Shown here: positions 1-64,000 of the stretch, piece after piece
Position numbering within the stretch: the stretch's first letter is position 1
Layout of the letters: every line of letters begins with the position of its first letter
Assembly: GCA_028714875.1 (NCBI GenBank)
Contig: JAQTLN010000016.1
Location: forward strand, 1-64,000
Reading direction: 5' to 3'
Length of the DNA: 64,000 bases
From: Gallionellaceae bacterium
GTDB lineage: Bacteria > Pseudomonadota > Gammaproteobacteria > Burkholderiales > Thiobacillaceae
Notes under the pieces: model-generated
Database searches by the model: none
Seen by the model: only the letters and a program-made list of their open reading frames with translations
What the model was told of the DNA's origin: nothing
Position numbers and translations under genes: made by a program

Positions 1-5
1 GGGGT

Positions 6-66
6 CGTGGTGGTTGTGGACAATTCCCCGGCAAACCCCGCCGAGGAATTGTCCACAACCACCACG
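6..66. repeat. 22-bp perfect inverted repeat (hairpin, 17-nt loop)
   Basis: cgtggtggttgtggacaattcc (6-27) is the exact reverse complement of ggaattgtccacaaccaccacg (45-66). Confidence 0.9.
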
Positions 67-110
67 GCACATATTCAGTTTGAAGAAATTCGATGGAAAA
101 GAAACATACA

Positions 111-890
111 AGGGGGATTTAGCGACGCTTGCCTGAGCAACCACCTCAGAAATCCCCCCTGCCCCCCTTTGGTAAAGGGGGGAGCCGCTTTGCCCAACGC
201 GTCTGTTTTCCAAGGCGCGGTTCGCTTGGGCGGGCGATGGGGGTGAAGGTGCCAAGGTGCGTGGCTTCCCCCTTTTTCAAAGGGGGAATGAGGGGGATTT
301 AGCGACGCTTGCCTGAGCAACCGCCTCAGAAATCCCCCCTGCCCCCCTTTGATAAAGGGGGGAGCCGCTTTGCCTAACGCGTCTGTTTTCCAAGGCGCTG
401 TTCGCTTGGGCGGGCGATAGGGGTGAAGGTGCCAAGGTGCGTGGCTTCCCCCTTTTTCAAAGGGGGAATGAGGGGGATTTAGCGACGCTTGCCTGAGCAA
501 CCGCCTCAGAAATCCCCCCTGCCCCCCTTTGGTAAAGGGGGGAGCCGCTTTGCCCAACGCGTCTGTTTTCCAAGGCGCTGTTAGCTTGGGCGGGCGATAG
601 GGGTGAAGGTGCCAAGGTGCGTGGCCTCCCCCTTTTTCAAAGGGGGAATGAGGGGGATTTAGCGACGCTTGCCTGAGCAACCGCCTCAGAAATCCCCCCT
701 GCCCCCCTTTGGTAAAGGGGGGAGCCGCTTTGCCCAACGCGTCTGTTTTCCAAGGCGCTGTTCGCTTGGGCGGGCGATAGGGGTGAAGGTGCCAAGGTGC
801 GTGGCTTCCCCCTTTTTCAAAGGGGGGGGGGATTTAGCGACGCTTGCCTGAGCAACCGCCTCAGAAATCCCCCTGCCCCCCCCTTTGAAA
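111..890. repeat. 180-bp tandem repeat array, 4 near-identical units plus a partial fifth
   Basis: 'gggggatttagcgacgcttgcctgagcaacc' recurs at about 112, 292, 472, 652 and 829; the first four units are spaced exactly 180 bp. Each unit carries two CCCCCTTT..AAAGGGGG hairpins. Confidence 0.95.
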
Positions 891-955
891 AAGGGGGGAA
901 CTACCGCACCAAGCGCATCACCAGCTAAAAGGAAAAGAGCCTTTGGGAAAGGGGG
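829..955. repeat. CCCCCTTT/AAAGGGGG palindromic dispersed element, copy A
   Basis: gggggatttagcgacgcttgcctgagcaaccgcctcagaaatccccctgcccccccttTGAAAAAGGGGGGAACTACCGCACCAAGCGCATCACCAG; same core as copies near 4935 (inverted) and 9917. Confidence 0.85.
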
Positions 956-985
956 CCGCGGCGCCACATCCCACGGACTGTATCG

Positions 986-3900
986 CTACTCCGAAGCCGC
1001 CGGCCCAGCCTGAAAAATCGGCAACAGCTTCTCCAGTTCCTCGGCCGGAATCGGCCGGCTGAACAGGTATCCCTGGTAGGCATCGCAGCCCATGGCGCCG
1101 AGGATTTCCAACTGCTGTCGCGTTTCCACGCCCTCCGCCAGCACCTCCAGGCGCAGGTTGCGCGCCATGGCGATGATGGTGGCGGCGATCTCGCGGTCGT
1201 TGGGGTCGTCGGCGAGGCCGTCGACGAAACCGCGGTCGATCTTGAGTTTGTCGATGGGGAAACGCTTGAGATAGGCCAGCGAGGAATAGCCGGTGCCGAA
1301 GTCGTCGATGGCCAGGCGCACGCCCAGCGCCTTGAGGGCATCCAGGGTGGCGATGGCCTGGTCCGCTTGCCCCATGATGACGCTCTCGGTCAGTTCCAGT
1401 TCCAGGTAACTCGCCGGCAGGCCGGTATCAAGCAGCACCGCGCGCACCAGTTCCACCATGTCCACGGCCTGGAACTGGCGTCCCGACAGGTTCACCGCCA
1501 TGACCAGCGGCGGCAGGCCGGTATCGAGCCAGGTACGCGCCTGGGCGCAGGCGGTACGCAATACCCATTCTCCCAGGGGCACGATCAGGCCGGTTTCCTC
1601 GGCGATGGGGATGAACTTGTCCGGCGGCACCAGTGCTTCGCCCGGTGGTTGCCAGCGCACCAGGGCCTCGACGCCGAAGATCTGGCCGCTGTGGGCTTCG
1701 ATCAGCGGCTGGTAATGCAGCACGAATTCGTCGCGCTCCAGGGCATGGCGCAGATGGGTTTCCAGGGATAGCCGTTCGCTGGCGGCGGTGCTCAGGGCTT
1801 CGGTATGGAAGCTGTAAGTGTTGCGGCCCCGCTGTTTGGCCTGATACATGGCCACGTCGGCATGCTGAATCAGTTCCGTGACCGTCTCGGCGTCGTCCGG
1901 GAACAGGCTGATGCCGATGCTGACGCCGACGAACACCTCATGCCCGCTGGGCAGATTGAACGGCACCACGAGCTGGTCGATAAGGGATTGCGCCACGGCG
2001 GCGGCATGTTCCGGTTGCGCCACGAACTCCAGCACCAGCAGAAACTCGTCGCCGCCCAGCCGCGCCAGCGTGTCTTCCTCACGCAAACGGCTACTCAGGC
2101 GTCGCGCCAGGGCCGCGAGCAGTTCGTCGCCGATCGGGTGGCCGAGGCTGTCGTTGACCGTCTTGAAACGGTCGAGGTCGATGTAGAGCGCCGCGACCCG
2201 GTAGTCGTGGCGCTCGGCGCGTTCGATGGCGTGTTGCAGGCGCGATTGCACCAGCAGCCGGTTGGGCAGATCGGTGAGCGGGTCGTAGTGCGCCAGGTGG
2301 TCGAGCCGTTCCTCGGACTGGCGAATCTGGCTCATGTCGGTGAATACACCGACGTAGTTGCATGCTTCGCCCCATTCGTCGCGCACCGTGCTGATGGAGA
2401 GCCATTGTGGGTAGATCTCGCCATTCTTGCGCCGGTTCCAGATCTCACCCTGCCAGTGGCCGGTCTCGCTGACGCTGGCCCACAGCGCCTGGTAGAAGGC
2501 GCGGTCGTGGCGGCCGGATTGCAGAATGCTGGGATTGTTGCCCAGCACCTCCGCCTCGCTGTAGCCGGTGATCTCGCTGTAGGCGCGGTTGATGGCGACG
2601 ATGCGCGGGCCGAGATCGGTGATCAGCACGCCGTCGCGGGTGCTCTCGAACACGGCGGCGGACTGGCGCAGGGCCTCGCCGGCGCGCACTTTCTGCACCG
2701 CGAGACTGGTGATGCGGGCGAATTCTTCGATCAATTCCAGATCGGCGGGCGCCGGTGCGCGTGGCGCGTCGTAATAGATGCCGAAGGTGCCCAGCACGCG
2801 TCCCGTCTCGTCCTTGAACGGCACCGACCAACAGGCATGCAGGCCGGCGCGTTGGGTCACCTCCAGATAGGGTGCCCAGTACGGGTGGCTGTCGATGTCG
2901 GTGACGATGACCGCTTCGCCCAGCCAGGCCGCCGTGCCGCAGGAACCACGCCCCTCGCCGGGCTCCAGGCCTTCAACCGCCGCGTTGTAGAAGTCCGGCA
3001 GACTGGGCGCGGCGCCATTGCTCAAGAGGCCGCTGCGCGGGTCGATCAGCAGGATGGAGACGCGCATGTCCGGGCCGATGGCCTCCAGGCGGCGCGCGAT
3101 GTCGTCCAGGATGCCCGGCAGCGGCCGATTGGCGACGATCTGATCGAGCACCGCGTTGCGCGTCAGTTGCACCGACTCGGTCCGCTTGCGTTCGTTGATG
3201 TCGAGCCAGGCGCCCACGACTTCCAGCGGCCGGCCTTGCTCGTCACGCAGCAACCGTTGGTCGTCGCGGACCCAGAGGTAGCGGCCATCCCGGTGCTGAA
3301 AACGATATTCGTGGGCGTACTCGCCCTGCGTGAACAGGATGGTTTTGCCGGCCGCCGCCGCGTCACGGTCGTCCGGATGCACGTGCGACCACCACCAATG
3401 CGGCGCCAATGCCTCCGCCGGCGTGTAACCCAGCAGGCTTGCCATGTTTTCGCTCACCCAGGTCGCGCGCAGGTTCTCGCCCGCGACGCGCAGGCTGTAA
3501 AGAATGCTGGGGCTGGTGGCGAGCAGATGGGAAAGGCGTTGGCTGGCCTCGCGCAGGCTGGCCCGTTCACGCGCCAATTCCGCCTGGCGCTGCACCTTTT
3601 CCAGAGTCGCGGCGAGCTCGTAGAGATAGCCTTCGTGCTTGGCCAGATAGTCGTCGACCCCCAGATGCAGGGCGCGCGCGGCCACTTCCTCGCTGCCGTG
3701 CCCGGTGATCAGGACGATGGGCAAATCCAGGCCGCGTTCCTCGCGCAGCACCTTGGTCAATTCCAGGCCATCCATGCCCGGCAGGCGGTAATCGACCAGC
3801 AGCAGGTCGAAATCGGCGGCTTCCGCGAGTGATTGCGGCAGCCGCGCCAGGGCTTCATGGGCGCTGGTCACCGTGGTCAGGCGGATGTGCGGCGCGTGTT

Positions 3901-4363
3901 GCGCCAGATGGCGGCGCATCAGGTCCACATCGAACACGTTGTGTTCGGCATAGAGCACGCGCAATACCCGGCTTCTACGCAGCGTGGATTCGTGGAAACG
4001 GGCGAGCGCGGCATTCAGCGTGCGCGGCAGGCGCTCCAGGTAATCGCCGCGCTTGACCAGATAATCGTCCGCCCCGGCCTTGAGCGCGGCGATGGCGGCG
4101 TCCTGGTCGCCGGAGCCGGTGAGGATGACCACCGCCATCGGCAGGGCCTGGCCGCGCACATAAGCCAGTGCCTCCAGGCCGGAGCCATCCGGCAGGGAAA
4201 GGTCGGAGAGCAGGAGATCGTGGCGCTCCACCTCGGCCAGGCAAGCCAGCCCGTCGCGCAACGTGGGCGCCACCACCAGTTCGATTTCCGGCGCCAGTCG
4301 CGCCAGCGCGTGGCGCGCCAGATCGGCATCGCTGGTGGAGTCTTCGATATAGAGAACCCGCAT
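986..4363 (-). CDS. Two REC domains-PAS-GAF-PAS-GGDEF-EAL cyclic-di-GMP signalling protein
   Basis: MRVLYIEDSTSDADLARHAL.. and a second REC (..DLLLVDYRLPGMDGLEL..), PAS, GAF, intact LARLGGDEFLLVLE and VEALVRWQP motifs. Start chosen at MRVLYIED inside the longer ORF. Confidence 0.93.
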   Translation of the reverse strand: MRVLYIEDSTSDADLARHALARLAPEIELVVAPTLRDGLACLAEVERHDLLLSDLSLPDGSGLEALAYVRGQALPMAVVILTGSGDQDAAIAALKAGADDYLVKRGDYLERLPRTLNAALARFHESTLRRSRVLRVLYAEHNVFDVDLMRRHLAQHAPHIRLTTVTSAHEALARLPQSLAEAADFDLLLVDYRLPGMDGLELTKVLREERGLDLPIVLITGHGSEEVAARALHLGVDDYLAKHEGYLYELAATLEKVQRQAELARERASLREASQRLSHLLATSPSILYSLRVAGENLRATWVSENMASLLGYTPAEALAPHWWWSHVHPDDRDAAAAGKTILFTQGEYAHEYRFQHRDGRYLWVRDDQRLLRDEQGRPLEVVGAWLDINERKRTESVQLTRNAVLDQIVANRPLPGILDDIARRLEAIGPDMRVSILLIDPRSGLLSNGAAPSLPDFYNAAVEGLEPGEGRGSCGTAAWLGEAVIVTDIDSHPYWAPYLEVTQRAGLHACWSVPFKDETGRVLGTFGIYYDAPRAPAPADLELIEEFARITSLAVQKVRAGEALRQSAAVFESTRDGVLITDLGPRIVAINRAYSEITGYSEAEVLGNNPSILQSGRHDRAFYQALWASVSETGHWQGEIWNRRKNGEIYPQWLSISTVRDEWGEACNYVGVFTDMSQIRQSEERLDHLAHYDPLTDLPNRLLVQSRLQHAIERAERHDYRVAALYIDLDRFKTVNDSLGHPIGDELLAALARRLSSRLREEDTLARLGGDEFLLVLEFVAQPEHAAAVAQSLIDQLVVPFNLPSGHEVFVGVSIGISLFPDDAETVTELIQHADVAMYQAKQRGRNTYSFHTEALSTAASERLSLETHLRHALERDEFVLHYQPLIEAHSGQIFGVEALVRWQPPGEALVPPDKFIPIAEETGLIVPLGEWVLRTACAQARTWLDTGLPPLVMAVNLSGRQFQAVDMVELVRAVLLDTGLPASYLELELTESVIMGQADQAIATLDALKALGVRLAIDDFGTGYSSLAYLKRFPIDKLKIDRGFVDGLADDPNDREIAATIIAMARNLRLEVLAEGVETRQQLEILGAMGCDAYQGYLFSRPIPAEELEKLLPIFQAGPAASE

Positions 4364-4368
4364 GTCGC

Positions 4369-4803
4369 TTACCTCGGCCGCTCGTTGGTCACGCACCAAT
4401 ACAGTTCGATCCGTTGCGCCACCTCCATGAAGTTGTCGAAATCCACCGGCTTGACGATGTAGGAATTGGCGCCGAGGCGGTAGGCGGCTTGGATGTCGTG
4501 GTCTTCCTTCGAGGTGGTCAGGATCACCACCGGAATGTGCCGCGACACCGGATGGGCCTTGAGTTCGCGCAGCACGGTGAGGCCATCCACACGCGGCATG
4601 TTGAGATCGAGCAGGATCACCGCCGGCAGCGCTTCACCCGCTTCCCAGCGTGGCACCCAGGCCAGCGCCTCCTCGCCGTCGCGCGCCACCAGCACCGGGT
4701 TGGTGAGTTTGCGGCGGGCGAAGGCGCGCAGGGTGAGATCGACATCCACCGGGTTGTCTTCCACGAGCAGGATGGGGGGGTGAGCGTAGGCGGGGGTCAT
4801 CAT
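4369..4803 (-). CDS. Rcp1-like single-domain response regulator
   Basis: ILLVEDNPVDVDLTLRAF..VILLDLNMPRVDG..VVILTTSKEDHDI..GANSYIVKPVDFDNFMEVAQRIELYW. Confidence 0.92.
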   Translation of the reverse strand: MMTPAYAHPPILLVEDNPVDVDLTLRAFARRKLTNPVLVARDGEEALAWVPRWEAGEALPAVILLDLNMPRVDGLTVLRELKAHPVSRHIPVVILTTSKEDHDIQAAYRLGANSYIVKPVDFDNFMEVAQRIELYWCVTNERPR

Positions 4804-4917
4804 GTTCAGCTCCACGGTGAAATTCGCCCAGGCCGCCGCGTGGCGGTCGCTCGACGTCGGGCAAGCGCGCAGGTTACACCCGGCCAAACGTGTTTGGCTC
4901 GTGACGCCGGCTTACGA

Positions 4918-5100
4918 GGCTCCCCCCTTTGGGAAGGCTCTATTACCGTTACCTGGTGATGCGGTTGGCGCGGTGGTTCCCCCCTTTTTCAAAGGGGGGT
5001 TAGGGGGGATTTCTGAGACGGCCGCACAGGCAAACGTTACTAAATCCCTGCTTATACCCTTCGGTACCTCGTTCCCCCTTTGGGAAAGGGGGAGCGGGCT
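4918..5100. repeat. CCCCCTTT/AAAGGGGG palindromic dispersed element, copy B (inverted)
   Basis: gatgcggttggcgcggtggttcccccctttttcaaaggggggttaggggggatttctgagacggccgcacaggcaaacgttactaaatc is the reverse complement of copies A and C. Confidence 0.85.
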
Positions 5101-5294
5101 CCACGCGGTTCCGGTACCCACACCCCCCTGGCGGCGCTTCATTCAAGATTTCTCCAGGGGGGTCGATAACCCGACGACATTCACTGCCGGGATTGTCGCG
5201 GCCATGCCGAATAGTCAAAGCGTCACCCTCGTTTTCATCGTCGAATCGTTCGAGAAACTCGCGGCACCCGGTTTCCGTGGCGAGCCTGTTGGCG

Positions 5295-8200
5295 ATGGCC
5301 GGCAAGATGCCTGATGCGCCCGCTGGCGACCCACTCCGGTTGCCCGCCATGAACTGGCCGCGCTGGTCGATCTATGTATTCGCGGTGGCGATTACCACGG
5401 CGATGCTGCTGCTCAGAATGACCCTGGCGCCGTCCTTCGGCGAGCGGCCGCTGCTGATTCTGCTCATGCTTCCCATCGTGCTCAGCGCACTGCTCGGCGG
5501 CATCGGGCCGGGGCTGCTCGCGACGTTCATCGCCGCCTGCGCTTCGGCCTGGTTCATCCCCCCGGTCGCTAAACTCGGGATCGAGGCCCGGCATGATCTG
5601 TTTCAGTGGGGCGCCCTCATCGTCAATGGCGTGCTCGTCAGCGCGCTGGCTGAATGGTTGCATCGCGTCCGTCGCCAGGTGGAGGTGGCCCGGTGCGCGC
5701 AGGCGGAACACTTGCGCACCCTGAACCTCATGGACGCCATCGCCGCCAGCTCCACCGATGCCATCTTCGCCAAGGACGCGGAGGGGCGTTTTCTGCTGTT
5801 CAACCGGGAGGCGGGGCGGGTGACCGGCCACCCGCCCGCGACAGTGCTCGGTCACGACTGCGCGATGCTTTTCCCTCCCGGACAAGCCGCCAAAATCATG
5901 CTCAACGACCAGTTGGTGATGGCGGAAAATCGCACCGTGACCTTTCAGGAGGAGCTTGTCACCACGGACGGCGAGCGCACCTTCCTGTCCACCAAGGGGC
6001 CGTTGCACGACGCTGATGGCAAGGTCGTCGGCCTGTTCGGCATCGCCCGCGACATCACTGAACTCAAACAAGTCGAAGCGGCGCTGCGGGAGAGTGAAGG
6101 GCGCTTCCGCGCGCTGGTGGAGGAGTCCCTGGCCGGCATCTACATCATCCAGGACGACCACTTCCGTTATGTCAATCCAGGTTTCGCCGCCCTCTTCGGC
6201 TATGACGCGCCGGAGGACTTGATCGACCGGGTGCCGGTCGCCGATCTGGTCAGCCCGGAAGACCGCGATTGGGTGGCCGAGTACCTCCGTCGCCGCCTCG
6301 AAGGCGAGATCGCGGATGCGCATTACACCTTTACCGGCCTGCGCCGCGATGGCCGCCGCGTCGATGTCGAGGTGCATGGCCGCGCCTTCGACTATCAGGG
6401 CCGCCCGGCGGTCATCGGTCTGATCCTGGACATTACCGAGCGCAAGCTGACTGAATTCAATCTCGCACGGGAGCGTGGTCTGCTCAAGACCCTGTTACAG
6501 ACCTTGCCGGATATCGTCTGGCTGAAGAACCCGGATGGCATCTATCTGGCGTGCAATCCTCGTTTCGAGCGTTTTGTCGGGGCCGGGGAGGCGGACATCC
6601 TCGGCAAGACCGATTACGACTTCGTGGACAAGGAATTGGCCGACCATTTCCGCGCCAAGGACCGTGCCGCCATCGCCGCCGGCAAACCCACCAGCAACGA
6701 AGAGGAAGTGACCTTCGCCGACGACGGCCACCGCGAACTGCTGGAAACCGTCAAAACCCCCATGTTCGATGCCGACGGGCGGCTCATCGGCGTCCTCGGC
6801 ATCGCCCGCGACATCACCGCCGCTCGCCAGGCGCGGGAGGCGCTGCGCAGGCAAGGCAAGCTGCTGGCCGAGTCGCAGCGCATCGCCCACATCGGCAGCT
6901 GGGAGGCCGAACTGCCGCTTAGCGTCATCACCTGGTCGGATGAGTTGTATCGACTCTATGGCGTCTCGCCCGAGTCTTTCGCACCCACGCCCGAGACGTT
7001 TATCCAGTTGATCCATCCGGATGACCGGCTTGCAATGCAGGTTTGGATACAAGCCTGTGTCGCCGGAGAACAGCCCGGCGACCTTGAATTTCGCGCGCTC
7101 CATCCCGACGGCGCGGTGCGCTTCATCAGCGGGCGCGGCGAACTGGTGCGCGACGCCGATGGCCGGCCGATCCGCATGGTCGGCACGGCGCAGGACATCA
7201 CCGCGCGCAAACTGGAACAGGAGGCGCTGCGCGAGAGCGAGGAGCGGCATCGGGCCGTGCTGACCGCCCTGGGCGAGGGGGTGTATGGCATGGACCGGGA
7301 GGGTCGCTGCACCTTCGTCAATAGCGCCGCTCTGGCCATGCTGGGCTTCAGCGAGGAAGAAATGCTGGGGCGGAACCAGCACGAGCTGTTCCACCATCAC
7401 CGCCCGGATGGTCGGCCCTACCCCAGTTCCGAATGCCCCATCTTCCTGACCTTGCGCGATGGCCAGGCGCGCAGCCGGGTGGAGTGGTTCATCCGCAAGG
7501 ACGGCACCCTGTTCCCCGTGGAAATGATCGCCACGCCGATGACGGAGGGCGGCGAACAAGTGGGCGCGGTGGTGTCGTTCCAGGACATCACCGTGCGTCT
7601 GGAGGCCGAGGATCAGGTTCGCAAGCTTTCGCTGGCCGTGGAGCAGAGCCCGGAAAGCATCGTCATCACCAACCTGAAAGCCGAGATCGAATATGTCAAC
7701 GAAACCTTCCTGCGCGCCACCGGCTATCGCCGCGAGGAGGTGATCGGGCAGAACCCGCGCCTGCTGCAATCCGGCAGAACCCCACGGGAAACCTACGTCG
7801 CGTTATGGCAGGCCATGGCCCAGGGCCACCCCTGGAAAGGCGAGTTCATCAACCGACGCAAGGATGGCGGTGAATATGTCGAGCTGGCCGTCATCACCCC
7901 CCTGCGCCAGGCGGATGGCCGCATCAGCCACTATGTGGCGGTACAGGAAGACATCACCGAGAAGAAGCGCATCGGCGTCGAGCTGGATCAGCATCGCCAC
8001 CATCTGGAAGGCCTGGTGGCGCAACGCACCGCCGAACTGACGGTCGCCAAGACTCAGGCGGAAGCGGCCAACCAGGCCAAGAGCGCCTTCCTGGCCAACA
8101 TGAGCCATGAAATCCGCACCCCCATGAACGCCATCCTCGGCCTCACCCATCTGCTGCAACGGGCGGGTGTGACCCCGGAGCAGGGCGATCGTCTCGGCAA

Positions 8201-9836
8201 GATCGACAGCGCCGCCCACCATCTACTCTCCGTCATCAACGACATCCTCGACCTGTCCAAGATCGAGGCCGGCAAGCTGCAACTGGAGCAGACCGATTTC
8301 GCCCTGGGCGCCGTGCTCGACCATGTCCGCTCGATGATTTCCGACGCGGCCCAGGCCAAGGGCTTGCGTGTGGAGGTGGATGGCGATGCCGTGCCGCTGT
8401 GGCTGCGCGGCGACCCCACCCGGCTACGCCAGGCCCTGCTCAATTACGCAGGTAACGCGATCAAGTTCACCGAACACGGCACGATTTTCCTGCGCGCCAA
8501 ACTCCTGGGAGAGAACGACGAAGAGCTCAGGGTGCGCTTCGAGGTTCAGGACACGGGTATCGGCATCGCCCCGGATGCCCTGCCCAGGCTGTTCGCCGCC
8601 TTTGAACAGTCTGATGTGTCCACCACGCGCAAGTACGGCGGCACCGGCCTGGGCCTGGCGATTACCCGCCACCTGGCGCGGAAGATGGGCGGTGACGCCG
8701 GGGTGGAGAGCGAAGCGGGCCAGGGCAGCACCTTCTGGTTCACGGTGCTTCTGGCGCGCGGCCACGGGGTCATGCCGAGCGTGGTCGCCGCCGAGCCGGA
8801 AGCCGAGGCCGAATTGTGCCGGCGCCATGCCGGCACCCGGTTGTTGCTGGCGGAAGACAACCTGATCAACCGCGAAGTGGCGCTGGAACTGCTGCATGCC
8901 GTGGGCCTCGCCGTGGACACCGCCGAGGATGGCCAGGTGGCGCTGGAGAAGGCGCGTGAAAACGACTACGCGCTGATTCTGATGGACGTGCAGATGCCGA
9001 ACATGGACGGCCTGGAAGCCACCCGCGCGATCCGCGCCCTGCCGGCCTGGCGCGACAAACCGATACTGGCGATGACCGCCAATGCCTTCGACGAGGATCG
9101 CCGCGCCTGCCTGGAAGCCGGCATGAACGATTTCGTCGCGAAGCCGGTGGACCCGGAGTCCTTGTTCGCCACGCTGTTGCAATGGCTGCCGGCGCGGCAA
9201 GCCGCCAACGCGCCGATCGCGCCGGCGAGCGGCGTGACGGCGCCGGCGAGCGCGGCCCTGGCGCGCTTCGCCACCCTGCCCGGCCTCGACCCGGCCAGGG
9301 GCCTGGCGCTACTGCGCGGCCAGGCGGACAAATACCTGCGTCTGCTGCGCCTGTTCGCCGAATCGCACGCCGGCGACATGGCACAACTGCGCGAACACCT
9401 GGCGGCCAGCCAGTTCGACGCGGCCCGCCATCTGGCGCACAGCCTCAAGGGGGTGGCCGCGACCCTGGGCGCGCATCATCTGGCGGACCAGATGGCGCGA
9501 CTGGAAACCGCCTTGAAACAGCCGGGAGGTGGCTGTGAAGGCTTGATCGACAACATCGAAGCGGGGCTTTCCACACTGGCGGCGGCGATTCTGGCCTTGC
9601 CGCAATGGCCAACCGAGGCAACGGCGCTATCCCTCAATCCCGGCCGCCTGGAACAGGTGATGGACGAACTGGAACACCTGCTGGCGCAAAGCGATGCCCA
9701 CGCCGGTCAACTGGCCGCTGACTCCACCGCTCAATTGCGCGCCGCGCTGGGCGACAGTTGCGACGAACTCCAGCGGCAGATCGAGCATTTCGACTACGAA
9801 ACCGCTTTGGCGACCCTGCGCGCGGCGCGTCAGTGA
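5295..9836 (+). CDS. Hybrid sensor histidine kinase: N-terminal TM region (DUF4118-like), multiple PAS, HisKA, HATPase_c, REC, HPt
   Basis: TM-rich N-terminus, repeated PAS/PAC motifs, [63 protein letters not shown], HPt [15 protein letters not shown]. Start codon uncertain (ORF opens at 5193). Confidence 0.92.
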
Positions 9837-9892
9837 CCTGGCGGCAGGTTGAGGAAATGCCGATTGATTCCCCATCCGTCTTGGCGCGGTGG

Positions 9893-10040
9893 CATCCCCC
9901 TTTCTCAAAGGGGGAATGAGGGGGATTGAGCGACGTTTGCCTGAGCGGCCGTCTCAGAAATCCCCCCTAACCCCCCTTTGAAAAAGGGGGGAACCACCGC
10001 ACCAACCGCATCAGCAAGCAACGAGAAAAGCACCTTACTT
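9893..10040. repeat. CCCCCTTT/AAAGGGGG palindromic dispersed element, copy C
   Basis: cccctttctcaaagggggaatgagggggattgagcgacgtttgcctgagcggccgtctcagaaatcccccctaacccccctttgaaaaaggggggaaccaccgcaccaaccgcatcagc. Confidence 0.85.
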
Positions 10041-10093
10041 AAAGGTTTACGAATCCAGGTCGATATGTCTTCGCTATTCACCGCGGGGTTTAT

Positions 10094-11692
10094 ATGGTCT
10101 TGCTGTGCCTCCATTTCACCATCCATCTGATAAACGATATCGCCGGGAAGCGCGCGCTTGTCGGCCGCTGGCTGTCGCGCCTGCTGCTGGTATGCCTGTT
10201 CCTGCTGGCCGGAGGGGTGGCGGCGGGCCAGGAGGCCGTCGCCGCCGCGACAGCGGCCGCTCTGCCGCAATCGCTGACCGATCAGGAACGGGCCTGGCTG
10301 CGTGAGCATCCCGTCATCCGCGTGGCGGGAGATCCGGGCTGGCCGCCGGTCGAATTTGCCGATGAACGCGGGGGGCCGTCCGGCATGAGCGGGGATTATC
10401 TGACGCTCATCGAACAGCGTTTGGGCGTGAAATTCGAGCGCGCGCGCAATCTGAGTTGGCAGGAGGCCTATGCCAAGCTGAAGCATTGGGAGATCGACAT
10501 GACCACCTCGGTGGTGGTGACACCGGAACGCGCGGAGTTCTGGGCCTTCACCCGGCCTTATATGCGTATTCCGATCGTCATCGTCACGCGCCGGAACGTC
10601 ACCTATATCGGCGCCATGCGTGAGCTCGCGGGGAAGAAAGTGGCCGTGGTGGAGGGGTACGCGGTCAATGACTGGTTACCGAGGGACTTCCCCGAAATCC
10701 CCCTGGTCCGGGTCAAGACCACGCGCGAAGGCCTGGAGGCGCTGCGTCGCGGGGAGGTCTACGCCTATATCGACAGCATGCTCACCGTCGACTATTACCT
10801 GGCGAAGCTGGATATGGCGACGCTCAAGATCTCCGGGCAGACGCCCTATGTGAACCTTCAGTCCATGGCGGTGCGCAAGGACTGGGCGATCCTGGCCGGG
10901 ATACTCGACAAGACGCTGGATTCGATTTCCGAAAGCGAACGCGACGCCATATACCGGAAATGGCTGCCGCCGCGGTATGAGCGCGGCTTTGACTACACCC
11001 GTCTGTGGCAGGCGCTGGCCCTCCTTGGCGCGGTGCTCCTGGGCATGCTGTTCTGGATACGCAAGCTGTCGCGGGAGATCCGGCGGCGCAAGGAAGCGGA
11101 AGCGGCTTCTGGCGAGAGCGAAAGGCGTTTCCACCAACTCTTTGATGTCGCGGCGGTGCCCTTGTGTTTCGTCAACAAGGACGGCGTGATCGTGGATTTC
11201 AACGACCGTTTCACGCGGATGTTTGGTTACAGCCATGCGGATGTGCCGACCCTGGCCGAGTGGTGGCGGCTCGCTTATCCCGACCCGGCCTATCGCGCCT
11301 GGGTGCTGGAAACCTGGAATGCCGCCGTGGAACAGGCCGCTCGAAGCGGCACGGATATCGCACCCATCGAGTACCAGGTCGTCTGCAAGGATGGCTCGCG
11401 CCGCACGGTTCTCATTTCCGGCAATACCCTGGGGGAGGATTTTCTCGCCACCTTCTTTGACGTCACCGAGCGCCGGGCCGCCGAGGATGCTCTGTACCGG
11501 CGGACCGAGGAATTGCGCCAGCGCAATGAAGAACTGGAGCGCTTCAACCGCGCCACGGTGGGGCGTGAGCTGGACATGATCGCGCTGAAACGGCGGATCA
11601 ACGCCTTGTCCATCCAGCTTGGGCGGGCGCCGCCTTATCCGCTGTCCTTTCTCGATGACCCGGAACCTCCCGCCGGGGATGCGACGCCATGA
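10094..11692 (+). CDS. Periplasmic SBP_bac_3 domain-TM-PAS sensor without kinase domain
   Basis: LTDQERAWLREHPVIRVAGDPGWPPVEFADERGG..(SBP_bac_3), TM LWQALALLGAVLLGMLFWIRKL, one PAS, C-terminal coil ELERFNRATVGRELDMIALKRRINAL; ends without HisKA or HATPase. Confidence 0.88.
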   Translation: MVLLCLHFTIHLINDIAGKRALVGRWLSRLLLVCLFLLAGGVAAGQEAVAAATAAALPQSLTDQERAWLREHPVIRVAGDPGWPPVEFADERGGPSGMSGDYLTLIEQRLGVKFERARNLSWQEAYAKLKHWEIDMTTSVVVTPERAEFWAFTRPYMRIPIVIVTRRNVTYIGAMRELAGKKVAVVEGYAVNDWLPRDFPEIPLVRVKTTREGLEALRRGEVYAYIDSMLTVDYYLAKLDMATLKISGQTPYVNLQSMAVRKDWAILAGILDKTLDSISESERDAIYRKWLPPRYERGFDYTRLWQALALLGAVLLGMLFWIRKLSREIRRRKEAEAASGESERRFHQLFDVAAVPLCFVNKDGVIVDFNDRFTRMFGYSHADVPTLAEWWRLAYPDPAYRAWVLETWNAAVEQAARSGTDIAPIEYQVVCKDGSRRTVLISGNTLGEDFLATFFDVTERRAAEDALYRRTEELRQRNEELERFNRATVGRELDMIALKRRINALSIQLGRAPPYPLSFLDDPEPPAGDATP

Positions 11693-13815
11693 GCGAACCC
11701 ACCGATACCGATATGCGTGACAAGGCCGCAAAGCGGGCGGAGATGTCGCTGCAAACCTTTCTTACCCGGTTGATCTGGTTGTGCGTGCTGCCGCTGCTGC
11801 TGCTGACCGCCTGGCTGGCTTATGACAGCGTGCTGGACACGCAGGCCAGGCGTGACGTCGAAGCCGCCAACCTGGCGAACAATTTCGCATTGGCGATGGA
11901 TCAGCGCCTGAACGCGCGCATCGGCGCCCTGCGCATGCTGGCGGCGTCGCCGCTGCTGGACGATGCGGCGCGCCACCGGGATCTCTATATGTTCGCGTTG
12001 GGGATGCGCCCGAATTTCGGTGGTCACGTCATCCTCGTCGATTCGGAAATGCACATGCTGTTCAATACCCGCGTGCCTTTCGGTACCCCGCTGCCCTTGT
12101 TGCCGCGGCCGAAGGGCCACGCCGCCGCGCCGACCGCGCTGGCGACCGGCCAGCCCGCGGTCGGCGATCTCGTCTTCGGGCCGGTCGCCAGAGTGCCGCT
12201 GGTCGCCATCGCGGTGCCCGCCCAGCGTCGCGGCAAGACCGTTTTCCTCCTGCTCGCCACTTTTGAGACCCAAAAATTCCAGGAACGCATCAACCAGCTG
12301 GCGTTACCGGCCGGCTGGTCTCTCAGCCTGCTCGATGGCACCGGCGCGGTGATCGCCCGGCGCGCACCGTCCGGCTTCAATCCGGCTAAAGATGTCGATG
12401 CCGCCGGGCGTTTTATCGCCAGCTCGAAATTGTCGCCCTGGACGGTGGTGCTGGAAATTCCGCGCGACGCCTATCGCGCGCCGTTGCTGGCGGCGGCCGC
12501 TTCCATGTTGCCGCTGGTGTTGGGGGCCACCTTGATCGCTGTGCTTGGTGGCTTGCTGGCCAGCCGGCGTCTGGCCGGGGCGGTGGCGGCGCTGGCGGAA
12601 AACCCCACTCCCGGGGCACCGCTCCCGGAAATCCACGAAATCGCCACGGTCCGCCAGTTGCTCGATGCCGCCGCGAAACAACAGGAGGCGGCCAAAGCCA
12701 CGCTGCGCGAGAGTGAGGCGCGCTACCGAAAACTCTTTGAATATGCGCCGGATGGCATCGTCATTGCCGATGATGAGAGCCGCTACCTCGATGCCAATCC
12801 GAGCGTCTGCCGGATGCTTGGTTATGCCCGCGAGGAACTGATTGGGCTGCATGCTTCCAATATCATCGAGGCGACGGAGACAACCTATGTCGAACCCGCC
12901 CTGGAAGCGATCAATAGCGGGAAAAATTATCAGCGGGAGTGGCGCTTCCGCCGCAAAGACGGCTCGATCTTCACGGCGGAAGTGATCGCAACCAAGATGC
13001 CCGATGGCAAATTGCTTGGGGTGATCCGCGACATCACGGAGCGCAAGCTGGCCGAGGAGGCGATCAGTCAGCTCAATGCCGGTCTGGAACGGCGCGTGGC
13101 CGAACGCACCGTCGAACTGAGCGCCGCCAACCGCGAGCTCGACGCCTTCGCCTATGCCGTATCGCACGACCTGCGCGCGCCGTTGCGGGCCATGAGCGGT
13201 TTCAGCCAGGCGTTGCTGGAAGATTACGGCGATCAGTTGCAAGGCGAGGCGCGGGTCTACCTGGGGCAAATCGACAGCGCCAGCGCGCGGATGAGTGAAT
13301 TGATCGACGGCCTGCTGGCGCTTTCGCGCAGCACGCGCGGCGAGTTGCGGCGCGACGTGGTGGATATTTCCGCCCTGTCCGAACTGTTGCTGGCCGAACT
13401 GGCGCGGGGTGAGCCGGAACGGCGGGTGACGGTGGAAATTGAACCTGGGCTGGCGGCGCGCGGCGATGCCCGCATGATCGAGGTGGTGCTGCGCAATCTG
13501 TTGGGCAATGCCTGGAAATACAGCGCCCACGCGGCGGCGGCGAGCATCCGCGTGTATGGCGAGGAAACGGACGGCGCGCGCCGCTTTTGCGTGGCCGACA
13601 ACGGCGCCGGTTTCAACATGGCCCATGCCGGCAAGCTGTTCCAGCCGTTCCAGCGCCTGCACCGCCAGGACGAGTTCCCCGGCATCGGCATCGGCCTGGC
13701 CACCGTGCAGCGCATTGTCCACCGCCACGGCGGAACCATCGCGGCGTGGGGAGAACCGGGCAAGGGCGCGACGTTCTGCTTTACCCTGGGCGACGCGGCG
13801 AGGGAGGCGGTATGA
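11689..13815 (+). CDS. PAS-containing membrane sensor histidine kinase
   Basis: N-terminal TM and extracytoplasmic sensor, PAS (YRKLFEYAPDGIVIADDESRYLDANPS), HisKA AYAVSHDLRAPLRAMSGFSQAL, HATPase_c; ATGA overlap with the upstream gene. Confidence 0.92.
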   Translation: MSEPTDTDMRDKAAKRAEMSLQTFLTRLIWLCVLPLLLLTAWLAYDSVLDTQARRDVEAANLANNFALAMDQRLNARIGALRMLAASPLLDDAARHRDLYMFALGMRPNFGGHVILVDSEMHMLFNTRVPFGTPLPLLPRPKGHAAAPTALATGQPAVGDLVFGPVARVPLVAIAVPAQRRGKTVFLLLATFETQKFQERINQLALPAGWSLSLLDGTGAVIARRAPSGFNPAKDVDAAGRFIASSKLSPWTVVLEIPRDAYRAPLLAAAASMLPLVLGATLIAVLGGLLASRRLAGAVAALAENPTPGAPLPEIHEIATVRQLLDAAAKQQEAAKATLRESEARYRKLFEYAPDGIVIADDESRYLDANPSVCRMLGYAREELIGLHASNIIEATETTYVEPALEAINSGKNYQREWRFRRKDGSIFTAEVIATKMPDGKLLGVIRDITERKLAEEAISQLNAGLERRVAERTVELSAANRELDAFAYAVSHDLRAPLRAMSGFSQALLEDYGDQLQGEARVYLGQIDSASARMSELIDGLLALSRSTRGELRRDVVDISALSELLLAELARGEPERRVTVEIEPGLAARGDARMIEVVLRNLLGNAWKYSAHAAAASIRVYGEETDGARRFCVADNGAGFNMAHAGKLFQPFQRLHRQDEFPGIGIGLATVQRIVHRHGGTIAAWGEPGKGATFCFTLGDAAREAV

Positions 13816-13849
13816 CAGTGAAGCGCCTGGCCGTGTGGTGGGGTGGCTT

Positions 13850-13875
13850 CCCCCTTTTTCAAAGGGGGGGCTCGG
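13850..13875. repeat. Partial CCCCCTTT/AAAGGGGG element, copy D
   Basis: cccccttttt caaagggggggc between the kinase and response regulator genes. Confidence 0.7.
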
Positions 13876-13971
13876 CTCTTCGCGGTTGCAGGCGTTTCAA
13901 CAATGGCCGCATCCAGAGCTTTGAGAAAGTGGGGGATCTTTGCCCCGACCAGGTAGTCAGGAGCCCGGACG

Positions 13972-14412
13972 ATGACCGCTAAAACCCTCCTTCTCGTGGA
14001 AGACAACCCGCAGGACGAAATGCTCACCCTGCGCGCGTTGCGCCGCGCCAATCTGGCCAACCGGGTGGACGTGGCGCGTGATGGCCAGCAGGCGCTGGAC
14101 TATCTGTTCCGGGAAGGCGAATTCACCGACCGGGAAGGCCCCGATCTGCCCGCCGTGGTGCTGCTCGACATCGGCTTGCCGCGCCTGTCAGGCCTGGAGG
14201 TGCTGGAGCGGTTGCGCGGCGACGTCCGCACCGCGCTGCTGCCGGTGGTCATCCTCACCTCGTCGGACGACGAGCGCGACCGCTTGAAAAGCTACGAAAA
14301 CGGCGCCAACAGCTTCGTGCGCAAGCCGGTGGATTTCGCCGACTTCGCCGAGAGCGTGGCGCGTCTGGGCGTTTACTGGCTGGCGACCAACGAGCCGCCG
14401 CCGGGGGAGTGA
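13972..14412 (+). CDS. Rcp1-like response regulator
   Basis: [83 protein letters not shown]; paralogous to 4369-4803. Confidence 0.93.
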
Positions 14413-14419
14413 ATCTGCC

Positions 14420-17400
14420 ATGAGCAAGCCACTGAAAATACTGGTCATCGAAGACGCCATCGCCGACTTTCTGCTGCTGGAGCGCCATTTGCGCCAGCAC
14501 GGGCTGGTGGCCGAGTGCCGGCGAGTTGGCGACGATGTGGCGCTGGATGCCGCGTTGCAAAGCGCATGGGATGTGGTGCTGTCGGACTACAGCGTGCCGG
14601 GCATGGATTTCGTCGCCACCCTGCGTCGCATCCAGGCGCGCCATCCCGATCTGCCGGTGATCCTGTTATCCGGCAGTGTCGGCGAGGAAACGGCGGTGGA
14701 GTTGCTGCGCCTGGGCCTCGCCGATTTCGTTCTCAAGGACCGCCTGGCCCGGCTGCCGCAGGCCATCGAGCGCGCGCTGAACGAGGCGGAAGAACGCCGC
14801 GCCCGCCGCGCCGCCGAAGCCGCGTTGCGCGAAAACCAGGCGGCCGCGCTGGAAGAGCAGCGCCTGGCGCACCTGGCGGCGCTGAATCTGATGGAAGACG
14901 CCATCGCGGCGCGCAACCAGGCCGAGGCGGCCAACGCGGCGCTGCGCGAGAGCGAGGAACGATTCCGCCGCGCGGTGTTGTTTTCGCCGTTTCCCATCCT
15001 GCTGCACGCCGAGGATGGCGCGATTCTCCAGGCCAGTAATTCCTGGTGCGAAATCACCGGATACTCACATGCGGAATTGGCCACCATCGCCGATTGGACC
15101 GAGCGGGCCTACGGTGAAAAACAAGCGCTCGTGCAGTCGGACATCGACCGGCTTTACGGCCTGGACCATCGCGTCGCCGAGGGCGACTACACCATCCGTA
15201 CCCGATCCGGGGGCACGCGCATCTGGGAGTTCAGCTCCGCGCCGCTGGGCCGCCTGCCGGACGGTCGCCGCCTGGTCATCAGCATGGCCATGGATGTGAC
15301 GGAACGGCGCGCGGCGGAACTGGCGCTGCGCGAGAGCGAGGAACGCTTGCGATCTACCCAGGATTTCGCTCGTATCGGCTCCTGGGAGCTCAGTCGGGAC
15401 GGGGTGTCCGCGATCTGGTCGGAGCAGACCTGCCGGTTGTTTGGCGTGCCGCCCAATTTTCTGGCGGGCCCCACACGGCTTTGCGAGATTGTTTCGAGCA
15501 ATGATTGTCCGGCAGTCCTTGCATCCCTTCATCACAGCCTTGCGACCGGCAAAGAGCATCGCATCGAATACCGGATTCATCGCCTCGATGATGGCGCGGA
15601 ACGTTGGATTGAATGCCGTGGCAAGCCGGTATTCGGCAAGGATGGATTGCCCGAGAAACTGTCAGGGTTCGTGCAGGACATCACCGAGCGCAAACAGGTC
15701 GAGGCCGCGCTGGAGAGTGAAGCGCTGCGCCGCCGTCTGCTCATGGATGGCTCCCGCGACGGCATCGCCATCGTCAACCAGCAACATCAGGTGGTGGAGG
15801 CCAACCCCAGGTTTGCAACCATGCTGGGCTACACCCCCGAGGAAGTGCTGAGTCTGCATACCTGGGATTGGGAGGCCACGCTGACGGAGGCGGACATCCG
15901 CGCCAATTTCGTGAATCTCCTCGATGCCAACACCACCATCGAAACGCGCCATCGCCGCAAGGACGGCACGGTCTACGACGTGGAAGTCAGCCTCGGCGGC
16001 GCCATGGTGGGCAATGAAGCCATGGTCTTCACCATCAGCCGCGATATTTCTGAGCGCAAGGCGGCGGAGGAGCAGTTGCGCAAACTCGCGCAGGCCGTGG
16101 AGCAGAGCCCGGAGAGCATCGTCATCACCAATCTGGCCGCCGAGATCGAATATGTGAACGAGGCTTTCGTCCAGGCCACCGGCTATAGCCGCGCGGAAGC
16201 GCTGGGCCAAAATCCGCGCATCCTGCAATCCGGCGAAACACCGAAGCAGGTCTACGATGCCCTATGGGGCGCCATGACCGAGGGCCGCCCCTGGAAAGGC
16301 GAGTTCATCAATCGGCGTAAGGACGGCGGCGAATATGTGGAATTCGCCATCATCACCCCGCTACGCCAGCCGGATGGCCGCATCAGCCACTACGTCGCGG
16401 TGAAAGAGGATGTGACCCAGAAAAAGCGTCTCGGCCTGGAGCTGGATCAGCACCGCCACCACCTGGAAGAGCTGGTCGCCCAGCGCACCAATGAATTGCT
16501 CATCGCCAAGACCCAGGCGGAAGCCGCCACCCATGCCAAGAGCGCCTTTCTGGCCAACATGAGCCATGAGATCCGCACGCCGATGAACGCCATCCTCGGC
16601 CTCACGCATCTGCTGCAACGCGACAATGTCACGCTGGAGCAATCGGAGCGGCTCGGCAAGATCGCCGGTTCCGCTCGCCATCTGCTGTCGATCATCAACG
16701 ACATCCTCGACCTGTCCAAGATCGAGGCCGGCAAGCTGCAACTGGAACAGAGCGATTTCGCCCTCTCCGCCGTGCTCGACCACGTGCGTTCGATGATTCT
16801 CGACGCGGCCCAGGCCAAGGGCCTGAGTGTGGAAGTGGATGGCGACGCGGTGCCGGTGTGGTTGCGCGGCGATCCCACCCGCTTGCGCCAGGCCTTGCTC
16901 AACTACGCCGGCAACGCGGTCAAGTTCACCGAGCACGGCGGCATCGCCCTGCGCGCGCGCTTGCTGAGCGAACAGGAGGGGAGGCTGGCGGTGCGCTTCG
17001 AGGTGCGGGACACGGGCATCGGCATCGCCCCGGACACCCAATCCAGGTTGTTCGCCGCCTTTGAACAATCCGATGTGTCCACCACGCGCAAATACGGCGG
17101 CACCGGCCTCGGGCTGGCGATTACCCGCAATCTGGCGCAAATGATGGGCGGTGAAGCGGGGGTGGAGAGCAAACCGGGCAAGGGCAGCACCTTCTGGTTC
17201 ACGGTGCATCTGGCGCGCGGCCACGGCGTCATGCCGGCCGCCGCCCCTCCCGCGCCGGAGGCCGAGGCGGAACTGCGCCGCCGCCATGCCGGCGCCCGTT
17301 TGCTGTTGGCGGAAGACAATCTGATCAACCGCGAAGTGGCGCTGGAACTGCTGCACGCCGTGGGCCTCGCGGTGGACGCCGCCGAGGATGGTCTGGTGGC

Positions 17401-18304
17401 TCTGGAGAAGGCGGTGTCGGGTGGTTATGCGCTGATCCTGATGGATGTACAGATGCCCAACATGGATGGCCTGGAAGCTACTCGCGCGATTCGCGCCCTG
17501 CCGGCCTGGCGCGACAAGCCAATTCTGGCGATGACCGCCAACGCCTTCGACGAGGATCGCCGCGCCTGCCTGGAAGCCGGTATGAACGACTTCGTGGCGA
17601 AGCCGGTGGACCCGGAAGTCCTCTATGCGACGCTGTTGCGATGGTTGCCGGACGAGGCTGTCGATCCGCGGCCGCTCACGCCGCCGGCCCCCGTCGCGCG
17701 GACAGCCTTGCCACAACAAGCGGCCCTGGCTCGCTTCGCCACGCTGCCCGGCCTCGATCCGCAACGGGGCCTGACGGCGCTGCGCGGCCAGGCGGACAAA
17801 TACCTGCGCCTGCTGTGCCTGTTCGCCGAATCGCATGCCGGCGACATGGCGCGGCTGCGTGAATTGCTGGCGACCGGGGAGATCACTGATGCGCGGCATC
17901 TGGCGCACAGCCTCAAGGGGGTGGCCGCGACCTTGGGGGCCAATCGCCTGGCGGATCAGATCGCGGGGCTGGAAGCCGCCTTGAAACAGCCGGGCGGCGA
18001 ATGCGCGGGTTTGATCGACCAGATCGAGGCCGGGCTTGCCGCCCTGGCGGCGGCGATACTGGCCTTGCCGCAACACCTGGCCGAGCCGACGCCGGCGCCC
18101 GTTGATCCCGCCCACGTGGAACAAGTGCTGAACGAACTGGAACACCTGCTGAAGCAAAGCGATGCCCATGCCGGGCAACTGGCCGCGGATTCTCGCTTGC
18201 TACTGCATACCGCGCTGGGTGATGCGGGTGACGAATTTCTGCGGCAGATCGAGCGATTCGACTACGAAGCCGCCTTGGCGATCCTGCGCAATGCACGCAT
18301 GTGA
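14420..18304 (+). CDS. Hybrid histidine kinase: REC-multiple PAS-HisKA-HATPase_c-REC-HPt
   Basis: N-terminal REC ([21 protein letters not shown]), PAS repeats, [78 protein letters not shown]. Confidence 0.94.
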
Positions 18305-18305
18305 G

Positions 18306-18363
18306 GTGGGAGCGGGCTTGGCCGCGATGGCCTCCGCGGCATCGCGGCCAAGCCCGCTCCCAC
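18306..18363. terminator. Long palindrome with 24-bp stem; terminator or REP-like candidate
   Basis: gtgggagcgggcttggccgcgatg (18306-18329) pairs with catcgcggccaagcccgctcccac (18340-18363); lies just after the hybrid kinase stop. Confidence 0.75.
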
Positions 18364-18439
18364 GGCGATGTTTTTCTGAATATCGACTTGGCCGCTGTTT
18401 ATACTTACGCCGGTTTTTTCGCCGGTCACTTCCCCCCTC

Positions 18440-19810
18440 ATGAGCTCCCCTCTGAACGTCGTCATCCTCGCCGCCGGCCGCGGCACGCGGATGAAATCCG
18501 ATTTGCCCAAGGTATTGCATCCGCTCGCCGGTCGACCGTTGCTCAGCCATGTCCTGGCCGCCGCCGATACCCTCTCCCCGGAGAAAATCTGCGTGGTCTA
18601 CGGCCACGGCGGCGAGGCGCTGCCCAAGGCCATCGCTCGTGATGAGCTGGCCTGGGCGAAGCAGGAACCGCAACTGGGCACCGGGCACGCCGTGCAACAG
18701 GCGGTGCCGCATCTCGACCCGGAAGCGATCTGCCTGATCCTCTACGGCGATGTGCCGCTCACCCGCCCGGAAACGCTTCAGGAAATGACCCTGATCGCGC
18801 GCGAGGGCGCCATCGCCCTGTTGACCGTGCGCCTGGCCAACCCGGCCGGTTACGGCCGCATCGTGCGCAACGCGCGCGGCCAGGTCGAGCGCATCGTCGA
18901 GCACAAGGACGCGACCCCCGAGGAACTGGCGATCGATGAAGTGAATACCGGCATCCTCTGTCTGCCCGCCGGCAAGCTGGCGGGTTGGCTGGCGCGCCTG
19001 GGCAACGACAACGCCCAGGGCGAGTATTACCTGACCGATGTGATCGGCATGGCCGCCGCCGAGGGCGAGAAGGTCATGCCCTGCCATCCCGCCGCCGAGT
19101 GGGAAGTGCTGGGCATCAACAGCCGTCAGCAACTGGCGCAACTGGAGCGCATGCACCAGCACAACGTGGCCGAGGCGCTGATGGCGCAGGGCGTCACCCT
19201 GATCGACCCGGCGCGCCTCGACGTGCGCGGTAGCCTGGAGTGCGGCCGTGACGTGCTGATCGACGTCAATTGCGTATTCGAGGGCGCGGTCGTCCTCGCG
19301 GATGGCGTCAAGGTCGGCGCCAACTGCGTATTGAAAAATGTGAGTCTGGCGGCCGGTGTGGAACTGCAACCGTTCTGCCATCTCGACGGCGCCAAGGTGG
19401 GCGCCGACGCGCGCATCGGCCCATTCAGTCGTTTGCGTCCCGGCACCGAGTTGGCCGAGGAAACCCACATCGGCAACTTCGTCGAGATCAAGAACAGCCA
19501 GGTCGGCTTCAATTCCAAGATCAACCACCTGTCCTATGTGGGCGACGCCACGGTGGGCCGCAAGGTCAACATTGGCGCCGGCACCATCACCTGCAATTAC
19601 GACGGTGCCAACAAGCACCGCACGGTGATCGAGGACGACGTTTTCGTCGGTTCCGACACGCAACTGGTGGCCCCGGTCACCGTCGGCCAGGGCGCCACCA
19701 TCGGCGCCGGCACCACCCTCACCAAGGACGCGCCGGCCGGGCAACTGACCCTGTCGCGCGCCAAGCAACTCACTCTTCCCGGCTGGCAGCGGCCGGTCAA
19801 AAAGAAATAA
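18440..19810 (+). CDS. glmU: Bifunctional UDP-GlcNAc pyrophosphorylase / glucosamine-1-P acetyltransferase
   Basis: [31 protein letters not shown]-terminal left-handed beta-helix hexapeptides and [38 protein letters not shown]. Confidence 0.97.
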
Positions 19811-19823
19811 GCGGAGACAAATC

Positions 19824-21650
19824 ATGTGCGGCATCGTCGGCGCCATCGCCCAACGCAACGTCGTTCCCATCCTGCTGGAAGGGCTGCGGCGCCTGGAGTA
19901 TCGCGGTTACGACTCGGCCGGCCTCGCGGTACGCCGGCCGGATGGCGCGATGCAACGCATCCGTTCCGTCGGCAAGGTGGTCAATCTCAGTGAGATGGAG
20001 GCCGCCAACCCGATCCCCGGCGATCTCGGTATCGCCCACACCCGCTGGGCCACCCACGGCATGCCGGCGGAGCGCAACGCGCACCCGCACATGAGCGGCG
20101 AGAAGGTGGCGGTGGTGCATAACGGCATCATCGAAAACCATGCCGAACTGCGCGCGGAACTGAAGGCCCAGGGCTACCACTTCACTTCCGAGACCGATAC
20201 CGAAGTCATCGCCCACCTGCTCGCGCACCTCCTGGAAAGCGAGCCCGATCTGCTCAAGGCGGTGCAGGCGGCGGTAACCCGACTGGTTGGCGCTTATGGC
20301 CTGGCGGTCGCCAGCCCGGACGATCCGGACCGCCTCATCGTCGCCCGTTCCGGCAGTCCGCTGGTCATCGGCCTGGGTATCGGTGAAAACTTCATCGCCT
20401 CCGACGTGTTCGCGCTGCTGCCGGTGACGCAACGCTTCGTCTTTCTGGAAGAAGGCGATATCGCCGAGATCGGCCGCGAAGCCATCCGCGTCTTCGACGT
20501 CGCCGGCAACCCGGTCGAGCGCCCGGAACGCCTGTCGCTGCTGTCCGCTTCCACCACCGACAAGGGGCCTTACGCTCACTACATGCTCAAGGAAATCTTC
20601 GAGCAACCCTCGGTGATCGCGGAAACCCTGGAAGGCCGCATCCACAAGGGGCGATTGCTGGAAGAGAGCTTCGGCCACAAGGCGCAGGAACTGTTCGAGC
20701 AGGCAAAAGGTGTGCACATCATCGCCTGCGGCACCAGTTACCACGCCGGCATGGTGGCCAAATACTGGCTGGAAGAAGCCGGCGTGCCCTGCCATGTCGA
20801 GGTCGCCAGCGAATACCGCTATCGCAAGGTGGTGGTGCCGGAAGGCACCCTGTTCCTGTCCATCTCGCAATCGGGCGAGACCGCCGACACCCTGGCCGCC
20901 CTGCGCTTCGCCAAGACCGCCGGCTACATCGGCAGCCTGACCATCTGCAACGTGCCGGAATCGTCGCTCACCCGCGAATCCGACGTCGCCCTGATGACCC
21001 GCGCCGGCCCCGAGATCGGGGTCGCCTCGACCAAGGCCTTCACCACCCAGCTCACCGCCCTGCGTCTGGTCACCCTGGCCCTGGCGCGGCGACGCGGCAT
21101 GACGGCGGAACAGGAGGCCGTGTTGGTGGAGGAGCTGCAAGCCCTGCCGCGCCAGGTGGAAGTGGTGCTGGCGCTGTCGGACGAGATCAAGGTCATGGCC
21201 GCCGCCTTCTCCGACAAGAAAGACGCCCTGTTCCTCGGCCGTGGCCCGTTCTATCCGGTGGCCCTGGAAGGCGCGCTGAAACTCAAGGAAATCTCCTACA
21301 TCCACGCCGAGGCCTATCCCGCTGGCGAACTCAAGCACGGCCCCCTGGCGCTGGTCGACGCCGACATGCCGGTGGTCTGCGCTCTGCCCGACGACCCCTT
21401 GTTGGACAAGGTGCTGTCCAACCTGCAGGAAGTGCGCGCGCGCGGCGGCGAACTGTTCCTGTTCTCCGACCACAAGGTGAAGATCGAGCTGGACCACTAC
21501 CAGAACTTGACGCTGGCCGACATCTACCCCGGCACCGCGCCCATCGTCTACAGCGTTCCGCTGCAATTGCTGGCCTACCATGTCGCCGTGCTCAAGGGCA
21601 CCGATGTCGACCAGCCGCGCAACCTGGCCAAGTCGGTCACGGTTGAATAA
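19824..21650 (+). CDS. glmS: Glutamine-fructose-6-phosphate aminotransferase
   Basis: MCGIVGAIAQRNVVPILLEGLRRLEYRGYDSAGLAV; SIS domains; C-terminal NLAKSVTVE. Confidence 0.97.
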   Translation: MCGIVGAIAQRNVVPILLEGLRRLEYRGYDSAGLAVRRPDGAMQRIRSVGKVVNLSEMEAANPIPGDLGIAHTRWATHGMPAERNAHPHMSGEKVAVVHNGIIENHAELRAELKAQGYHFTSETDTEVIAHLLAHLLESEPDLLKAVQAAVTRLVGAYGLAVASPDDPDRLIVARSGSPLVIGLGIGENFIASDVFALLPVTQRFVFLEEGDIAEIGREAIRVFDVAGNPVERPERLSLLSASTTDKGPYAHYMLKEIFEQPSVIAETLEGRIHKGRLLEESFGHKAQELFEQAKGVHIIACGTSYHAGMVAKYWLEEAGVPCHVEVASEYRYRKVVVPEGTLFLSISQSGETADTLAALRFAKTAGYIGSLTICNVPESSLTRESDVALMTRAGPEIGVASTKAFTTQLTALRLVTLALARRRGMTAEQEAVLVEELQALPRQVEVVLALSDEIKVMAAAFSDKKDALFLGRGPFYPVALEGALKLKEISYIHAEAYPAGELKHGPLALVDADMPVVCALPDDPLLDKVLSNLQEVRARGGELFLFSDHKVKIELDHYQNLTLADIYPGTAPIVYSVPLQLLAYHVAVLKGTDVDQPRNLAKSVTVE

Positions 21651-21662
21651 AGGAGTTATCGA

Positions 21663-22427
21663 ATGGCGGTGATCGCGGTATTCAACCAGAAGGGCGGGGT
21701 CGGCAAGACCACCACCACGCTCAACGTCGCCGCCTCACTGGCCCTGCTGGAACGCAAACCGCTGGTCATCGACCTCGACCCGCAGGCGCACGTAACCCTG
21801 GCCCTGGGCGTGAAACACCTGCCCGGCAACGCCAGCGCCGCCGCCTTCTTCCGCGAGCAGACCCCGCTCGACCGCCTCACCCGCCGTCTCGGCAACGGTC
21901 TTCGCCTGGTGCCCGGCCATGCCGAACTGTCCAAGGTCGATACCCTGCTGGCCGCCGCCCCCGGGGTCGCCGGCACCCTGAAGAAAGGGCTGGATGCCGC
22001 ACTGGCCTGGGACGACTCGCCCATCCTGATCGACTGCGCCCCGGCGCTTGGCGTGCTCTCGCTCAACGCCCTGTGCGCCGCCGACCGCGTGCTGATTCCA
22101 GTCACCTCCGAATTCCTCGCCATCCAGGGCTTGAACCGCCTCGACCTGGCCCTGGGCGTGCTGGAAAACGCGCTCAAGCGGCGCATCGAGCGGCGCGTGG
22201 TGCTGACCCGTTTCGATGAAGGCAAGCCGCTCTGCCGCGAGGCGCTGGCGTCCCTGAAAAGCCGCTATGGCGACGCCCTGTGCGAAACGAAAATCAGCGA
22301 CGATCCCGCCCTCTCGGAAAGCCCGGCGCATGGCCTGGACATCTTCGCTTACGCCGCCGATTGTTCCGGCGCCCACGACTACCGGCTGCTGACGATGGAA
22401 CTGCTGTCGAAGGGGTTCTTTGCCTGA
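21663..22427 (+). CDS. ParA/Soj-family ATPase
   Basis: MAVIAVFNQKGGVGKTTTTLNVAASLALLERKPLVIDLDPQAHVTLALG: deviant Walker A; no ParB seen nearby. Confidence 0.9.
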   Translation: MAVIAVFNQKGGVGKTTTTLNVAASLALLERKPLVIDLDPQAHVTLALGVKHLPGNASAAAFFREQTPLDRLTRRLGNGLRLVPGHAELSKVDTLLAAAPGVAGTLKKGLDAALAWDDSPILIDCAPALGVLSLNALCAADRVLIPVTSEFLAIQGLNRLDLALGVLENALKRRIERRVVLTRFDEGKPLCREALASLKSRYGDALCETKISDDPALSESPAHGLDIFAYAADCSGAHDYRLLTMELLSKGFFA

Positions 22428-22470
22428 CCTTCCCCGCCAACCGGACGGAGACAAATGCTCGAAGCAGGCA

Positions 22471-22542
22471 TGTAGCGCAGGCGTCTCGCCTGCTTTGTCC
22501 TTCTGATCAGGCCCTTGATGCAGGCGGGACGCCTGCGCCACA
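22471..22542. repeat. REP-like inverted repeat family (TGTAGCGCAGGCGTC...), copy 1
   Basis: tgtagcgcaggcgtctcgcctgc...gcaggcgggacgcctgcgccaca with central tcc ttctgatcaggccc. Confidence 0.88.
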
Positions 22543-22607
22543 AGCGCGCCAAGATGCGGTTCGCTCTGCTCACCACATCCTACGTTCTACGTTCTACGTT
22601 CATCGCC

Positions 22608-24029
22608 ATGTCGTTTCCAAACCCATCCAGCCCGCAAGCGGACCTCCTGCGCCGCACCCAATCCGCCGTCTGGCACCCGTGCACCCAGATGAAACACCTG
22701 GAGCGCACGCCGCCGCTGGCCATCGCCCGGGGCGAGGGGCCGTGGCTGATTGATCCCGATGGGCGGCGTTATCTGGATGCCATTTCCTCCTGGTGGGTCA
22801 ACCTGTTCGGCCACGCCAATCCACGGATCAACGCCGCGCTGATTGACCAGTTGTCCCGCATCGAGCACGTCATGCTCGCCGGCTGCACCCATGCGCCGGT
22901 GGTGGAGCTGTCGGAACGTCTGGGACGACTGACCGGGCTGGGCCATGCCTTCTATGGTTCGGATGGGGCCAGCGCCACCGAGATCGCCCTGAAGATGAGC
23001 TTTCACTTCTGGCGCAATAGCGGGCGGCCGGAGAAGACCGGCTTCATCTCCCTGAAGAACGGCTACCACGGCGAAACCCTGGGCGCCCTCTCGGTCACCG
23101 ACGTGGCTCTGTTCAAGGACACCTACGCACCGCTGCTGCGCCACAGCCACCAGGCGGTGAGCCCGGATGCGCGCCTGGCGGAACCGGGCGAGTCGGCGCA
23201 CGACTATGCGCTGCGCGCCGCCGCCGAGCTGGAAGCGCATCTGGCCGAACACGCCGACAGCACGGCGGCGATCATCCTGGAGCCGCTGGTGCAAGGCGCG
23301 GCCGGTATGGCCATGTATGCGCCGGTCTACCTGAAACGGGTACGCGAGCTTTGCGACCAATACAGCGTGCATCTGATCGCCGACGAAATCGCGGTCGGCT
23401 TTGGGCGCACGGGGACGATGTTCGCGTGCGAACAGGCCTTTCTCCCCTCCCCCTCCGGGGGAGAGGGGGCGGCGCTTGATCAATCGCTGGAGCCGGATTC
23501 GGCGCTTCTCCCTCTCCCCCGCCCTCCCCCGGAGGGGGAGGGAGTGAAAACCGCCGACTTCCTCTGCCTCTCCAAGGGCATCACCGGCGGCTATCTGCCA
23601 TTGTCCTGCGTGCTGACGACCGATCGGGTCTACGCTGCTTTCTACGGCGACGCGACGGCGCGCGGCTTCCTGCACTCGCATTCCTATACCGGCAACCCGC
23701 TTGCTTGCCGCGCCGCGCTGGCGGTGCTGGATATCTTCGAGCAGGACAAGGTGATTGAAACCAATCGCGCCAAGGCAGCCAGGTTCACGGAACTGCTGGC
23801 CGAGGTCGCCTCGCACCCGCGCGTCCGGAACTTTCGCCATCGCGGCATGATCTGGGCTTTCGACGTGGCGGATGCCGCGCCCGGTTTTTCCGAAGCATTC
23901 CACCGCCGCGCCCTGGCGCATGGCGTGTTCCTCCGCCCCATCGGCCACAGCGTTTATTTCATGCCGCCCTATGTCATCGAAGAAACTGAAATGCGCTTGC
24001 TGGCGAAGACCACCCTGGCTTGTTTGTAA
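22608..24029 (+). CDS. bioA: Adenosylmethionine-8-amino-7-oxononanoate aminotransferase with in-frame repeat insertion
   Basis: WHPCTQMKHLERTPPLAIARGEGPWLIDPDGRRYLDAISSWWVNLFGH..DEIAVGFGRTGTMFACEQA..DFLCLSKGITGGYLPLSCVLTT..HSHSYTGNPLACRAALAVLD. Confidence 0.95.
   Translation: MSFPNPSSPQADLLRRTQSAVWHPCTQMKHLERTPPLAIARGEGPWLIDPDGRRYLDAISSWWVNLFGHANPRINAALIDQLSRIEHVMLAGCTHAPVVELSERLGRLTGLGHAFYGSDGASATEIALKMSFHFWRNSGRPEKTGFISLKNGYHGETLGALSVTDVALFKDTYAPLLRHSHQAVSPDARLAEPGESAHDYALRAAAELEAHLAEHADSTAAIILEPLVQGAAGMAMYAPVYLKRVRELCDQYSVHLIADEIAVGFGRTGTMFACEQAFLPSPSGGEGAALDQSLEPDSALLPLPRPPPEGEGVKTADFLCLSKGITGGYLPLSCVLTTDRVYAAFYGDATARGFLHSHSYTGNPLACRAALAVLDIFEQDKVIETNRAKAARFTELLAEVASHPRVRNFRHRGMIWAFDVADAAPGFSEAFHRRALAHGVFLRPIGHSVYFMPPYVIEETEMRLLAKTTLACL
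23439..23555. repeat. GC-rich palindromic repeat inserted in frame in bioA
   Basis: tttctcccctccccctccgggggagaggggg...cttctccctctcccccgccctcccccggagggggagggag: two arms in inverted orientation, encoding FLPSPSGGEGAALDQSLEPDSALLPLPRPPPEGEGVKTA. Confidence 0.85.
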
Positions 24030-24042
24030 CCTGGAGAAATTC

Positions 24043-24495
24043 ATGTTTTTTCGCGCTCTGCCCCTCGTGCTCGTCCTGATCGCCGCCCCTGTGAAGGCGG
24101 GCGAGCACGCTCACCAAGCCGTCCCGCGGGAACAGCGCGCGGCGATTTATCTCACGACGGAAGAAAAGGCGCATATCCACCAGGAAATGCGTTTGTTCCT
24201 TTCCTCTACTCAGAAGATCGTCGCCAGCGCCGCCGCCAATGACATGAAGGGCGTGGCCGAGGCCGCGCGCGCGGCGGGCATGGCCGCCGCCCACGATGTG
24301 CCCGCCAAACTGCGGGAAAAATTGCCCATGCAGTTCAAGAAACTGGGCCACCTCACGCATCAGGGTTTCGACGACCTGGCGCGCGACGCGGACAGCCTGG
24401 GCGACGCCAGCCAGGCGCTCAAACAACTCGGCCAGGTGATGGGCAACTGCGTGTCCTGCCATGCCGTGTTCCGCATCGAAACGGGTAAACGCTGA
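24043..24495 (+). CDS. Secreted c-type cytochrome-like protein (single CxxCH)
   Basis: Signal peptide MFFRALPLVLVLIAAPVKAG; C-terminal heme motif CVSCHAVFRIE. Confidence 0.75.
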   Translation: MFFRALPLVLVLIAAPVKAGEHAHQAVPREQRAAIYLTTEEKAHIHQEMRLFLSSTQKIVASAAANDMKGVAEAARAAGMAAAHDVPAKLREKLPMQFKKLGHLTHQGFDDLARDADSLGDASQALKQLGQVMGNCVSCHAVFRIETGKR

Positions 24496-24851
24496 TGGAG
24501 ATATTCAACATCTTCCATCTGGAAGCCTCGCGCCGCCTGCCGCGCCTGCCGGCCGAACACCCGTGTTCGCGCCTGCACGGCCATTCCTTCCGCGTCGAGG
24601 TGCATGTGTCCGGGCCGCTCGCCCCGGAACTCGGCTGGGTGTGCGACTTCGCCGATGTGCAGGCGGCCTGGCGGCCGATCCACGCGGCGCTGGACCACCG
24701 CTATCTGAACGACATCGCCGGCCTGGACAACCCCACCAGCGAACATCTCGCCATCTGGATCTGGGATCGGCTGCTACCGGCGCTGCCTGGTCTGGGCAAG
24801 GTGGTGGTGATGGAAACCCACGCTTCCGGCTGTAGCTACAGCGGGGCGTGA
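24495..24851 (+). CDS. queD: 6-carboxytetrahydropterin synthase / PTPS family
   Basis: MEIFNIFHLEASRRLPRLPAEHPCSRLHGHSFRVEVHVSG..LDHRYLND..NPTSEHLAIWIWDRL; conserved HGHS and Cys. Confidence 0.92.
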   Translation: MEIFNIFHLEASRRLPRLPAEHPCSRLHGHSFRVEVHVSGPLAPELGWVCDFADVQAAWRPIHAALDHRYLNDIAGLDNPTSEHLAIWIWDRLLPALPGLGKVVVMETHASGCSYSGA

Positions 24852-24864
24852 GCCCGTTTCACCT

Positions 24865-25434
24865 TTACATCGGGCGCCGCCGCAGCCCTACCATGCCGAT
24901 CAGTCCCAGCCCCAGCAATCCCATCGTCGCGGGTTCCGGTACGGGGTTCGAGGAGATGTTCAGCGACCAGGCATAGAGCGCCCCGCTGTCCAATCCCGCC
25001 TGGTCGGAGATGCGCAATGTCCAGGTGCCGAAAGCATCCTGGCCGTTGAAGACCGAGAGAGGGTCTTCCGGGCGGAAACTGCCGGTGAACGGGGCGCTGC
25101 CGCCGCCAATCGCGGTCAGCGCCTGATCGTCGAACACGGTGTTGATGAAGTTGTCGCCACTGCCGCCACGGTTTCTGGAGAGCGTCACCGTGGTGCTGGA
25201 CGGCGCGATCAAGCTGATCAAGAGATCGGCGTCAAAGGTATGGCGCAGGTCACCGATGATGGCTTCGAGATCGGTGATCACCATGTGGTCGTTCACCGTC
25301 AGGGTGGAATACGACGTGGTGTAGTCGTAGATGCCGACCGGCACATTGCTGCTGGAGATGACATAAGCATGCGCGACATTGCCCATCAGGCCGAGGGCCG
25401 CGAGGGTGCACGCGAGGAGGGTTCGGGTTTTCAT
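24865..25434 (-). CDS. PEP-CTERM protein with proprotein-convertase P-domain-like fold
   Basis: Signal peptide; FGTWTLRISDQAGLDSGALYAWSLNIS typical of the P domain; C-terminal VPEPATMGLLGLGLIGMVGLRRRPM. Confidence 0.88.
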   Translation of the reverse strand: MKTRTLLACTLAALGLMGNVAHAYVISSSNVPVGIYDYTTSYSTLTVNDHMVITDLEAIIGDLRHTFDADLLISLIAPSSTTVTLSRNRGGSGDNFINTVFDDQALTAIGGGSAPFTGSFRPEDPLSVFNGQDAFGTWTLRISDQAGLDSGALYAWSLNISSNPVPEPATMGLLGLGLIGMVGLRRRPM

Positions 25435-25671
25435 GGCTTACCTTTAGAGTGGAGTGAGTCCATCCCTGCAAAGGCAAGCCGAGTGCCAGGAAAAACCTGT
25501 TCAATAACAAATGGTTATAGAAACGCAAAAACACCAGAAGTGTGAGCATCAACAACTACGTCAATATCTTGACGGCGGGTGGGGATGGAAAAAAGTGTCG
25601 GCTAGTTGGCGCATGTCCCCGCTTTGCTGTTCCATGTGGGCATTCCACTGTTTCCACGGAGCCGCATGTTC

Positions 25672-26640
25672 ATGGACATTCTCTTGCTTGCCTCAGTAAA
25701 CGGCGCGCCCTCGCGCATGCTCGACCACATCGCGGCCTGCCCGGAGGAGGGTTTCGTCTGGCTGGACTTCACGCGCGAGCGGGAGCCGAACTGGGCGGAA
25801 ACGGTGGAACGCTTGTGCGGCGTCAGACTGCACGAAGGGCATGTGCGCGATAGCCTGAATCCGGCGCATCCGTCCTTCTTCGACAGCACCGGCGATTACG
25901 ACATGGTGATCTTTCGTGGCCTGGCTCCGGAAATGGAGGACGAGCAGTTCAGCACCCATCCGATCGCCTTCTTCCTGTTCGACCGCCTCCTGGTGACGGT
26001 TCAGCCAGGCGAGAGCCGTTCGCTGAAATGGGTGAAGGAACGCCTGCTCAGCCAGAGCGGCCGCGTGCCGAGCGATCCGGCGGCGCTGATGCACATGGTG
26101 CTGAACGCGATGGTCGATCGCTTCCTGGCCCTGCGCGAACCGCTCACGGAACACATGGAGGTGTGGGTGGATCGTCTGCTCGACCCGCGCAACCGCTTTT
26201 CTGAGTGGTACCAGGTGATGGGCCACCGCAGCCAGTTGCGGCGCCTGGAAATCCTCTGCGACGAGCAGGAGGATGCCATCGTCACCTGGCGTAACAGCAG
26301 CCGTCTGGAGGTGGGCGAGAACCTGTATGTCCGTTACACCGATCTGCTCGAACACATCCGCCGGGTCGCGAAATTCGCCAGCAGTCAGCAGCATGAAGTG
26401 GAAGGCCTGGTGCAGTTGCACTTTTCCGCCGTGGCGCATCGCACCAACGAAATCATGCGTGTGCTGACTGTGCTCTCCGCCATCTTCCTGCCGCTCACCC
26501 TGGTCGCCGGCATCTACGGCATGAACTTTGAGTACATCCCGGAACTGCATACCCGTTACGGCTACTTCGTCACTCTCGGCGGCATGCTGTCGCTGTCCGC
26601 CTTGTTGCTGGGGTGGTTCCGCTGGAAGAAGTGGTACTGA
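25672..26640 (+). CDS. CorA-family divalent cation transporter
   Basis: C-terminal TM pair with YGMNFEYIPEL (GMN motif) and FLPLTLVAGIYGMNF. Confidence 0.92.
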   Translation: MDILLLASVNGAPSRMLDHIAACPEEGFVWLDFTREREPNWAETVERLCGVRLHEGHVRDSLNPAHPSFFDSTGDYDMVIFRGLAPEMEDEQFSTHPIAFFLFDRLLVTVQPGESRSLKWVKERLLSQSGRVPSDPAALMHMVLNAMVDRFLALREPLTEHMEVWVDRLLDPRNRFSEWYQVMGHRSQLRRLEILCDEQEDAIVTWRNSSRLEVGENLYVRYTDLLEHIRRVAKFASSQQHEVEGLVQLHFSAVAHRTNEIMRVLTVLSAIFLPLTLVAGIYGMNFEYIPELHTRYGYFVTLGGMLSLSALLLGWFRWKKWY

Positions 26641-26655
26641 GTGCCGCTGGACGCT

Positions 26656-26862
26656 TCAACGCAGGCTCAGCGCCAGCCAGAACATGCGCCGGGTGATCTC
26701 GGCCTTGCGCGCCGAGCTGGTGTGGGGACGGGCGTTGTTATGTACCGGGACGACGGCTTCGACGGCCCGCAAGGTCGGCACCTGGCGTGGCCGTTCCAGT
26801 TCCGGTTGTTCCGCCCGCGCCACGCCAATCGTCAGCAACATGCACAACAGTATGCTTTTCAT
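26656..26862 (-). CDS. Small predicted secreted protein
   Basis: MKSILLCMLLTIGVARAEQPELERPRQ.. signal peptide; no recognised domain. Confidence 0.4.
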   Translation of the reverse strand: MKSILLCMLLTIGVARAEQPELERPRQVPTLRAVEAVVPVHNNARPHTSSARKAEITRRMFWLALSLR

Positions 26863-27135
26863 GATCGTCTCCAGCTTTGCCGTCTCTCGCCCCATGCGGG
26901 AGACCGTGAAGCCAGACTAGGCAGGCCGGGTTGCGTGGGTAAGCAACCCGGTTGCGACCGGGTTGGCCCACCGGGTTGGTATGCGTATTCGCGCTTGCCG
27001 GCACGCGCGCGCTCCTTGCCAGGGGCGGGGAGGGCGGCTAAGTTAGCGCCGGGCATCAAACCCGGTCGCACTTGTCACGGCGCATTCCGGCCGCATATGC
27101 CTCCCGTTCAAGGCCATCACTTCGAGGTAACAAGC

Positions 27136-28158
27136 ATGTCTGTCTGGACCGATTTTCTGGCCGCCCAGGGCGCCACATTGGATGGCGAGGTTGTCGCCAG
27201 TTTCGGCGCGCCCGCCGAGGAGCTGATCGCCGCGCGCGATGGCGCCGTCCTCGCCGACCTGTCCCACTACGGCCTGATCGCCTTATCCGGCGAGGAAGCG
27301 CAAACCTTCCTGCACGCCCTGATCAGCAACGATTTGCGCAACCTGCGCGAAAGCGCCGCCGTGTTCGCCGCCCTGCTTTCGCCCAAGGGCCGCATGCTGA
27401 CCAACTTCCTGGTGCTGAAGCGCGGCGGCGACATCCTGGTGCTGCTGCCCGCTTCCCTGCGCGAGGCCATCCAGAAACGCCTGACCATGTACATCCTGCG
27501 CTCCAAGGTGAAAGCGCGCGACGCCAGCGGCGAATGGGTGCGCCTGGGCCTCTCCGGGCCTGGTTCCGATGCCGCCGTGGCGGCCGTTCTGGGCCAGGAA
27601 GTGCCGGAGGCCATCATGAGCATGGCGCAGGCGGAATCCGCCTTCGCGATCCGCCTGGGCGATCAACGCTTCGACCTGTTCGTGGCCCCCGAGTCCGCCC
27701 CGGCGGTTTGGGCCAAGCTGGCCGCCACTCACCGCGCGGTGGGCGCGCCGGCCTGGGACTGGCTGCTGGTGAATGCCGGCATTCCCGCCGTGCTGCCGGC
27801 CACGCAGGACCATTTCGTGCCGCAGATGGCGAACATGGAAGTGCTGGGCGGGGTGAGCTTCAACAAGGGCTGCTATCCCGGCCAGGAAATCGTGGCGCGC
27901 AGCCAGTACCTGGGCAAGGTCAAGCGACGCTTGTTCCTGGCTCATGTCGACGCCGAAGCCAAGCCGGGCGATGAACTGTTCAGCCCGGATCTGCCTGATC
28001 AATCCGCCGGCGGCATCGCCAACGCCGCCCCGGCGCCCGGCGGCGGCTTCGATGTGCTGGCCGTGGTCCACAGCAGCAGCATGGAAGCCGGCGAAGTGCA
28101 TCTGGGCGGCCGCGACGGCCCGCGCCTCGCTTTCCGGCCTCTGCCCTATCCGGTGTGA
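27136..28158 (+). CDS. ygfZ: Folate-binding protein YgfZ (GcvT-like)
   Basis: ALSGEEAQTFLHALISNDLRNL; signature KGCYPGQEIVARSQYLGKVKRRLF. Confidence 0.93.
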   Translation: MSVWTDFLAAQGATLDGEVVASFGAPAEELIAARDGAVLADLSHYGLIALSGEEAQTFLHALISNDLRNLRESAAVFAALLSPKGRMLTNFLVLKRGGDILVLLPASLREAIQKRLTMYILRSKVKARDASGEWVRLGLSGPGSDAAVAAVLGQEVPEAIMSMAQAESAFAIRLGDQRFDLFVAPESAPAVWAKLAATHRAVGAPAWDWLLVNAGIPAVLPATQDHFVPQMANMEVLGGVSFNKGCYPGQEIVARSQYLGKVKRRLFLAHVDAEAKPGDELFSPDLPDQSAGGIANAAPAPGGGFDVLAVVHSSSMEAGEVHLGGRDGPRLAFRPLPYPV

Positions 28159-28460
28159 GCTTCGGCTACTACATCTGGTATCGGGTACGCGCCGACGAGC
28201 GCGAAACCGAGACCGTCATCCGCCACATGATGGCGCGCCTGGCCTGCCGCGCCGGTGTCACTGGCCGGCTCCTGAAAAAACGCGAGGAGCCGCGCCTGTG
28301 GATGGAGATATACGAAGAGGTTGGCGACCCCGCCGCTTTCGAGCGACTGCTGGCGGCGGCCGTGGATGAATTCGACGTGGAGATGTTCTGCGAGGACAGC
28401 CGCCACAGCGAGTGCTTCACCCAGGCGGACGAAGTAGTGGCGGCGTGCCGCGCCGGATAA
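28155..28460 (+). CDS. DUF4936-like small protein
   Basis: GTG start overlapping the ygfZ stop; SFGYYIWYRVRADERETETVIRHMMARLACRAGVTGRLLKKREEPRLWMEIYE. Confidence 0.7.
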   Translation: MSFGYYIWYRVRADERETETVIRHMMARLACRAGVTGRLLKKREEPRLWMEIYEEVGDPAAFERLLAAAVDEFDVEMFCEDSRHSECFTQADEVVAACRAG

Positions 28461-28475
28461 ACCCGGATTGCCACT

Positions 28476-28531
28476 TGTAGCGCCGGCGCCTCGCCGGCCT
28501 CGTGGGCCTGATCGGGAGGGCGATGCCGGCG
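28476..28531. repeat. REP-like inverted repeat family, copy 2 (degenerate right arm, opposite core orientation)
   Basis: tgtagcgccggcgcctcgccggcctcgtgggcctgatcgggagggcgatgccggcg. Confidence 0.75.
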
Positions 28532-28597
28532 TTTCTGGCGCGCCTCAGATGATGGACCGTCCGGGATAAACATGGCCAACCCGGACCTGGCCGAACC

Positions 28598-28627
28598 CCG
28601 CCCCGCGCTTTGGTTGGCGCGGGGCGG
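28598..28627 (-). terminator. GC-rich hairpin, 11-bp perfect stem
   Basis: ccgccccgcgc (28598-28608) / gcgcggggcgg (28617-28627), immediately 3' of the DUF302-like gene; no clear U-tract. Confidence 0.5.
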
Positions 28628-28633
28628 CTCCTG

Positions 28634-29320
28634 TTACAGGTCGCCGTTGGCGGCGGCTCTCATGATGTTGTCCATCTTGTCGCGGATGTCGGTGGCGTGT
28701 TTCAGCAACTGACTGGGGGCGCCCATCTTGCCGGAGATGGAATCCAGCCAGGAGGTGTTCCAGTCCAGGCTGAGCACCCAGATGTTCTTGTCGGCATCTT
28801 CCATGATGGCGATGCGGCAAGGCAGGTAGACGATGGATTCCGGGGCGTATTTGAGAATTTCGCGGCCGGCGGCGATGTCGCAGTAGTGGTAGACCTCGAT
28901 GCGCGGCGCGTCGGTGTCGCCCAGCACGGCCCGGATGTCCTTCCACATCGGGCTCTCGCCGACTTTCTTGAAGTTGAGCTGGTTGGCGCGCAGTTCCATG
29001 GACTGCTTGACGTCATCGAAGCTCAGGCCTTTCTTGGCCGGGTACTTGATGGCCATGAGGTTCATGACGTCCTTGATGTCCATGCGCGTGACCATGTTCA
29101 TCATGGGCATCATTTTTCTCATCATCGCCTCTTTTTCTTCCGGAGGGATGGTGCGCGACATTTCATAAGGGCGGGTGCCACGACCACCGGGAGACACCGG
29201 TAAGACCATGGGGCCGGCGGAAATCGGCACATGAGTCAGATAGGGGTTGGCGGCGGGCGCGGGGTCGGCGGCCAGGGTGGGGACGGTCAGGCTCAGAGCC
29301 AGGGTGGCGAGTAGGGTTTG
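28634..29320 (-). CDS. Secreted DUF302-like protein, paralog 1
   Basis: MKQTLLATLALSLTVPTLAADPAPAANPYLTHVP..EVYHYCDIAAGREILKYAPESIVYLPCRIAIMEDADKNIWVLSLDW. Start uncertain (29350 or 29320). Confidence 0.75.
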   Translation of the reverse strand, partial: QTLLATLALSLTVPTLAADPAPAANPYLTHVPISAGPMVLPVSPGGRGTRPYEMSRTIPPEEKEAMMRKMMPMMNMVTRMDIKDVMNLMAIKYPAKKGLSFDDVKQSMELRANQLNFKKVGESPMWKDIRAVLGDTDAPRIEVYHYCDIAAGREILKYAPESIVYLPCRIAIMEDADKNIWVLSLDWNTSWLDSISGKMGAPSQLLKHATDIRDKMDNIMRAAANGDL

Positions 29321-29383
29321 TTTCATGCCGCGAATAGTCATTGTCTGCATCCTTTCTCGTGAAAACTGATTTGATTGTGATGG

Positions 29384-29515
29384 TCACCAGGAAGTGACCC
29401 TGCTCAGGCTCAGCGATTTCCAGCTCAGCTGGCCGCCACGATACCACTTGAGTTTGCGTGCCGGATAACCGCGCTTGGCGCGCGATGACTTGATGTTGTC
29501 GGGGGATTTCCCCGA
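29384..29515 (-). pseudogene. Truncated rhodanese C-terminal remnant
   Basis: Minus-strand translation SGKSPDNIKSSRAKRGYPARKLKWYRGGQLSWKSLSLSRVTSW* aligns with GQSPTNIKQLLALGYPAHKLKWYRGGIQDWKMLGLSTVAPM* of the intact rhodanese at 31396-32046; no N-terminal part present. Confidence 0.8.
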
Positions 29516-29565
29516 CGGGGACAGTGTTTTTCCCCCTCGCCTCTCCGAGGTGAGGGGGGCCTGAG

Positions 29566-30501
29566 TTACTTGGCGGGTTCCGCCTGCTTCAGAAACATCT
29601 GCAGCAGTGTCGCCGGGTCCATAGGCATGACCGGGGTCGCTGTCAGCGCGGGCGTCGCCGGGGCGGGCAAATTGGCCTGTGGCGCGGCTTTCCCGTCAGC
29701 CGGTTTGGCCGCGGGCGCCGGCGTCACTGCCGGCGCGGCAACGGGGGGCGACGTCATGAACTGCGGGAACGGCTGTTGCGCGGCGGGCTGGTTGGGAGGG
29801 TTGAACGGGCTGGCCGCGGCGGGCTGTGCGGTGGCCTGCGGCATGGGTGGGAAGAAAGAGGAAGCCGGGCTTTGCGCCGGCTGGGGTGCCGCGGGCACGG
29901 GGAGCATCATGAAGAAGGGTAGCCCGGGTTGCTGGGCGGCGGGTGCCTGGAACGGGTTGCCCTGCTGAAAGGGGTTGCCTTGCTGGTATGGATTAGCCTG
30001 TGGATAGGGGTTGCCCTGCTGGAACGGATTACCCTGCGGTACCTGGAAGAAATTGGGCATGGCGGGTTGCGGCGCGGCGAAGGGCAGGCCGGGCATGTTC
30101 GGGATGGAGGGCGTGAAGGCCTGTGTGCCATAGCCGCGCGGTGTTGCGTAGCCTGGCATCGAAAAAGGCATCGGCGAGTTCTGCTGGGCGAAAGGATTGC
30201 CGGGGAAGGGTCCGCCCGCGTAAGGGTTGGAGAAGGGATTGATGTAACCACCGGTAAGCAGGCCGGGCGCCATTTGTAGCGCGGGGCCACCCAGCGCGCC
30301 GAGCGCGGCCAGTCCACCCAGGCTGAGCAAGGGGTTGGAGAGTGGGTTGAAGCCCCCGTAGCCGCCATATCCACCATAGCCGCCGAAGGGGTTGAACGAG
30401 GGTGTCGGCGCCATCATGGCGAGCGGGTTCAACATGTTCTCGAAACCGGCCTGGGCCGAACCGGCGACGGCGACGAGCAATAGCGGGGCTAGGCGTTTCA
30501 T
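29566..30501 (-). CDS. Secreted low-complexity Gly/Tyr and Asn/Pro/Gln-repeat protein
   Basis: Signal peptide MKRLAPLLLVAVAGSAQA; FGGYGGYGGYGGFNPLSNP; GNPFQQGNPYPQANPYQQGNPFQQGNPFQ tandem motif. Confidence 0.75.
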   Translation of the reverse strand: MKRLAPLLLVAVAGSAQAGFENMLNPLAMMAPTPSFNPFGGYGGYGGYGGFNPLSNPLLSLGGLAALGALGGPALQMAPGLLTGGYINPFSNPYAGGPFPGNPFAQQNSPMPFSMPGYATPRGYGTQAFTPSIPNMPGLPFAAPQPAMPNFFQVPQGNPFQQGNPYPQANPYQQGNPFQQGNPFQAPAAQQPGLPFFMMLPVPAAPQPAQSPASSFFPPMPQATAQPAAASPFNPPNQPAAQQPFPQFMTSPPVAAPAVTPAPAAKPADGKAAPQANLPAPATPALTATPVMPMDPATLLQMFLKQAEPAK

Positions 30502-30616
30502 GAATATCTCCAGGAAGTAGGGAGGGAGAACCGGGAACCGGTGTCTCGTGCGGGTCGTGATGATCAGGACCTGGGATTGGTGCCCCCACCGGAGTCGGTG
30601 AGGGGCGGCTTGCCTG

Positions 30617-31354
30617 TTACAGGTCGCCGTTGGCGGCGGCTCTCATGATGTTGTCCATCTTGTCGCGGATAATGACGGCGTGGTCCCACAGCACGTCAGG
30701 CGTGCCCATCCGGCCTTTGACGGAATCCAGCCAGGTGGTATCCCAATCCAGGGTCATCACCCAGATGTTCTTGTCCGCGTCTTCCATGATGGTGAAACGG
30801 CAGGGCATGTAGACGGCGGATTCCGGGGAGTACTTGAGCATTTCCCGGCCCACGGCGATGTCGCAGTAGTGGTAGACCTCGATGCGCGGCGCGTTCATGT
30901 CGCCCAGCACGGCCTGGAAGTCTTTCCACATCGGGCTCTCACCGACTTTCTTGAAGTTGAGGCTGTTGGCGCGCAGCTCCATGGAGGCCTTCACGTCGTC
31001 GAAAGTCAGGCCCGGCTTGGCTTTGTACTTGATGGTCATGAGGTTCATCATGTCCTTCAAGTCCATGCGCGTGGTCATGTTCATCAAGGGCAGCATCGAC
31101 TTGATCAGGCCCGCCTTCACATCCTGCGGAACGACGCCCGACATTTCATAGGGGCGGACACCCTGAGCCGGGAACTTCGGGATTGACGGGAGCGACGGGA
31201 GCGACGGGAACTTCGGAAGCGTCAGGCCGGTGGTAGCCGGTACATTGGTCAGGTAGGGGTTGCCCGTGGGTGCCGGATCGGCGGCCAGCGCGGGAACGGC
31301 CAGGGCCAGTGCGAGGGTGGCGAGTAGGGTGTGTTTCATGCTGCTGTTAGTCAT
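30617..31354 (-). CDS. Secreted DUF302-like protein, paralog 2
   Basis: MTNSSMKHTLLATLALALAVPALAADPAPTGNPYLTNVP..VYHYCDIAVGREMLKYSPESAVYMPCRFTIMEDADKNIWVMTLDW; highly similar to 28634-29320. Confidence 0.75.
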   Translation of the reverse strand: MTNSSMKHTLLATLALALAVPALAADPAPTGNPYLTNVPATTGLTLPKFPSLPSLPSIPKFPAQGVRPYEMSGVVPQDVKAGLIKSMLPLMNMTTRMDLKDMMNLMTIKYKAKPGLTFDDVKASMELRANSLNFKKVGESPMWKDFQAVLGDMNAPRIEVYHYCDIAVGREMLKYSPESAVYMPCRFTIMEDADKNIWVMTLDWDTTWLDSVKGRMGTPDVLWDHAVIIRDKMDNIMRAAANGDL

Positions 31355-31395
31355 TGTTGCGTCCTTCCTGGTGAATACCAGTTTGATTGTTACGG

Positions 31396-32046
31396 TTACA
31401 TAGGTGCGACCGTGCTCAGGCCCAGCATTTTCCAGTCCTGGATGCCGCCACGATACCACTTGAGCTTGTGCGCCGGATAACCCAGTGCGAGTAACTGCTT
31501 GATGTTGGTGGGAGATTGCCCACACCAGGGACCGTTGCAGTAGAGGACCAGAGTCTTGGCGTTTTCGAAATTCCACAGGCTGCCCTGGCGCGCGGCGCCG
31601 AAGCGAAAAATCAGGGTTTCGACGATTTTTTCCACATCGGTGTGACCGGGATGCAGTTCCTGCCAAGGCAGTTGCACGGCGCCGGGGATGATGCCGGAAC
31701 GTAACGGCCAGTCGCCGTCGCGCGAGTCGATGACCATGACGCTGGCATCGCGGCCGAGCTTTTTCAGGTATTCCAGCATTTCCAGTTCGCCGATGGTTTC
31801 CACGCCGGGGGCGAGGTGCATGGGCTGGATGCAATAAGGCGGACAGGGACGCGAGGTGAGGGAGTAGTCCGGGTCGAGCATGTTTTCCGTGTCCGGATTG
31901 CGCTCGATGATGACTTTTTTGCCCTGGTGCAGCACTTCCACCGCCTTGACGGTCTGGGTGATGTTGACCGGTTTTTCGCTCGCCTGGGCAGGCGGGGCGC
32001 TTGCCCAGAACAGTGCAAAGCACGCCGCGGTGATGGCTGTTTTCAT
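31396..32046 (-). CDS. Secreted rhodanese-like protein
   Basis: Signal peptide MKTAITAACFALFWASAPPAQA; MVIDSRDGDWPLRSGIIPGAVQLPW; active-site VLYCNGPWCGQSPTNIKQLLALGY. Confidence 0.88.
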   Translation of the reverse strand: MKTAITAACFALFWASAPPAQASEKPVNITQTVKAVEVLHQGKKVIIERNPDTENMLDPDYSLTSRPCPPYCIQPMHLAPGVETIGELEMLEYLKKLGRDASVMVIDSRDGDWPLRSGIIPGAVQLPWQELHPGHTDVEKIVETLIFRFGAARQGSLWNFENAKTLVLYCNGPWCGQSPTNIKQLLALGYPAHKLKWYRGGIQDWKMLGLSTVAPM

Positions 32047-32140
32047 GTCGTCCTCCTCCTGCTCACATGAGCATGGGGGAGGCATTGTGGACGCGCCGGG
32101 CGGCGGGCGGCAAGAGGCGGTTGCCTCTCGCCGGAGTGCT

Positions 32141-32710
32141 TCAGTCGATGTACTCGAACACCTTCACGACTTTGGCGACACCGCTGGTCTTGGCGGCAAC
32201 CTCGGCGGCGGCGGCGCCCTCTTCGCGCTTGACCAGGCCTAGCAGGAATACGGTCCCGGCTTCGGTGACCACCTTGACGTGGTTGACGCTGAAGCGGCGG
32301 TCGTCCAGGAAGCGCGCCTTTACCTTGGTGGTGATGTAGGCATCGTTGCTGCGCGCCATGATGGTGCTGACGCCGGCCAGGAGGATCTCGTTCTGCACTT
32401 CGCGCACGTTAGTCACTTCCTTGGCGATCTGTTCCACCTTGGCGCGAGCGTCGGTGTCGGCGGTTTCCCCGGTCAGCAGCACGCGGCGGTTGTAGCTGGT
32501 GATGTTGACGTGAACACCTTCCTTGTAGGCATCGTGGATGCGGTTGGCCGCCTTCAGTTCGATTTCCTCGTCCATCAGGTAGGTGCCGGCGGTACGGCGG
32601 TCATCGGCCATCATCGCGCCGGCGCCGACGCCGACGGCGACGACAGGCACGCAGCCGCTCAGGTTGACTGCGGAAATGCCCAGCAGGGCGGTCAGGATGA
32701 GGGTTTTCAT
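32141..32710 (-). CDS. BON-domain outer-membrane lipoprotein (YraP/DolP-like)
   Basis: Lipobox LSGCVP; two BON repeats (VNITSYNRRVLLTGETADTDARAKVEQIAKEVTNVREVQNEI). Confidence 0.9.
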   Translation of the reverse strand: MKTLILTALLGISAVNLSGCVPVVAVGVGAGAMMADDRRTAGTYLMDEEIELKAANRIHDAYKEGVHVNITSYNRRVLLTGETADTDARAKVEQIAKEVTNVREVQNEILLAGVSTIMARSNDAYITTKVKARFLDDRRFSVNHVKVVTEAGTVFLLGLVKREEGAAAAEVAAKTSGVAKVVKVFEYID

Positions 32711-32713
32711 GGT

Positions 32714-33292
32714 TCAGGCTCCTAGCAACAAGTAATCAATGCCATCACACAGGCTGTGGATGGCGCGTAAATGCAGTTCCCGCGTGATCGCGGCCGACTC
32801 GGCATAGGTGCAGATCACCACGTCTTGTTCATTCAGCGATTCGGCCAGCAGGCCACCATCGCCGCCAGCCAGGACAATCACGCGCAGGTCTTTATCGTGC
32901 GCGCCGCGCAAGGCCGCGAGCACGCCGGGCGCGTTGCCGCTCCCGGAAATCGCCAGCAATACATCGCCGGCCTGGCCCAGGTTTTCGATCTGCCGGGCGA
33001 ATACCGCGCTGGAATCGCCGTCATCGGCCAGCGCATGGGCGCCCTCGTCCAGCGCGATGGCGGTCAGGCCTGGGCGTGCCTGCTGGTACTGGTGGGTCAG
33101 CAGGGAGGCGAACAGGCGCGCGCTGGCGTGGCTGCCGGCCTGCCCACAGACGAGGATCTTGCCCTCGCGCATCAGGCTTTCCACCATCAATTCCGCCGCC
33201 CGCGCGAGTGGCTCGGCGAGTTGCTCGATGGCGTCGCGCTGAGCTTCGAGGCTGTTGAGGAAGCGGGAGTGAATGTGGGTTTGCAGGGGCAT
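32714..33292 (-). CDS. SIS-domain phosphoheptose isomerase / DiaA-like
   Basis: GKILVCGQAGSHASARLFASLLTH..GDVLLAISGSGNAPGVLAALRGAHDKDLRVIVLAGGDGG. Confidence 0.88.
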   Translation of the reverse strand: MPLQTHIHSRFLNSLEAQRDAIEQLAEPLARAAELMVESLMREGKILVCGQAGSHASARLFASLLTHQYQQARPGLTAIALDEGAHALADDGDSSAVFARQIENLGQAGDVLLAISGSGNAPGVLAALRGAHDKDLRVIVLAGGDGGLLAESLNEQDVVICTYAESAAITRELHLRAIHSLCDGIDYLLLGA

Positions 33293-33331
33293 GGCGTGGT
33301 CATTATAGCCGGCTCCCTCAGACCCCCATGA

Positions 33332-33664
33332 TTAGACCCCCATGACGGCGCGCAGCCATTCCAGGCGGCCACCCTGCACCAGCACGGCATCGAAGCGGCA
33401 GGGCAGATCGAGTCCGTGGCGGCTGAGGTAATGCTGCGCGGCCAGGCGGATGCGGGCCTGTTTGCCGGCGGTGATGCTGGCCGCCGCGCCACCGAACCCG
33501 GTGCCGGCGCGCTCGCGCACTTCCACGAACACCAGGCTGGAACCATCTTGCAGGATCAGGTCGATCTCGCCGCCACGGCAATGATAGTTGCGCGCAATCA
33601 GCTTGAGCCCCTGTGCCGCCAGATAATCCGCCGCCGCCTGTTCCGATGCCGCCCCTTTGAGCAT
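33332..33664 (-). CDS. yraN: YraN/UPF0102 family protein
   Basis: [49 protein letters not shown]. Confidence 0.92.
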
Positions 33665-33686
33665 GCCATTCTCCTGTTGAAAGCCA

Positions 33687-33777
33687 TAGGTCGGGTTAGC
33701 GGCAGTATTGCCAACCTGACATTTGCGCATGGTGAAAGTCGGGTTACGGCGCCAAAAACCGCGCCTAACCCGACCTA
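33687..33777. repeat. TAGGTCGGGTTAG...CTAACCCGACCTA inverted-repeat element (MITE-like)
   Basis: 13-bp perfect inverted ends at 33687-33699 and 33765-33777. Confidence 0.8.
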
Positions 33778-33843
33778 CACCTGTCTGACAGGCCGCTATC
33801 CCGCCATTTGCTAAACTGCCGCGAGCTTACCCGCCCCGCCACC

Positions 33844-34704
33844 ATGTTCGACACTCCTCAATCCGCCCGCCCCGGCACGCTCTATATCGTCGCCACGCCG
33901 ATCGGCAACCTGCGCGATCTGACCCTGCATGCGCTCGATGTCCTGCGTTCGGTGGATCTGATCGCCGCCGAGGACACCCGCAACACCCAGGGGCTTCTGT
34001 CCGCCTACGGCATCCAGGCGCGCCTCACGCCCGTGCACGAACACAACGAACAGGCCGCCGCCGCGCGCCTGGTGATGACGCTGCAAGAGGGGAAAAGCGT
34101 GGCTTATGTCTCGGATGCCGGCACCCCCGGTATTTCCGATCCCGGCGCGCGTCTGGTGGCGGCGGCGCGAGCGGCGGGCGTGGTGGTGGTTCCCATCCCC
34201 GGCGCCAGCGCGGTGGCCACCGCGCTTTCGGTTTCCGGGCTGGAATCGCCCTGGCTGTTCGTCGGCTTCCTGCCGGCCAAGGCTTCCGGCCGGCGCCGCG
34301 CGCTGGAAGGCCTGCGTGATCTGCCTTATGCCCTGGTGTTTTATGAGGCGCCGCATCGGGTAAAGGAGACGGTGGTGGACCTGTGCGCGTTATTGGGTGA
34401 TGACCGCCGCATCCTGTTCGCGCGCGAACTGACCAAGCGTTTCGAGCAACTGCACGCCTGTCCGCTGGCCGAGGCGCTTGCCTGGCTGGAGGCGGATGAA
34501 AACCACCAACGCGGCGAGTTCGTGCTGGTACTCGCCCCGCCCGCCGCCAGGGAAGACAACGACGACGCCGAGGCGCGCCGCGTGCTCACCCTGCTCCTGG
34601 AAGAACTGCCGGTGAAACAGGCCGCGCATCTGGCGGCTCGCCTCACCGGCGCGCGCAAGAACGCCCTCTACCAATGGGCATTGGAAATGAAACAAGTTCC
34701 GTAG
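33844..34704 (+). CDS. rsmI: 16S rRNA (cytidine1402-2'-O)-methyltransferase
   Basis: GTLYIVATPIGNLRDLTLHALDVLRSVDLIAAEDTRNTQGLLSAYGI. Confidence 0.96.
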   Translation: MFDTPQSARPGTLYIVATPIGNLRDLTLHALDVLRSVDLIAAEDTRNTQGLLSAYGIQARLTPVHEHNEQAAAARLVMTLQEGKSVAYVSDAGTPGISDPGARLVAAARAAGVVVVPIPGASAVATALSVSGLESPWLFVGFLPAKASGRRRALEGLRDLPYALVFYEAPHRVKETVVDLCALLGDDRRILFARELTKRFEQLHACPLAEALAWLEADENHQRGEFVLVLAPPAAREDNDDAEARRVLTLLLEELPVKQAAHLAARLTGARKNALYQWALEMKQVP

Positions 34705-34784
34705 GATGTGGTGAGCGCCAGCGAACCGCATCAACGCTACGGCCTACGCCAAGTGATGCGGTTCGTACCTCACCGCATCCTACG
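34701..34784. repeat. GTAGGATGTGGTGAG...CTCACCGCATCCTAC inverted repeat
   Basis: gtaggatgtggtgagcgccagcgaaccgcatca .. tgatgcggttcgtacctcaccgcatcctacg; overlaps the rsmI stop codon. Confidence 0.85.
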
Positions 34785-34804
34785 AATGAGACAAGGGGAA
34801 AAAC

Positions 34805-35860
34805 GTGGATCAACTGAAGATCACCCGGCCTGACGACTGGCATGTGCATCTGCGCGACGACGCCATGCTGGCCGCCGTCCTGCCCGACAGCGCGCGGCAG
34901 TTCGCGCGCGCCATCGTCATGCCCAACCTGAAGCCGCCGGTACGCGCGGTGGCGGAGGCCGCGGCCTATCGCGCTCGCATCCTCGCGGCCGTGCCGGCGG
35001 GACTCGATTTCACCCCCTTGATGACGCTCTATCTCACCGACAACACCACGCCCGAGGAAATCTTCAGGGCGAAGGAAAGCGGTTTCATCCAGGCGGTGAA
35101 GTACTACCCGGCCGGCGCCACCACCAACTCGGATTCCGGTGTTACCGACATCGCCAAGGTGCAGTCCGCGCTGGAAGCCATGCGGGAAGCCGGCCTGCCG
35201 CTGCTGTTGCATGGCGAGGTAACCGACCCGGAAGTGGATGTGTTCGACCGCGAGGCGGTGTTCATCGAGCGCGTTCTGGAACCCTTGCTCAAGCGTCTGC
35301 CCGGCCTGAAGGTCGTGCTGGAGCACATCACCACGCGCCAGGCGGCGGAATTTGTGACCGCCGCGCCGGCCAACGTGGCGGCCACCGTCACCGCGCATCA
35401 CCTCCTGTACAACCGCAACGCTATGTTCCAGGGCGGCATGCGCCCCCATTACTACTGTCTGCCGGTGTTGAAGCGGGAGAGCCATCGCCGGGCGTTGATT
35501 GATGTCGCCACCGGCGGCAACCCGAAATTCTTCCTCGGCACCGACAGCGCGCCGCATGCCCGCCATGCCAAGGAAAGCGCTTGCGGTTGCGCCGGCATCT
35601 ACACGGCGCATGCCGCCATCGAGCTGTATGCGGAAGCCTTCGAACTGGCCGGCGCGCTGGACAGGCTGGAAGCCTTCGCGAGTTTTCACGGCCCGGATTT
35701 CTATGGCCTGCCGCGCAACACGGAAACCATCACCCTGCGCCGCGAGCCCTGGCGGGTCGCGGCCGACCATGCCGCCGGGGTGGTGCCGTTGCGCGCCGGG
35801 GAAAGTCTGAACTGGAAGCTGGCATGTAGCGCAGGCGTCCCGCCTGCTTCGTCCTTCTGA
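34805..35860 (+). CDS. pyrC: Dihydroorotase with repeat-derived C-terminus
   Basis: [84 protein letters not shown]. Confidence 0.96.
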
Positions 35861-35896
35861 TCAGGCCCACGAAGCAGGCGAGACGCCCGCGCTACA
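35825..35896. repeat. REP-like inverted repeat family, copy 3
   Basis: tgtagcgcaggcgtcccgcctgcttcgtccttctgatcaggcccacgaagcaggcgagacgcccgcgctaca; overlaps the pyrC 3' end. Confidence 0.9.
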
Positions 35897-35930
35897 GATG
35901 AGCCTCCGGCGTCGCCCCGGCTAATTGAGT

Positions 35931-36440
35931 TCAACCGTGCGGGGCGAAGCGGCCGAGCGTGGCGGGCGGCCCCAGCACCGCCCAGTCTTCCGTGTAGATG
36001 CCCTGATCGACCCGGGCGCGCAGACTGCTCCAATGGTAGTCATAAGCGCGCGCGCACAGGCCATGTTTGACCGGGTCGTAATGGATGTAATCGAGATGCG
36101 CGCGCAGATCATCGTGATCGGCCAGCACCCGCGCCTTGATGCCATGCTCCCAGAAGACGACCTCGTTGGCGTCCTTTTCGAGTTCCCGCCAGGCGCGCAC
36201 GAAGCGTGCCCGCAGATAGGTCATCGGCCCCAGATGTTCGCTGTCGGCGGCGGTGACGAATACCAGATGGGCATGGTCATCGAGGATCACATAGCCGCCC
36301 ACATGCAGTCCGAATTGCTTCTTCGTGTCGTGGATGGCGTTCAGCAGCAATTGCTTGAGCCGCGGCCGGGCGAGCAGCTGTTGGCGGTTGAAGCATTCCA
36401 GAGTGACAAAGTAGGTGGCGCCATCCTTGTACTCGTTCAT
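35931..36440 (-). mobile_element. REP-associated tyrosine transposase (RAYT; Y1_Tnp/IS200-like)
   Basis: GATYFVTLECFNRQQLL..GGYVILDDHAHLVFVTAADSEHLGPMTYLRARFVRAWRE..HLDYIHYDPVKHGLCARAYDYHWSS. Confidence 0.88.
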
Positions 36441-36615
36441 GGTCTGTCTCGGGGATTTCCTGATGATTCAGTATATGCGCGGGTCGTCTGCTTTACAGTG
36501 AGGCATAGGCCGTATGCGCCCCTCGCGAAAGTAATGCCCCTCACGGCGTCGAGGCTTGTGTGCCTGCCGTTATAATTCCGCGCCTGCCGTATCCGACCCG
36601 ACATTGCCGCCAACC

Positions 36616-38367
36616 ATGCCCGCCATTACTACCGTCTCCTATCTCGACCCCAAATCTCAACTCGTGGCCCTGATCGAACAGGCCTTGCGGCAGGTTGCCG
36701 CCGATTCGATGCTCCTGATCGAACTGGAGCGCCCCAAGCAGGCCAGCCACGGCGACTTCGCCTGCAATGTGGCGATGCAATTGGGCAAGGCCATGAAGCG
36801 CAATCCGCGCGAACTGGCGCAGGCGGTCATCAGCGCGTTGCCGGCGTCCGATCTGCTGGAAAAAGCCGAAATCGCCGGCCCCGGCTTCATCAACTTGTTC
36901 CTCAAGCCGGCCGCCTGGCAGGGCGTCGCGGCGCAAGTCCTGGCGCGGGGCGCGGCCTATGGCGGCGGCAGTGTCGGGCAAGGCGAGAAGGTGCAGATCG
37001 AATTCGTTTCCGCCAATCCCACCGGGCCGCTGCATGTGGGGCATGGGCGTGGCGCGGCGTTCGGCGCCAGCCTGGCCAATGTTCTGAAACTGGCCGGTTA
37101 TGACGTGCAGCGCGAGTATTACGTGAATGACGCCGGGCGCCAGATGGACATCCTGGCGCTCTCCACCTGGTTGCGTTACCTGGCCCTGTGCGGCGAGTTC
37201 GTGCCCTTTCCCGGAAACGCCTATCAGGGCGACTACGTCGGCGCGATGGCGGACAGCATCTATGCGTTGCACGGCGAGCGCTACAAACGCGCCGCCACCG
37301 AGGCGATGGTCGGTGTGCCGGTGGCGGGCGAGGACGCGGAAGGCCATCTCGACGCCCTCATCGCCAATGCCAAACGTCTGCTCGGTCCCGATTACGCCTA
37401 CATCCACGGCCATGCCCTGGAAGAGCAACTGGGTGACACCCGCAACGATCTCACCGAATTCGGCGTCACCTTCGACACCTGGTTTTCCGAGAAGACACTG
37501 CACGAATCCGGCCTCATCGACCGCGCCGTCGAGCAGATGAAGCAGCATGGCCACGTCTACGAACAGAACGGCGCCCTCTGGTTCCGTTCCACCGCCTTCG
37601 GCGACGAGAAAGACCGCGTGGTGCGGCGCGAAAACGGCATCTACACTTATTTCGCCGCCGACATCGCCTACCACATCAACAAGTTCGAGCGCGGCTTTAG
37701 GCGTGTGCTGGATGTCTGGGGCGCCGATCACCACGGCTACATCCCGCGTGTGAAAGGCGCGCTCTCCGCCGCCGGCCTCGACGCCGATCGCCTCACGGTC
37801 GCGCTGGTGCAGTTCGCCGTGCTCTACCGCAACGGCCAGAAGGCCTCGATGTCCACCCGCTCCGGCCAGTACGTCACCTTGCGCGAACTGCGTGGCGAAG
37901 TGGGCAACGACGCCGCCCGTTTCTTCTATGTGCTGCGCAAATCCGAACAACACCTGGATTTCGACCTCGACCTGGCCAAGTCGCAAAGCAACGACAACCC
38001 GGTCTATTACATCCAGTACGCCCACGCCCGCATCTGTAGCGTGCTGAACAGTTGGGGCGGGGTGGAACGAGACCTGCTCGATGCCGACAGCAGCCTCTTG
38101 CGAGAGCCGCAGGAACTGGCGCTCCTGAAACGTCTGGTCGAGTTCCCGGAAACCGTCAACAGCGCCGCGCGCGAGTTGTCGCCCCATGTCATCGCCTATT
38201 ACCTGAAAGACCTGGCGGCCGACCTGCACGGCCTTTATGTGGCCTGCCGCTTCCTGGACGCGGAGGAGCCGCTGAAGCAGGCGCGCCTGCTGCTGATTTC
38301 CGCCACCCGCCAGGTGCTGCGTAACGGCTTGAGCGTGCTGGGCGTCTCCGCGCCCGAGAAGATGTAA
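36616..38367 (+). CDS. argS: Arginyl-tRNA synthetase
   Basis: VQIEFVSANPTGPLHVGHGRGAAFGASLANVL; C-terminal anticodon-binding region. Confidence 0.97.
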   Translation: MPAITTVSYLDPKSQLVALIEQALRQVAADSMLLIELERPKQASHGDFACNVAMQLGKAMKRNPRELAQAVISALPASDLLEKAEIAGPGFINLFLKPAAWQGVAAQVLARGAAYGGGSVGQGEKVQIEFVSANPTGPLHVGHGRGAAFGASLANVLKLAGYDVQREYYVNDAGRQMDILALSTWLRYLALCGEFVPFPGNAYQGDYVGAMADSIYALHGERYKRAATEAMVGVPVAGEDAEGHLDALIANAKRLLGPDYAYIHGHALEEQLGDTRNDLTEFGVTFDTWFSEKTLHESGLIDRAVEQMKQHGHVYEQNGALWFRSTAFGDEKDRVVRRENGIYTYFAADIAYHINKFERGFRRVLDVWGADHHGYIPRVKGALSAAGLDADRLTVALVQFAVLYRNGQKASMSTRSGQYVTLRELRGEVGNDAARFFYVLRKSEQHLDFDLDLAKSQSNDNPVYYIQYAHARICSVLNSWGGVERDLLDADSSLLREPQELALLKRLVEFPETVNSAARELSPHVIAYYLKDLAADLHGLYVACRFLDAEEPLKQARLLLISATRQVLRNGLSVLGVSAPEKM

Positions 38368-38371
38368 GCGC

Positions 38372-39103
38372 ATGGCTCGACGTGAAACCAGATCGACTCA
38401 GCGCGAGGAGCCCAAGCGCGGGGGCGGCAAACCCGGTGGACTGTTCCTGGGCCTGTTGCTGGGGCTGGTAGTCGGCCTGGTGGCCGCCGCCGGCCTCGCC
38501 TGGTATTTCAATCTCACGACGGGCGAATTCAAGACTGTCGAGCAGGCCCCGAAAGCAACCGGGCCGGTGCAGCCGATCCAGCCCGACCGGTCCGTCGAAC
38601 CCGTAAAAAAGGCGCCGCCGCCCGCGCGTGAGGCCATCCCGCCACCGCTAGCGCCACCGCCGCCGAAACCGGTCGAGGCCAAACCGGTCGAGGCCAAACC
38701 GGAAAAGCCCGCGAAAACTTCCAAAGGCGGCGAAACGGCCGCCCCCATCGTCGAGCGCAAACCCGCCAGGACTAACGAGCCGACCGCGCGCGTGCCGCTT
38801 ACTTTCTACGGCATCCTCCCCGGCGAAAAACCGGCCAAGCCGGTGGAACCACCTAAGCCCACGGAACTCTGGTGGCTGCAGGTTGCCGCATTGAAAAGCT
38901 CGGACGATGCCGACAAGTTGAAAGCCCGCCTGAGCCTGCTCGGACTGGTCGTTACCATTCAGCAAGTGGAAAGCGCCGGGCTGTCCCTCTACCGGGTGCG
39001 TGTCGGCCCATACAAGCGGGACGAGGATGCCTTCGCCGACCTGGATACCCTGGCCGCCAATAATTACGAACCGAGATTGTTCAAGGAACCCGTGAAACCC
39101 TAG
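38372..39103 (+). CDS. SPOR-domain membrane protein
   Basis: N-terminal TM GLFLGLLLGLVVGLVAAAGLAWYF; Pro/Lys-rich linker; C-terminal LWWLQVAALKSSDDADKLKARLSLLGLVVTI..YRVRVGPYKRDEDAFADLDTL. Confidence 0.9.
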   Translation: MARRETRSTQREEPKRGGGKPGGLFLGLLLGLVVGLVAAAGLAWYFNLTTGEFKTVEQAPKATGPVQPIQPDRSVEPVKKAPPPAREAIPPPLAPPPPKPVEAKPVEAKPEKPAKTSKGGETAAPIVERKPARTNEPTARVPLTFYGILPGEKPAKPVEPPKPTELWWLQVAALKSSDDADKLKARLSLLGLVVTIQQVESAGLSLYRVRVGPYKRDEDAFADLDTLAANNYEPRLFKEPVKP

Positions 39104-39116
39104 GAGTCATGCCGTG

Positions 39117-39737
39117 ATGAAACGTTTTGCCCCGCTCGCCCTGATTCTGCTGCTCGCCAGCGCCCCCGCCGCCGCCCTGGAATGGGGCAAGGACTATGTG
39201 GAAGTGCCGGCGCAGCCGACCTCGGCCAAACGTGGCCAGGTCGAGGTGCTGGAGTTTTTCTGGTACGGCTGCCCGCACTGCTTCCATCTGGAGCCGGAAC
39301 TCAACGCCTGGGCCAAGAAGTTGCCGAAAAACGTGGTGTTCAAACAAGTGCCCGGCGTCCTGAGCGATGGCTGGCTGCCGCTTGCGCGCGCTTTCTATGC
39401 ACTGGAAGCCACCGGCTTGCTGGAAAAACTGCATGGCGATGTGTTCAACGCCATCCATGTCGAGGGGCTCGACCTCAATCCGCCGGACGCCTTCCTCGAT
39501 TGGGCCGCGAAAAAAGGCGCCGATCGCAAGAAACTGGCCGCCGCCTACAATAGTTTTTCCGTGGAAACCAAGGTCATGCGCGCCCGGCAATTGACCCGCG
39601 CGTTCAAACTCAACGGCGTACCCGCCTTCGTGGTCGCCGGCAAGTACAGCACCTCCGCCTACCTGACCGGTGGCAACCCGCAGACCTTCAAGGTGCTCGA
39701 TGAACTGATCGAGCAGGAGAGCCAGGGGAAGAAATGA
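39117..39737 (+). CDS. dsbA: Thiol:disulfide interchange protein DsbA
   Basis: QVEVLEFFWYGCPHCFHLEPELNAW: CPHC active site. Confidence 0.95.
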   Translation: MKRFAPLALILLLASAPAAALEWGKDYVEVPAQPTSAKRGQVEVLEFFWYGCPHCFHLEPELNAWAKKLPKNVVFKQVPGVLSDGWLPLARAFYALEATGLLEKLHGDVFNAIHVEGLDLNPPDAFLDWAAKKGADRKKLAAAYNSFSVETKVMRARQLTRAFKLNGVPAFVVAGKYSTSAYLTGGNPQTFKVLDELIEQESQGKK

Positions 39738-39740
39738 TCC

Positions 39741-40064
39741 TCAGCGCTTCAGCAACTCGCGCTTGCTCGGTTTGCCGAGCCAGGTGTCGGCCTCGGCCAG
39801 CGCGGGTTTCTTCTCGGTGATGACCGGCCAGGTCAGGGACAGTTCGGCGTTGAGGGCGATGAAGTCGCGTTGGTCATCCGGTACGTCGTCCTCAGCGAAG
39901 ATGGCCTCGGCCGGGCATTCCGCCACGCATAGCGAGCAGTCGATGCACTCCTCGGGGTCGATCACCAGGAAGTTCGGCCCTTCGTGGAAACAATCGACTG
40001 GGCAGACTTCCACGCAGTCGGAATATTTACAGTTGATGCAGTTCTCGGTAACGACGTAGGTCAT
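39741..40064 (-). CDS. fdxA: 7Fe-type ferredoxin
   Basis: [55 protein letters not shown]. Confidence 0.95.
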
Positions 40065-40182
40065 TCTTTCCTCGCTATGACTTTTTCGCTAGGATAGCGG
40101 CGAAATGCGCCCCCGACCATCCACGGTCAACTCCCATAGCTATTCAGGCAATACCTCAATCTCCTCCCGCAAAGGTTCCACA

Positions 40183-40509
40183 ATGAGCGAACACATCCAT
40201 TACGTCACCGACGACACCTTCGAACAGGAAGTTCTGCAATCCCCCATGCCCGTGCTGGTGGATTACTGGGCTGATTGGTGTGGCCCCTGCAAGATGATTT
40301 CCCCCATCCTCGACGAGGTGGCCAAGGAATACGCAGGCCGTCTCAAGGTATGCAAGCTCAACATCGACGAGAACCAGGGCACCCCGCCCAAGTACGGCAT
40401 CCGCGGCATTCCCACGCTGATGATTTTCAAGAACGGCAACGTCGAAGCCACCAAGGTGGGCGCGCTCTCCAAGTCGCAGCTCACGGCTTTTGTTGACAGC
40501 AACATCTAA
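40183..40509 (+). CDS. trxA: Thioredoxin
   Basis: [27 protein letters not shown]. Confidence 0.97.
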
Positions 40510-40525
40510 GTTCCGCTAGTTTCAC

Positions 40526-40550
40526 GGCGTCCGGTGTTCTGCCGGACGCC
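40526..40550 (+). terminator. Hairpin between trxA and rho
   Basis: ggcgtccgg tgttctg ccggacgcc: 9-bp perfect stem. Confidence 0.55.
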
Positions 40551-40622
40551 TCTCTCCAAGCCCCCCCTGTTTTTCCCGCTCCCGGCCCTCCTCGCCGGTT
40601 CAGCCACACGCATCCATAAGCC

Positions 40623-41882
40623 ATGCATCTATCCGAACTCAAGCAATTGCACGTCAGCCAGCTTCTCGAAATGGCCGAAGCCGAAAACATCGAGAATGCC
40701 AACCGCATGCGCAAGCAGGAACTGATCTTCGCGCTGCTGAAAAAGAAGGCGAAGAACGGCGAGAGCATCTTTGGCGATGGCGTGCTGGAGATCCTGCCGG
40801 ATGGCTTCGGCTTCCTGCGTTCGCCGGATACCTCCTACCTGTCCAACCCGGACGACATCTACATCTCGCCCTCGCAGATACGCCGCTTCAACCTGCATAC
40901 CGGCGACAACATCGAGGGTGAAATCCGCACCCCCAAGGACGGTGAGCGCTATTTCGCGCTGACCAAGCTGGACAAGGCCAATGGCGGGCCGGTGGAGGAT
41001 CTGAAGCACAAGATACTGTTCGAAAACCTGACCCCGCTGTTCCCCAACAAGCCATACCGGCTGGAGCGCGAGATCAAGGCGGAAGAGAACATGACCGGGC
41101 GCATGGTCGATATCGTCGCCCCCATCGGCAAGGGTTCGCGCGGCATCATCGTCGCCAGTCCCAAGTCCGGCAAGACGGTGATGCTGCAACACATCGCGCA
41201 TGCCCTCTCCGCCAACTATCCGGAAGCCATCCTCATCGTTCTGCTGATCGATGAGCGTCCGGAAGAAGTGACCGAAATGCAGCGCACCGTGCGCGGCGAA
41301 GTGGTCGCCTCCACCTTCGACGAACCCGCCAGCCGCCATGTACAGGTCGCGGAGATGGTGATCGCCAAGGCCAAGCGCCTGGTCGAGCACAAGAAGGACG
41401 TGGTGATCCTGCTCGACTCCATCACCCGCCTGGCGCGCGCCTACAACACCGTGCAGCCGACCTCCGGCAAGGTGCTCACCGGCGGTGTCGACGCCAACGC
41501 CCTGCAGAAGCCCAAGCGCTTCTTCGGCGCCGCCCGCAACATCGAGGAAGGCGGCTCGCTGACCATTCTCGCCACCGCCCTGATCGACACCGGTTCCCGC
41601 ATGGACGATGTGATCTACGAGGAATTCAAGGGCACCGGCAACATGGAAATCCACCTCGACCGGCGCATGGCGGAAAAGCGCGTCTACCCGGCCATCAACG
41701 TCAACCGATCCGGCACCCGCAAGGAAGAACTCCTGATCGAAGCCAGCGTGCTGCAGAAGATCTGGGTGCTGCGCAAACTGCTCTACCCGATGGACGACCT
41801 GGAGGCGATGGAATTCCTCTCCGACAAGATTCGCGCCACCAAGAACAACGCGGAGTTCTTCGAGTCGATGCGGCGCGGCTGA
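40623..41882 (+). CDS. rho: Transcription termination factor Rho
   Basis: [64 protein letters not shown]. Confidence 0.98.
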
Positions 41883-41884
41883 TC

Positions 41885-41912
41885 CGTCGGGTTGGCGCCG
41901 CGTAACCCGACG
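41885..41912. repeat. CGTCGGGTT...AACCCGACG inverted repeat just after rho
   Basis: cgtcgggtt (41885-41893) / aacccgacg (41904-41912); related in sequence to the element at 33687. Confidence 0.7.
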
Positions 41913-41992
41913 CAGCCACTCCACGGTCGGATTACGCGCCTGGTTATGTAGTCAAGCCGGTCACTCGACCTATACAGCGAACCCGCTCACCC

Positions 41993-43510
41993 ATGTACCT
42001 TTTCCGCCTTCTGCGCATCTGCCTCACCGCCGGCCGTTTTGGCCTGGATGAGTTTTTCCTCGGCCACGAACGGGTGAGGCTCGTGCGCTGGGCGGTTCAG
42101 ACCCTGTTCTTCTGGCGTCGCCTGTCGGCGCCGCGCGGCGAGCGCCTGCGCCTGGCGCTGGAGTCGCTGGGGCCGATCTTCATCAAGTTCGGCCAGATGC
42201 TGTCCACCCGGCGTGATCTGGTACCGCCGGACATCGCCGATGAACTGGCGAAGTTGCAGGATCGGGTGCCGCCCTTTCCCAGTGAACAGGCGTTGGCGGT
42301 GCTGCGCCGCGCCTATGGCCGCGATGCCGCCGACGTATTCGCCGAGTTCGACCCGACCCCGGTCGCCTCCGCCTCCGTGGCCCAGGTGCACAAGGCGCGC
42401 TTGAAAAGCGGCGAGGCGGTGGCGGTGAAGGTGTTGCGACCCGGCATTCAGAAAGTCATCGGCCAGGACGTGAAGCTGCTCGACGCCTTCGCCCACCTGG
42501 TCGAACTACTCTGGTGGGACGGCAAGCGCCTGAAGCCGCGCGAAGTGGTGGGCGAGTTCGCCAAGCACCTGGGCGACGAGCTGGACCAGATGCGCGAGGC
42601 CGCCAACTGCTCGCAACTGCATCGCAACTTCGCCACTTCCTCGCTGCTGGTGGTGCCCGAGGTGTACTGGGATTACTGCGCCCCGGAAGTGATGGTGATG
42701 AGCTGGATGGACGGCACGCCTATCTCGCGCACCGACGAGCTGCGCCGACAGGGGATCGATTTCCCCCGTCTGGCCCGTGCCGGGGTGGAGCTGTTCTTCA
42801 CCCAGGTGTTTCGCGACGGTTTTTTCCACGCCGACATGCACCCCGGCAACATTCAGGTCACCCCCGATGGCAAGTACATCGCCCTCGACTTCGGGATCAT
42901 GGGCACGCTCACCGATGGCGACAAGAACTACCTGGCACAGAACTTCCTGGCCTTCTTCCGGCGCGATTACAAAAAGGTGGCGCAGGCGCATCTGGATGCC
43001 GGCTGGGTGCCGGCGGATACTCGGGTGGACGAATTCGAGGCCGCCATCCGCGCGGTATGCGAGCCGGTGTTCGACCGGCCACTCAAGGAAATCGCCTTCG
43101 GCAAGGTGCTGTTGCGCCTGTTCCAGACTTCGCGCCGCTTCGGCATGGAAATCCAGCCGCAACTGGTGATGCTACAAAAGACCCTGCTCAACATCGAAGG
43201 CCTGGGGCGCGATCTCGACCCCGACCTCGACCTCTGGTCCACCGCCAAGCCTTTCCTGGAGCGCTGGATGAACGAGCAGATCGGCTGGCGCGGCTGGCTG
43301 CGCACCTTCCAGGAAGAAGCGCCCTACTGGGGCGCGCTGATTCCGCAACTGCCGCGCCTGGCGCATCAGGCCCTGCGCGCGGATCGCCTGGAAAAGCTGG
43401 AAGCCGGCATGGCGCTGATGCTGCGTCAGCAACAGGGGCGCAACCGCTGGCTGGGCGTGATCGCCGGCCTGCTTGCGGCGATGCTGGTGCTTTCCTTTGT
43501 CGTGATCTGA
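41993..43510 (+). CDS. ubiB: UbiB/ABC1 kinase family, ubiquinone biosynthesis
   Basis: [39 protein letters not shown]-terminal TM. Confidence 0.96.
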
Positions 43511-43647
43511 ATGGCCGCCCGCTGATGGTTGCTTTCCGGGCGCGTAGCGGCGTACCTGTGGCTGAGCGCAATCGGAGACGCTGACACCCGCATCTACGCG
43601 GCCATTACAAGGGCTGAGGAGCGGTCAACTGCTGTTTCTAGGGTGAA

Positions 43648-44595
43648 TCAAACTTGCTTCAGGGCGCGCCGCACTCTCCCCAGGTTTTTGAAGAAAAACA
43701 ATTTGATGCCGAAATGCGTGGCGATACAGTCGGCATCGTTGTAATTGAACGAATAGGTCTCGGGTAAGGCGCGATGTTGGCTCGTACAATCAACCAGATG
43801 GTTGTAGGCATGCTGCTCGAAGGTGTAAACCCGGTCGACCCGCTCTTTGTTTTTTTCAAGCCAGTCCTCAAATACGGGCAGATCAAATGCGCCTTGATCA
43901 AGACATATCAGGCCTGAATTAAACCCGAGCGGCGCCTCCTCCTTGCGCGCGAAGCCGACCACGCTCTGGTTGGCATTCAGCACGGGCCGGTAGTACTCAT
44001 GGCAATAGAGAGTCTCTCTGGTGTTTTTGTCATCGATCCAGGCAATGATTTCATCAGGCCGCTTGAAAAACAGCACGTCTGTATCCAGAACCAGAACCTT
44101 GCTGGCATTTTCCAACAAGTTGAAATCAATCAGTTTGAGAGAAAAAATACTCATCCTTCGGCCCCAGTCTGTTTCACCAAGCTGGCCAAATCGATACTTG
44201 AATACATGTGAATAATTCGCAACCCTGGGGGCGATCAATGAATCCGCTTCGGGTTTCCGAAAAATACGAACACCAACCAGGTGCCGCTGTAATTTGGCTA
44301 TATCACCATCGGTCAAACTTCCGTCGTCATGTAATACAACGGCATAACGCTTTCCCGCGCAGTGCAGAAAGCTTTTTACCGCCCAAAGACACATGCCGAC
44401 ATGACGCGTACCAAGCAGCGCGTGAATTTCAAAATCAAGGTCGTCCTGGTTGGTCACCAGGCAGGGGGTGGCCTCTATGAGTCGGTCATGAATGCGCCGC
44501 AGCACCTCGATATGGTATTTCGCCAATCGTTGGCTCAACCACCAGGGGATTCTTTTCTCGCTAACCAGGGAAATGATTCGTTGCATCATCCGCAT
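43648..44595 (-). CDS. Putative glycosyltransferase (GT-A/GT8-like)
   Basis: KVLVLDTDVLFFKRPDEIIAWIDD (DxD) and GFNSGLICLDQGAFDLPVFEDWLEKN. Confidence 0.6.
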   Translation of the reverse strand: MRMMQRIISLVSEKRIPWWLSQRLAKYHIEVLRRIHDRLIEATPCLVTNQDDLDFEIHALLGTRHVGMCLWAVKSFLHCAGKRYAVVLHDDGSLTDGDIAKLQRHLVGVRIFRKPEADSLIAPRVANYSHVFKYRFGQLGETDWGRRMSIFSLKLIDFNLLENASKVLVLDTDVLFFKRPDEIIAWIDDKNTRETLYCHEYYRPVLNANQSVVGFARKEEAPLGFNSGLICLDQGAFDLPVFEDWLEKNKERVDRVYTFEQHAYNHLVDCTSQHRALPETYSFNYNDADCIATHFGIKLFFFKNLGRVRRALKQV

Positions 44596-44893
44596 GCATC
44601 GCCTTCTTGTCGGATACTCAGTCAGACCGGGTTCGGTTTCCGCTCGAACCCCTCGAAATAATGGTGCGCCGCCAGTTGCAACCGCTTACTCACGCGCCGT
44701 GTGAGTGTAGCCGGGGTGGCTGGTGAGGGCGCCCCGCTGAATGGGGAATTCTGTCTCCCGGTTCCGCCGCCACCGCGACAGTGCCAGGGCTATCTAGCCA
44801 CACCCAGCCTTTATGACTTTCCGCTTTCCGGCTTGCCATCGCCGCTATGTATAAGCACTCCCTTATAATCCGCTCGCCTTTCATAGCCCGCGC

Positions 44894-45556
44894 GTGCCTC
44901 CCATGTTCCATTTCTCCGATTCCACCGCCGTCAACCTGGCGCTCTCCGTCCTTATCCTGTTTTCCCTGATTACCTGGACGATGATCTTCGCCAAAGGCTG
45001 GTTGCAATGGCAGTTGCGCAAGTCCAACGCCGCCTTCGCCAAGCGTTTCTGGCAGGCCCCCGATCTGGAAGCGGCGCAGGTTGCCGCCAAGCAGGCCGAT
45101 AGTCCGCTGGCGCGGCTGGCCAAGGCGGGCTTCGACACCCTCGCTTCGCTGGGCGATCGCCAGACCCTGGCGCACGCCGGCGACCGTCAAGCGGTGCTGG
45201 AACGCGGCCTCTCGCAGCAGGTTAAGAAGGAACAACACAAGCTGGAAGCCGGCCTCATGCTGCTCGCCAGCATCGGCAGCACGTCGCCTTTCGTCGGCCT
45301 GTTCGGCACCGTCTGGGGCATCATGAATGCGATGAGCAACATCGCCGTGTCCGGCGGTTCCGGCCTGGAAGTCGTGGCCGGCCCGGTGGGCGAGGCGCTG
45401 CTCGCCACCGCCATGGGCATCGCCGCCGCGATTCCCGCTGTGCTTGCCTACAACTATGGGGTACGCGTCACCCGCCTGATGGTTTCCGAGATGGAAGGCT
45501 TCGCCAACGACTTCCTTAGCCTGGCCAGCCAACCCGAAGGCAAGAAGGAGTCCTGA
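44894..45556 (+). CDS. exbB: ExbB/TolQ proton channel protein
   Basis: LASIGSTSPFVGLFGTVWGIMNAM..VGEALLATAMGIAAAIPAVLAYN. Confidence 0.93.
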   Translation: MPPMFHFSDSTAVNLALSVLILFSLITWTMIFAKGWLQWQLRKSNAAFAKRFWQAPDLEAAQVAAKQADSPLARLAKAGFDTLASLGDRQTLAHAGDRQAVLERGLSQQVKKEQHKLEAGLMLLASIGSTSPFVGLFGTVWGIMNAMSNIAVSGGSGLEVVAGPVGEALLATAMGIAAAIPAVLAYNYGVRVTRLMVSEMEGFANDFLSLASQPEGKKES

Positions 45557-45557
45557 G

Positions 45558-45977
45558 ATGGCAATTCGCCACGACTCGGACTTCCAGCCCATGAGCGAGA
45601 TCAACGTCACGCCGCTGGTGGACGTGATGCTGGTACTGCTGGTGATCTTCATGGTCACCGCGCCGTTCATCCTGCAATCGGTAAAGGTACGCCTGCCGGA
45701 AACCTCGCCGGTGGCGGCGCTGAAGCCCGCGCCCGCGCTGGTGGTCAGCGTACAGGCGGACGGCATGGTGTTTCTCGGCCGCGAGGGGATCGACCTGACG
45801 CTCCTGGAAGCCCGCCTGAAGGGTGAAATGGACAAGAACAGCGATCTCGTCCTGCAATTGCGCGCCGATACCGGCGTGCCCTACGGCCGCATCACCGAAG
45901 TCATGGCCGCCGCCAGCCGCGCCGGCGTCGCCAAGCTCACCTTCGTCACCGCCGCCGCTCCGCAGGGGAACAAGTGA
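45558..45977 (+). CDS. exbD: ExbD/TolR biopolymer transport protein
   Basis: DFQPMSEINVTPLVDVMLVLLVIFMVTAPFI. Confidence 0.94.
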   Translation: MAIRHDSDFQPMSEINVTPLVDVMLVLLVIFMVTAPFILQSVKVRLPETSPVAALKPAPALVVSVQADGMVFLGREGIDLTLLEARLKGEMDKNSDLVLQLRADTGVPYGRITEVMAAASRAGVAKLTFVTAAAPQGNK

Positions 45978-48289
45978 TTCCAGCCGCATTCGCGCGCGCG
46001 GTCGCGGCACGCCTCGGTGGCGTGCTGGCTCGCCTGGAGCCGCGTCATTGGGTCGCCCTGGTCGGCAGTGCCGCGCTGCACCTGGGGGTATTTCTCGGCC
46101 TCAGCCAGGCGCCGCCACCCCTGCCGCCGCCGCTGACCTTCGAGGTCACACTGGAACCACCCCCCGCCGCGAAACAGCCCAGGACTCGCCATGTCGAGGC
46201 GAAACCCAAGGCGAGCAAGGCGAAAGCAAAAAAACGTCTGGCGAAGAAGAAACCCCTCAAGCCGTTGGTGCGCGAGCCGCATACGATGGAAGCGGAATGG
46301 AAAAGCGAAACGCGGCCAGCCAAGGACACTCCGGTGGTCACACTGCCGGATGCGCACGCCATCGGCATCAATGTGGCCAGCGCCGTCGGCCGCGTCGCGC
46401 CCGCCAAACTGGCCAGCGTGAGTACCCGCTCCAGTTCCGCCGAGACGGCGGCCGCCGCCAATAGCAGCGCGGCCAGTTCACTGAGCGAGCCTGGCGGAAA
46501 ATCCGGTGCTGGCAATGGCGCGGCCAGCGGAGGTGACCCGGGCATCGCCCTGGCCGCCGCGCACGGACTCGGCAAGACCCAGGCGCTCTCCGCCAACAGC
46601 GGCGCCGGCGCTCAGGGCAGCGATGCGCTGGCCGGCAGTGCCGCCGCCTCCGGCAACTTCGCGGCGGCCGCGCTGTCCGCTAGCGCCGCCGCCGGTAGCA
46701 GCCTCAATCGCGCCGCCAGCGGTGGTGGCCACAGCGTGCAGGCCAGCGATTTCAGTTCACACAACCCCGGTGCCCTGGTGGCCGTCGAATCCAGCGGCGA
46801 ACCCGGCGGCGTGCGTCTGACCATGGCCGGCGTCCTCTCCAGCCTGGCCGCGCTTCCCGCCGGTAACGGCAGTCTGGCCAGCGGCCAGCTTAGTGGCATG
46901 GCCGGACACAGCGCGGCCACCGCCGGCCAGGGCAGCCCGGCCAATCTGGCGACCGCCTCCAGCAGCGGACAACCCGCCGTGGTCGCCGCCGCTGGGCCGA
47001 CCCGCGCCGGCGCGGGCAGCGAAACCAGCGCCGCCAGCGAGCGTGGTGCGGCGGCGAGCGGCGGTTCAGGCGCCGGCAGTCTGGCCAGTGTCGCCGCCGG
47101 TAGCGTTATTCCGTCCAGCAAGCCCAGCAGCGGCCAAGGCGGCGCCAAAGAAAGTGACAAGCCGGTCAGCGGCGCGCTGGCCGGCGCCGTCGCACCCGCG
47201 AGCGTGGGCAAAACCGCCCTGGCCAGCATCGGTGGCGGCGATAGCGCCGGGCGGGCACCGGCGGCGCGCAAGAACACACCCGGCGGCGGTGAGGCCGTCG
47301 GCAAATCGGCTGCCGCCGCGGCGACACCGGCGGATTTGGTGAACGGTGGTGGCAAGCTGGCGCGGGCTGCCGGCGCCGGCAGCCAGGCTGGCGCGAATGC
47401 CGGTGCCGGTGGCGTGGATTCGGGCGCCGCGGACGGCAGCCCGCATGGCCTGTCCGGCGCGGGAGCCGCCAGCGGCGCCGGCCGACTGGCCGCCGCGCCT
47501 TCCCTGGGCGGCGCCTTGCCGGGACAGGCCACGGCCAGCTTCGGATTGGCCAGCGGCCATGCCGCGCCCGCCGCGCTCGCCCCTGGCGAACCCGGCAGCG
47601 CGCCGCGCCTGGCCTTGGCCATGCAGGCGGTGCCCGCCATCCTCGAGATGCGGCCGGGCGGCGCCCGCTCCAACTTCCGCGCCCAGGCCGGTGAAGGCGG
47701 TGGTGGCGCCGCGCGCGCGACCGCCGCGAGCCTGGACCAGGCCGGCGGCGGCCAGGGCACGCCGCTGCAAGGTCGCGCCGACACGACGCCCGGCCTTTCC
47801 AGCGCAAGCCACCAGGCCAGCGTCGGTGGCGGTGGCAACAACCCCGCCGGGACCGGAACACTGCAAGGTGTGAGGGTGGCCGCCGTGCAACAGATCCGCG
47901 CGGATAGCCAGGTGCGGCCGCTCGATGTGCTGGCGCCCTCCACTTATTGCCCGCTACCCGGCCATGTGCAGCCCGATAACCGTCCACGCGACACCACGCA
48001 GGACATTACCGAGAAGCCGGCGTATGCCAGTGACAACCCCAGTTTTTCCTTTCCCCTGCGCGCCTGGGCTTATGGCCACCAAGGCCGCGCGACCGTGCGG
48101 GTGCAGGTTCTGGAAGATGGCACGCCGGGGCAGATGTGGATCAAACAGAGCAGCGGCTCCGGTATTCTTGACGTGGATGCTCGGGAACAACTCGCCAAAT
48201 ATCGTTTCAAACCCGCCCGCAAGAACGGCCAGCCGGTCACGGCCTGGATCGACGTCCCGGTGGATTACCGCCTGAACGCCGAGAAATAA
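45974..48289 (+). CDS. TonB-family protein with very long Ala/Gly/Ser-rich linker
   Basis: N-terminal TM WVALVGSAALHLGVFLGL and PPPLPPPLTFEVTLEPPP; C-terminal YGHQGRATVRVQVLEDGTPGQMWIKQSSGSGILDVDAREQLAKYRFKPARKNGQPVTAWIDVPVDYRL. Confidence 0.9.
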   Translation: MIPAAFARAVAARLGGVLARLEPRHWVALVGSAALHLGVFLGLSQAPPPLPPPLTFEVTLEPPPAAKQPRTRHVEAKPKASKAKAKKRLAKKKPLKPLVREPHTMEAEWKSETRPAKDTPVVTLPDAHAIGINVASAVGRVAPAKLASVSTRSSSAETAAAANSSAASSLSEPGGKSGAGNGAASGGDPGIALAAAHGLGKTQALSANSGAGAQGSDALAGSAAASGNFAAAALSASAAAGSSLNRAASGGGHSVQASDFSSHNPGALVAVESSGEPGGVRLTMAGVLSSLAALPAGNGSLASGQLSGMAGHSAATAGQGSPANLATASSSGQPAVVAAAGPTRAGAGSETSAASERGAAASGGSGAGSLASVAAGSVIPSSKPSSGQGGAKESDKPVSGALAGAVAPASVGKTALASIGGGDSAGRAPAARKNTPGGGEAVGKSAAAAATPADLVNGGGKLARAAGAGSQAGANAGAGGVDSGAADGSPHGLSGAGAASGAGRLAAAPSLGGALPGQATASFGLASGHAAPAALAPGEPGSAPRLALAMQAVPAILEMRPGGARSNFRAQAGEGGGGAARATAASLDQAGGGQGTPLQGRADTTPGLSSASHQASVGGGGNNPAGTGTLQGVRVAAVQQIRADSQVRPLDVLAPSTYCPLPGHVQPDNRPRDTTQDITEKPAYASDNPSFSFPLRAWAYGHQGRATVRVQVLEDGTPGQMWIKQSSGSGILDVDAREQLAKYRFKPARKNGQPVTAWIDVPVDYRLNAEK

Positions 48290-48311
48290 CCTTTAACTGA
48301 GAGGACTCGCC

Positions 48312-49784
48312 ATGAAACTTCGCACCCTGCCCCTCCTGCTTGCTTTGCACGCCGCGCCCTTGCTGGCCGCCGCTCCGGCCGTTCCCGACCCCATGCAGGC
48401 CATGCAAATGGCGCTGCGCTACTACCAGATGGCGGCCAGCGCGGGCGATGCCGAGGCGCAGACCAAGATGGGCTGGCTGTTCGAGCAGGGCATGGGCGTG
48501 GCCAAGGATCTCGGCCAGGCCGCCAAGTGGTATGAACTCGCCGCCAAACAGAACGAACCGATCGGCCTCTACAACCTGGGCCTGCTGCTCCTGCGCGGCG
48601 ATGGTGTGACCAAGGATGCCGATCAGGCCGCCCGGCTGATGACCGGCGCCGCCGAACTCAACCTCGCCGCCGCCCAGTCACAACTGGCCACCATGTACGA
48701 AAAAGGTATCGGCTTGCCGGTCAACCTGGAGGCGGCCTTTGCCTGGACCCGCCGCGCCGCCGAACTGGGCGATGTGCCCGCGCAGAATAATCTCGGCATC
48801 AAGCATGCCTATGGTCTGGGCACCAAAACGGACTATCCGGAAGCGGTGAAGTGGTTTACCAAGGCAGCCGAAGCCGGCAATTCCGAAGCCCAGGGCAACC
48901 TCGGCCTGATCTACAAGGAAGGCCTGGGCGGCGTGAAGCAGGACTTGCTCGCCGCCGCCAACTGGCTGGCGCTGGCAGGCAGCCAGGGCCATGTGCAGTC
49001 GCAGAACCGCCTCGGCTGGATGTTCGAGAAAGGCCAGGGCCTACCGAAAAACATGGCGGAAGCCGGACGCTGGTTCCGCATGGCCGCCGAAGCGGGTGAC
49101 GCGCCTTCCGCCACCCACCTGGGCTGGCTGCTGGAGACCGGGGCGCTGGGTCAGGCGGACCTCGCCACCGCCTTGCCCTGGTATGAACGCGCCGCCGCCG
49201 CCGGTGACGCCGCCGCCCAGAACAATCTCGGCCGTCTCTACCGCGAAGGCCAGGGTGTGGCCGCCGACTACGCCAAGGCGCGCGACTGGCTGCTCAAGGC
49301 CAGCGCGAAAAACGAACCGCTCGCCTGGTACAACCTGGCGCTGATGGCGGAACAGGGGCAGGGACAGGCGCGTAATGAAACGGAAGCCCTGGCGCTCTAT
49401 GCCAAGGCCGCCGAGCAGGGCGTGGTGCCGGCGCAGAGCCGCCTGGGCTGGCTGCTACAGAAGAACGGCAAGACCGAGGATGCCGTGCGCTGGCTGACCC
49501 GCGCCGCCGAAGCCGGCGACATCACCGCGCAGAACAACCTGGGCGTGATCCAGGAACAAGGCAAGAACATGGGCGAGGCCGCGCGCTGGTATCGCAAAGC
49601 CGCCGAAGCCGGCGACAAGGTCGCCCAGCACAACCTGGGCGTGCTCTACCGCGACGGTATGGGTGTCGACAAGAACGAAGCCGAAGCCCTCGCCTGGTTC
49701 CAGAAATCCGCCGAACAGGGCTACGCCAAGGCGCAACTCAACCTCGGCCAGTTGTACGAAAAACTGGCGACGCAGAAAAAGTAA
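48312..49784 (+). CDS. Sel1-repeat (TPR-like) secreted protein
   Basis: Repeated A..AGDA.AQNNLG.LY..G.GV..D motifs over the whole length; N-terminal signal peptide. Confidence 0.92.
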   Translation: MKLRTLPLLLALHAAPLLAAAPAVPDPMQAMQMALRYYQMAASAGDAEAQTKMGWLFEQGMGVAKDLGQAAKWYELAAKQNEPIGLYNLGLLLLRGDGVTKDADQAARLMTGAAELNLAAAQSQLATMYEKGIGLPVNLEAAFAWTRRAAELGDVPAQNNLGIKHAYGLGTKTDYPEAVKWFTKAAEAGNSEAQGNLGLIYKEGLGGVKQDLLAAANWLALAGSQGHVQSQNRLGWMFEKGQGLPKNMAEAGRWFRMAAEAGDAPSATHLGWLLETGALGQADLATALPWYERAAAAGDAAAQNNLGRLYREGQGVAADYAKARDWLLKASAKNEPLAWYNLALMAEQGQGQARNETEALALYAKAAEQGVVPAQSRLGWLLQKNGKTEDAVRWLTRAAEAGDITAQNNLGVIQEQGKNMGEAARWYRKAAEAGDKVAQHNLGVLYRDGMGVDKNEAEALAWFQKSAEQGYAKAQLNLGQLYEKLATQKK

Positions 49785-49856
49785 GACGCGGTCTGGGCGC
49801 TAAGCCCATTCGACTTCCGCGATAATGCGCGTCATCCCATTCCCATCGAGACCCGC

Positions 49857-50198
49857 ATGAAAGCCCTGCCTTCTTCCTTGCTGGCGGCCGTCGCCGCCGT
49901 TTCCTTCGCCACCACCGCCCTGGCGGCCGATGAGTGGAACGGTTCCGACAAGATCAAGCATGTCGCGGTAAGCGCGGCATTCGGCACGGCCTCGGCCATG
50001 CACTTCGAGGACAAATGGGTCGCCTTCGGCGTCGCCATGATTCCCGGGGTGCTCAAGGAAGTCGCCGATAGTACGCGGAAGAACAACCACTTCAGCGGCA
50101 AGGATCTCGTCGCCGACGCCCTTGGCGCCGCGCTTGGTGTGCAGCTCGGCAACTGGATCGTCACCACGCGCGGTGTTGGTTATCGCGCGGCTTTCTGA
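49857..50198 (+). CDS. YfiM/DUF2279-like small membrane or periplasmic protein
   Basis: Signal peptide; DEWNGSDKIKHVAVSAAFGTASAMHFEDKWVAFGVAMIPGVLKEVADST. Confidence 0.6.
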   Translation: MKALPSSLLAAVAAVSFATTALAADEWNGSDKIKHVAVSAAFGTASAMHFEDKWVAFGVAMIPGVLKEVADSTRKNNHFSGKDLVADALGAALGVQLGNWIVTTRGVGYRAAF

Positions 50199-50240
50199 GT
50201 CGCGCCATCCGCCACGCGGCGGGAATGGGCCAAGCTTGCC

Positions 50241-51140
50241 ATGACTCTGCAAGAACTGCGTTACCTGGTCGCCTTGGCCGATTGCGGCCATTTCGGGCAA
50301 GCCGCCGAGGCCTGTTGCGTCAGCCAGTCGACCCTCTCCACGGGCTTGAAGAAGCTGGAGGATTTTCTCGGTGTCATCGTGTTCGACCGCTCGCTGAAGC
50401 GGGTGACACCGACCCCGATCGGTCGTGAAATCGTCGAATCGGCGCGGCGTATCGTCGAAGAAGCCGCGCGCATTCGGGAACTCGCCAGTTATGCCAAGGA
50501 CCCGATGGACCGCACCGTTCACCTCGGCATCATTCCCACGCTAGGGCCGTATTACCTGCCGCATGTGCTGACCGAAGTGCGCGCGGCATATCCGAAACTG
50601 AGATTGCTGCTGCGTGAGGAAATGACCCCACACATGCTCACTCACCTGGCTGAAGGCAAGCTCGACGCCGGCTTGCTGGCGCTGCCGATCAGCGACCCGA
50701 GCCTGGAAGTGGTGCCGTTGTTCGTGGAGCCATTCCTCGCCGCCGTGCCCGCCGACCATCCGCTGGCCGCCGCCGCTGAAATCCATATCGATGAACTCGC
50801 CCGGGCCGGCCTGCTGTTGCTGGAGGAGGGCCATTGCCTGCGCGACCAGGCCCTGGCGGCCTGTCATCTGCAAGGGCTGAAAAGTGAGGAAATACGCGCC
50901 ACCAGCCTGGAAACCCTGCGTCAGATGGTGGCGATGGGCTTGGGTGTGACCCTCATCCCCACACTGGCCAGTGTCAGCCCGAGCGGTCAGCAGGTGGTGC
51001 TGAAACCGATCGCGGCCCCCGGCGCCTCGCGCGGCATCGGCCTGGTCTGGCGCCGCCGTTCACCGCTTGCCTATACGATGGCTCAATTGGCGGAAACGCT
51101 CGCCACCAAACTACCGCCGGGAACGCTGGCGATTGGGTAG
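50241..51140 (+). CDS. oxyR: LysR-type regulator, OxyR-like
   Basis: MTLQELRYLVALADCGHFGQAAEACCVSQSTLSTGLKKLEDFLGVIVFDRS..LLLEEGHCLRDQALAAC (redox cysteine region). Confidence 0.9.
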   Translation: MTLQELRYLVALADCGHFGQAAEACCVSQSTLSTGLKKLEDFLGVIVFDRSLKRVTPTPIGREIVESARRIVEEAARIRELASYAKDPMDRTVHLGIIPTLGPYYLPHVLTEVRAAYPKLRLLLREEMTPHMLTHLAEGKLDAGLLALPISDPSLEVVPLFVEPFLAAVPADHPLAAAAEIHIDELARAGLLLLEEGHCLRDQALAACHLQGLKSEEIRATSLETLRQMVAMGLGVTLIPTLASVSPSGQQVVLKPIAAPGASRGIGLVWRRRSPLAYTMAQLAETLATKLPPGTLAIG

Positions 51141-51154
51141 GTCTGGTATTCACT

Positions 51155-51215
51155 TGTAGCGCCGGCGTCTCGCCGGCTTCGTGGGCCTGATTAGAAGAAC
51201 GAAGCCGGCGCTACA
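51155..51215. repeat. REP-like inverted repeat family, copy 4
   Basis: tgtagcgccggcgtctcgccggcttcgtgggcctgattagaagaacgaagccggcgctaca. Confidence 0.88.
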
Positions 51216-51217
51216 TT

Positions 51218-51805
51218 TCAATGCGGGCGCGGCATGAAGCTGACCACTTTCGCGCCATCTTGCGGTGGGCCTTTACGCGCGCCGCTGGAACAGGAGCCCC
51301 CTTCGGTATCCATGACCAAGCCTTCCGCTTCGTACAGCAGGTTGATGACGTCCACGTAGAAGCGCTCCTTGGCCATCATCAGCGCCGTGATGCCGCCTTC
51401 ATTGGGGGCTTTCACGTCGGCGCCAGCGCCGAGCAAGGCGGCGCAAACCGCGGCTTCACCGCCACCGGCGGCCAGCATCAGGGGGGTGAGGCCGAAGAAG
51501 ATGCGGGCGTTGACGTCGGCGCCGGCGTCGATCAGCGCCTGCACCACCGGGGCGAAGCCGCAATCGAGCTCGTGGTTGTACGCGGCTTTGAAAATCGGCG
51601 TCCAGCCATTGGCATCCTTGGCATTGGCGTCGGCGCCCGCTTCGAGCAGCGTATTGACGACATCGAGGTGCCCTTGCAGGGCGGCGAGATGCAGTGCGGT
51701 ATCACCCGCCTCGTCGAGTTCCTTGGGGTTGGCGCCAGCCGCCAGAAGGTTGCGGACTTGCGCGCTGTCGCCGGCGCGGGCGGCGTCGTGAAGTGCTGCG
51801 GACAT
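51218..51805 (-). CDS. Ankyrin-repeat protein
   Basis: AGANPKELDEAGDTALHLAALQGHLDVVNTLLEAGADANAKDANGWTPIFKAAYN. Confidence 0.92.
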   Translation of the reverse strand: MSAALHDAARAGDSAQVRNLLAAGANPKELDEAGDTALHLAALQGHLDVVNTLLEAGADANAKDANGWTPIFKAAYNHELDCGFAPVVQALIDAGADVNARIFFGLTPLMLAAGGGEAAVCAALLGAGADVKAPNEGGITALMMAKERFYVDVINLLYEAEGLVMDTEGGSCSSGARKGPPQDGAKVVSFMPRPH

Positions 51806-51843
51806 AGGTCAATCTCCGGGTGTTAAATACCCGAGTATTATAA

Positions 51844-52890
51844 TCAACTAATACTGGCCGGGTTGAAAATATTCATTGCGTCGAGTCCGCCGGTGAGCAC
51901 ATGGGCGTCGAATCCGCGCTGTGCCATGAGAAAGGCGGCGGTGCTGCTGCGGCGGCCGGTCTGGCAATAGAGGATGTAGGGGCGCGCCGGGTCCAGCGCC
52001 TTGGCGCGCAGGCGCAGCAGGTAGAGCGGCAAATTGAGGCTGCCCTTGAGTGCGCCATGCTTGTATTCGTCTTCCATGCGCACGTCGAGCAGCACGGCGC
52101 CGCGCCAGCGCACCATCGCCCCAGCCTCGTCGGCCGCCACCTGGTGGACCAGTGGTGCCTGCAACAGGATGCGGAAATCGCTGGCGGCCAGGCGCATGAG
52201 CAGGCCGTTGCTGAGCATGCTGACGGTGGCGTTGCGCGGTTCTCCGGAGATCAACGCATCCTCGCCGAAGCCCTGTCCGGGTTCCAGGCGCGCCAGCACC
52301 ACCGGCTTGCCCCCTTTGGTGGATCGCGTCACCTGGGCGCTGCCTTCACGGATCAGGTAGTAGTAGTCGCCCACCTCGCCCTGGCGGAGTATTTCCTGTC
52401 CCGCCACCACCGGCAGAGCCTCGAAGCGGCCGAACAGAGAGTGCAGGTTGGCTGGCGGCACGCGAGAGAAGGACTGGTTGCGCAGCAGGTCGAACAGCCA
52501 ACTCGGATCGTCGCCCTCGAATTCGGTCACTTCATAGGAGGTGGCCTGATCGCGCGCCACAAGGCGATCCAGAGCGTCATCGGCGAATGCCACCACCGCG
52601 CAGGGCGTGCGCGCCACGCAGGTATAGAGACGTGGCTTGAGACGGGCGAGCGGGTGGCGCGCGGCATCACCGCCGGCATGGATGACCAGGGACGGGGCAT
52701 CGGCATCCTCGGAGTCCAGCGAGACTTCCCCCTCCAGCAAGTAATAGGTGTCGTGATCCATTTCTTTACGCGCGAACAGCGTCTGGCCCGGGTCCAGATG
52801 CAGCACACGGCCTTGCTGGACGGCGAGTTGCAGGGCTTCGTCGGAAAGCCCGTTGAAGGGGACAAGTTGCGATAGTTGTGTGGTTTGCAT
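51844..52890 (-). CDS. Cyclic nucleotide-binding domain plus rhodanese protein (Cys retained)
   Basis: Two cNMP-like regions (GQEILRQGEVGDYYYLIREGSAQVTRS..EPGQGFGEDALISGEPRNATV); C-terminal rhodanese ARPYILYCQTGRRSSTAAFLMAQRGFDAHVLTGGLDA. Confidence 0.9.
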   Translation of the reverse strand: MQTTQLSQLVPFNGLSDEALQLAVQQGRVLHLDPGQTLFARKEMDHDTYYLLEGEVSLDSEDADAPSLVIHAGGDAARHPLARLKPRLYTCVARTPCAVVAFADDALDRLVARDQATSYEVTEFEGDDPSWLFDLLRNQSFSRVPPANLHSLFGRFEALPVVAGQEILRQGEVGDYYYLIREGSAQVTRSTKGGKPVVLARLEPGQGFGEDALISGEPRNATVSMLSNGLLMRLAASDFRILLQAPLVHQVAADEAGAMVRWRGAVLLDVRMEDEYKHGALKGSLNLPLYLLRLRAKALDPARPYILYCQTGRRSSTAAFLMAQRGFDAHVLTGGLDAMNIFNPASIS

Positions 52891-53055
52891 GTTCGATTTT
52901 CCCTGTACCGCCCCCGGTCGATTGTGGCCTCGGGGGCACCATCCCGAATTTAATGGAATATGTCATGCAAATGGCAATTGGCCTGCCCACCGGCGCTTCT
53001 TGTCCATGGATTGTGGATGGAGAAGATTTCGCCGACATCACAGCGCCGCATTCCG

Positions 53056-54846
53056 CTAACACGTGGTTGCCAGGTGCGGGCTGGGCGCGGTGAACCGCCC
53101 CGACGCCAGGAAGTCCATAAACGCCACCGGCGGCATCGGCTTGCTGAAGAAATAGCCCTGAGCGGAATCGCACTCATGCTGGCGCAGGAAATCGAGTTGC
53201 GCCTGGAGCTCCACGCCTTCCGCCGTCACTTGCAAGCCCAGGTTGTGCGACAAGGCGATCACCGCCAGGGTGATTTCCCGGTCGCTCTTGTCGCTGAGCA
53301 GGTCGCTTACGAAGGAGCGGTCGATCTTCAGTTTGTCGATGGGGAATTTCTTCAGGTAGGCCAGCGAGGAATAGCCGGTGCCGAAATCGTCGATGACGAT
53401 GCCCATGCCCAGCGCCTTCAGGTCATGCAGCAGGTTCGCGGCCAGGTCCGGACGTTCCATCAAGGCGCTCTCGGTCACCTCCAGCTCCAGCTGACCCGCC
53501 GCGATCCCGGATTCCAGAAGGAGGCCGTGGATACGCGAGGTCAGGCCGGGCTGGCGGAACTGGCGCGGCGAAATGTTTACGGACACCCGCGGCGTCTTCA
53601 GGCCCCGCGCCCGCCAGGCGGCGAGATCGCGGCACGCCTGCTGGATCACCCAATCACCGATCTGCACGATGACGCCGGTTTCCTCCGCGATGGGGATGAA
53701 CTTGTCCGGCGGGATCAGGCCGCGTTCCGGAGAGTGCCAGCGGATCAGCGCCTCGACACTGGACAGGGTGCCGCTGGCCAGGTCGAGAATGGGCTGGTAA
53801 TAGAGCTGAAACTCGTCACGCTCCAGGCTCCCCAGCAAGGTGTTTTCCAGCTCCAGCTTTTCCCGCGCCTGCTCGTTCATGATCGGGGCGAAGAATTGCG
53901 AATTGCCGCGCCCCCGCGCCTTGGCCTGATACATGGCGGTATCGGCGTTCTGCATAAGCGTATCGGCGCTCTCACCATCTTCCGGGTAGATGGCGATGCC
54001 GATGCTGGCGGCGGCATGGAGATTCTGGGTGCCCACCGTCATGGGCCGGCCGAGCGTGCTGTGGATCTTGGCCGCGACGGCGACGGCATTGGCTTCGTCT
54101 TCCAGGTTTTCCAGCACCACCACGAACTCGTCGCCGCCCAGGCGCGCCACCGTGTCCACGTCCCGGACGCTGGCGCGCAGACGACTGGCCACACTCATCA
54201 GCAGGAGATCGCCGGCGGCGTGGCCGAGGGAGTCGTTGACGTTCTTGAAACTGTCCAGATCGATGAACAACACCGCCAGGTGATGCCGTCGGCGCTGGGC
54301 GTTGGCCATGGCATGCTGGAGCCGGTCGCGCAGCAGCAAACGGTTGGGCAGGCCGGTCAACACGTCGTGATAGGCCAGTTTGCGTATCCGTTCCTCCGCC
54401 TCCTTGCGCGCGGAGACATCCATGAAGCTGGCCACGTAGTAGTCCGCCACGTCGCGGCCCTCCACCTCCATCCCGGGCACTACCTTGATGTGCAGCCACT
54501 TGGGATAGAGCGAGCCATCCTTGCGCCGGTCCCAGACTTCTCCCGTCCACACGCCCCGCTCGCGCAGGTCACGCCACATGGCCTGGTAGAAAGCCCTGTC
54601 GTGACGCCCGGACTTGAGCAGGCTGGGCGTCTGGCCCACAGCTTCTTCCGAGCTATACCCGGTGAGCTGGCTGAACCCGGGATTCACCGCGATGATGCGG
54701 TTGTCCTGATCGGTGATCATGATCGCGGCCGGGCTGCTTTCGAACATGGTGGCGAACAGGCGCTGGCAATGCAGCGTCTCCTTGCTGCCGCCATCGCCGT
54801 CTTCACAGCTCACCAGCGCGGTGACGGCGGGGAATGTCGTGTCCAT
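53056..54846 (-). CDS. PAS-GGDEF-EAL protein
   Basis: PAS ITDQDNRIIAVNPGFSQLTGYSSEEAVGQ; VARLGGDEFVVVLEN; SVEALIRWHSPERG. Start at 54846 or 54861. Confidence 0.94.
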   Translation of the reverse strand: MDTTFPAVTALVSCEDGDGGSKETLHCQRLFATMFESSPAAIMITDQDNRIIAVNPGFSQLTGYSSEEAVGQTPSLLKSGRHDRAFYQAMWRDLRERGVWTGEVWDRRKDGSLYPKWLHIKVVPGMEVEGRDVADYYVASFMDVSARKEAEERIRKLAYHDVLTGLPNRLLLRDRLQHAMANAQRRRHHLAVLFIDLDSFKNVNDSLGHAAGDLLLMSVASRLRASVRDVDTVARLGGDEFVVVLENLEDEANAVAVAAKIHSTLGRPMTVGTQNLHAAASIGIAIYPEDGESADTLMQNADTAMYQAKARGRGNSQFFAPIMNEQAREKLELENTLLGSLERDEFQLYYQPILDLASGTLSSVEALIRWHSPERGLIPPDKFIPIAEETGVIVQIGDWVIQQACRDLAAWRARGLKTPRVSVNISPRQFRQPGLTSRIHGLLLESGIAAGQLELEVTESALMERPDLAANLLHDLKALGMGIVIDDFGTGYSSLAYLKKFPIDKLKIDRSFVSDLLSDKSDREITLAVIALSHNLGLQVTAEGVELQAQLDFLRQHECDSAQGYFFSKPMPPVAFMDFLASGRFTAPSPHLATTC

Positions 54847-54857
54847 GTCCGTTCCCC

Positions 54858-56969
54858 TCACACCTGGAATCGTGCCGCGTCCATGCGTAGTTGCCGCGCC
54901 GTTTCCGAGAGCCGTTGCGCGGACGAGGAGGTTTTCCGCGCCACGGCGCTATTCTGTTCGCACATCTGCGCGATACGCTCCACATTCTTGGCGATGTCCT
55001 GGGAGGCGACGCCCTGCTCCTTGAGGGCCAGGGCGATGTCGTCGACGGATTGCACCACCCGGTTGGCGTTCTCCTGGATGCCGATGACGGAATTGCCCGC
55101 CTCATGGGTGGTGTTCACGCCCTCGCCGACCCGCGCCATGCTCGCTTCCATCTCCGCCACCGCCTTCTGGGCGCCGCTCTGGATGCGTTCGATCATCTGG
55201 GTGATCTGCACGGTGGAGTTCCCGGTGCGTTCCGCCAGCTTGCGCACCTCGTCGGCCACCACCGCGAAACCACGCCCCTGCTCGCCCGCCCGCGCCGCCT
55301 CGATGGCGGCGTTGAGCGCCAACAGATTGGTCTGATCGGCGATCTCCTTGATGACCCCGACGATGGCGGATATCTCGTTGGAATGGCTTTCCAGATCGCG
55401 AATGGCGTTGGCCGAATTGCCCACGGTTTCGGCGATGCCGCGCATCTCGGCGGCGGCGCGATGGATCACCGCGCCGCCCTGTTCGGAAGCTTCGCCGGAC
55501 GCCTTCGAGAGGGCATGCGCCGCGTGGGCATGTTCCCCCACCTGGTCTATCGACACCGACATCTGCTCCACCGCCGCCGCCATGCTGGAGGCGGACTCCG
55601 ACTGCTCCTCGGCGGAACGCGCGGCGGTGCCGGCCGCGCCACTGAGTTCAGTCGAGGCCTCGCTCAGGATCTCGGCCTTGCCGCGGATGGAGTAGACCAT
55701 CTCGAACAGGTTGTCGCGCATGCGCGTGAGCTGGGTCAGCAGTTCCCCGACTTCGTCGCCGCGCCCACCGGGTAGCCGGGTCTTGAGGTCGCCCTGGGCG
55801 ATGGCGCGGGCGGCGTCGCAAGCCGCGCGCACCGGGCGCACGATGGTGTTGCTCAGCGTCCAGGCGGCGACGATCAACAACAGGGTCGCCAGGAGCATCA
55901 GGCCGGAGCTGGCATCGCGAACCATCTGGAAGCGTTCCCCGGCGCGCAGGTATTCCGCCTTGGCTTCATTGGCCTGCAGCGCCATGAGCTGGTCGAGGGC
56001 GTGCCTGACCTCGCCCCCCACGCCCTGGTCCTCACGCAAAAAGGCGGTGAAAGGCGCGCTATCGAAGCGCCCGTCGCGCATCTCCTCCACCGCCGGGCGC
56101 AGATAGCCGCGCACATACTCCGCGCGCTTCTCGCTGAAGACAGTGGCCAGCGCCTCTTCCTCGGGGGTCAACGTGGTGACCATATAGGCCTTCCAGAGCC
56201 GGTCTATTTCCAGCCGGTTGTGCTCGATGCGTTCCAGGTGAACCGTCGCGTCACCCGCCGGCAACCCGGCGAACGCGCCCGGGGCGGATTGGTAGCCGCG
56301 CAACACCTCGGCCACGTTTTCGTTGAGGAGTTTCTGGATCTGCGCCAGGTCGCGTAGCGGCACGGTGCGATCCTCGTAGACCGATTTCAAACCCGCCATG
56401 TCCTGCCGCATCTGGTACAGCGTATTGCCACCCAGTACCAGGATGAACAGCAAAGCCAGGGCGTTCATCAGCCACAGCTTGCGACTGATCCGGATGTTCC
56501 CGAGCAGCCGCGCGACCCGGAGCCGGATTCCGCTCATGTAAACCTGGCCGCGATAAAGGCGGGCGGGGCCGCGGCCTTCCCGCATGTCCTTGTAGAGAGT
56601 CTCCGCGGCGGCGACTTCATCCCGCGCCGGCGTCTGCCGCACCGACATGTAGCCCCCATCGGCGAGGGGGGTGACGCTGGCCCGCACCCAGTAATGGTCG
56701 CCATCCTTGCGGCGATTCTTCACCAGCCCGCTCCAGCTCATCCCGGACTTGATGGTCTCCCACAGGTCGCGGAAGGCCTCGGCCGGCATGTCCGGGTGGC
56801 GCAGCAGGTTGTGCGGTTGCCCCAGCAGTTCGTCTTCTTCGTAGCCGCAGGAGTCCAGGAAATCCTGATTGACGAAGGTCATCCGCCCCTTGGCGTCAGT
56901 CTTGGAAATGATGGCGGTGCCAGCCTCCAGCGCGTATTCACGGTGGCTGACGGGATTGTTCAGGCGCAT
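54858..56969 (-). CDS. Aer-like PAS methyl-accepting chemotaxis protein
   Basis: [92 protein letters not shown]. Confidence 0.95.
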
Positions 56970-57313
56970 GGGGTTTCTCCTCTATTTGCGGGTTCCCGAC
57001 CTTGGGCTTGCAGTTGAAATGATCGATCGAGATGCGCCAGGCGCAGGAGTTGGCCCACCTCCGGGTCGGCATAAAGGATGACCGCGTTGCCGTCGGTCAC
57101 CCGGTATCGGCCTTTGAGATAAAGCATGGTGCCGAAGCCCACGGTATGCAGCATCCGGGTCTGGGTGAGATCGAATACCAGCCGTTTCGGCAGGCCTTTC
57201 CTGTCTTCGCGACAGTGGCGCAGGCAGTCCCTCGCCACGTCGACATCAAAGATTTCACCGATACGTATGCGCCATTCCCGCGCCGACGCTTCCATCAAAA
57301 AGGGGGGATTCAT
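56960..57313 (-). CDS. STAS-domain-like protein
   Basis: [60 protein letters not shown]; overlaps the MCP start. Confidence 0.7.
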
Positions 57314-57512
57314 GATTCCAACTTCCCGATTAAGCACGCCAGCGCCAGACGAATAGCGTCAGGCATGGCGCGACACCACGCGCACGGCAACGCATGACCC
57401 GACAAACGGGTAAATGACTCGGGCGGGAATCGGCCCATCAGGTAGTGGCCGCGAGGGGCTGGGCGGCGGGCGTCTGGTGACCGCGGCGGCCGTGCTGGGC
57501 CGAGGTGACGAG

Positions 57513-57545
57513 GGTATTACGGGGTAATTACCGGCGGTATTATCC
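57513..57545. promoter_or_regulatory. Iterated GGTATTAC/GGTAATTACC/GGTATTATCC boxes
   Basis: Three related boxes at 57513, 57523 and 57536, the central one a perfect palindrome, in the intergenic region upstream of the STAS-MCP-GGDEF/EAL genes. Confidence 0.35.
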
Positions 57546-57598
57546 GGGACAAACTTTGGTAGATTTCGGGATATGCCTTAATAACTTGTCGTGATACT

Positions 57599-58204
57599 TC
57601 AGCGCTTGCTATCAGCCACGCCGTCCAGCACGCCATTGGTGGTTTCCACGGCGGCAATCAGATCCTCCGCGACTTCGTTGATCTTGCGCCGCTGCTCGCG
57701 CGCGCGATTACGCAGCAATTCAAACGCGGCCTGCCGGTCGAGCCCCTTGCGGACCATGATGATGCCCACCGCCGTGCGTGTCTTTTGCTCCACCTGAAGG
57801 GCCCGCTCAAGCCGTTCGTTGCCGCCGCGCAGGGCATCGATGTCCTTGCCACGAGCGAGGGCCGCCTCGATGAATGGCACCAGCTGCTGTGTATCCACCG
57901 GCTTGACCAAATAGCCGAGGGCACCGGCCTCGCTGGCTTGTCGCACCACCGTCTCATCGCTGTAGGCGGACAGGAACACGAATGGGGGGTCGCCGCCCCG
58001 CTTCAGTGTCTGAGCCAGTTCCAGGCCAGAGCGGCCCGGCATGCGCACATCCAGCACAGCCAGATCATATGGCCCTTCACCGATCAGTTTCAGCGCCTCA
58101 TCGGCGGACTGCGCGGCGCCAACCCGGTAACCCCGGTCGCGCAGGCCCTCCGCCAACAGGTTAAGAACCACCCGATCATCGTCGACGAGCAACACGCTTT
58201 TCAT
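57599..58204 (-). CDS. REC-ANTAR response regulator (AmiR/NasT-type)
   Basis: SVLLVDDDRVVLNLLAEGLRDRGY..DLAVLDVRMPGRSG; C-terminal TRTAVGIIMVRKGLDRQAAFELLRNRAREQRRKINEVAEDLI. Confidence 0.9.
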   Translation of the reverse strand: MKSVLLVDDDRVVLNLLAEGLRDRGYRVGAAQSADEALKLIGEGPYDLAVLDVRMPGRSGLELAQTLKRGGDPPFVFLSAYSDETVVRQASEAGALGYLVKPVDTQQLVPFIEAALARGKDIDALRGGNERLERALQVEQKTRTAVGIIMVRKGLDRQAAFELLRNRAREQRRKINEVAEDLIAAVETTNGVLDGVADSKR

Positions 58205-59742
58205 GCTTCCACCTTTTGTTCAGTTCGTGGCGCCAGGATCGGGGGCTCGATGCGCATCTCCGTCACCACATCCCCACCCTCCTGACGCAGATCGAGGCTG
58301 ACCCCATGGGTAGGCAGCAACGCCAGCACCAAACCCAGGCCGGTACCCAGGCCTTTGTTCCGGGCAAAATCGAACCCGGATGGCAGACGACCTGGATTGC
58401 TGATGCGCACACGGCCCACGGCAACCTCCTGGGATAAGGTCACCGATACGCCGGCCTGTTCCGATTCGGGCTTCAGGTGCTTGACCGCGTTGCTGACCAG
58501 TTCATTCAGAATCAGCGCCATGGCCACGGTCTCGCTTTCCTGGAGGCGCGGCGAGCCACCGCCTTTCGCGATGCCTTTTACCCGCACGGGCACTCCTCCG
58601 ATGTCGGAGATACCGCGGCAGATGGCCGGCAGCAGTTCGCACAACATCACACCATGCTGATTGACGCCGCCATGCAGGCCGTGCACCACGGCAATGGATT
58701 GCACCTGATTGATGGCGGACTCCAGCATCGGCGCGGCTTCGGGATGTTTGGCGGCATCGCGCCGCAGCAACCCCACCACGGTTTGCAGATTGTTCTTGAT
58801 GCGATGATGCACCTCGCGGATCAGGGCATCCCGCTGTGCCAGGACATCCTCCAGATGAGCCCGCTCCAGGCGCCGGTTCGTGCTCGTCAACATCCCCAGG
58901 GCGAGGAACGACATGCCGATAACCGTGATGAAACCGTGCAATGGCCGCACCCATTGTGGGTCCGACGACATCGCCATGGCCCAGTGTCCCCAATTCGCAT
59001 TCGCCGCCAATACGGCATAGATCCAGGCCAGGGCCAGCGCGACCACTCGCACCTCCGCGCGCAAGGCCAGCCAGAGCAGGAAGGGCATGAGCGGGTAAGG
59101 ACGCAGGGACGCGGCTGGCAAACCAAAGAGCTCTGGATTCGCCAGTAGCAGCGAGCCCAGCCCCAGGCCAAGCAGCGCCACCCCGGTCTCCACACGCGGC
59201 GTGAATAGGCCGGTGTTGTCCGTGTTGCGCCAACAGAGCATGAGCGGGGCGAATACCAGCACCCCATCCAACTGGCTCAGCAACAGGGCGGAGGCCTGCC
59301 AGGCAAGATCGAGCTCCCAGAATCCATTGACCTCCCGCAGCGCCAGATAAGCCAGGGGCAAGGCCGCCAGTCCGCCCAGCAGCCCTCCCGACAACACCAG
59401 TCGGAACAGGTCGCCAATCTGATTGAAGCTCTTTGTGACACCCGCCCAACGCAGCAAAAACCAGCTCAGTGTGGCCTGAACGGCTATGGCCAGCCCCAGC
59501 CATAGGGCCGGCATGGCTCGTGTTTCCTGGAACGCTGCCGCCAGCGCGGTGCCCAGGGCGGCCGCCGGAATGACGCGCCAGCCCCACAGCACCACCGCCG
59601 CCACAGCCACGCCGGCGGGCGGCCAGAACAGCGCGGGCGCCATCGCCGAACCGACCAGCGCATAGGCCAGGAGGCCGCTCAGCAGGCAGGCCGTGGCCGT
59701 GAATGCCCACTGGAAAAGCGGATACCGGAATAGCTGCGACAT
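58201..59742 (-). CDS. MASE1-like integral membrane HisKA_2 sensor histidine kinase
   Basis: Multi-TM N-terminus; REVHHRIKNNLQTVVGLLRRDAAKHPEA; HATPase with ALILNELVSNAVKH. Confidence 0.9.
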   Translation of the reverse strand: MSQLFRYPLFQWAFTATACLLSGLLAYALVGSAMAPALFWPPAGVAVAAVVLWGWRVIPAAALGTALAAAFQETRAMPALWLGLAIAVQATLSWFLLRWAGVTKSFNQIGDLFRLVLSGGLLGGLAALPLAYLALREVNGFWELDLAWQASALLLSQLDGVLVFAPLMLCWRNTDNTGLFTPRVETGVALLGLGLGSLLLANPELFGLPAASLRPYPLMPFLLWLALRAEVRVVALALAWIYAVLAANANWGHWAMAMSSDPQWVRPLHGFITVIGMSFLALGMLTSTNRRLERAHLEDVLAQRDALIREVHHRIKNNLQTVVGLLRRDAAKHPEAAPMLESAINQVQSIAVVHGLHGGVNQHGVMLCELLPAICRGISDIGGVPVRVKGIAKGGGSPRLQESETVAMALILNELVSNAVKHLKPESEQAGVSVTLSQEVAVGRVRISNPGRLPSGFDFARNKGLGTGLGLVLALLPTHGVSLDLRQEGGDVVTEMRIEPPILAPRTEQKVEA

Positions 59743-59832
59743 GAGGAATACAGGACAGGATTACGCTTAGGCATAAGTATCGCCCAGTACGGAGCGCCCA
59801 AGGAGCCGCTTTAAGCCGCCCCACTCATTTAC

Positions 59833-60879
59833 TCAGGCAGCGCCCTTGTCGTTGGATTGCTTCAGCGCGCTGAGCCCTCCCGCCAGGACGCGCGCGTCGA
59901 GGCCGCGTTGCGAGAGGATGAAGGCGGCTATGCTGCTACGCCGGTCGGTGTCGCTGATCAGAATATGGAGACGTTGCCTGTCCAGCGCGCCGATCTTGAG
60001 GCGCAGCAGGCACAGCGGGACGTTGACGCTGCCCTTGATATTGCCCTGCTTGAATTCATCGGCCACGCGCACGTCGATCAGGTCGGCTTTACCGCCTTGC
60101 AGCAACGTCATGGCTTCCGTGGCGGTTACCTGGCGTACCAGCGGCTCCTTCAGCAGCGTATCGAAGTCGTCGGCGGACAGGCCCATGATCAGGCCGTCGC
60201 TCACCATGCTCACCGTGGCCCTGCGCGCGGCATGCGCGATCAGGGCTTCTTCGCCGAAACCGTCTCCCGGCCCCAGTTTCGCCAGCACCGTCTCCTGCCC
60301 GACTTCATTGTGCCGCGACACCTGGGCCTGGCCTTCGCGGATCAGGTAGTAATGGTCGCCGACGGGGTCGTCCTGGCGGATGACCACCTGGCCGGCGGTG
60401 ACCGAAATCGGGTGAAAACGGGTGAACAGGGCATGCAGATTGGCTGGCGGCACGCGGGAAAAAGCGGGATTGCGCAGCAGATCGAACATCCAGTAGGGGT
60501 CGTTGCCCTCGAATTCCTGAACGGCATAGGCGGTGGTCTGGTCTTGCGCGATCAGTTTGTCCAGCGCCGCTTCGTCGAAGGCGGCAATGCGGCAGAGGGT
60601 CTGCGCCACGGCGGAATAACGGCGTGGTTTCAGACGCGCCAGGGGGTGGCGGGCGGCTTCGCTGCCGGCGTGGATCAGCAGCGGCGGTGAGCCGTCACCG
60701 GTGTCCAGGGAGATCCTGCCTTCGAGCAGGTAATAGCGTAGTGGGTCGGCATCGCCGCGCTGGAACAGTGCTTGCCCGATCGTCAGGCGAACCTCGCCGA
60801 CCAGTCCCTCCACTTGGGTCAGGGCTTCGGCGGAAAGACTGTTGAGCGGGACAAAGCCGGTGACATGGGTGCTATCCAT
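59833..60879 (-). CDS. Cyclic nucleotide-binding domain plus degenerate rhodanese protein
   Basis: Same length (348 aa) and layout as 51844-52890; active-site loop HILISDTDRRSSIAAFILSQRGLDARVLAGGL (Cys replaced by Ser). Confidence 0.9.
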   Translation of the reverse strand: MDSTHVTGFVPLNSLSAEALTQVEGLVGEVRLTIGQALFQRGDADPLRYYLLEGRISLDTGDGSPPLLIHAGSEAARHPLARLKPRRYSAVAQTLCRIAAFDEAALDKLIAQDQTTAYAVQEFEGNDPYWMFDLLRNPAFSRVPPANLHALFTRFHPISVTAGQVVIRQDDPVGDHYYLIREGQAQVSRHNEVGQETVLAKLGPGDGFGEEALIAHAARRATVSMVSDGLIMGLSADDFDTLLKEPLVRQVTATEAMTLLQGGKADLIDVRVADEFKQGNIKGSVNVPLCLLRLKIGALDRQRLHILISDTDRRSSIAAFILSQRGLDARVLAGGLSALKQSNDKGAA

Positions 60880-60888
60880 CGCGCCCGG

Positions 60889-62367
60889 TCACCTTGCCCC
60901 GGAGTCGAGGCCCAGTTCGGGCCAGAGTGCATCGATTTTCTGTTTCACGGCATCGCTCATCTTGATAGGTGTTCCCCACTCGCGGTGGGTTTCTCCCGGC
61001 CATTTGTTGGTGGCGTCGATGCCCATTTTACTGCCCAAACCGGATACCGGGCTCGCGAAATCCAGGTAATCAATCGGGGTGTTTTCCACTAGCAAAGTGT
61101 CGCGCGCGGGATCGACGCGGGTGGTGAGCGCCCACATGACGTCGTTCCAGTCGCGCACGTTCACGTCGTCGTCGGTGACGATGATGAACTTGGTGTACAT
61201 GAACTGGCGCAGGAAGCTCCAGATGCCGAACATCACCCGTTTGGCGTGGCCGGGGTATTGCTTCTTCATACTCACCACCGCCATGCGGTAGGAACAGCCT
61301 TCCGGCGGCAGGTAGAAGTCGGTGATCTCGGGAAACTGCTTTTGCAGGAGTGGCACGAATACTTCGTTCAGCGCCACGCCAAGGATGGCCGGCTCGTCCG
61401 GCGGCTTGCCGGTGTAGGTGGAGTGGTAGATCGCGTCGCGGCGCAGGGTGATGCGCTCGACCGTGAATACCGGGAAGGTTTCCCGCTCGTTGTAGTAGCC
61501 GGTGTGATCGCCGAAGGGGCCTTCCAGGGCGGTTTCGCCCGGGTGGATGACGCCTTCCAGGACGATCTCGGCGCTCGCCGGCACTTGCAGATCGCTGCCC
61601 AGCGCTTTGGAAACCTCGGTTTTGGCGCCGCGCAGCAGGCCGGCGAACTGGTATTCCGAGAGCGAGTCCGGCACCGGCGTCACCGCGCCCAGGATGGTGG
61701 CCGGATCGGCGCCTATGGCCACGCAGACCGGGAACGGCTTGCCCGGGTGGGCGGCCTGGAACTCATGGAAATCGAGGGCGCCGCCGCGATGCGCCAGCCA
61801 GCGCATGATCAGCTTGTTGGGGCCGATGACCTGTTGCCGGTAGATACCCAGATTCTGCCGCGGCTTGTGCGGCCCTTTGGTGATGACCAGGCCCCAGGTC
61901 AGCAGCGGCCCGATGTCACCGGGCCAGCAGGTCTGGATCGGCAGGCGCGCCAGATCCACATCCTTGCCTTCCCACACCACATCTTGGCAGGCGGGCGAGC
62001 GCACGACTGATGGGGTCATGTTGAGCACCTGCTTCAACACCGGCCATTTGTCCCAGGCGTCTTTCAGGCCGCGCGGCGGTTCCGGCTCTTTCAGATACGC
62101 AAGCAGCTTGCCGATCTCGCGCAACCGCGCCGGGTCTTCCTCGCCCATGCCCAGCGCCACTCGCTTCACCGTGCCGAACAGGTTGGCCAACACCGGGATG
62201 TCGTAGCCCTTGGGATTCTCGAACAGCAGGGCGGGACCGCCGGCGCGCAGCACACGGTCACCGATTTCGGTCATTTCCAGATTCGGGTCGACCAAGGCGG
62301 AGATGCGCTTGAGTTCGCCGCGTGCTTCAAGTTGCGCGATGAAGTCGCGCAGATCGGCATAACGCAT
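60889..62367 (-). CDS. ubiD: UbiD-family decarboxylase
   Basis: [66 protein letters not shown]. Confidence 0.96.
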
Positions 62368-62372
62368 GGGGA

Positions 62373-62813
62373 TTACTCTTCTTCGGCTTTGCCGGAGGGG
62401 TCGGCGGCAATGAACTGGAACACTTTGCCCTCGACACGGAAAGTGCCCAGCCTTACGCCCATATCCGGCGGCGTTTCCTTGAATTCCTGGACGCGGCAGG
62501 ATTGGGTGCTGACCGCGAATACGCGCTTGCCGGTTCTCAGCAGATGCAGAGGTTCCGGATATTCGTCCGGGGCCTTGTAGAAGGCGATGCGGGTATCCAG
62601 CGGCACATCCTTGATGGTCATGCCGCCGCTGCACTGCGGCAGGCGGATGACGGCAACCGCGACCTCCACGGTGTCCTTCCAGAACCAGGTCTGGTTGCGC
62701 ACCAGGGTGACGGCGTGTTCCTTCTCCCCGAAGGAATAGGAGGCCGTGTCCTGAAGACAGCCGGCCAGCGGCAGAACGGCGAGGAGCAAGAGCGAGCGGG
62801 ACAGCATATTCAT
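62373..62813 (-). CDS. Predicted lipoprotein of unknown function
   Basis: Lipobox [14 protein letters not shown]; otherwise no recognised domain. Confidence 0.65.
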
Positions 62814-62994
62814 GAGTGGTCACCTCCAGGGGGCGTATGGACAAGCCGGCGCGCGGTATCGCCCGGTTACTTCGGCCGGCTCGGCCGGCGGCACACCACT
62901 TACGGCCAGCGGCCGGGATTTCTTGAGGTGAAGCTCAACGCCGCCAGCGGAAACAGGGGAGTGATCCGGTTCCCCGCATGCCGATTTGATGCCG

Positions 62995-64000
62995 CTACAC
63001 CGCTTCCAGCTTGGCGTATTCCAGCAGAAACGCCTTCTCGCCGATCTTGGGGAAGTTGATCTTGATTTCCATGTCCGGGGCCTGGCCCTGATAGCCGGAG
63101 ACCACGCCTTCGCCATAGCGGACGTGGCTGACCCGGCTGCCGACCTTGAAGGGAACATCGGCCAGGCGGCGCGGCGGCGGCGGGGCGGCGGGGACGATCT
63201 TGCGGGTGACGAAATTCGTGGCCTGCGCGCGAGGCGCGGGTTCCGTGTGGGCAATGCGATTCGATTCTGAGTGCACCAGTTTCTCCGGGATTTCTTCCAG
63301 AAAGCGGGAAGGCAGGCCGTAGCGCACTTGGCCATGCAGCATTCTGGATTGCGCGTGGGTGAGGTAAAGCTGTTTGCGCGCGCGCGTGATTGCAACGTAC
63401 ATGAGGCGGCGTTCTTCTTCCAGACCGTCGCTTTCGGTCAACGCGTTCTCATGCGGGAACAGGCCTTCTTCCAGGCCGGTGATGAATACGGTGTGGAACT
63501 CCAGGCCCTTGGCGGCGTGCACGGTCATCAACTGCACCGCGTCCTGGCCCTGCGCGGCTTCGTGCTCGCCGGCTTCGAGGGCGGCGTGGCCGAGGAAACC
63601 TTCCAGGCTCTGGTCTTCATTTTCCTGCGCGAAAGCGGCGGCGGCGTTGGCTAGTTCGCCGAGGTTTTCCACGCGATCCTCGCCGTCCTTCTCGTTCTTG
63701 TAGAACTCCAGCAGGCCGCAGCGGGCGACGACATGGTCGACCTGCTCGGACAGCGGCAGGTTGGCTATTTCCGCGCGCAGTGCTTCGATAACTTGGACGA
63801 AGGGGGCGAACTTCTTGCCACCGGCACAGGCCGCGGCCCACAGGCTGGAGCCGGCGGCGGCCGCCTGGTCGCTCACCAACTCGACGCTGCGATTGCCGAT
63901 GCCGCGCGCGGGGAAGTTCACCACGCGCAGGAAGGCGTTGTCGTCTTCCGGGTTGGCGGTCATGCGCAGGTAAGCCAGGGCGTGCTTGATTTCGGCGCGC
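62995..64000 (-). CDS. uvrD: UvrD/Rep-family DNA helicase, C-terminal part (truncated by window end)
   Basis: NFPARGIGNRSVELV..VQLMTVHAAKGLEFHTVFITGLEEGLFPHENALTESDGLEEERRLMYVAITRARKQLYLTHAQSRMLHG; reading frame open through 64000. Confidence 0.93.
   Translation of the reverse strand, partial: RAEIKHALAYLRMTANPEDDNAFLRVVNFPARGIGNRSVELVSDQAAAAGSSLWAAACAGGKKFAPFVQVIEALRAEIANLPLSEQVDHVVARCGLLEFYKNEKDGEDRVENLGELANAAAAFAQENEDQSLEGFLGHAALEAGEHEAAQGQDAVQLMTVHAAKGLEFHTVFITGLEEGLFPHENALTESDGLEEERRLMYVAITRARKQLYLTHAQSRMLHGQVRYGLPSRFLEEIPEKLVHSESNRIAHTEPAPRAQATNFVTRKIVPAAPPPPRRLADVPFKVGSRVSHVRYGEGVVSGYQGQAPDMEIKINFPKIGEKAFLLEYAKLEAV

Follow-up and report, generated by a model that had tools for sequence, protein, structure and literature searches.

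The window analysed in this work, a stretch of 64,000 nucleotides from a genome here termed G000, contains a bioA gene whose open frame shows no interruption anywhere and may start further upstream, at a TTG at 22515 (Table 1). Its product scores 506 bits against the NCBIfam bioA model TIGR00508 (cut-off 405) in a match that falls into two stretches, the first of which stops at residue 277, where an insert starts. No second bioA match was found in G000 at E<=1e-60. The insert begins with a TTT codon at 23439 and ends with a GCC codon at 23555, its translation reading FLPSPSGGEGAALDQSLEPDSALLPLPRPPPEGEGVKTA between the left block GFGRTGTMFACEQA and the right block DFLCLSKG. The initial annotation of the locus, which had placed 39 residues at 23439-23555, proved exact to the codon, and the gain of about 35 residues that it had estimated agrees with a net difference of 35 (105 nt, in frame) from the loop of the congener G017. 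The inverted repeat that it had described was likewise recovered, with two arms of 25 nt each (23445-23469 and 23518-23542) that are 92% complementary and an RNA folding energy of -81 kcal/mol, where shuffled sequences average -62 (z -4.1). An Rfam search returned nothing near gathering score, and a structured RNA family was rejected, the weak Rfam matches being chance hairpin matches. The repeat element within the insert is estimated to span about 23439-23544, and the remainder (GTGAAAACCGCC) resembles native loop codons.

Table 1. Features of the bioA locus, in window coordinates.
Feature	Position	Strand	Basis or remark
bioA (adenosylmethionine--8-amino-7-oxononanoate transaminase)	22608..24029	+	TIGR00508 match; ATG start assumed
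39-codon insert in place of the usual 4-codon loop	23439..23555	+	Congener comparison (L029, L031, L032, others), genome-wide matches
Large inverted repeat, two arms around GGCGCTTGATC-type spacer	23445..23542	.	Arm pairing, RNA fold
First palindrome core CTCCCCCTCCGGGGGAG	23447..23463	+	Short-arm variant
Second palindrome core CTCCCCCGGAGGGGGAG	23524..23540	+	Core matches

What the initial annotation had reported as an in-frame repeat inside bioA turned out to be a copy of a palindromic repeat found throughout the genome. The core CTCCCCCNNNGGGGGAG, with at most one mismatch, occurs 87 times in the 4.08-Mb G000 genome and once for a reversed control, an abundance beyond chance, and the bioA insert DNA matches dozens of genomic sites (40/86 candidates scored), the best with 82% identity over 90 nt. 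Within the genus the number of cores per genome is patchy, ranging from 0 to 115, and outside the family the core is rare. Judged from its sequence, the element is best read as a composite palindrome of roughly 95-120 nt, REP/MITE-like, consisting of two hairpins, CTCCCTCCCCC-nnn-GGGGGAGGG, with CTCCCTCTCCCC / GGGGAGAGGGAG arms around a short spacer; the first core of the bioA copy is some 12 nt shorter than the GGGGGAGGGGCCGGGGGAGAGGG of other copies. Nested variants, in which GYRRVGASSE-type or LMEPLSNRLGGQTTP-type segments lengthen the palindrome, were observed in G000 (L157, L151 and, within hrpA, L154) and in kdsB (L179) and lpd (L181) of the congener G011, and look as if repeats enter repeats.

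A census was carried out on a sample of copies, for which the sequence around 63 places was examined in fetched stretches and the coding signal on either side was scored from codon statistics that had been trained on the window, in place of a full annotation. At 33 of these places the raw call was an open frame flanked left and right by coding signal. Of these calls, two were removed: L135, an antisense artefact at an intergenic copy, and L151, in which two neighbouring ORFs had been joined. The remaining 31 are in-frame copies inside coding sequence, spread over 30 genes, so that the initial annotation had described one of about 31 cases; the remaining places are intergenic or at the ends of genes, and among all 63 no copy was seen to interrupt a gene from within. 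Hosts scoring above the NCBIfam cut-off include TrpC, alanine racemase (Alr), DNA polymerase I (PolA), Mpl, GlcE, CobQ, KdsB, FlgJ, MutS, AhbB, ThiO, MetG, HrpA, DnaX, Gmd, NadC, HemF, pyruvate:ferredoxin oxidoreductase and a ribosomal-protection-type ABC-F protein, as well as dihydrolipoyl dehydrogenase and AceF, which carry the insert in a linker. At L151 (G000:C5:165100-168100) the repeat fuses the end of a histidine-kinase-like ORF to the start of a substrate-binding-protein-like ORF in one frame.

Genic copies have on average 4.04 of the six frames open and intergenic copies 4.05, against 3.27 for shuffles, and this equality of genic and intergenic copies indicates that the element is stop-poor wherever it sits. 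Among long copies, the core-to-core span is divisible by three in 15 of 23 genic cases and in 4 of 19 intergenic ones (Fisher p 0.006). Both the poverty in stops and the bias in span fit blind insertion followed by selection. The element is read in all three frames among the in-frame copies, which argues against selection for one particular peptide.

Comparison with relatives places the insert in a loop that is otherwise short. The closest bioA, that of G017 (93% identity across the left part), has the 4-residue loop GIRG, and loops of 4 residues in G006 and G018 and of 8 in G011 and G008 bear out the figure of about 4 residues for typical BioA that the initial annotation had given; with so short a loop in close relatives, an ancestral loop of the same length was rejected. 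The solved structure 3dod aligns by its residues 4-268 and 273-428 to query residues 12-276 and 316-461, and since the aligned parts end at 268 and resume at 273, it has 4 residues between the two stretches. G005 carries its own repeat in the same loop (59 residues, with ARPLPQEGRG near the end), as does G009 (20 residues, VLPPPPGEVRGEGSKTSDIA), and in several other genera of the family the loop is Pro/Gly-rich and 15-27 residues long. On a tree of 39 BioA sequences built with the insert excluded, the long or short state of the loop changes at least 11 times. G000, G005 and G009 fall into one supported clade of eight species (99/98) whose other members have 4-8 residues; the internal resolution of this clade is limited, so that gains and losses can be counted only approximately. 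In G009, bioA is split between two contigs at this very loop (C192 and C242; L033 and L132), which illustrates how repeats of this sort break up genes in draft assemblies.

The same comparison was extended to other hosts by searching chimeric queries, made of left flank, insert and right flank, against G017 and G011 and reading the flank-to-flank distances, and every difference in distance was a multiple of three. The site is short in one or both of these species in, for example, trpC, alr, mpl, glcE, kdsB, mutS, pyruvate:ferredoxin oxidoreductase, metG, gmd, nadC, hemF and aceF, and the alr and trpC inserts are common to G000 and G017. Elsewhere the site is filled by something else. In G011, cobQ holds the different repeat CGTCATTCCCGCGCAGGCGGGAATCC, which fits the CGTC-1 description of PMC3733652, polA and the ABC-F gene hold GTAGCCCGGATG-type repeats and flgJ a GTAGGAGCGGGCTTGCCCGC-type repeat, while a hyuA-like gene of G017 holds a CCCCCCTTTGGGAAAGGGGGG-type repeat, all of these replacements being themselves multicopy repeats in these genomes. 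In the more distant congener G012, which has the most copies, 16 of 34 examined places are in frame, and the polA, cobQ, kdsB, hyuA-like and norD-like sites are shared with G000. The hrpA site carries a GTAG-type repeat in G000 and G011 and a direct-repeat peptide, AEIRNPQSEIRNPKSEI, in G017 (L222). It may tentatively be proposed that such coding loops are standing docking sites at which unrelated palindromic families (CTCCCCC, GTAG and CGTC types, and others) replace one another, incoming repeats preferring to insert into, or recombine with, the resident palindrome. Were this so, protein loops would turn over by repeat-for-repeat exchange and not by independent hits followed by selection.

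The gene around the insert is under purifying selection, with a pN/pS against G017 of 0.14 to the left of the insert and 0.16 to the right. K323, D259 and other site residues are invariant in 45 BioA sequences, and a good match to bioB is present in G000. In an AlphaFold2 model of BioA the fold is kept (TM 0.81 to 3du4), and pLDDT falls below 50 only at residues 283-311, the core of the insert, and in two other short segments, the insert core being flanked by a helix whose last residue is 278 and a strand that begins at 318, just ahead of the presumed catalytic K323. The insert is therefore predicted to be disordered; it is presumably translated, in an enzyme that probably remains active. Among the inserts clearly shared between species, only that of alr in G000 and G017 offers enough sites for a pN/pS estimate, and its value is 0.75 against 0.16-0.21 in the flanks, from few changes. 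Synonymous divergence in this alr insert (L003, L178) is pS 0.09 against 0.28-0.34 in the flanks, in a small sample, and its spacer of roughly 50 nt is near identical in the two genomes; constraint at the DNA level, conversion or later transfer are possible causes.

We consider it highly probable (about 0.87) that the bioA insert is one copy of a dispersed palindromic repeat that is translated and tolerated in a permissive loop. The element would spread as DNA through the genus, its copies landing widely, and purifying selection would purge those that break genes, so that survivors would be either intergenic or of a net length divisible by three, free of stops and placed in loops able to tolerate a long flexible peptide. 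Such conditions would often be satisfied because the element is GC-rich and stop-poor, with about four of six frames open. The bioA copy lies in the turn that links the FACEQA helix to the strand running toward the presumed catalytic lysine (SKG), where it would be read as a Pro/Gly/Ser-rich disordered loop. Repeated strikes on the same loops would explain why, at one site, related species show a vacant loop, a further copy or a different family.

The initial annotation was right in its repeat, its reading frame and its likeness to Rickettsia elements, and went further than the data in reading the repeat as apparently exapted. Recruitment of the peptide to serve some function in BioA, and likewise in the other hosts, with its sequence kept by selection, gains something from the persistence of the alr and trpC inserts in two species and from the low synonymous divergence of the former, but peptides at the same site vary in sequence and length from species to species, many species have none, unrelated peptides fill the same loops, and the pN/pS of 0.75 in the alr insert and the predicted disorder of the BioA one point the same way; we regard such recruitment as unlikely. 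Tolerance suffices without any gained function, because the insert is predicted to be disordered, is missing in close relatives and finds in the alr insert a counterpart with the high pN/pS given above. The loops of 15-27 residues in several other genera of the family could suggest that the loop was long in the ancestor or lengthened by local sequence expansion, and not by an inserted repeat, which is nevertheless very improbable given the 4-8 residues of the nearest species and the dozens of genomic sites that match the insert DNA; the present tree, too, does not show a long loop at the base of the eight-species clade, although repeated gain and loss are possible.

Ribosomes are known to bypass hairpins at the byp elements of yeast mitochondria. 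The very stable mRNA hairpin of the insert, and the recurrence of hairpins at fixed coding sites, could be taken to mean that the insert is removed by RNA processing or skipped by the ribosome, leaving a product with a normal loop. Length and stops would then be unconstrained, whereas the congener gaps are without exception multiples of three, such multiples are over-represented among genic spans, none of the examined places was seen to hold an out-of-frame intragenic copy and the element is read in three different frames, so that we give this explanation very little credence. An insertion of 35 residues only a few residues ahead of the presumed catalytic lysine might also betray a decaying pseudogene left open by chance; the low pN/pS of both flanks, the single copy, the presence of bioB, the conserved PLP-site residues and the recurrence of the pattern in the usually essential polA, dnaX, metG, kdsB and hemF make this most unlikely. 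Strongly disfavoured, finally, is an assembly or binning error that put repeat DNA into genes: short repeats do break assemblies, as in the split bioA of G009, but about 31 sites retain the frame, and congener genomes assembled independently hold comparable in-frame insertions at these sites, some of them sharing the spacer.

The kind of element is already known. Rickettsia palindromic elements (RPE; Ogata 2000/2002, cited in PMC10969869, PMC3767692), as recounted in these later papers, are palindromes of about 100-150 nt that lie in frame within dozens of genes, where they occupy exposed loops and vary between species, with the RPE-4, RPE-6 and RPE-7 sites suggested as possible hot spots, and in-frame palindromic repeats are also known from Wolbachia (PMC10969869, PMC3767692). 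The likeness to RPE proposed in the initial annotation holds for the insertion habit: the bioA element is a composite palindrome, multicopy and in frame at 31 places in unrelated genes, the functions of these hosts being assigned from sequence. It differs in being GC-rich, with a CTCCCCC/GGGGGAG consensus, in belonging to a betaproteobacterial genus with genomes of 2-4.6 Mb, and in that several unrelated families alternate at the same loops. By analogy it would work like RPE, and no common descent is claimed. Palindromic dimers of the GTAG/CGTC REP type also lie in frame in known genes, including that of DNA polymerase I, in O. terrae, Thauera, Thioalkalivibrio and others, and recB of two Xanthomonas species has taken up different REPs at nearly the same position (Di Nocera et al. 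2013, PMC3733652). In contrast to these, the bioA element has neither tag and longer GC-only hairpins, 31 of its 63 sampled copies are intragenic, and its presence and absence were compared across congeners. The GTAG tag is absent from the bioA insert and from the ends of the copies inspected, and in place of the terminal CGTC tag, 8-9 bp stem starting with AT and CCA tail of the CGTC superfamily, the element ends in CTCCC/GGGAG; the G011 cobQ insert (CGTCATTCCCGCGCAGGCGGGAATCCA), by contrast, does fit these features. MITEs are short inverted-repeat elements that can likewise be fused in frame with genomic ORFs (PMC10969869); for the bioA element neither a consistent target-site duplication, in filled and empty sites that have since diverged, nor a matching transposase among the PF01797 genes examined was found.

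No description of the bioA repeat or of the genus was found in the literature searched, whose coverage was incomplete, and within it the repeat, its lineage, the scale of the phenomenon and the exchange of unrelated families at fixed loops all look new. In-frame palindromic repeats have so far been seen mainly as an oddity of Rickettsia, besides scattered intragenic REPs. Here about 31 sampled cases occur in one large betaproteobacterial genome, of an organism whose genome size and kin suggest a free-living life style, and sister species offer empty, filled and differently filled sites. To judge by the named relatives of its BioA, the organism is probably a betaproteobacterium near Thiobacillus/Hydrogenophilales. 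The natural pairs that such sites form bear on what a disordered insertion of 15-60 residues costs an essential enzyme, on where proteins tolerate insertions and on whether selfish repeats feed new sequence into proteins. They also caution against taking Pro/Gly-rich indels in these proteins, which are repeat DNA, for functional motifs.

As for mobility, transposition is the presumed mechanism of spread, against which it counts that a comparison of filled and empty sites in 17 genes, whose sites have diverged, revealed neither a consistent target-site duplication nor a consistent insertion target. G000 has five PF01797 (Y1/RAYT-like) genes, none of which adjoins any listed copy of the bioA palindrome, and a RAYT-driven REP was rejected for the bioA element on this ground. 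The best PF01797 match of the genome (G000:C16:75589-75927) lies 11.6 kb past the end of the window, near other inverted repeats of GAAGCCTCCGGCTTC type and not near the bioA repeat. Another PF01797 gene (G000:C22:10458-10691) lies about 70 nt from a copy of a GTAG-type repeat (C22:10338-10394), as expected of a REPtron for the GTAG-type family and not for the bioA family. The window itself carries, at 22470-22545 in the intergenic region upstream of bioA, a second palindromic dimer, GTAGCGCAGGCGTC..., which is GTAG-tagged and has 86 matches genome-wide, and copies of this GTAG-tagged family also form part of the open frame in nifJ-like, hyuB-like and hrpA genes of G000.
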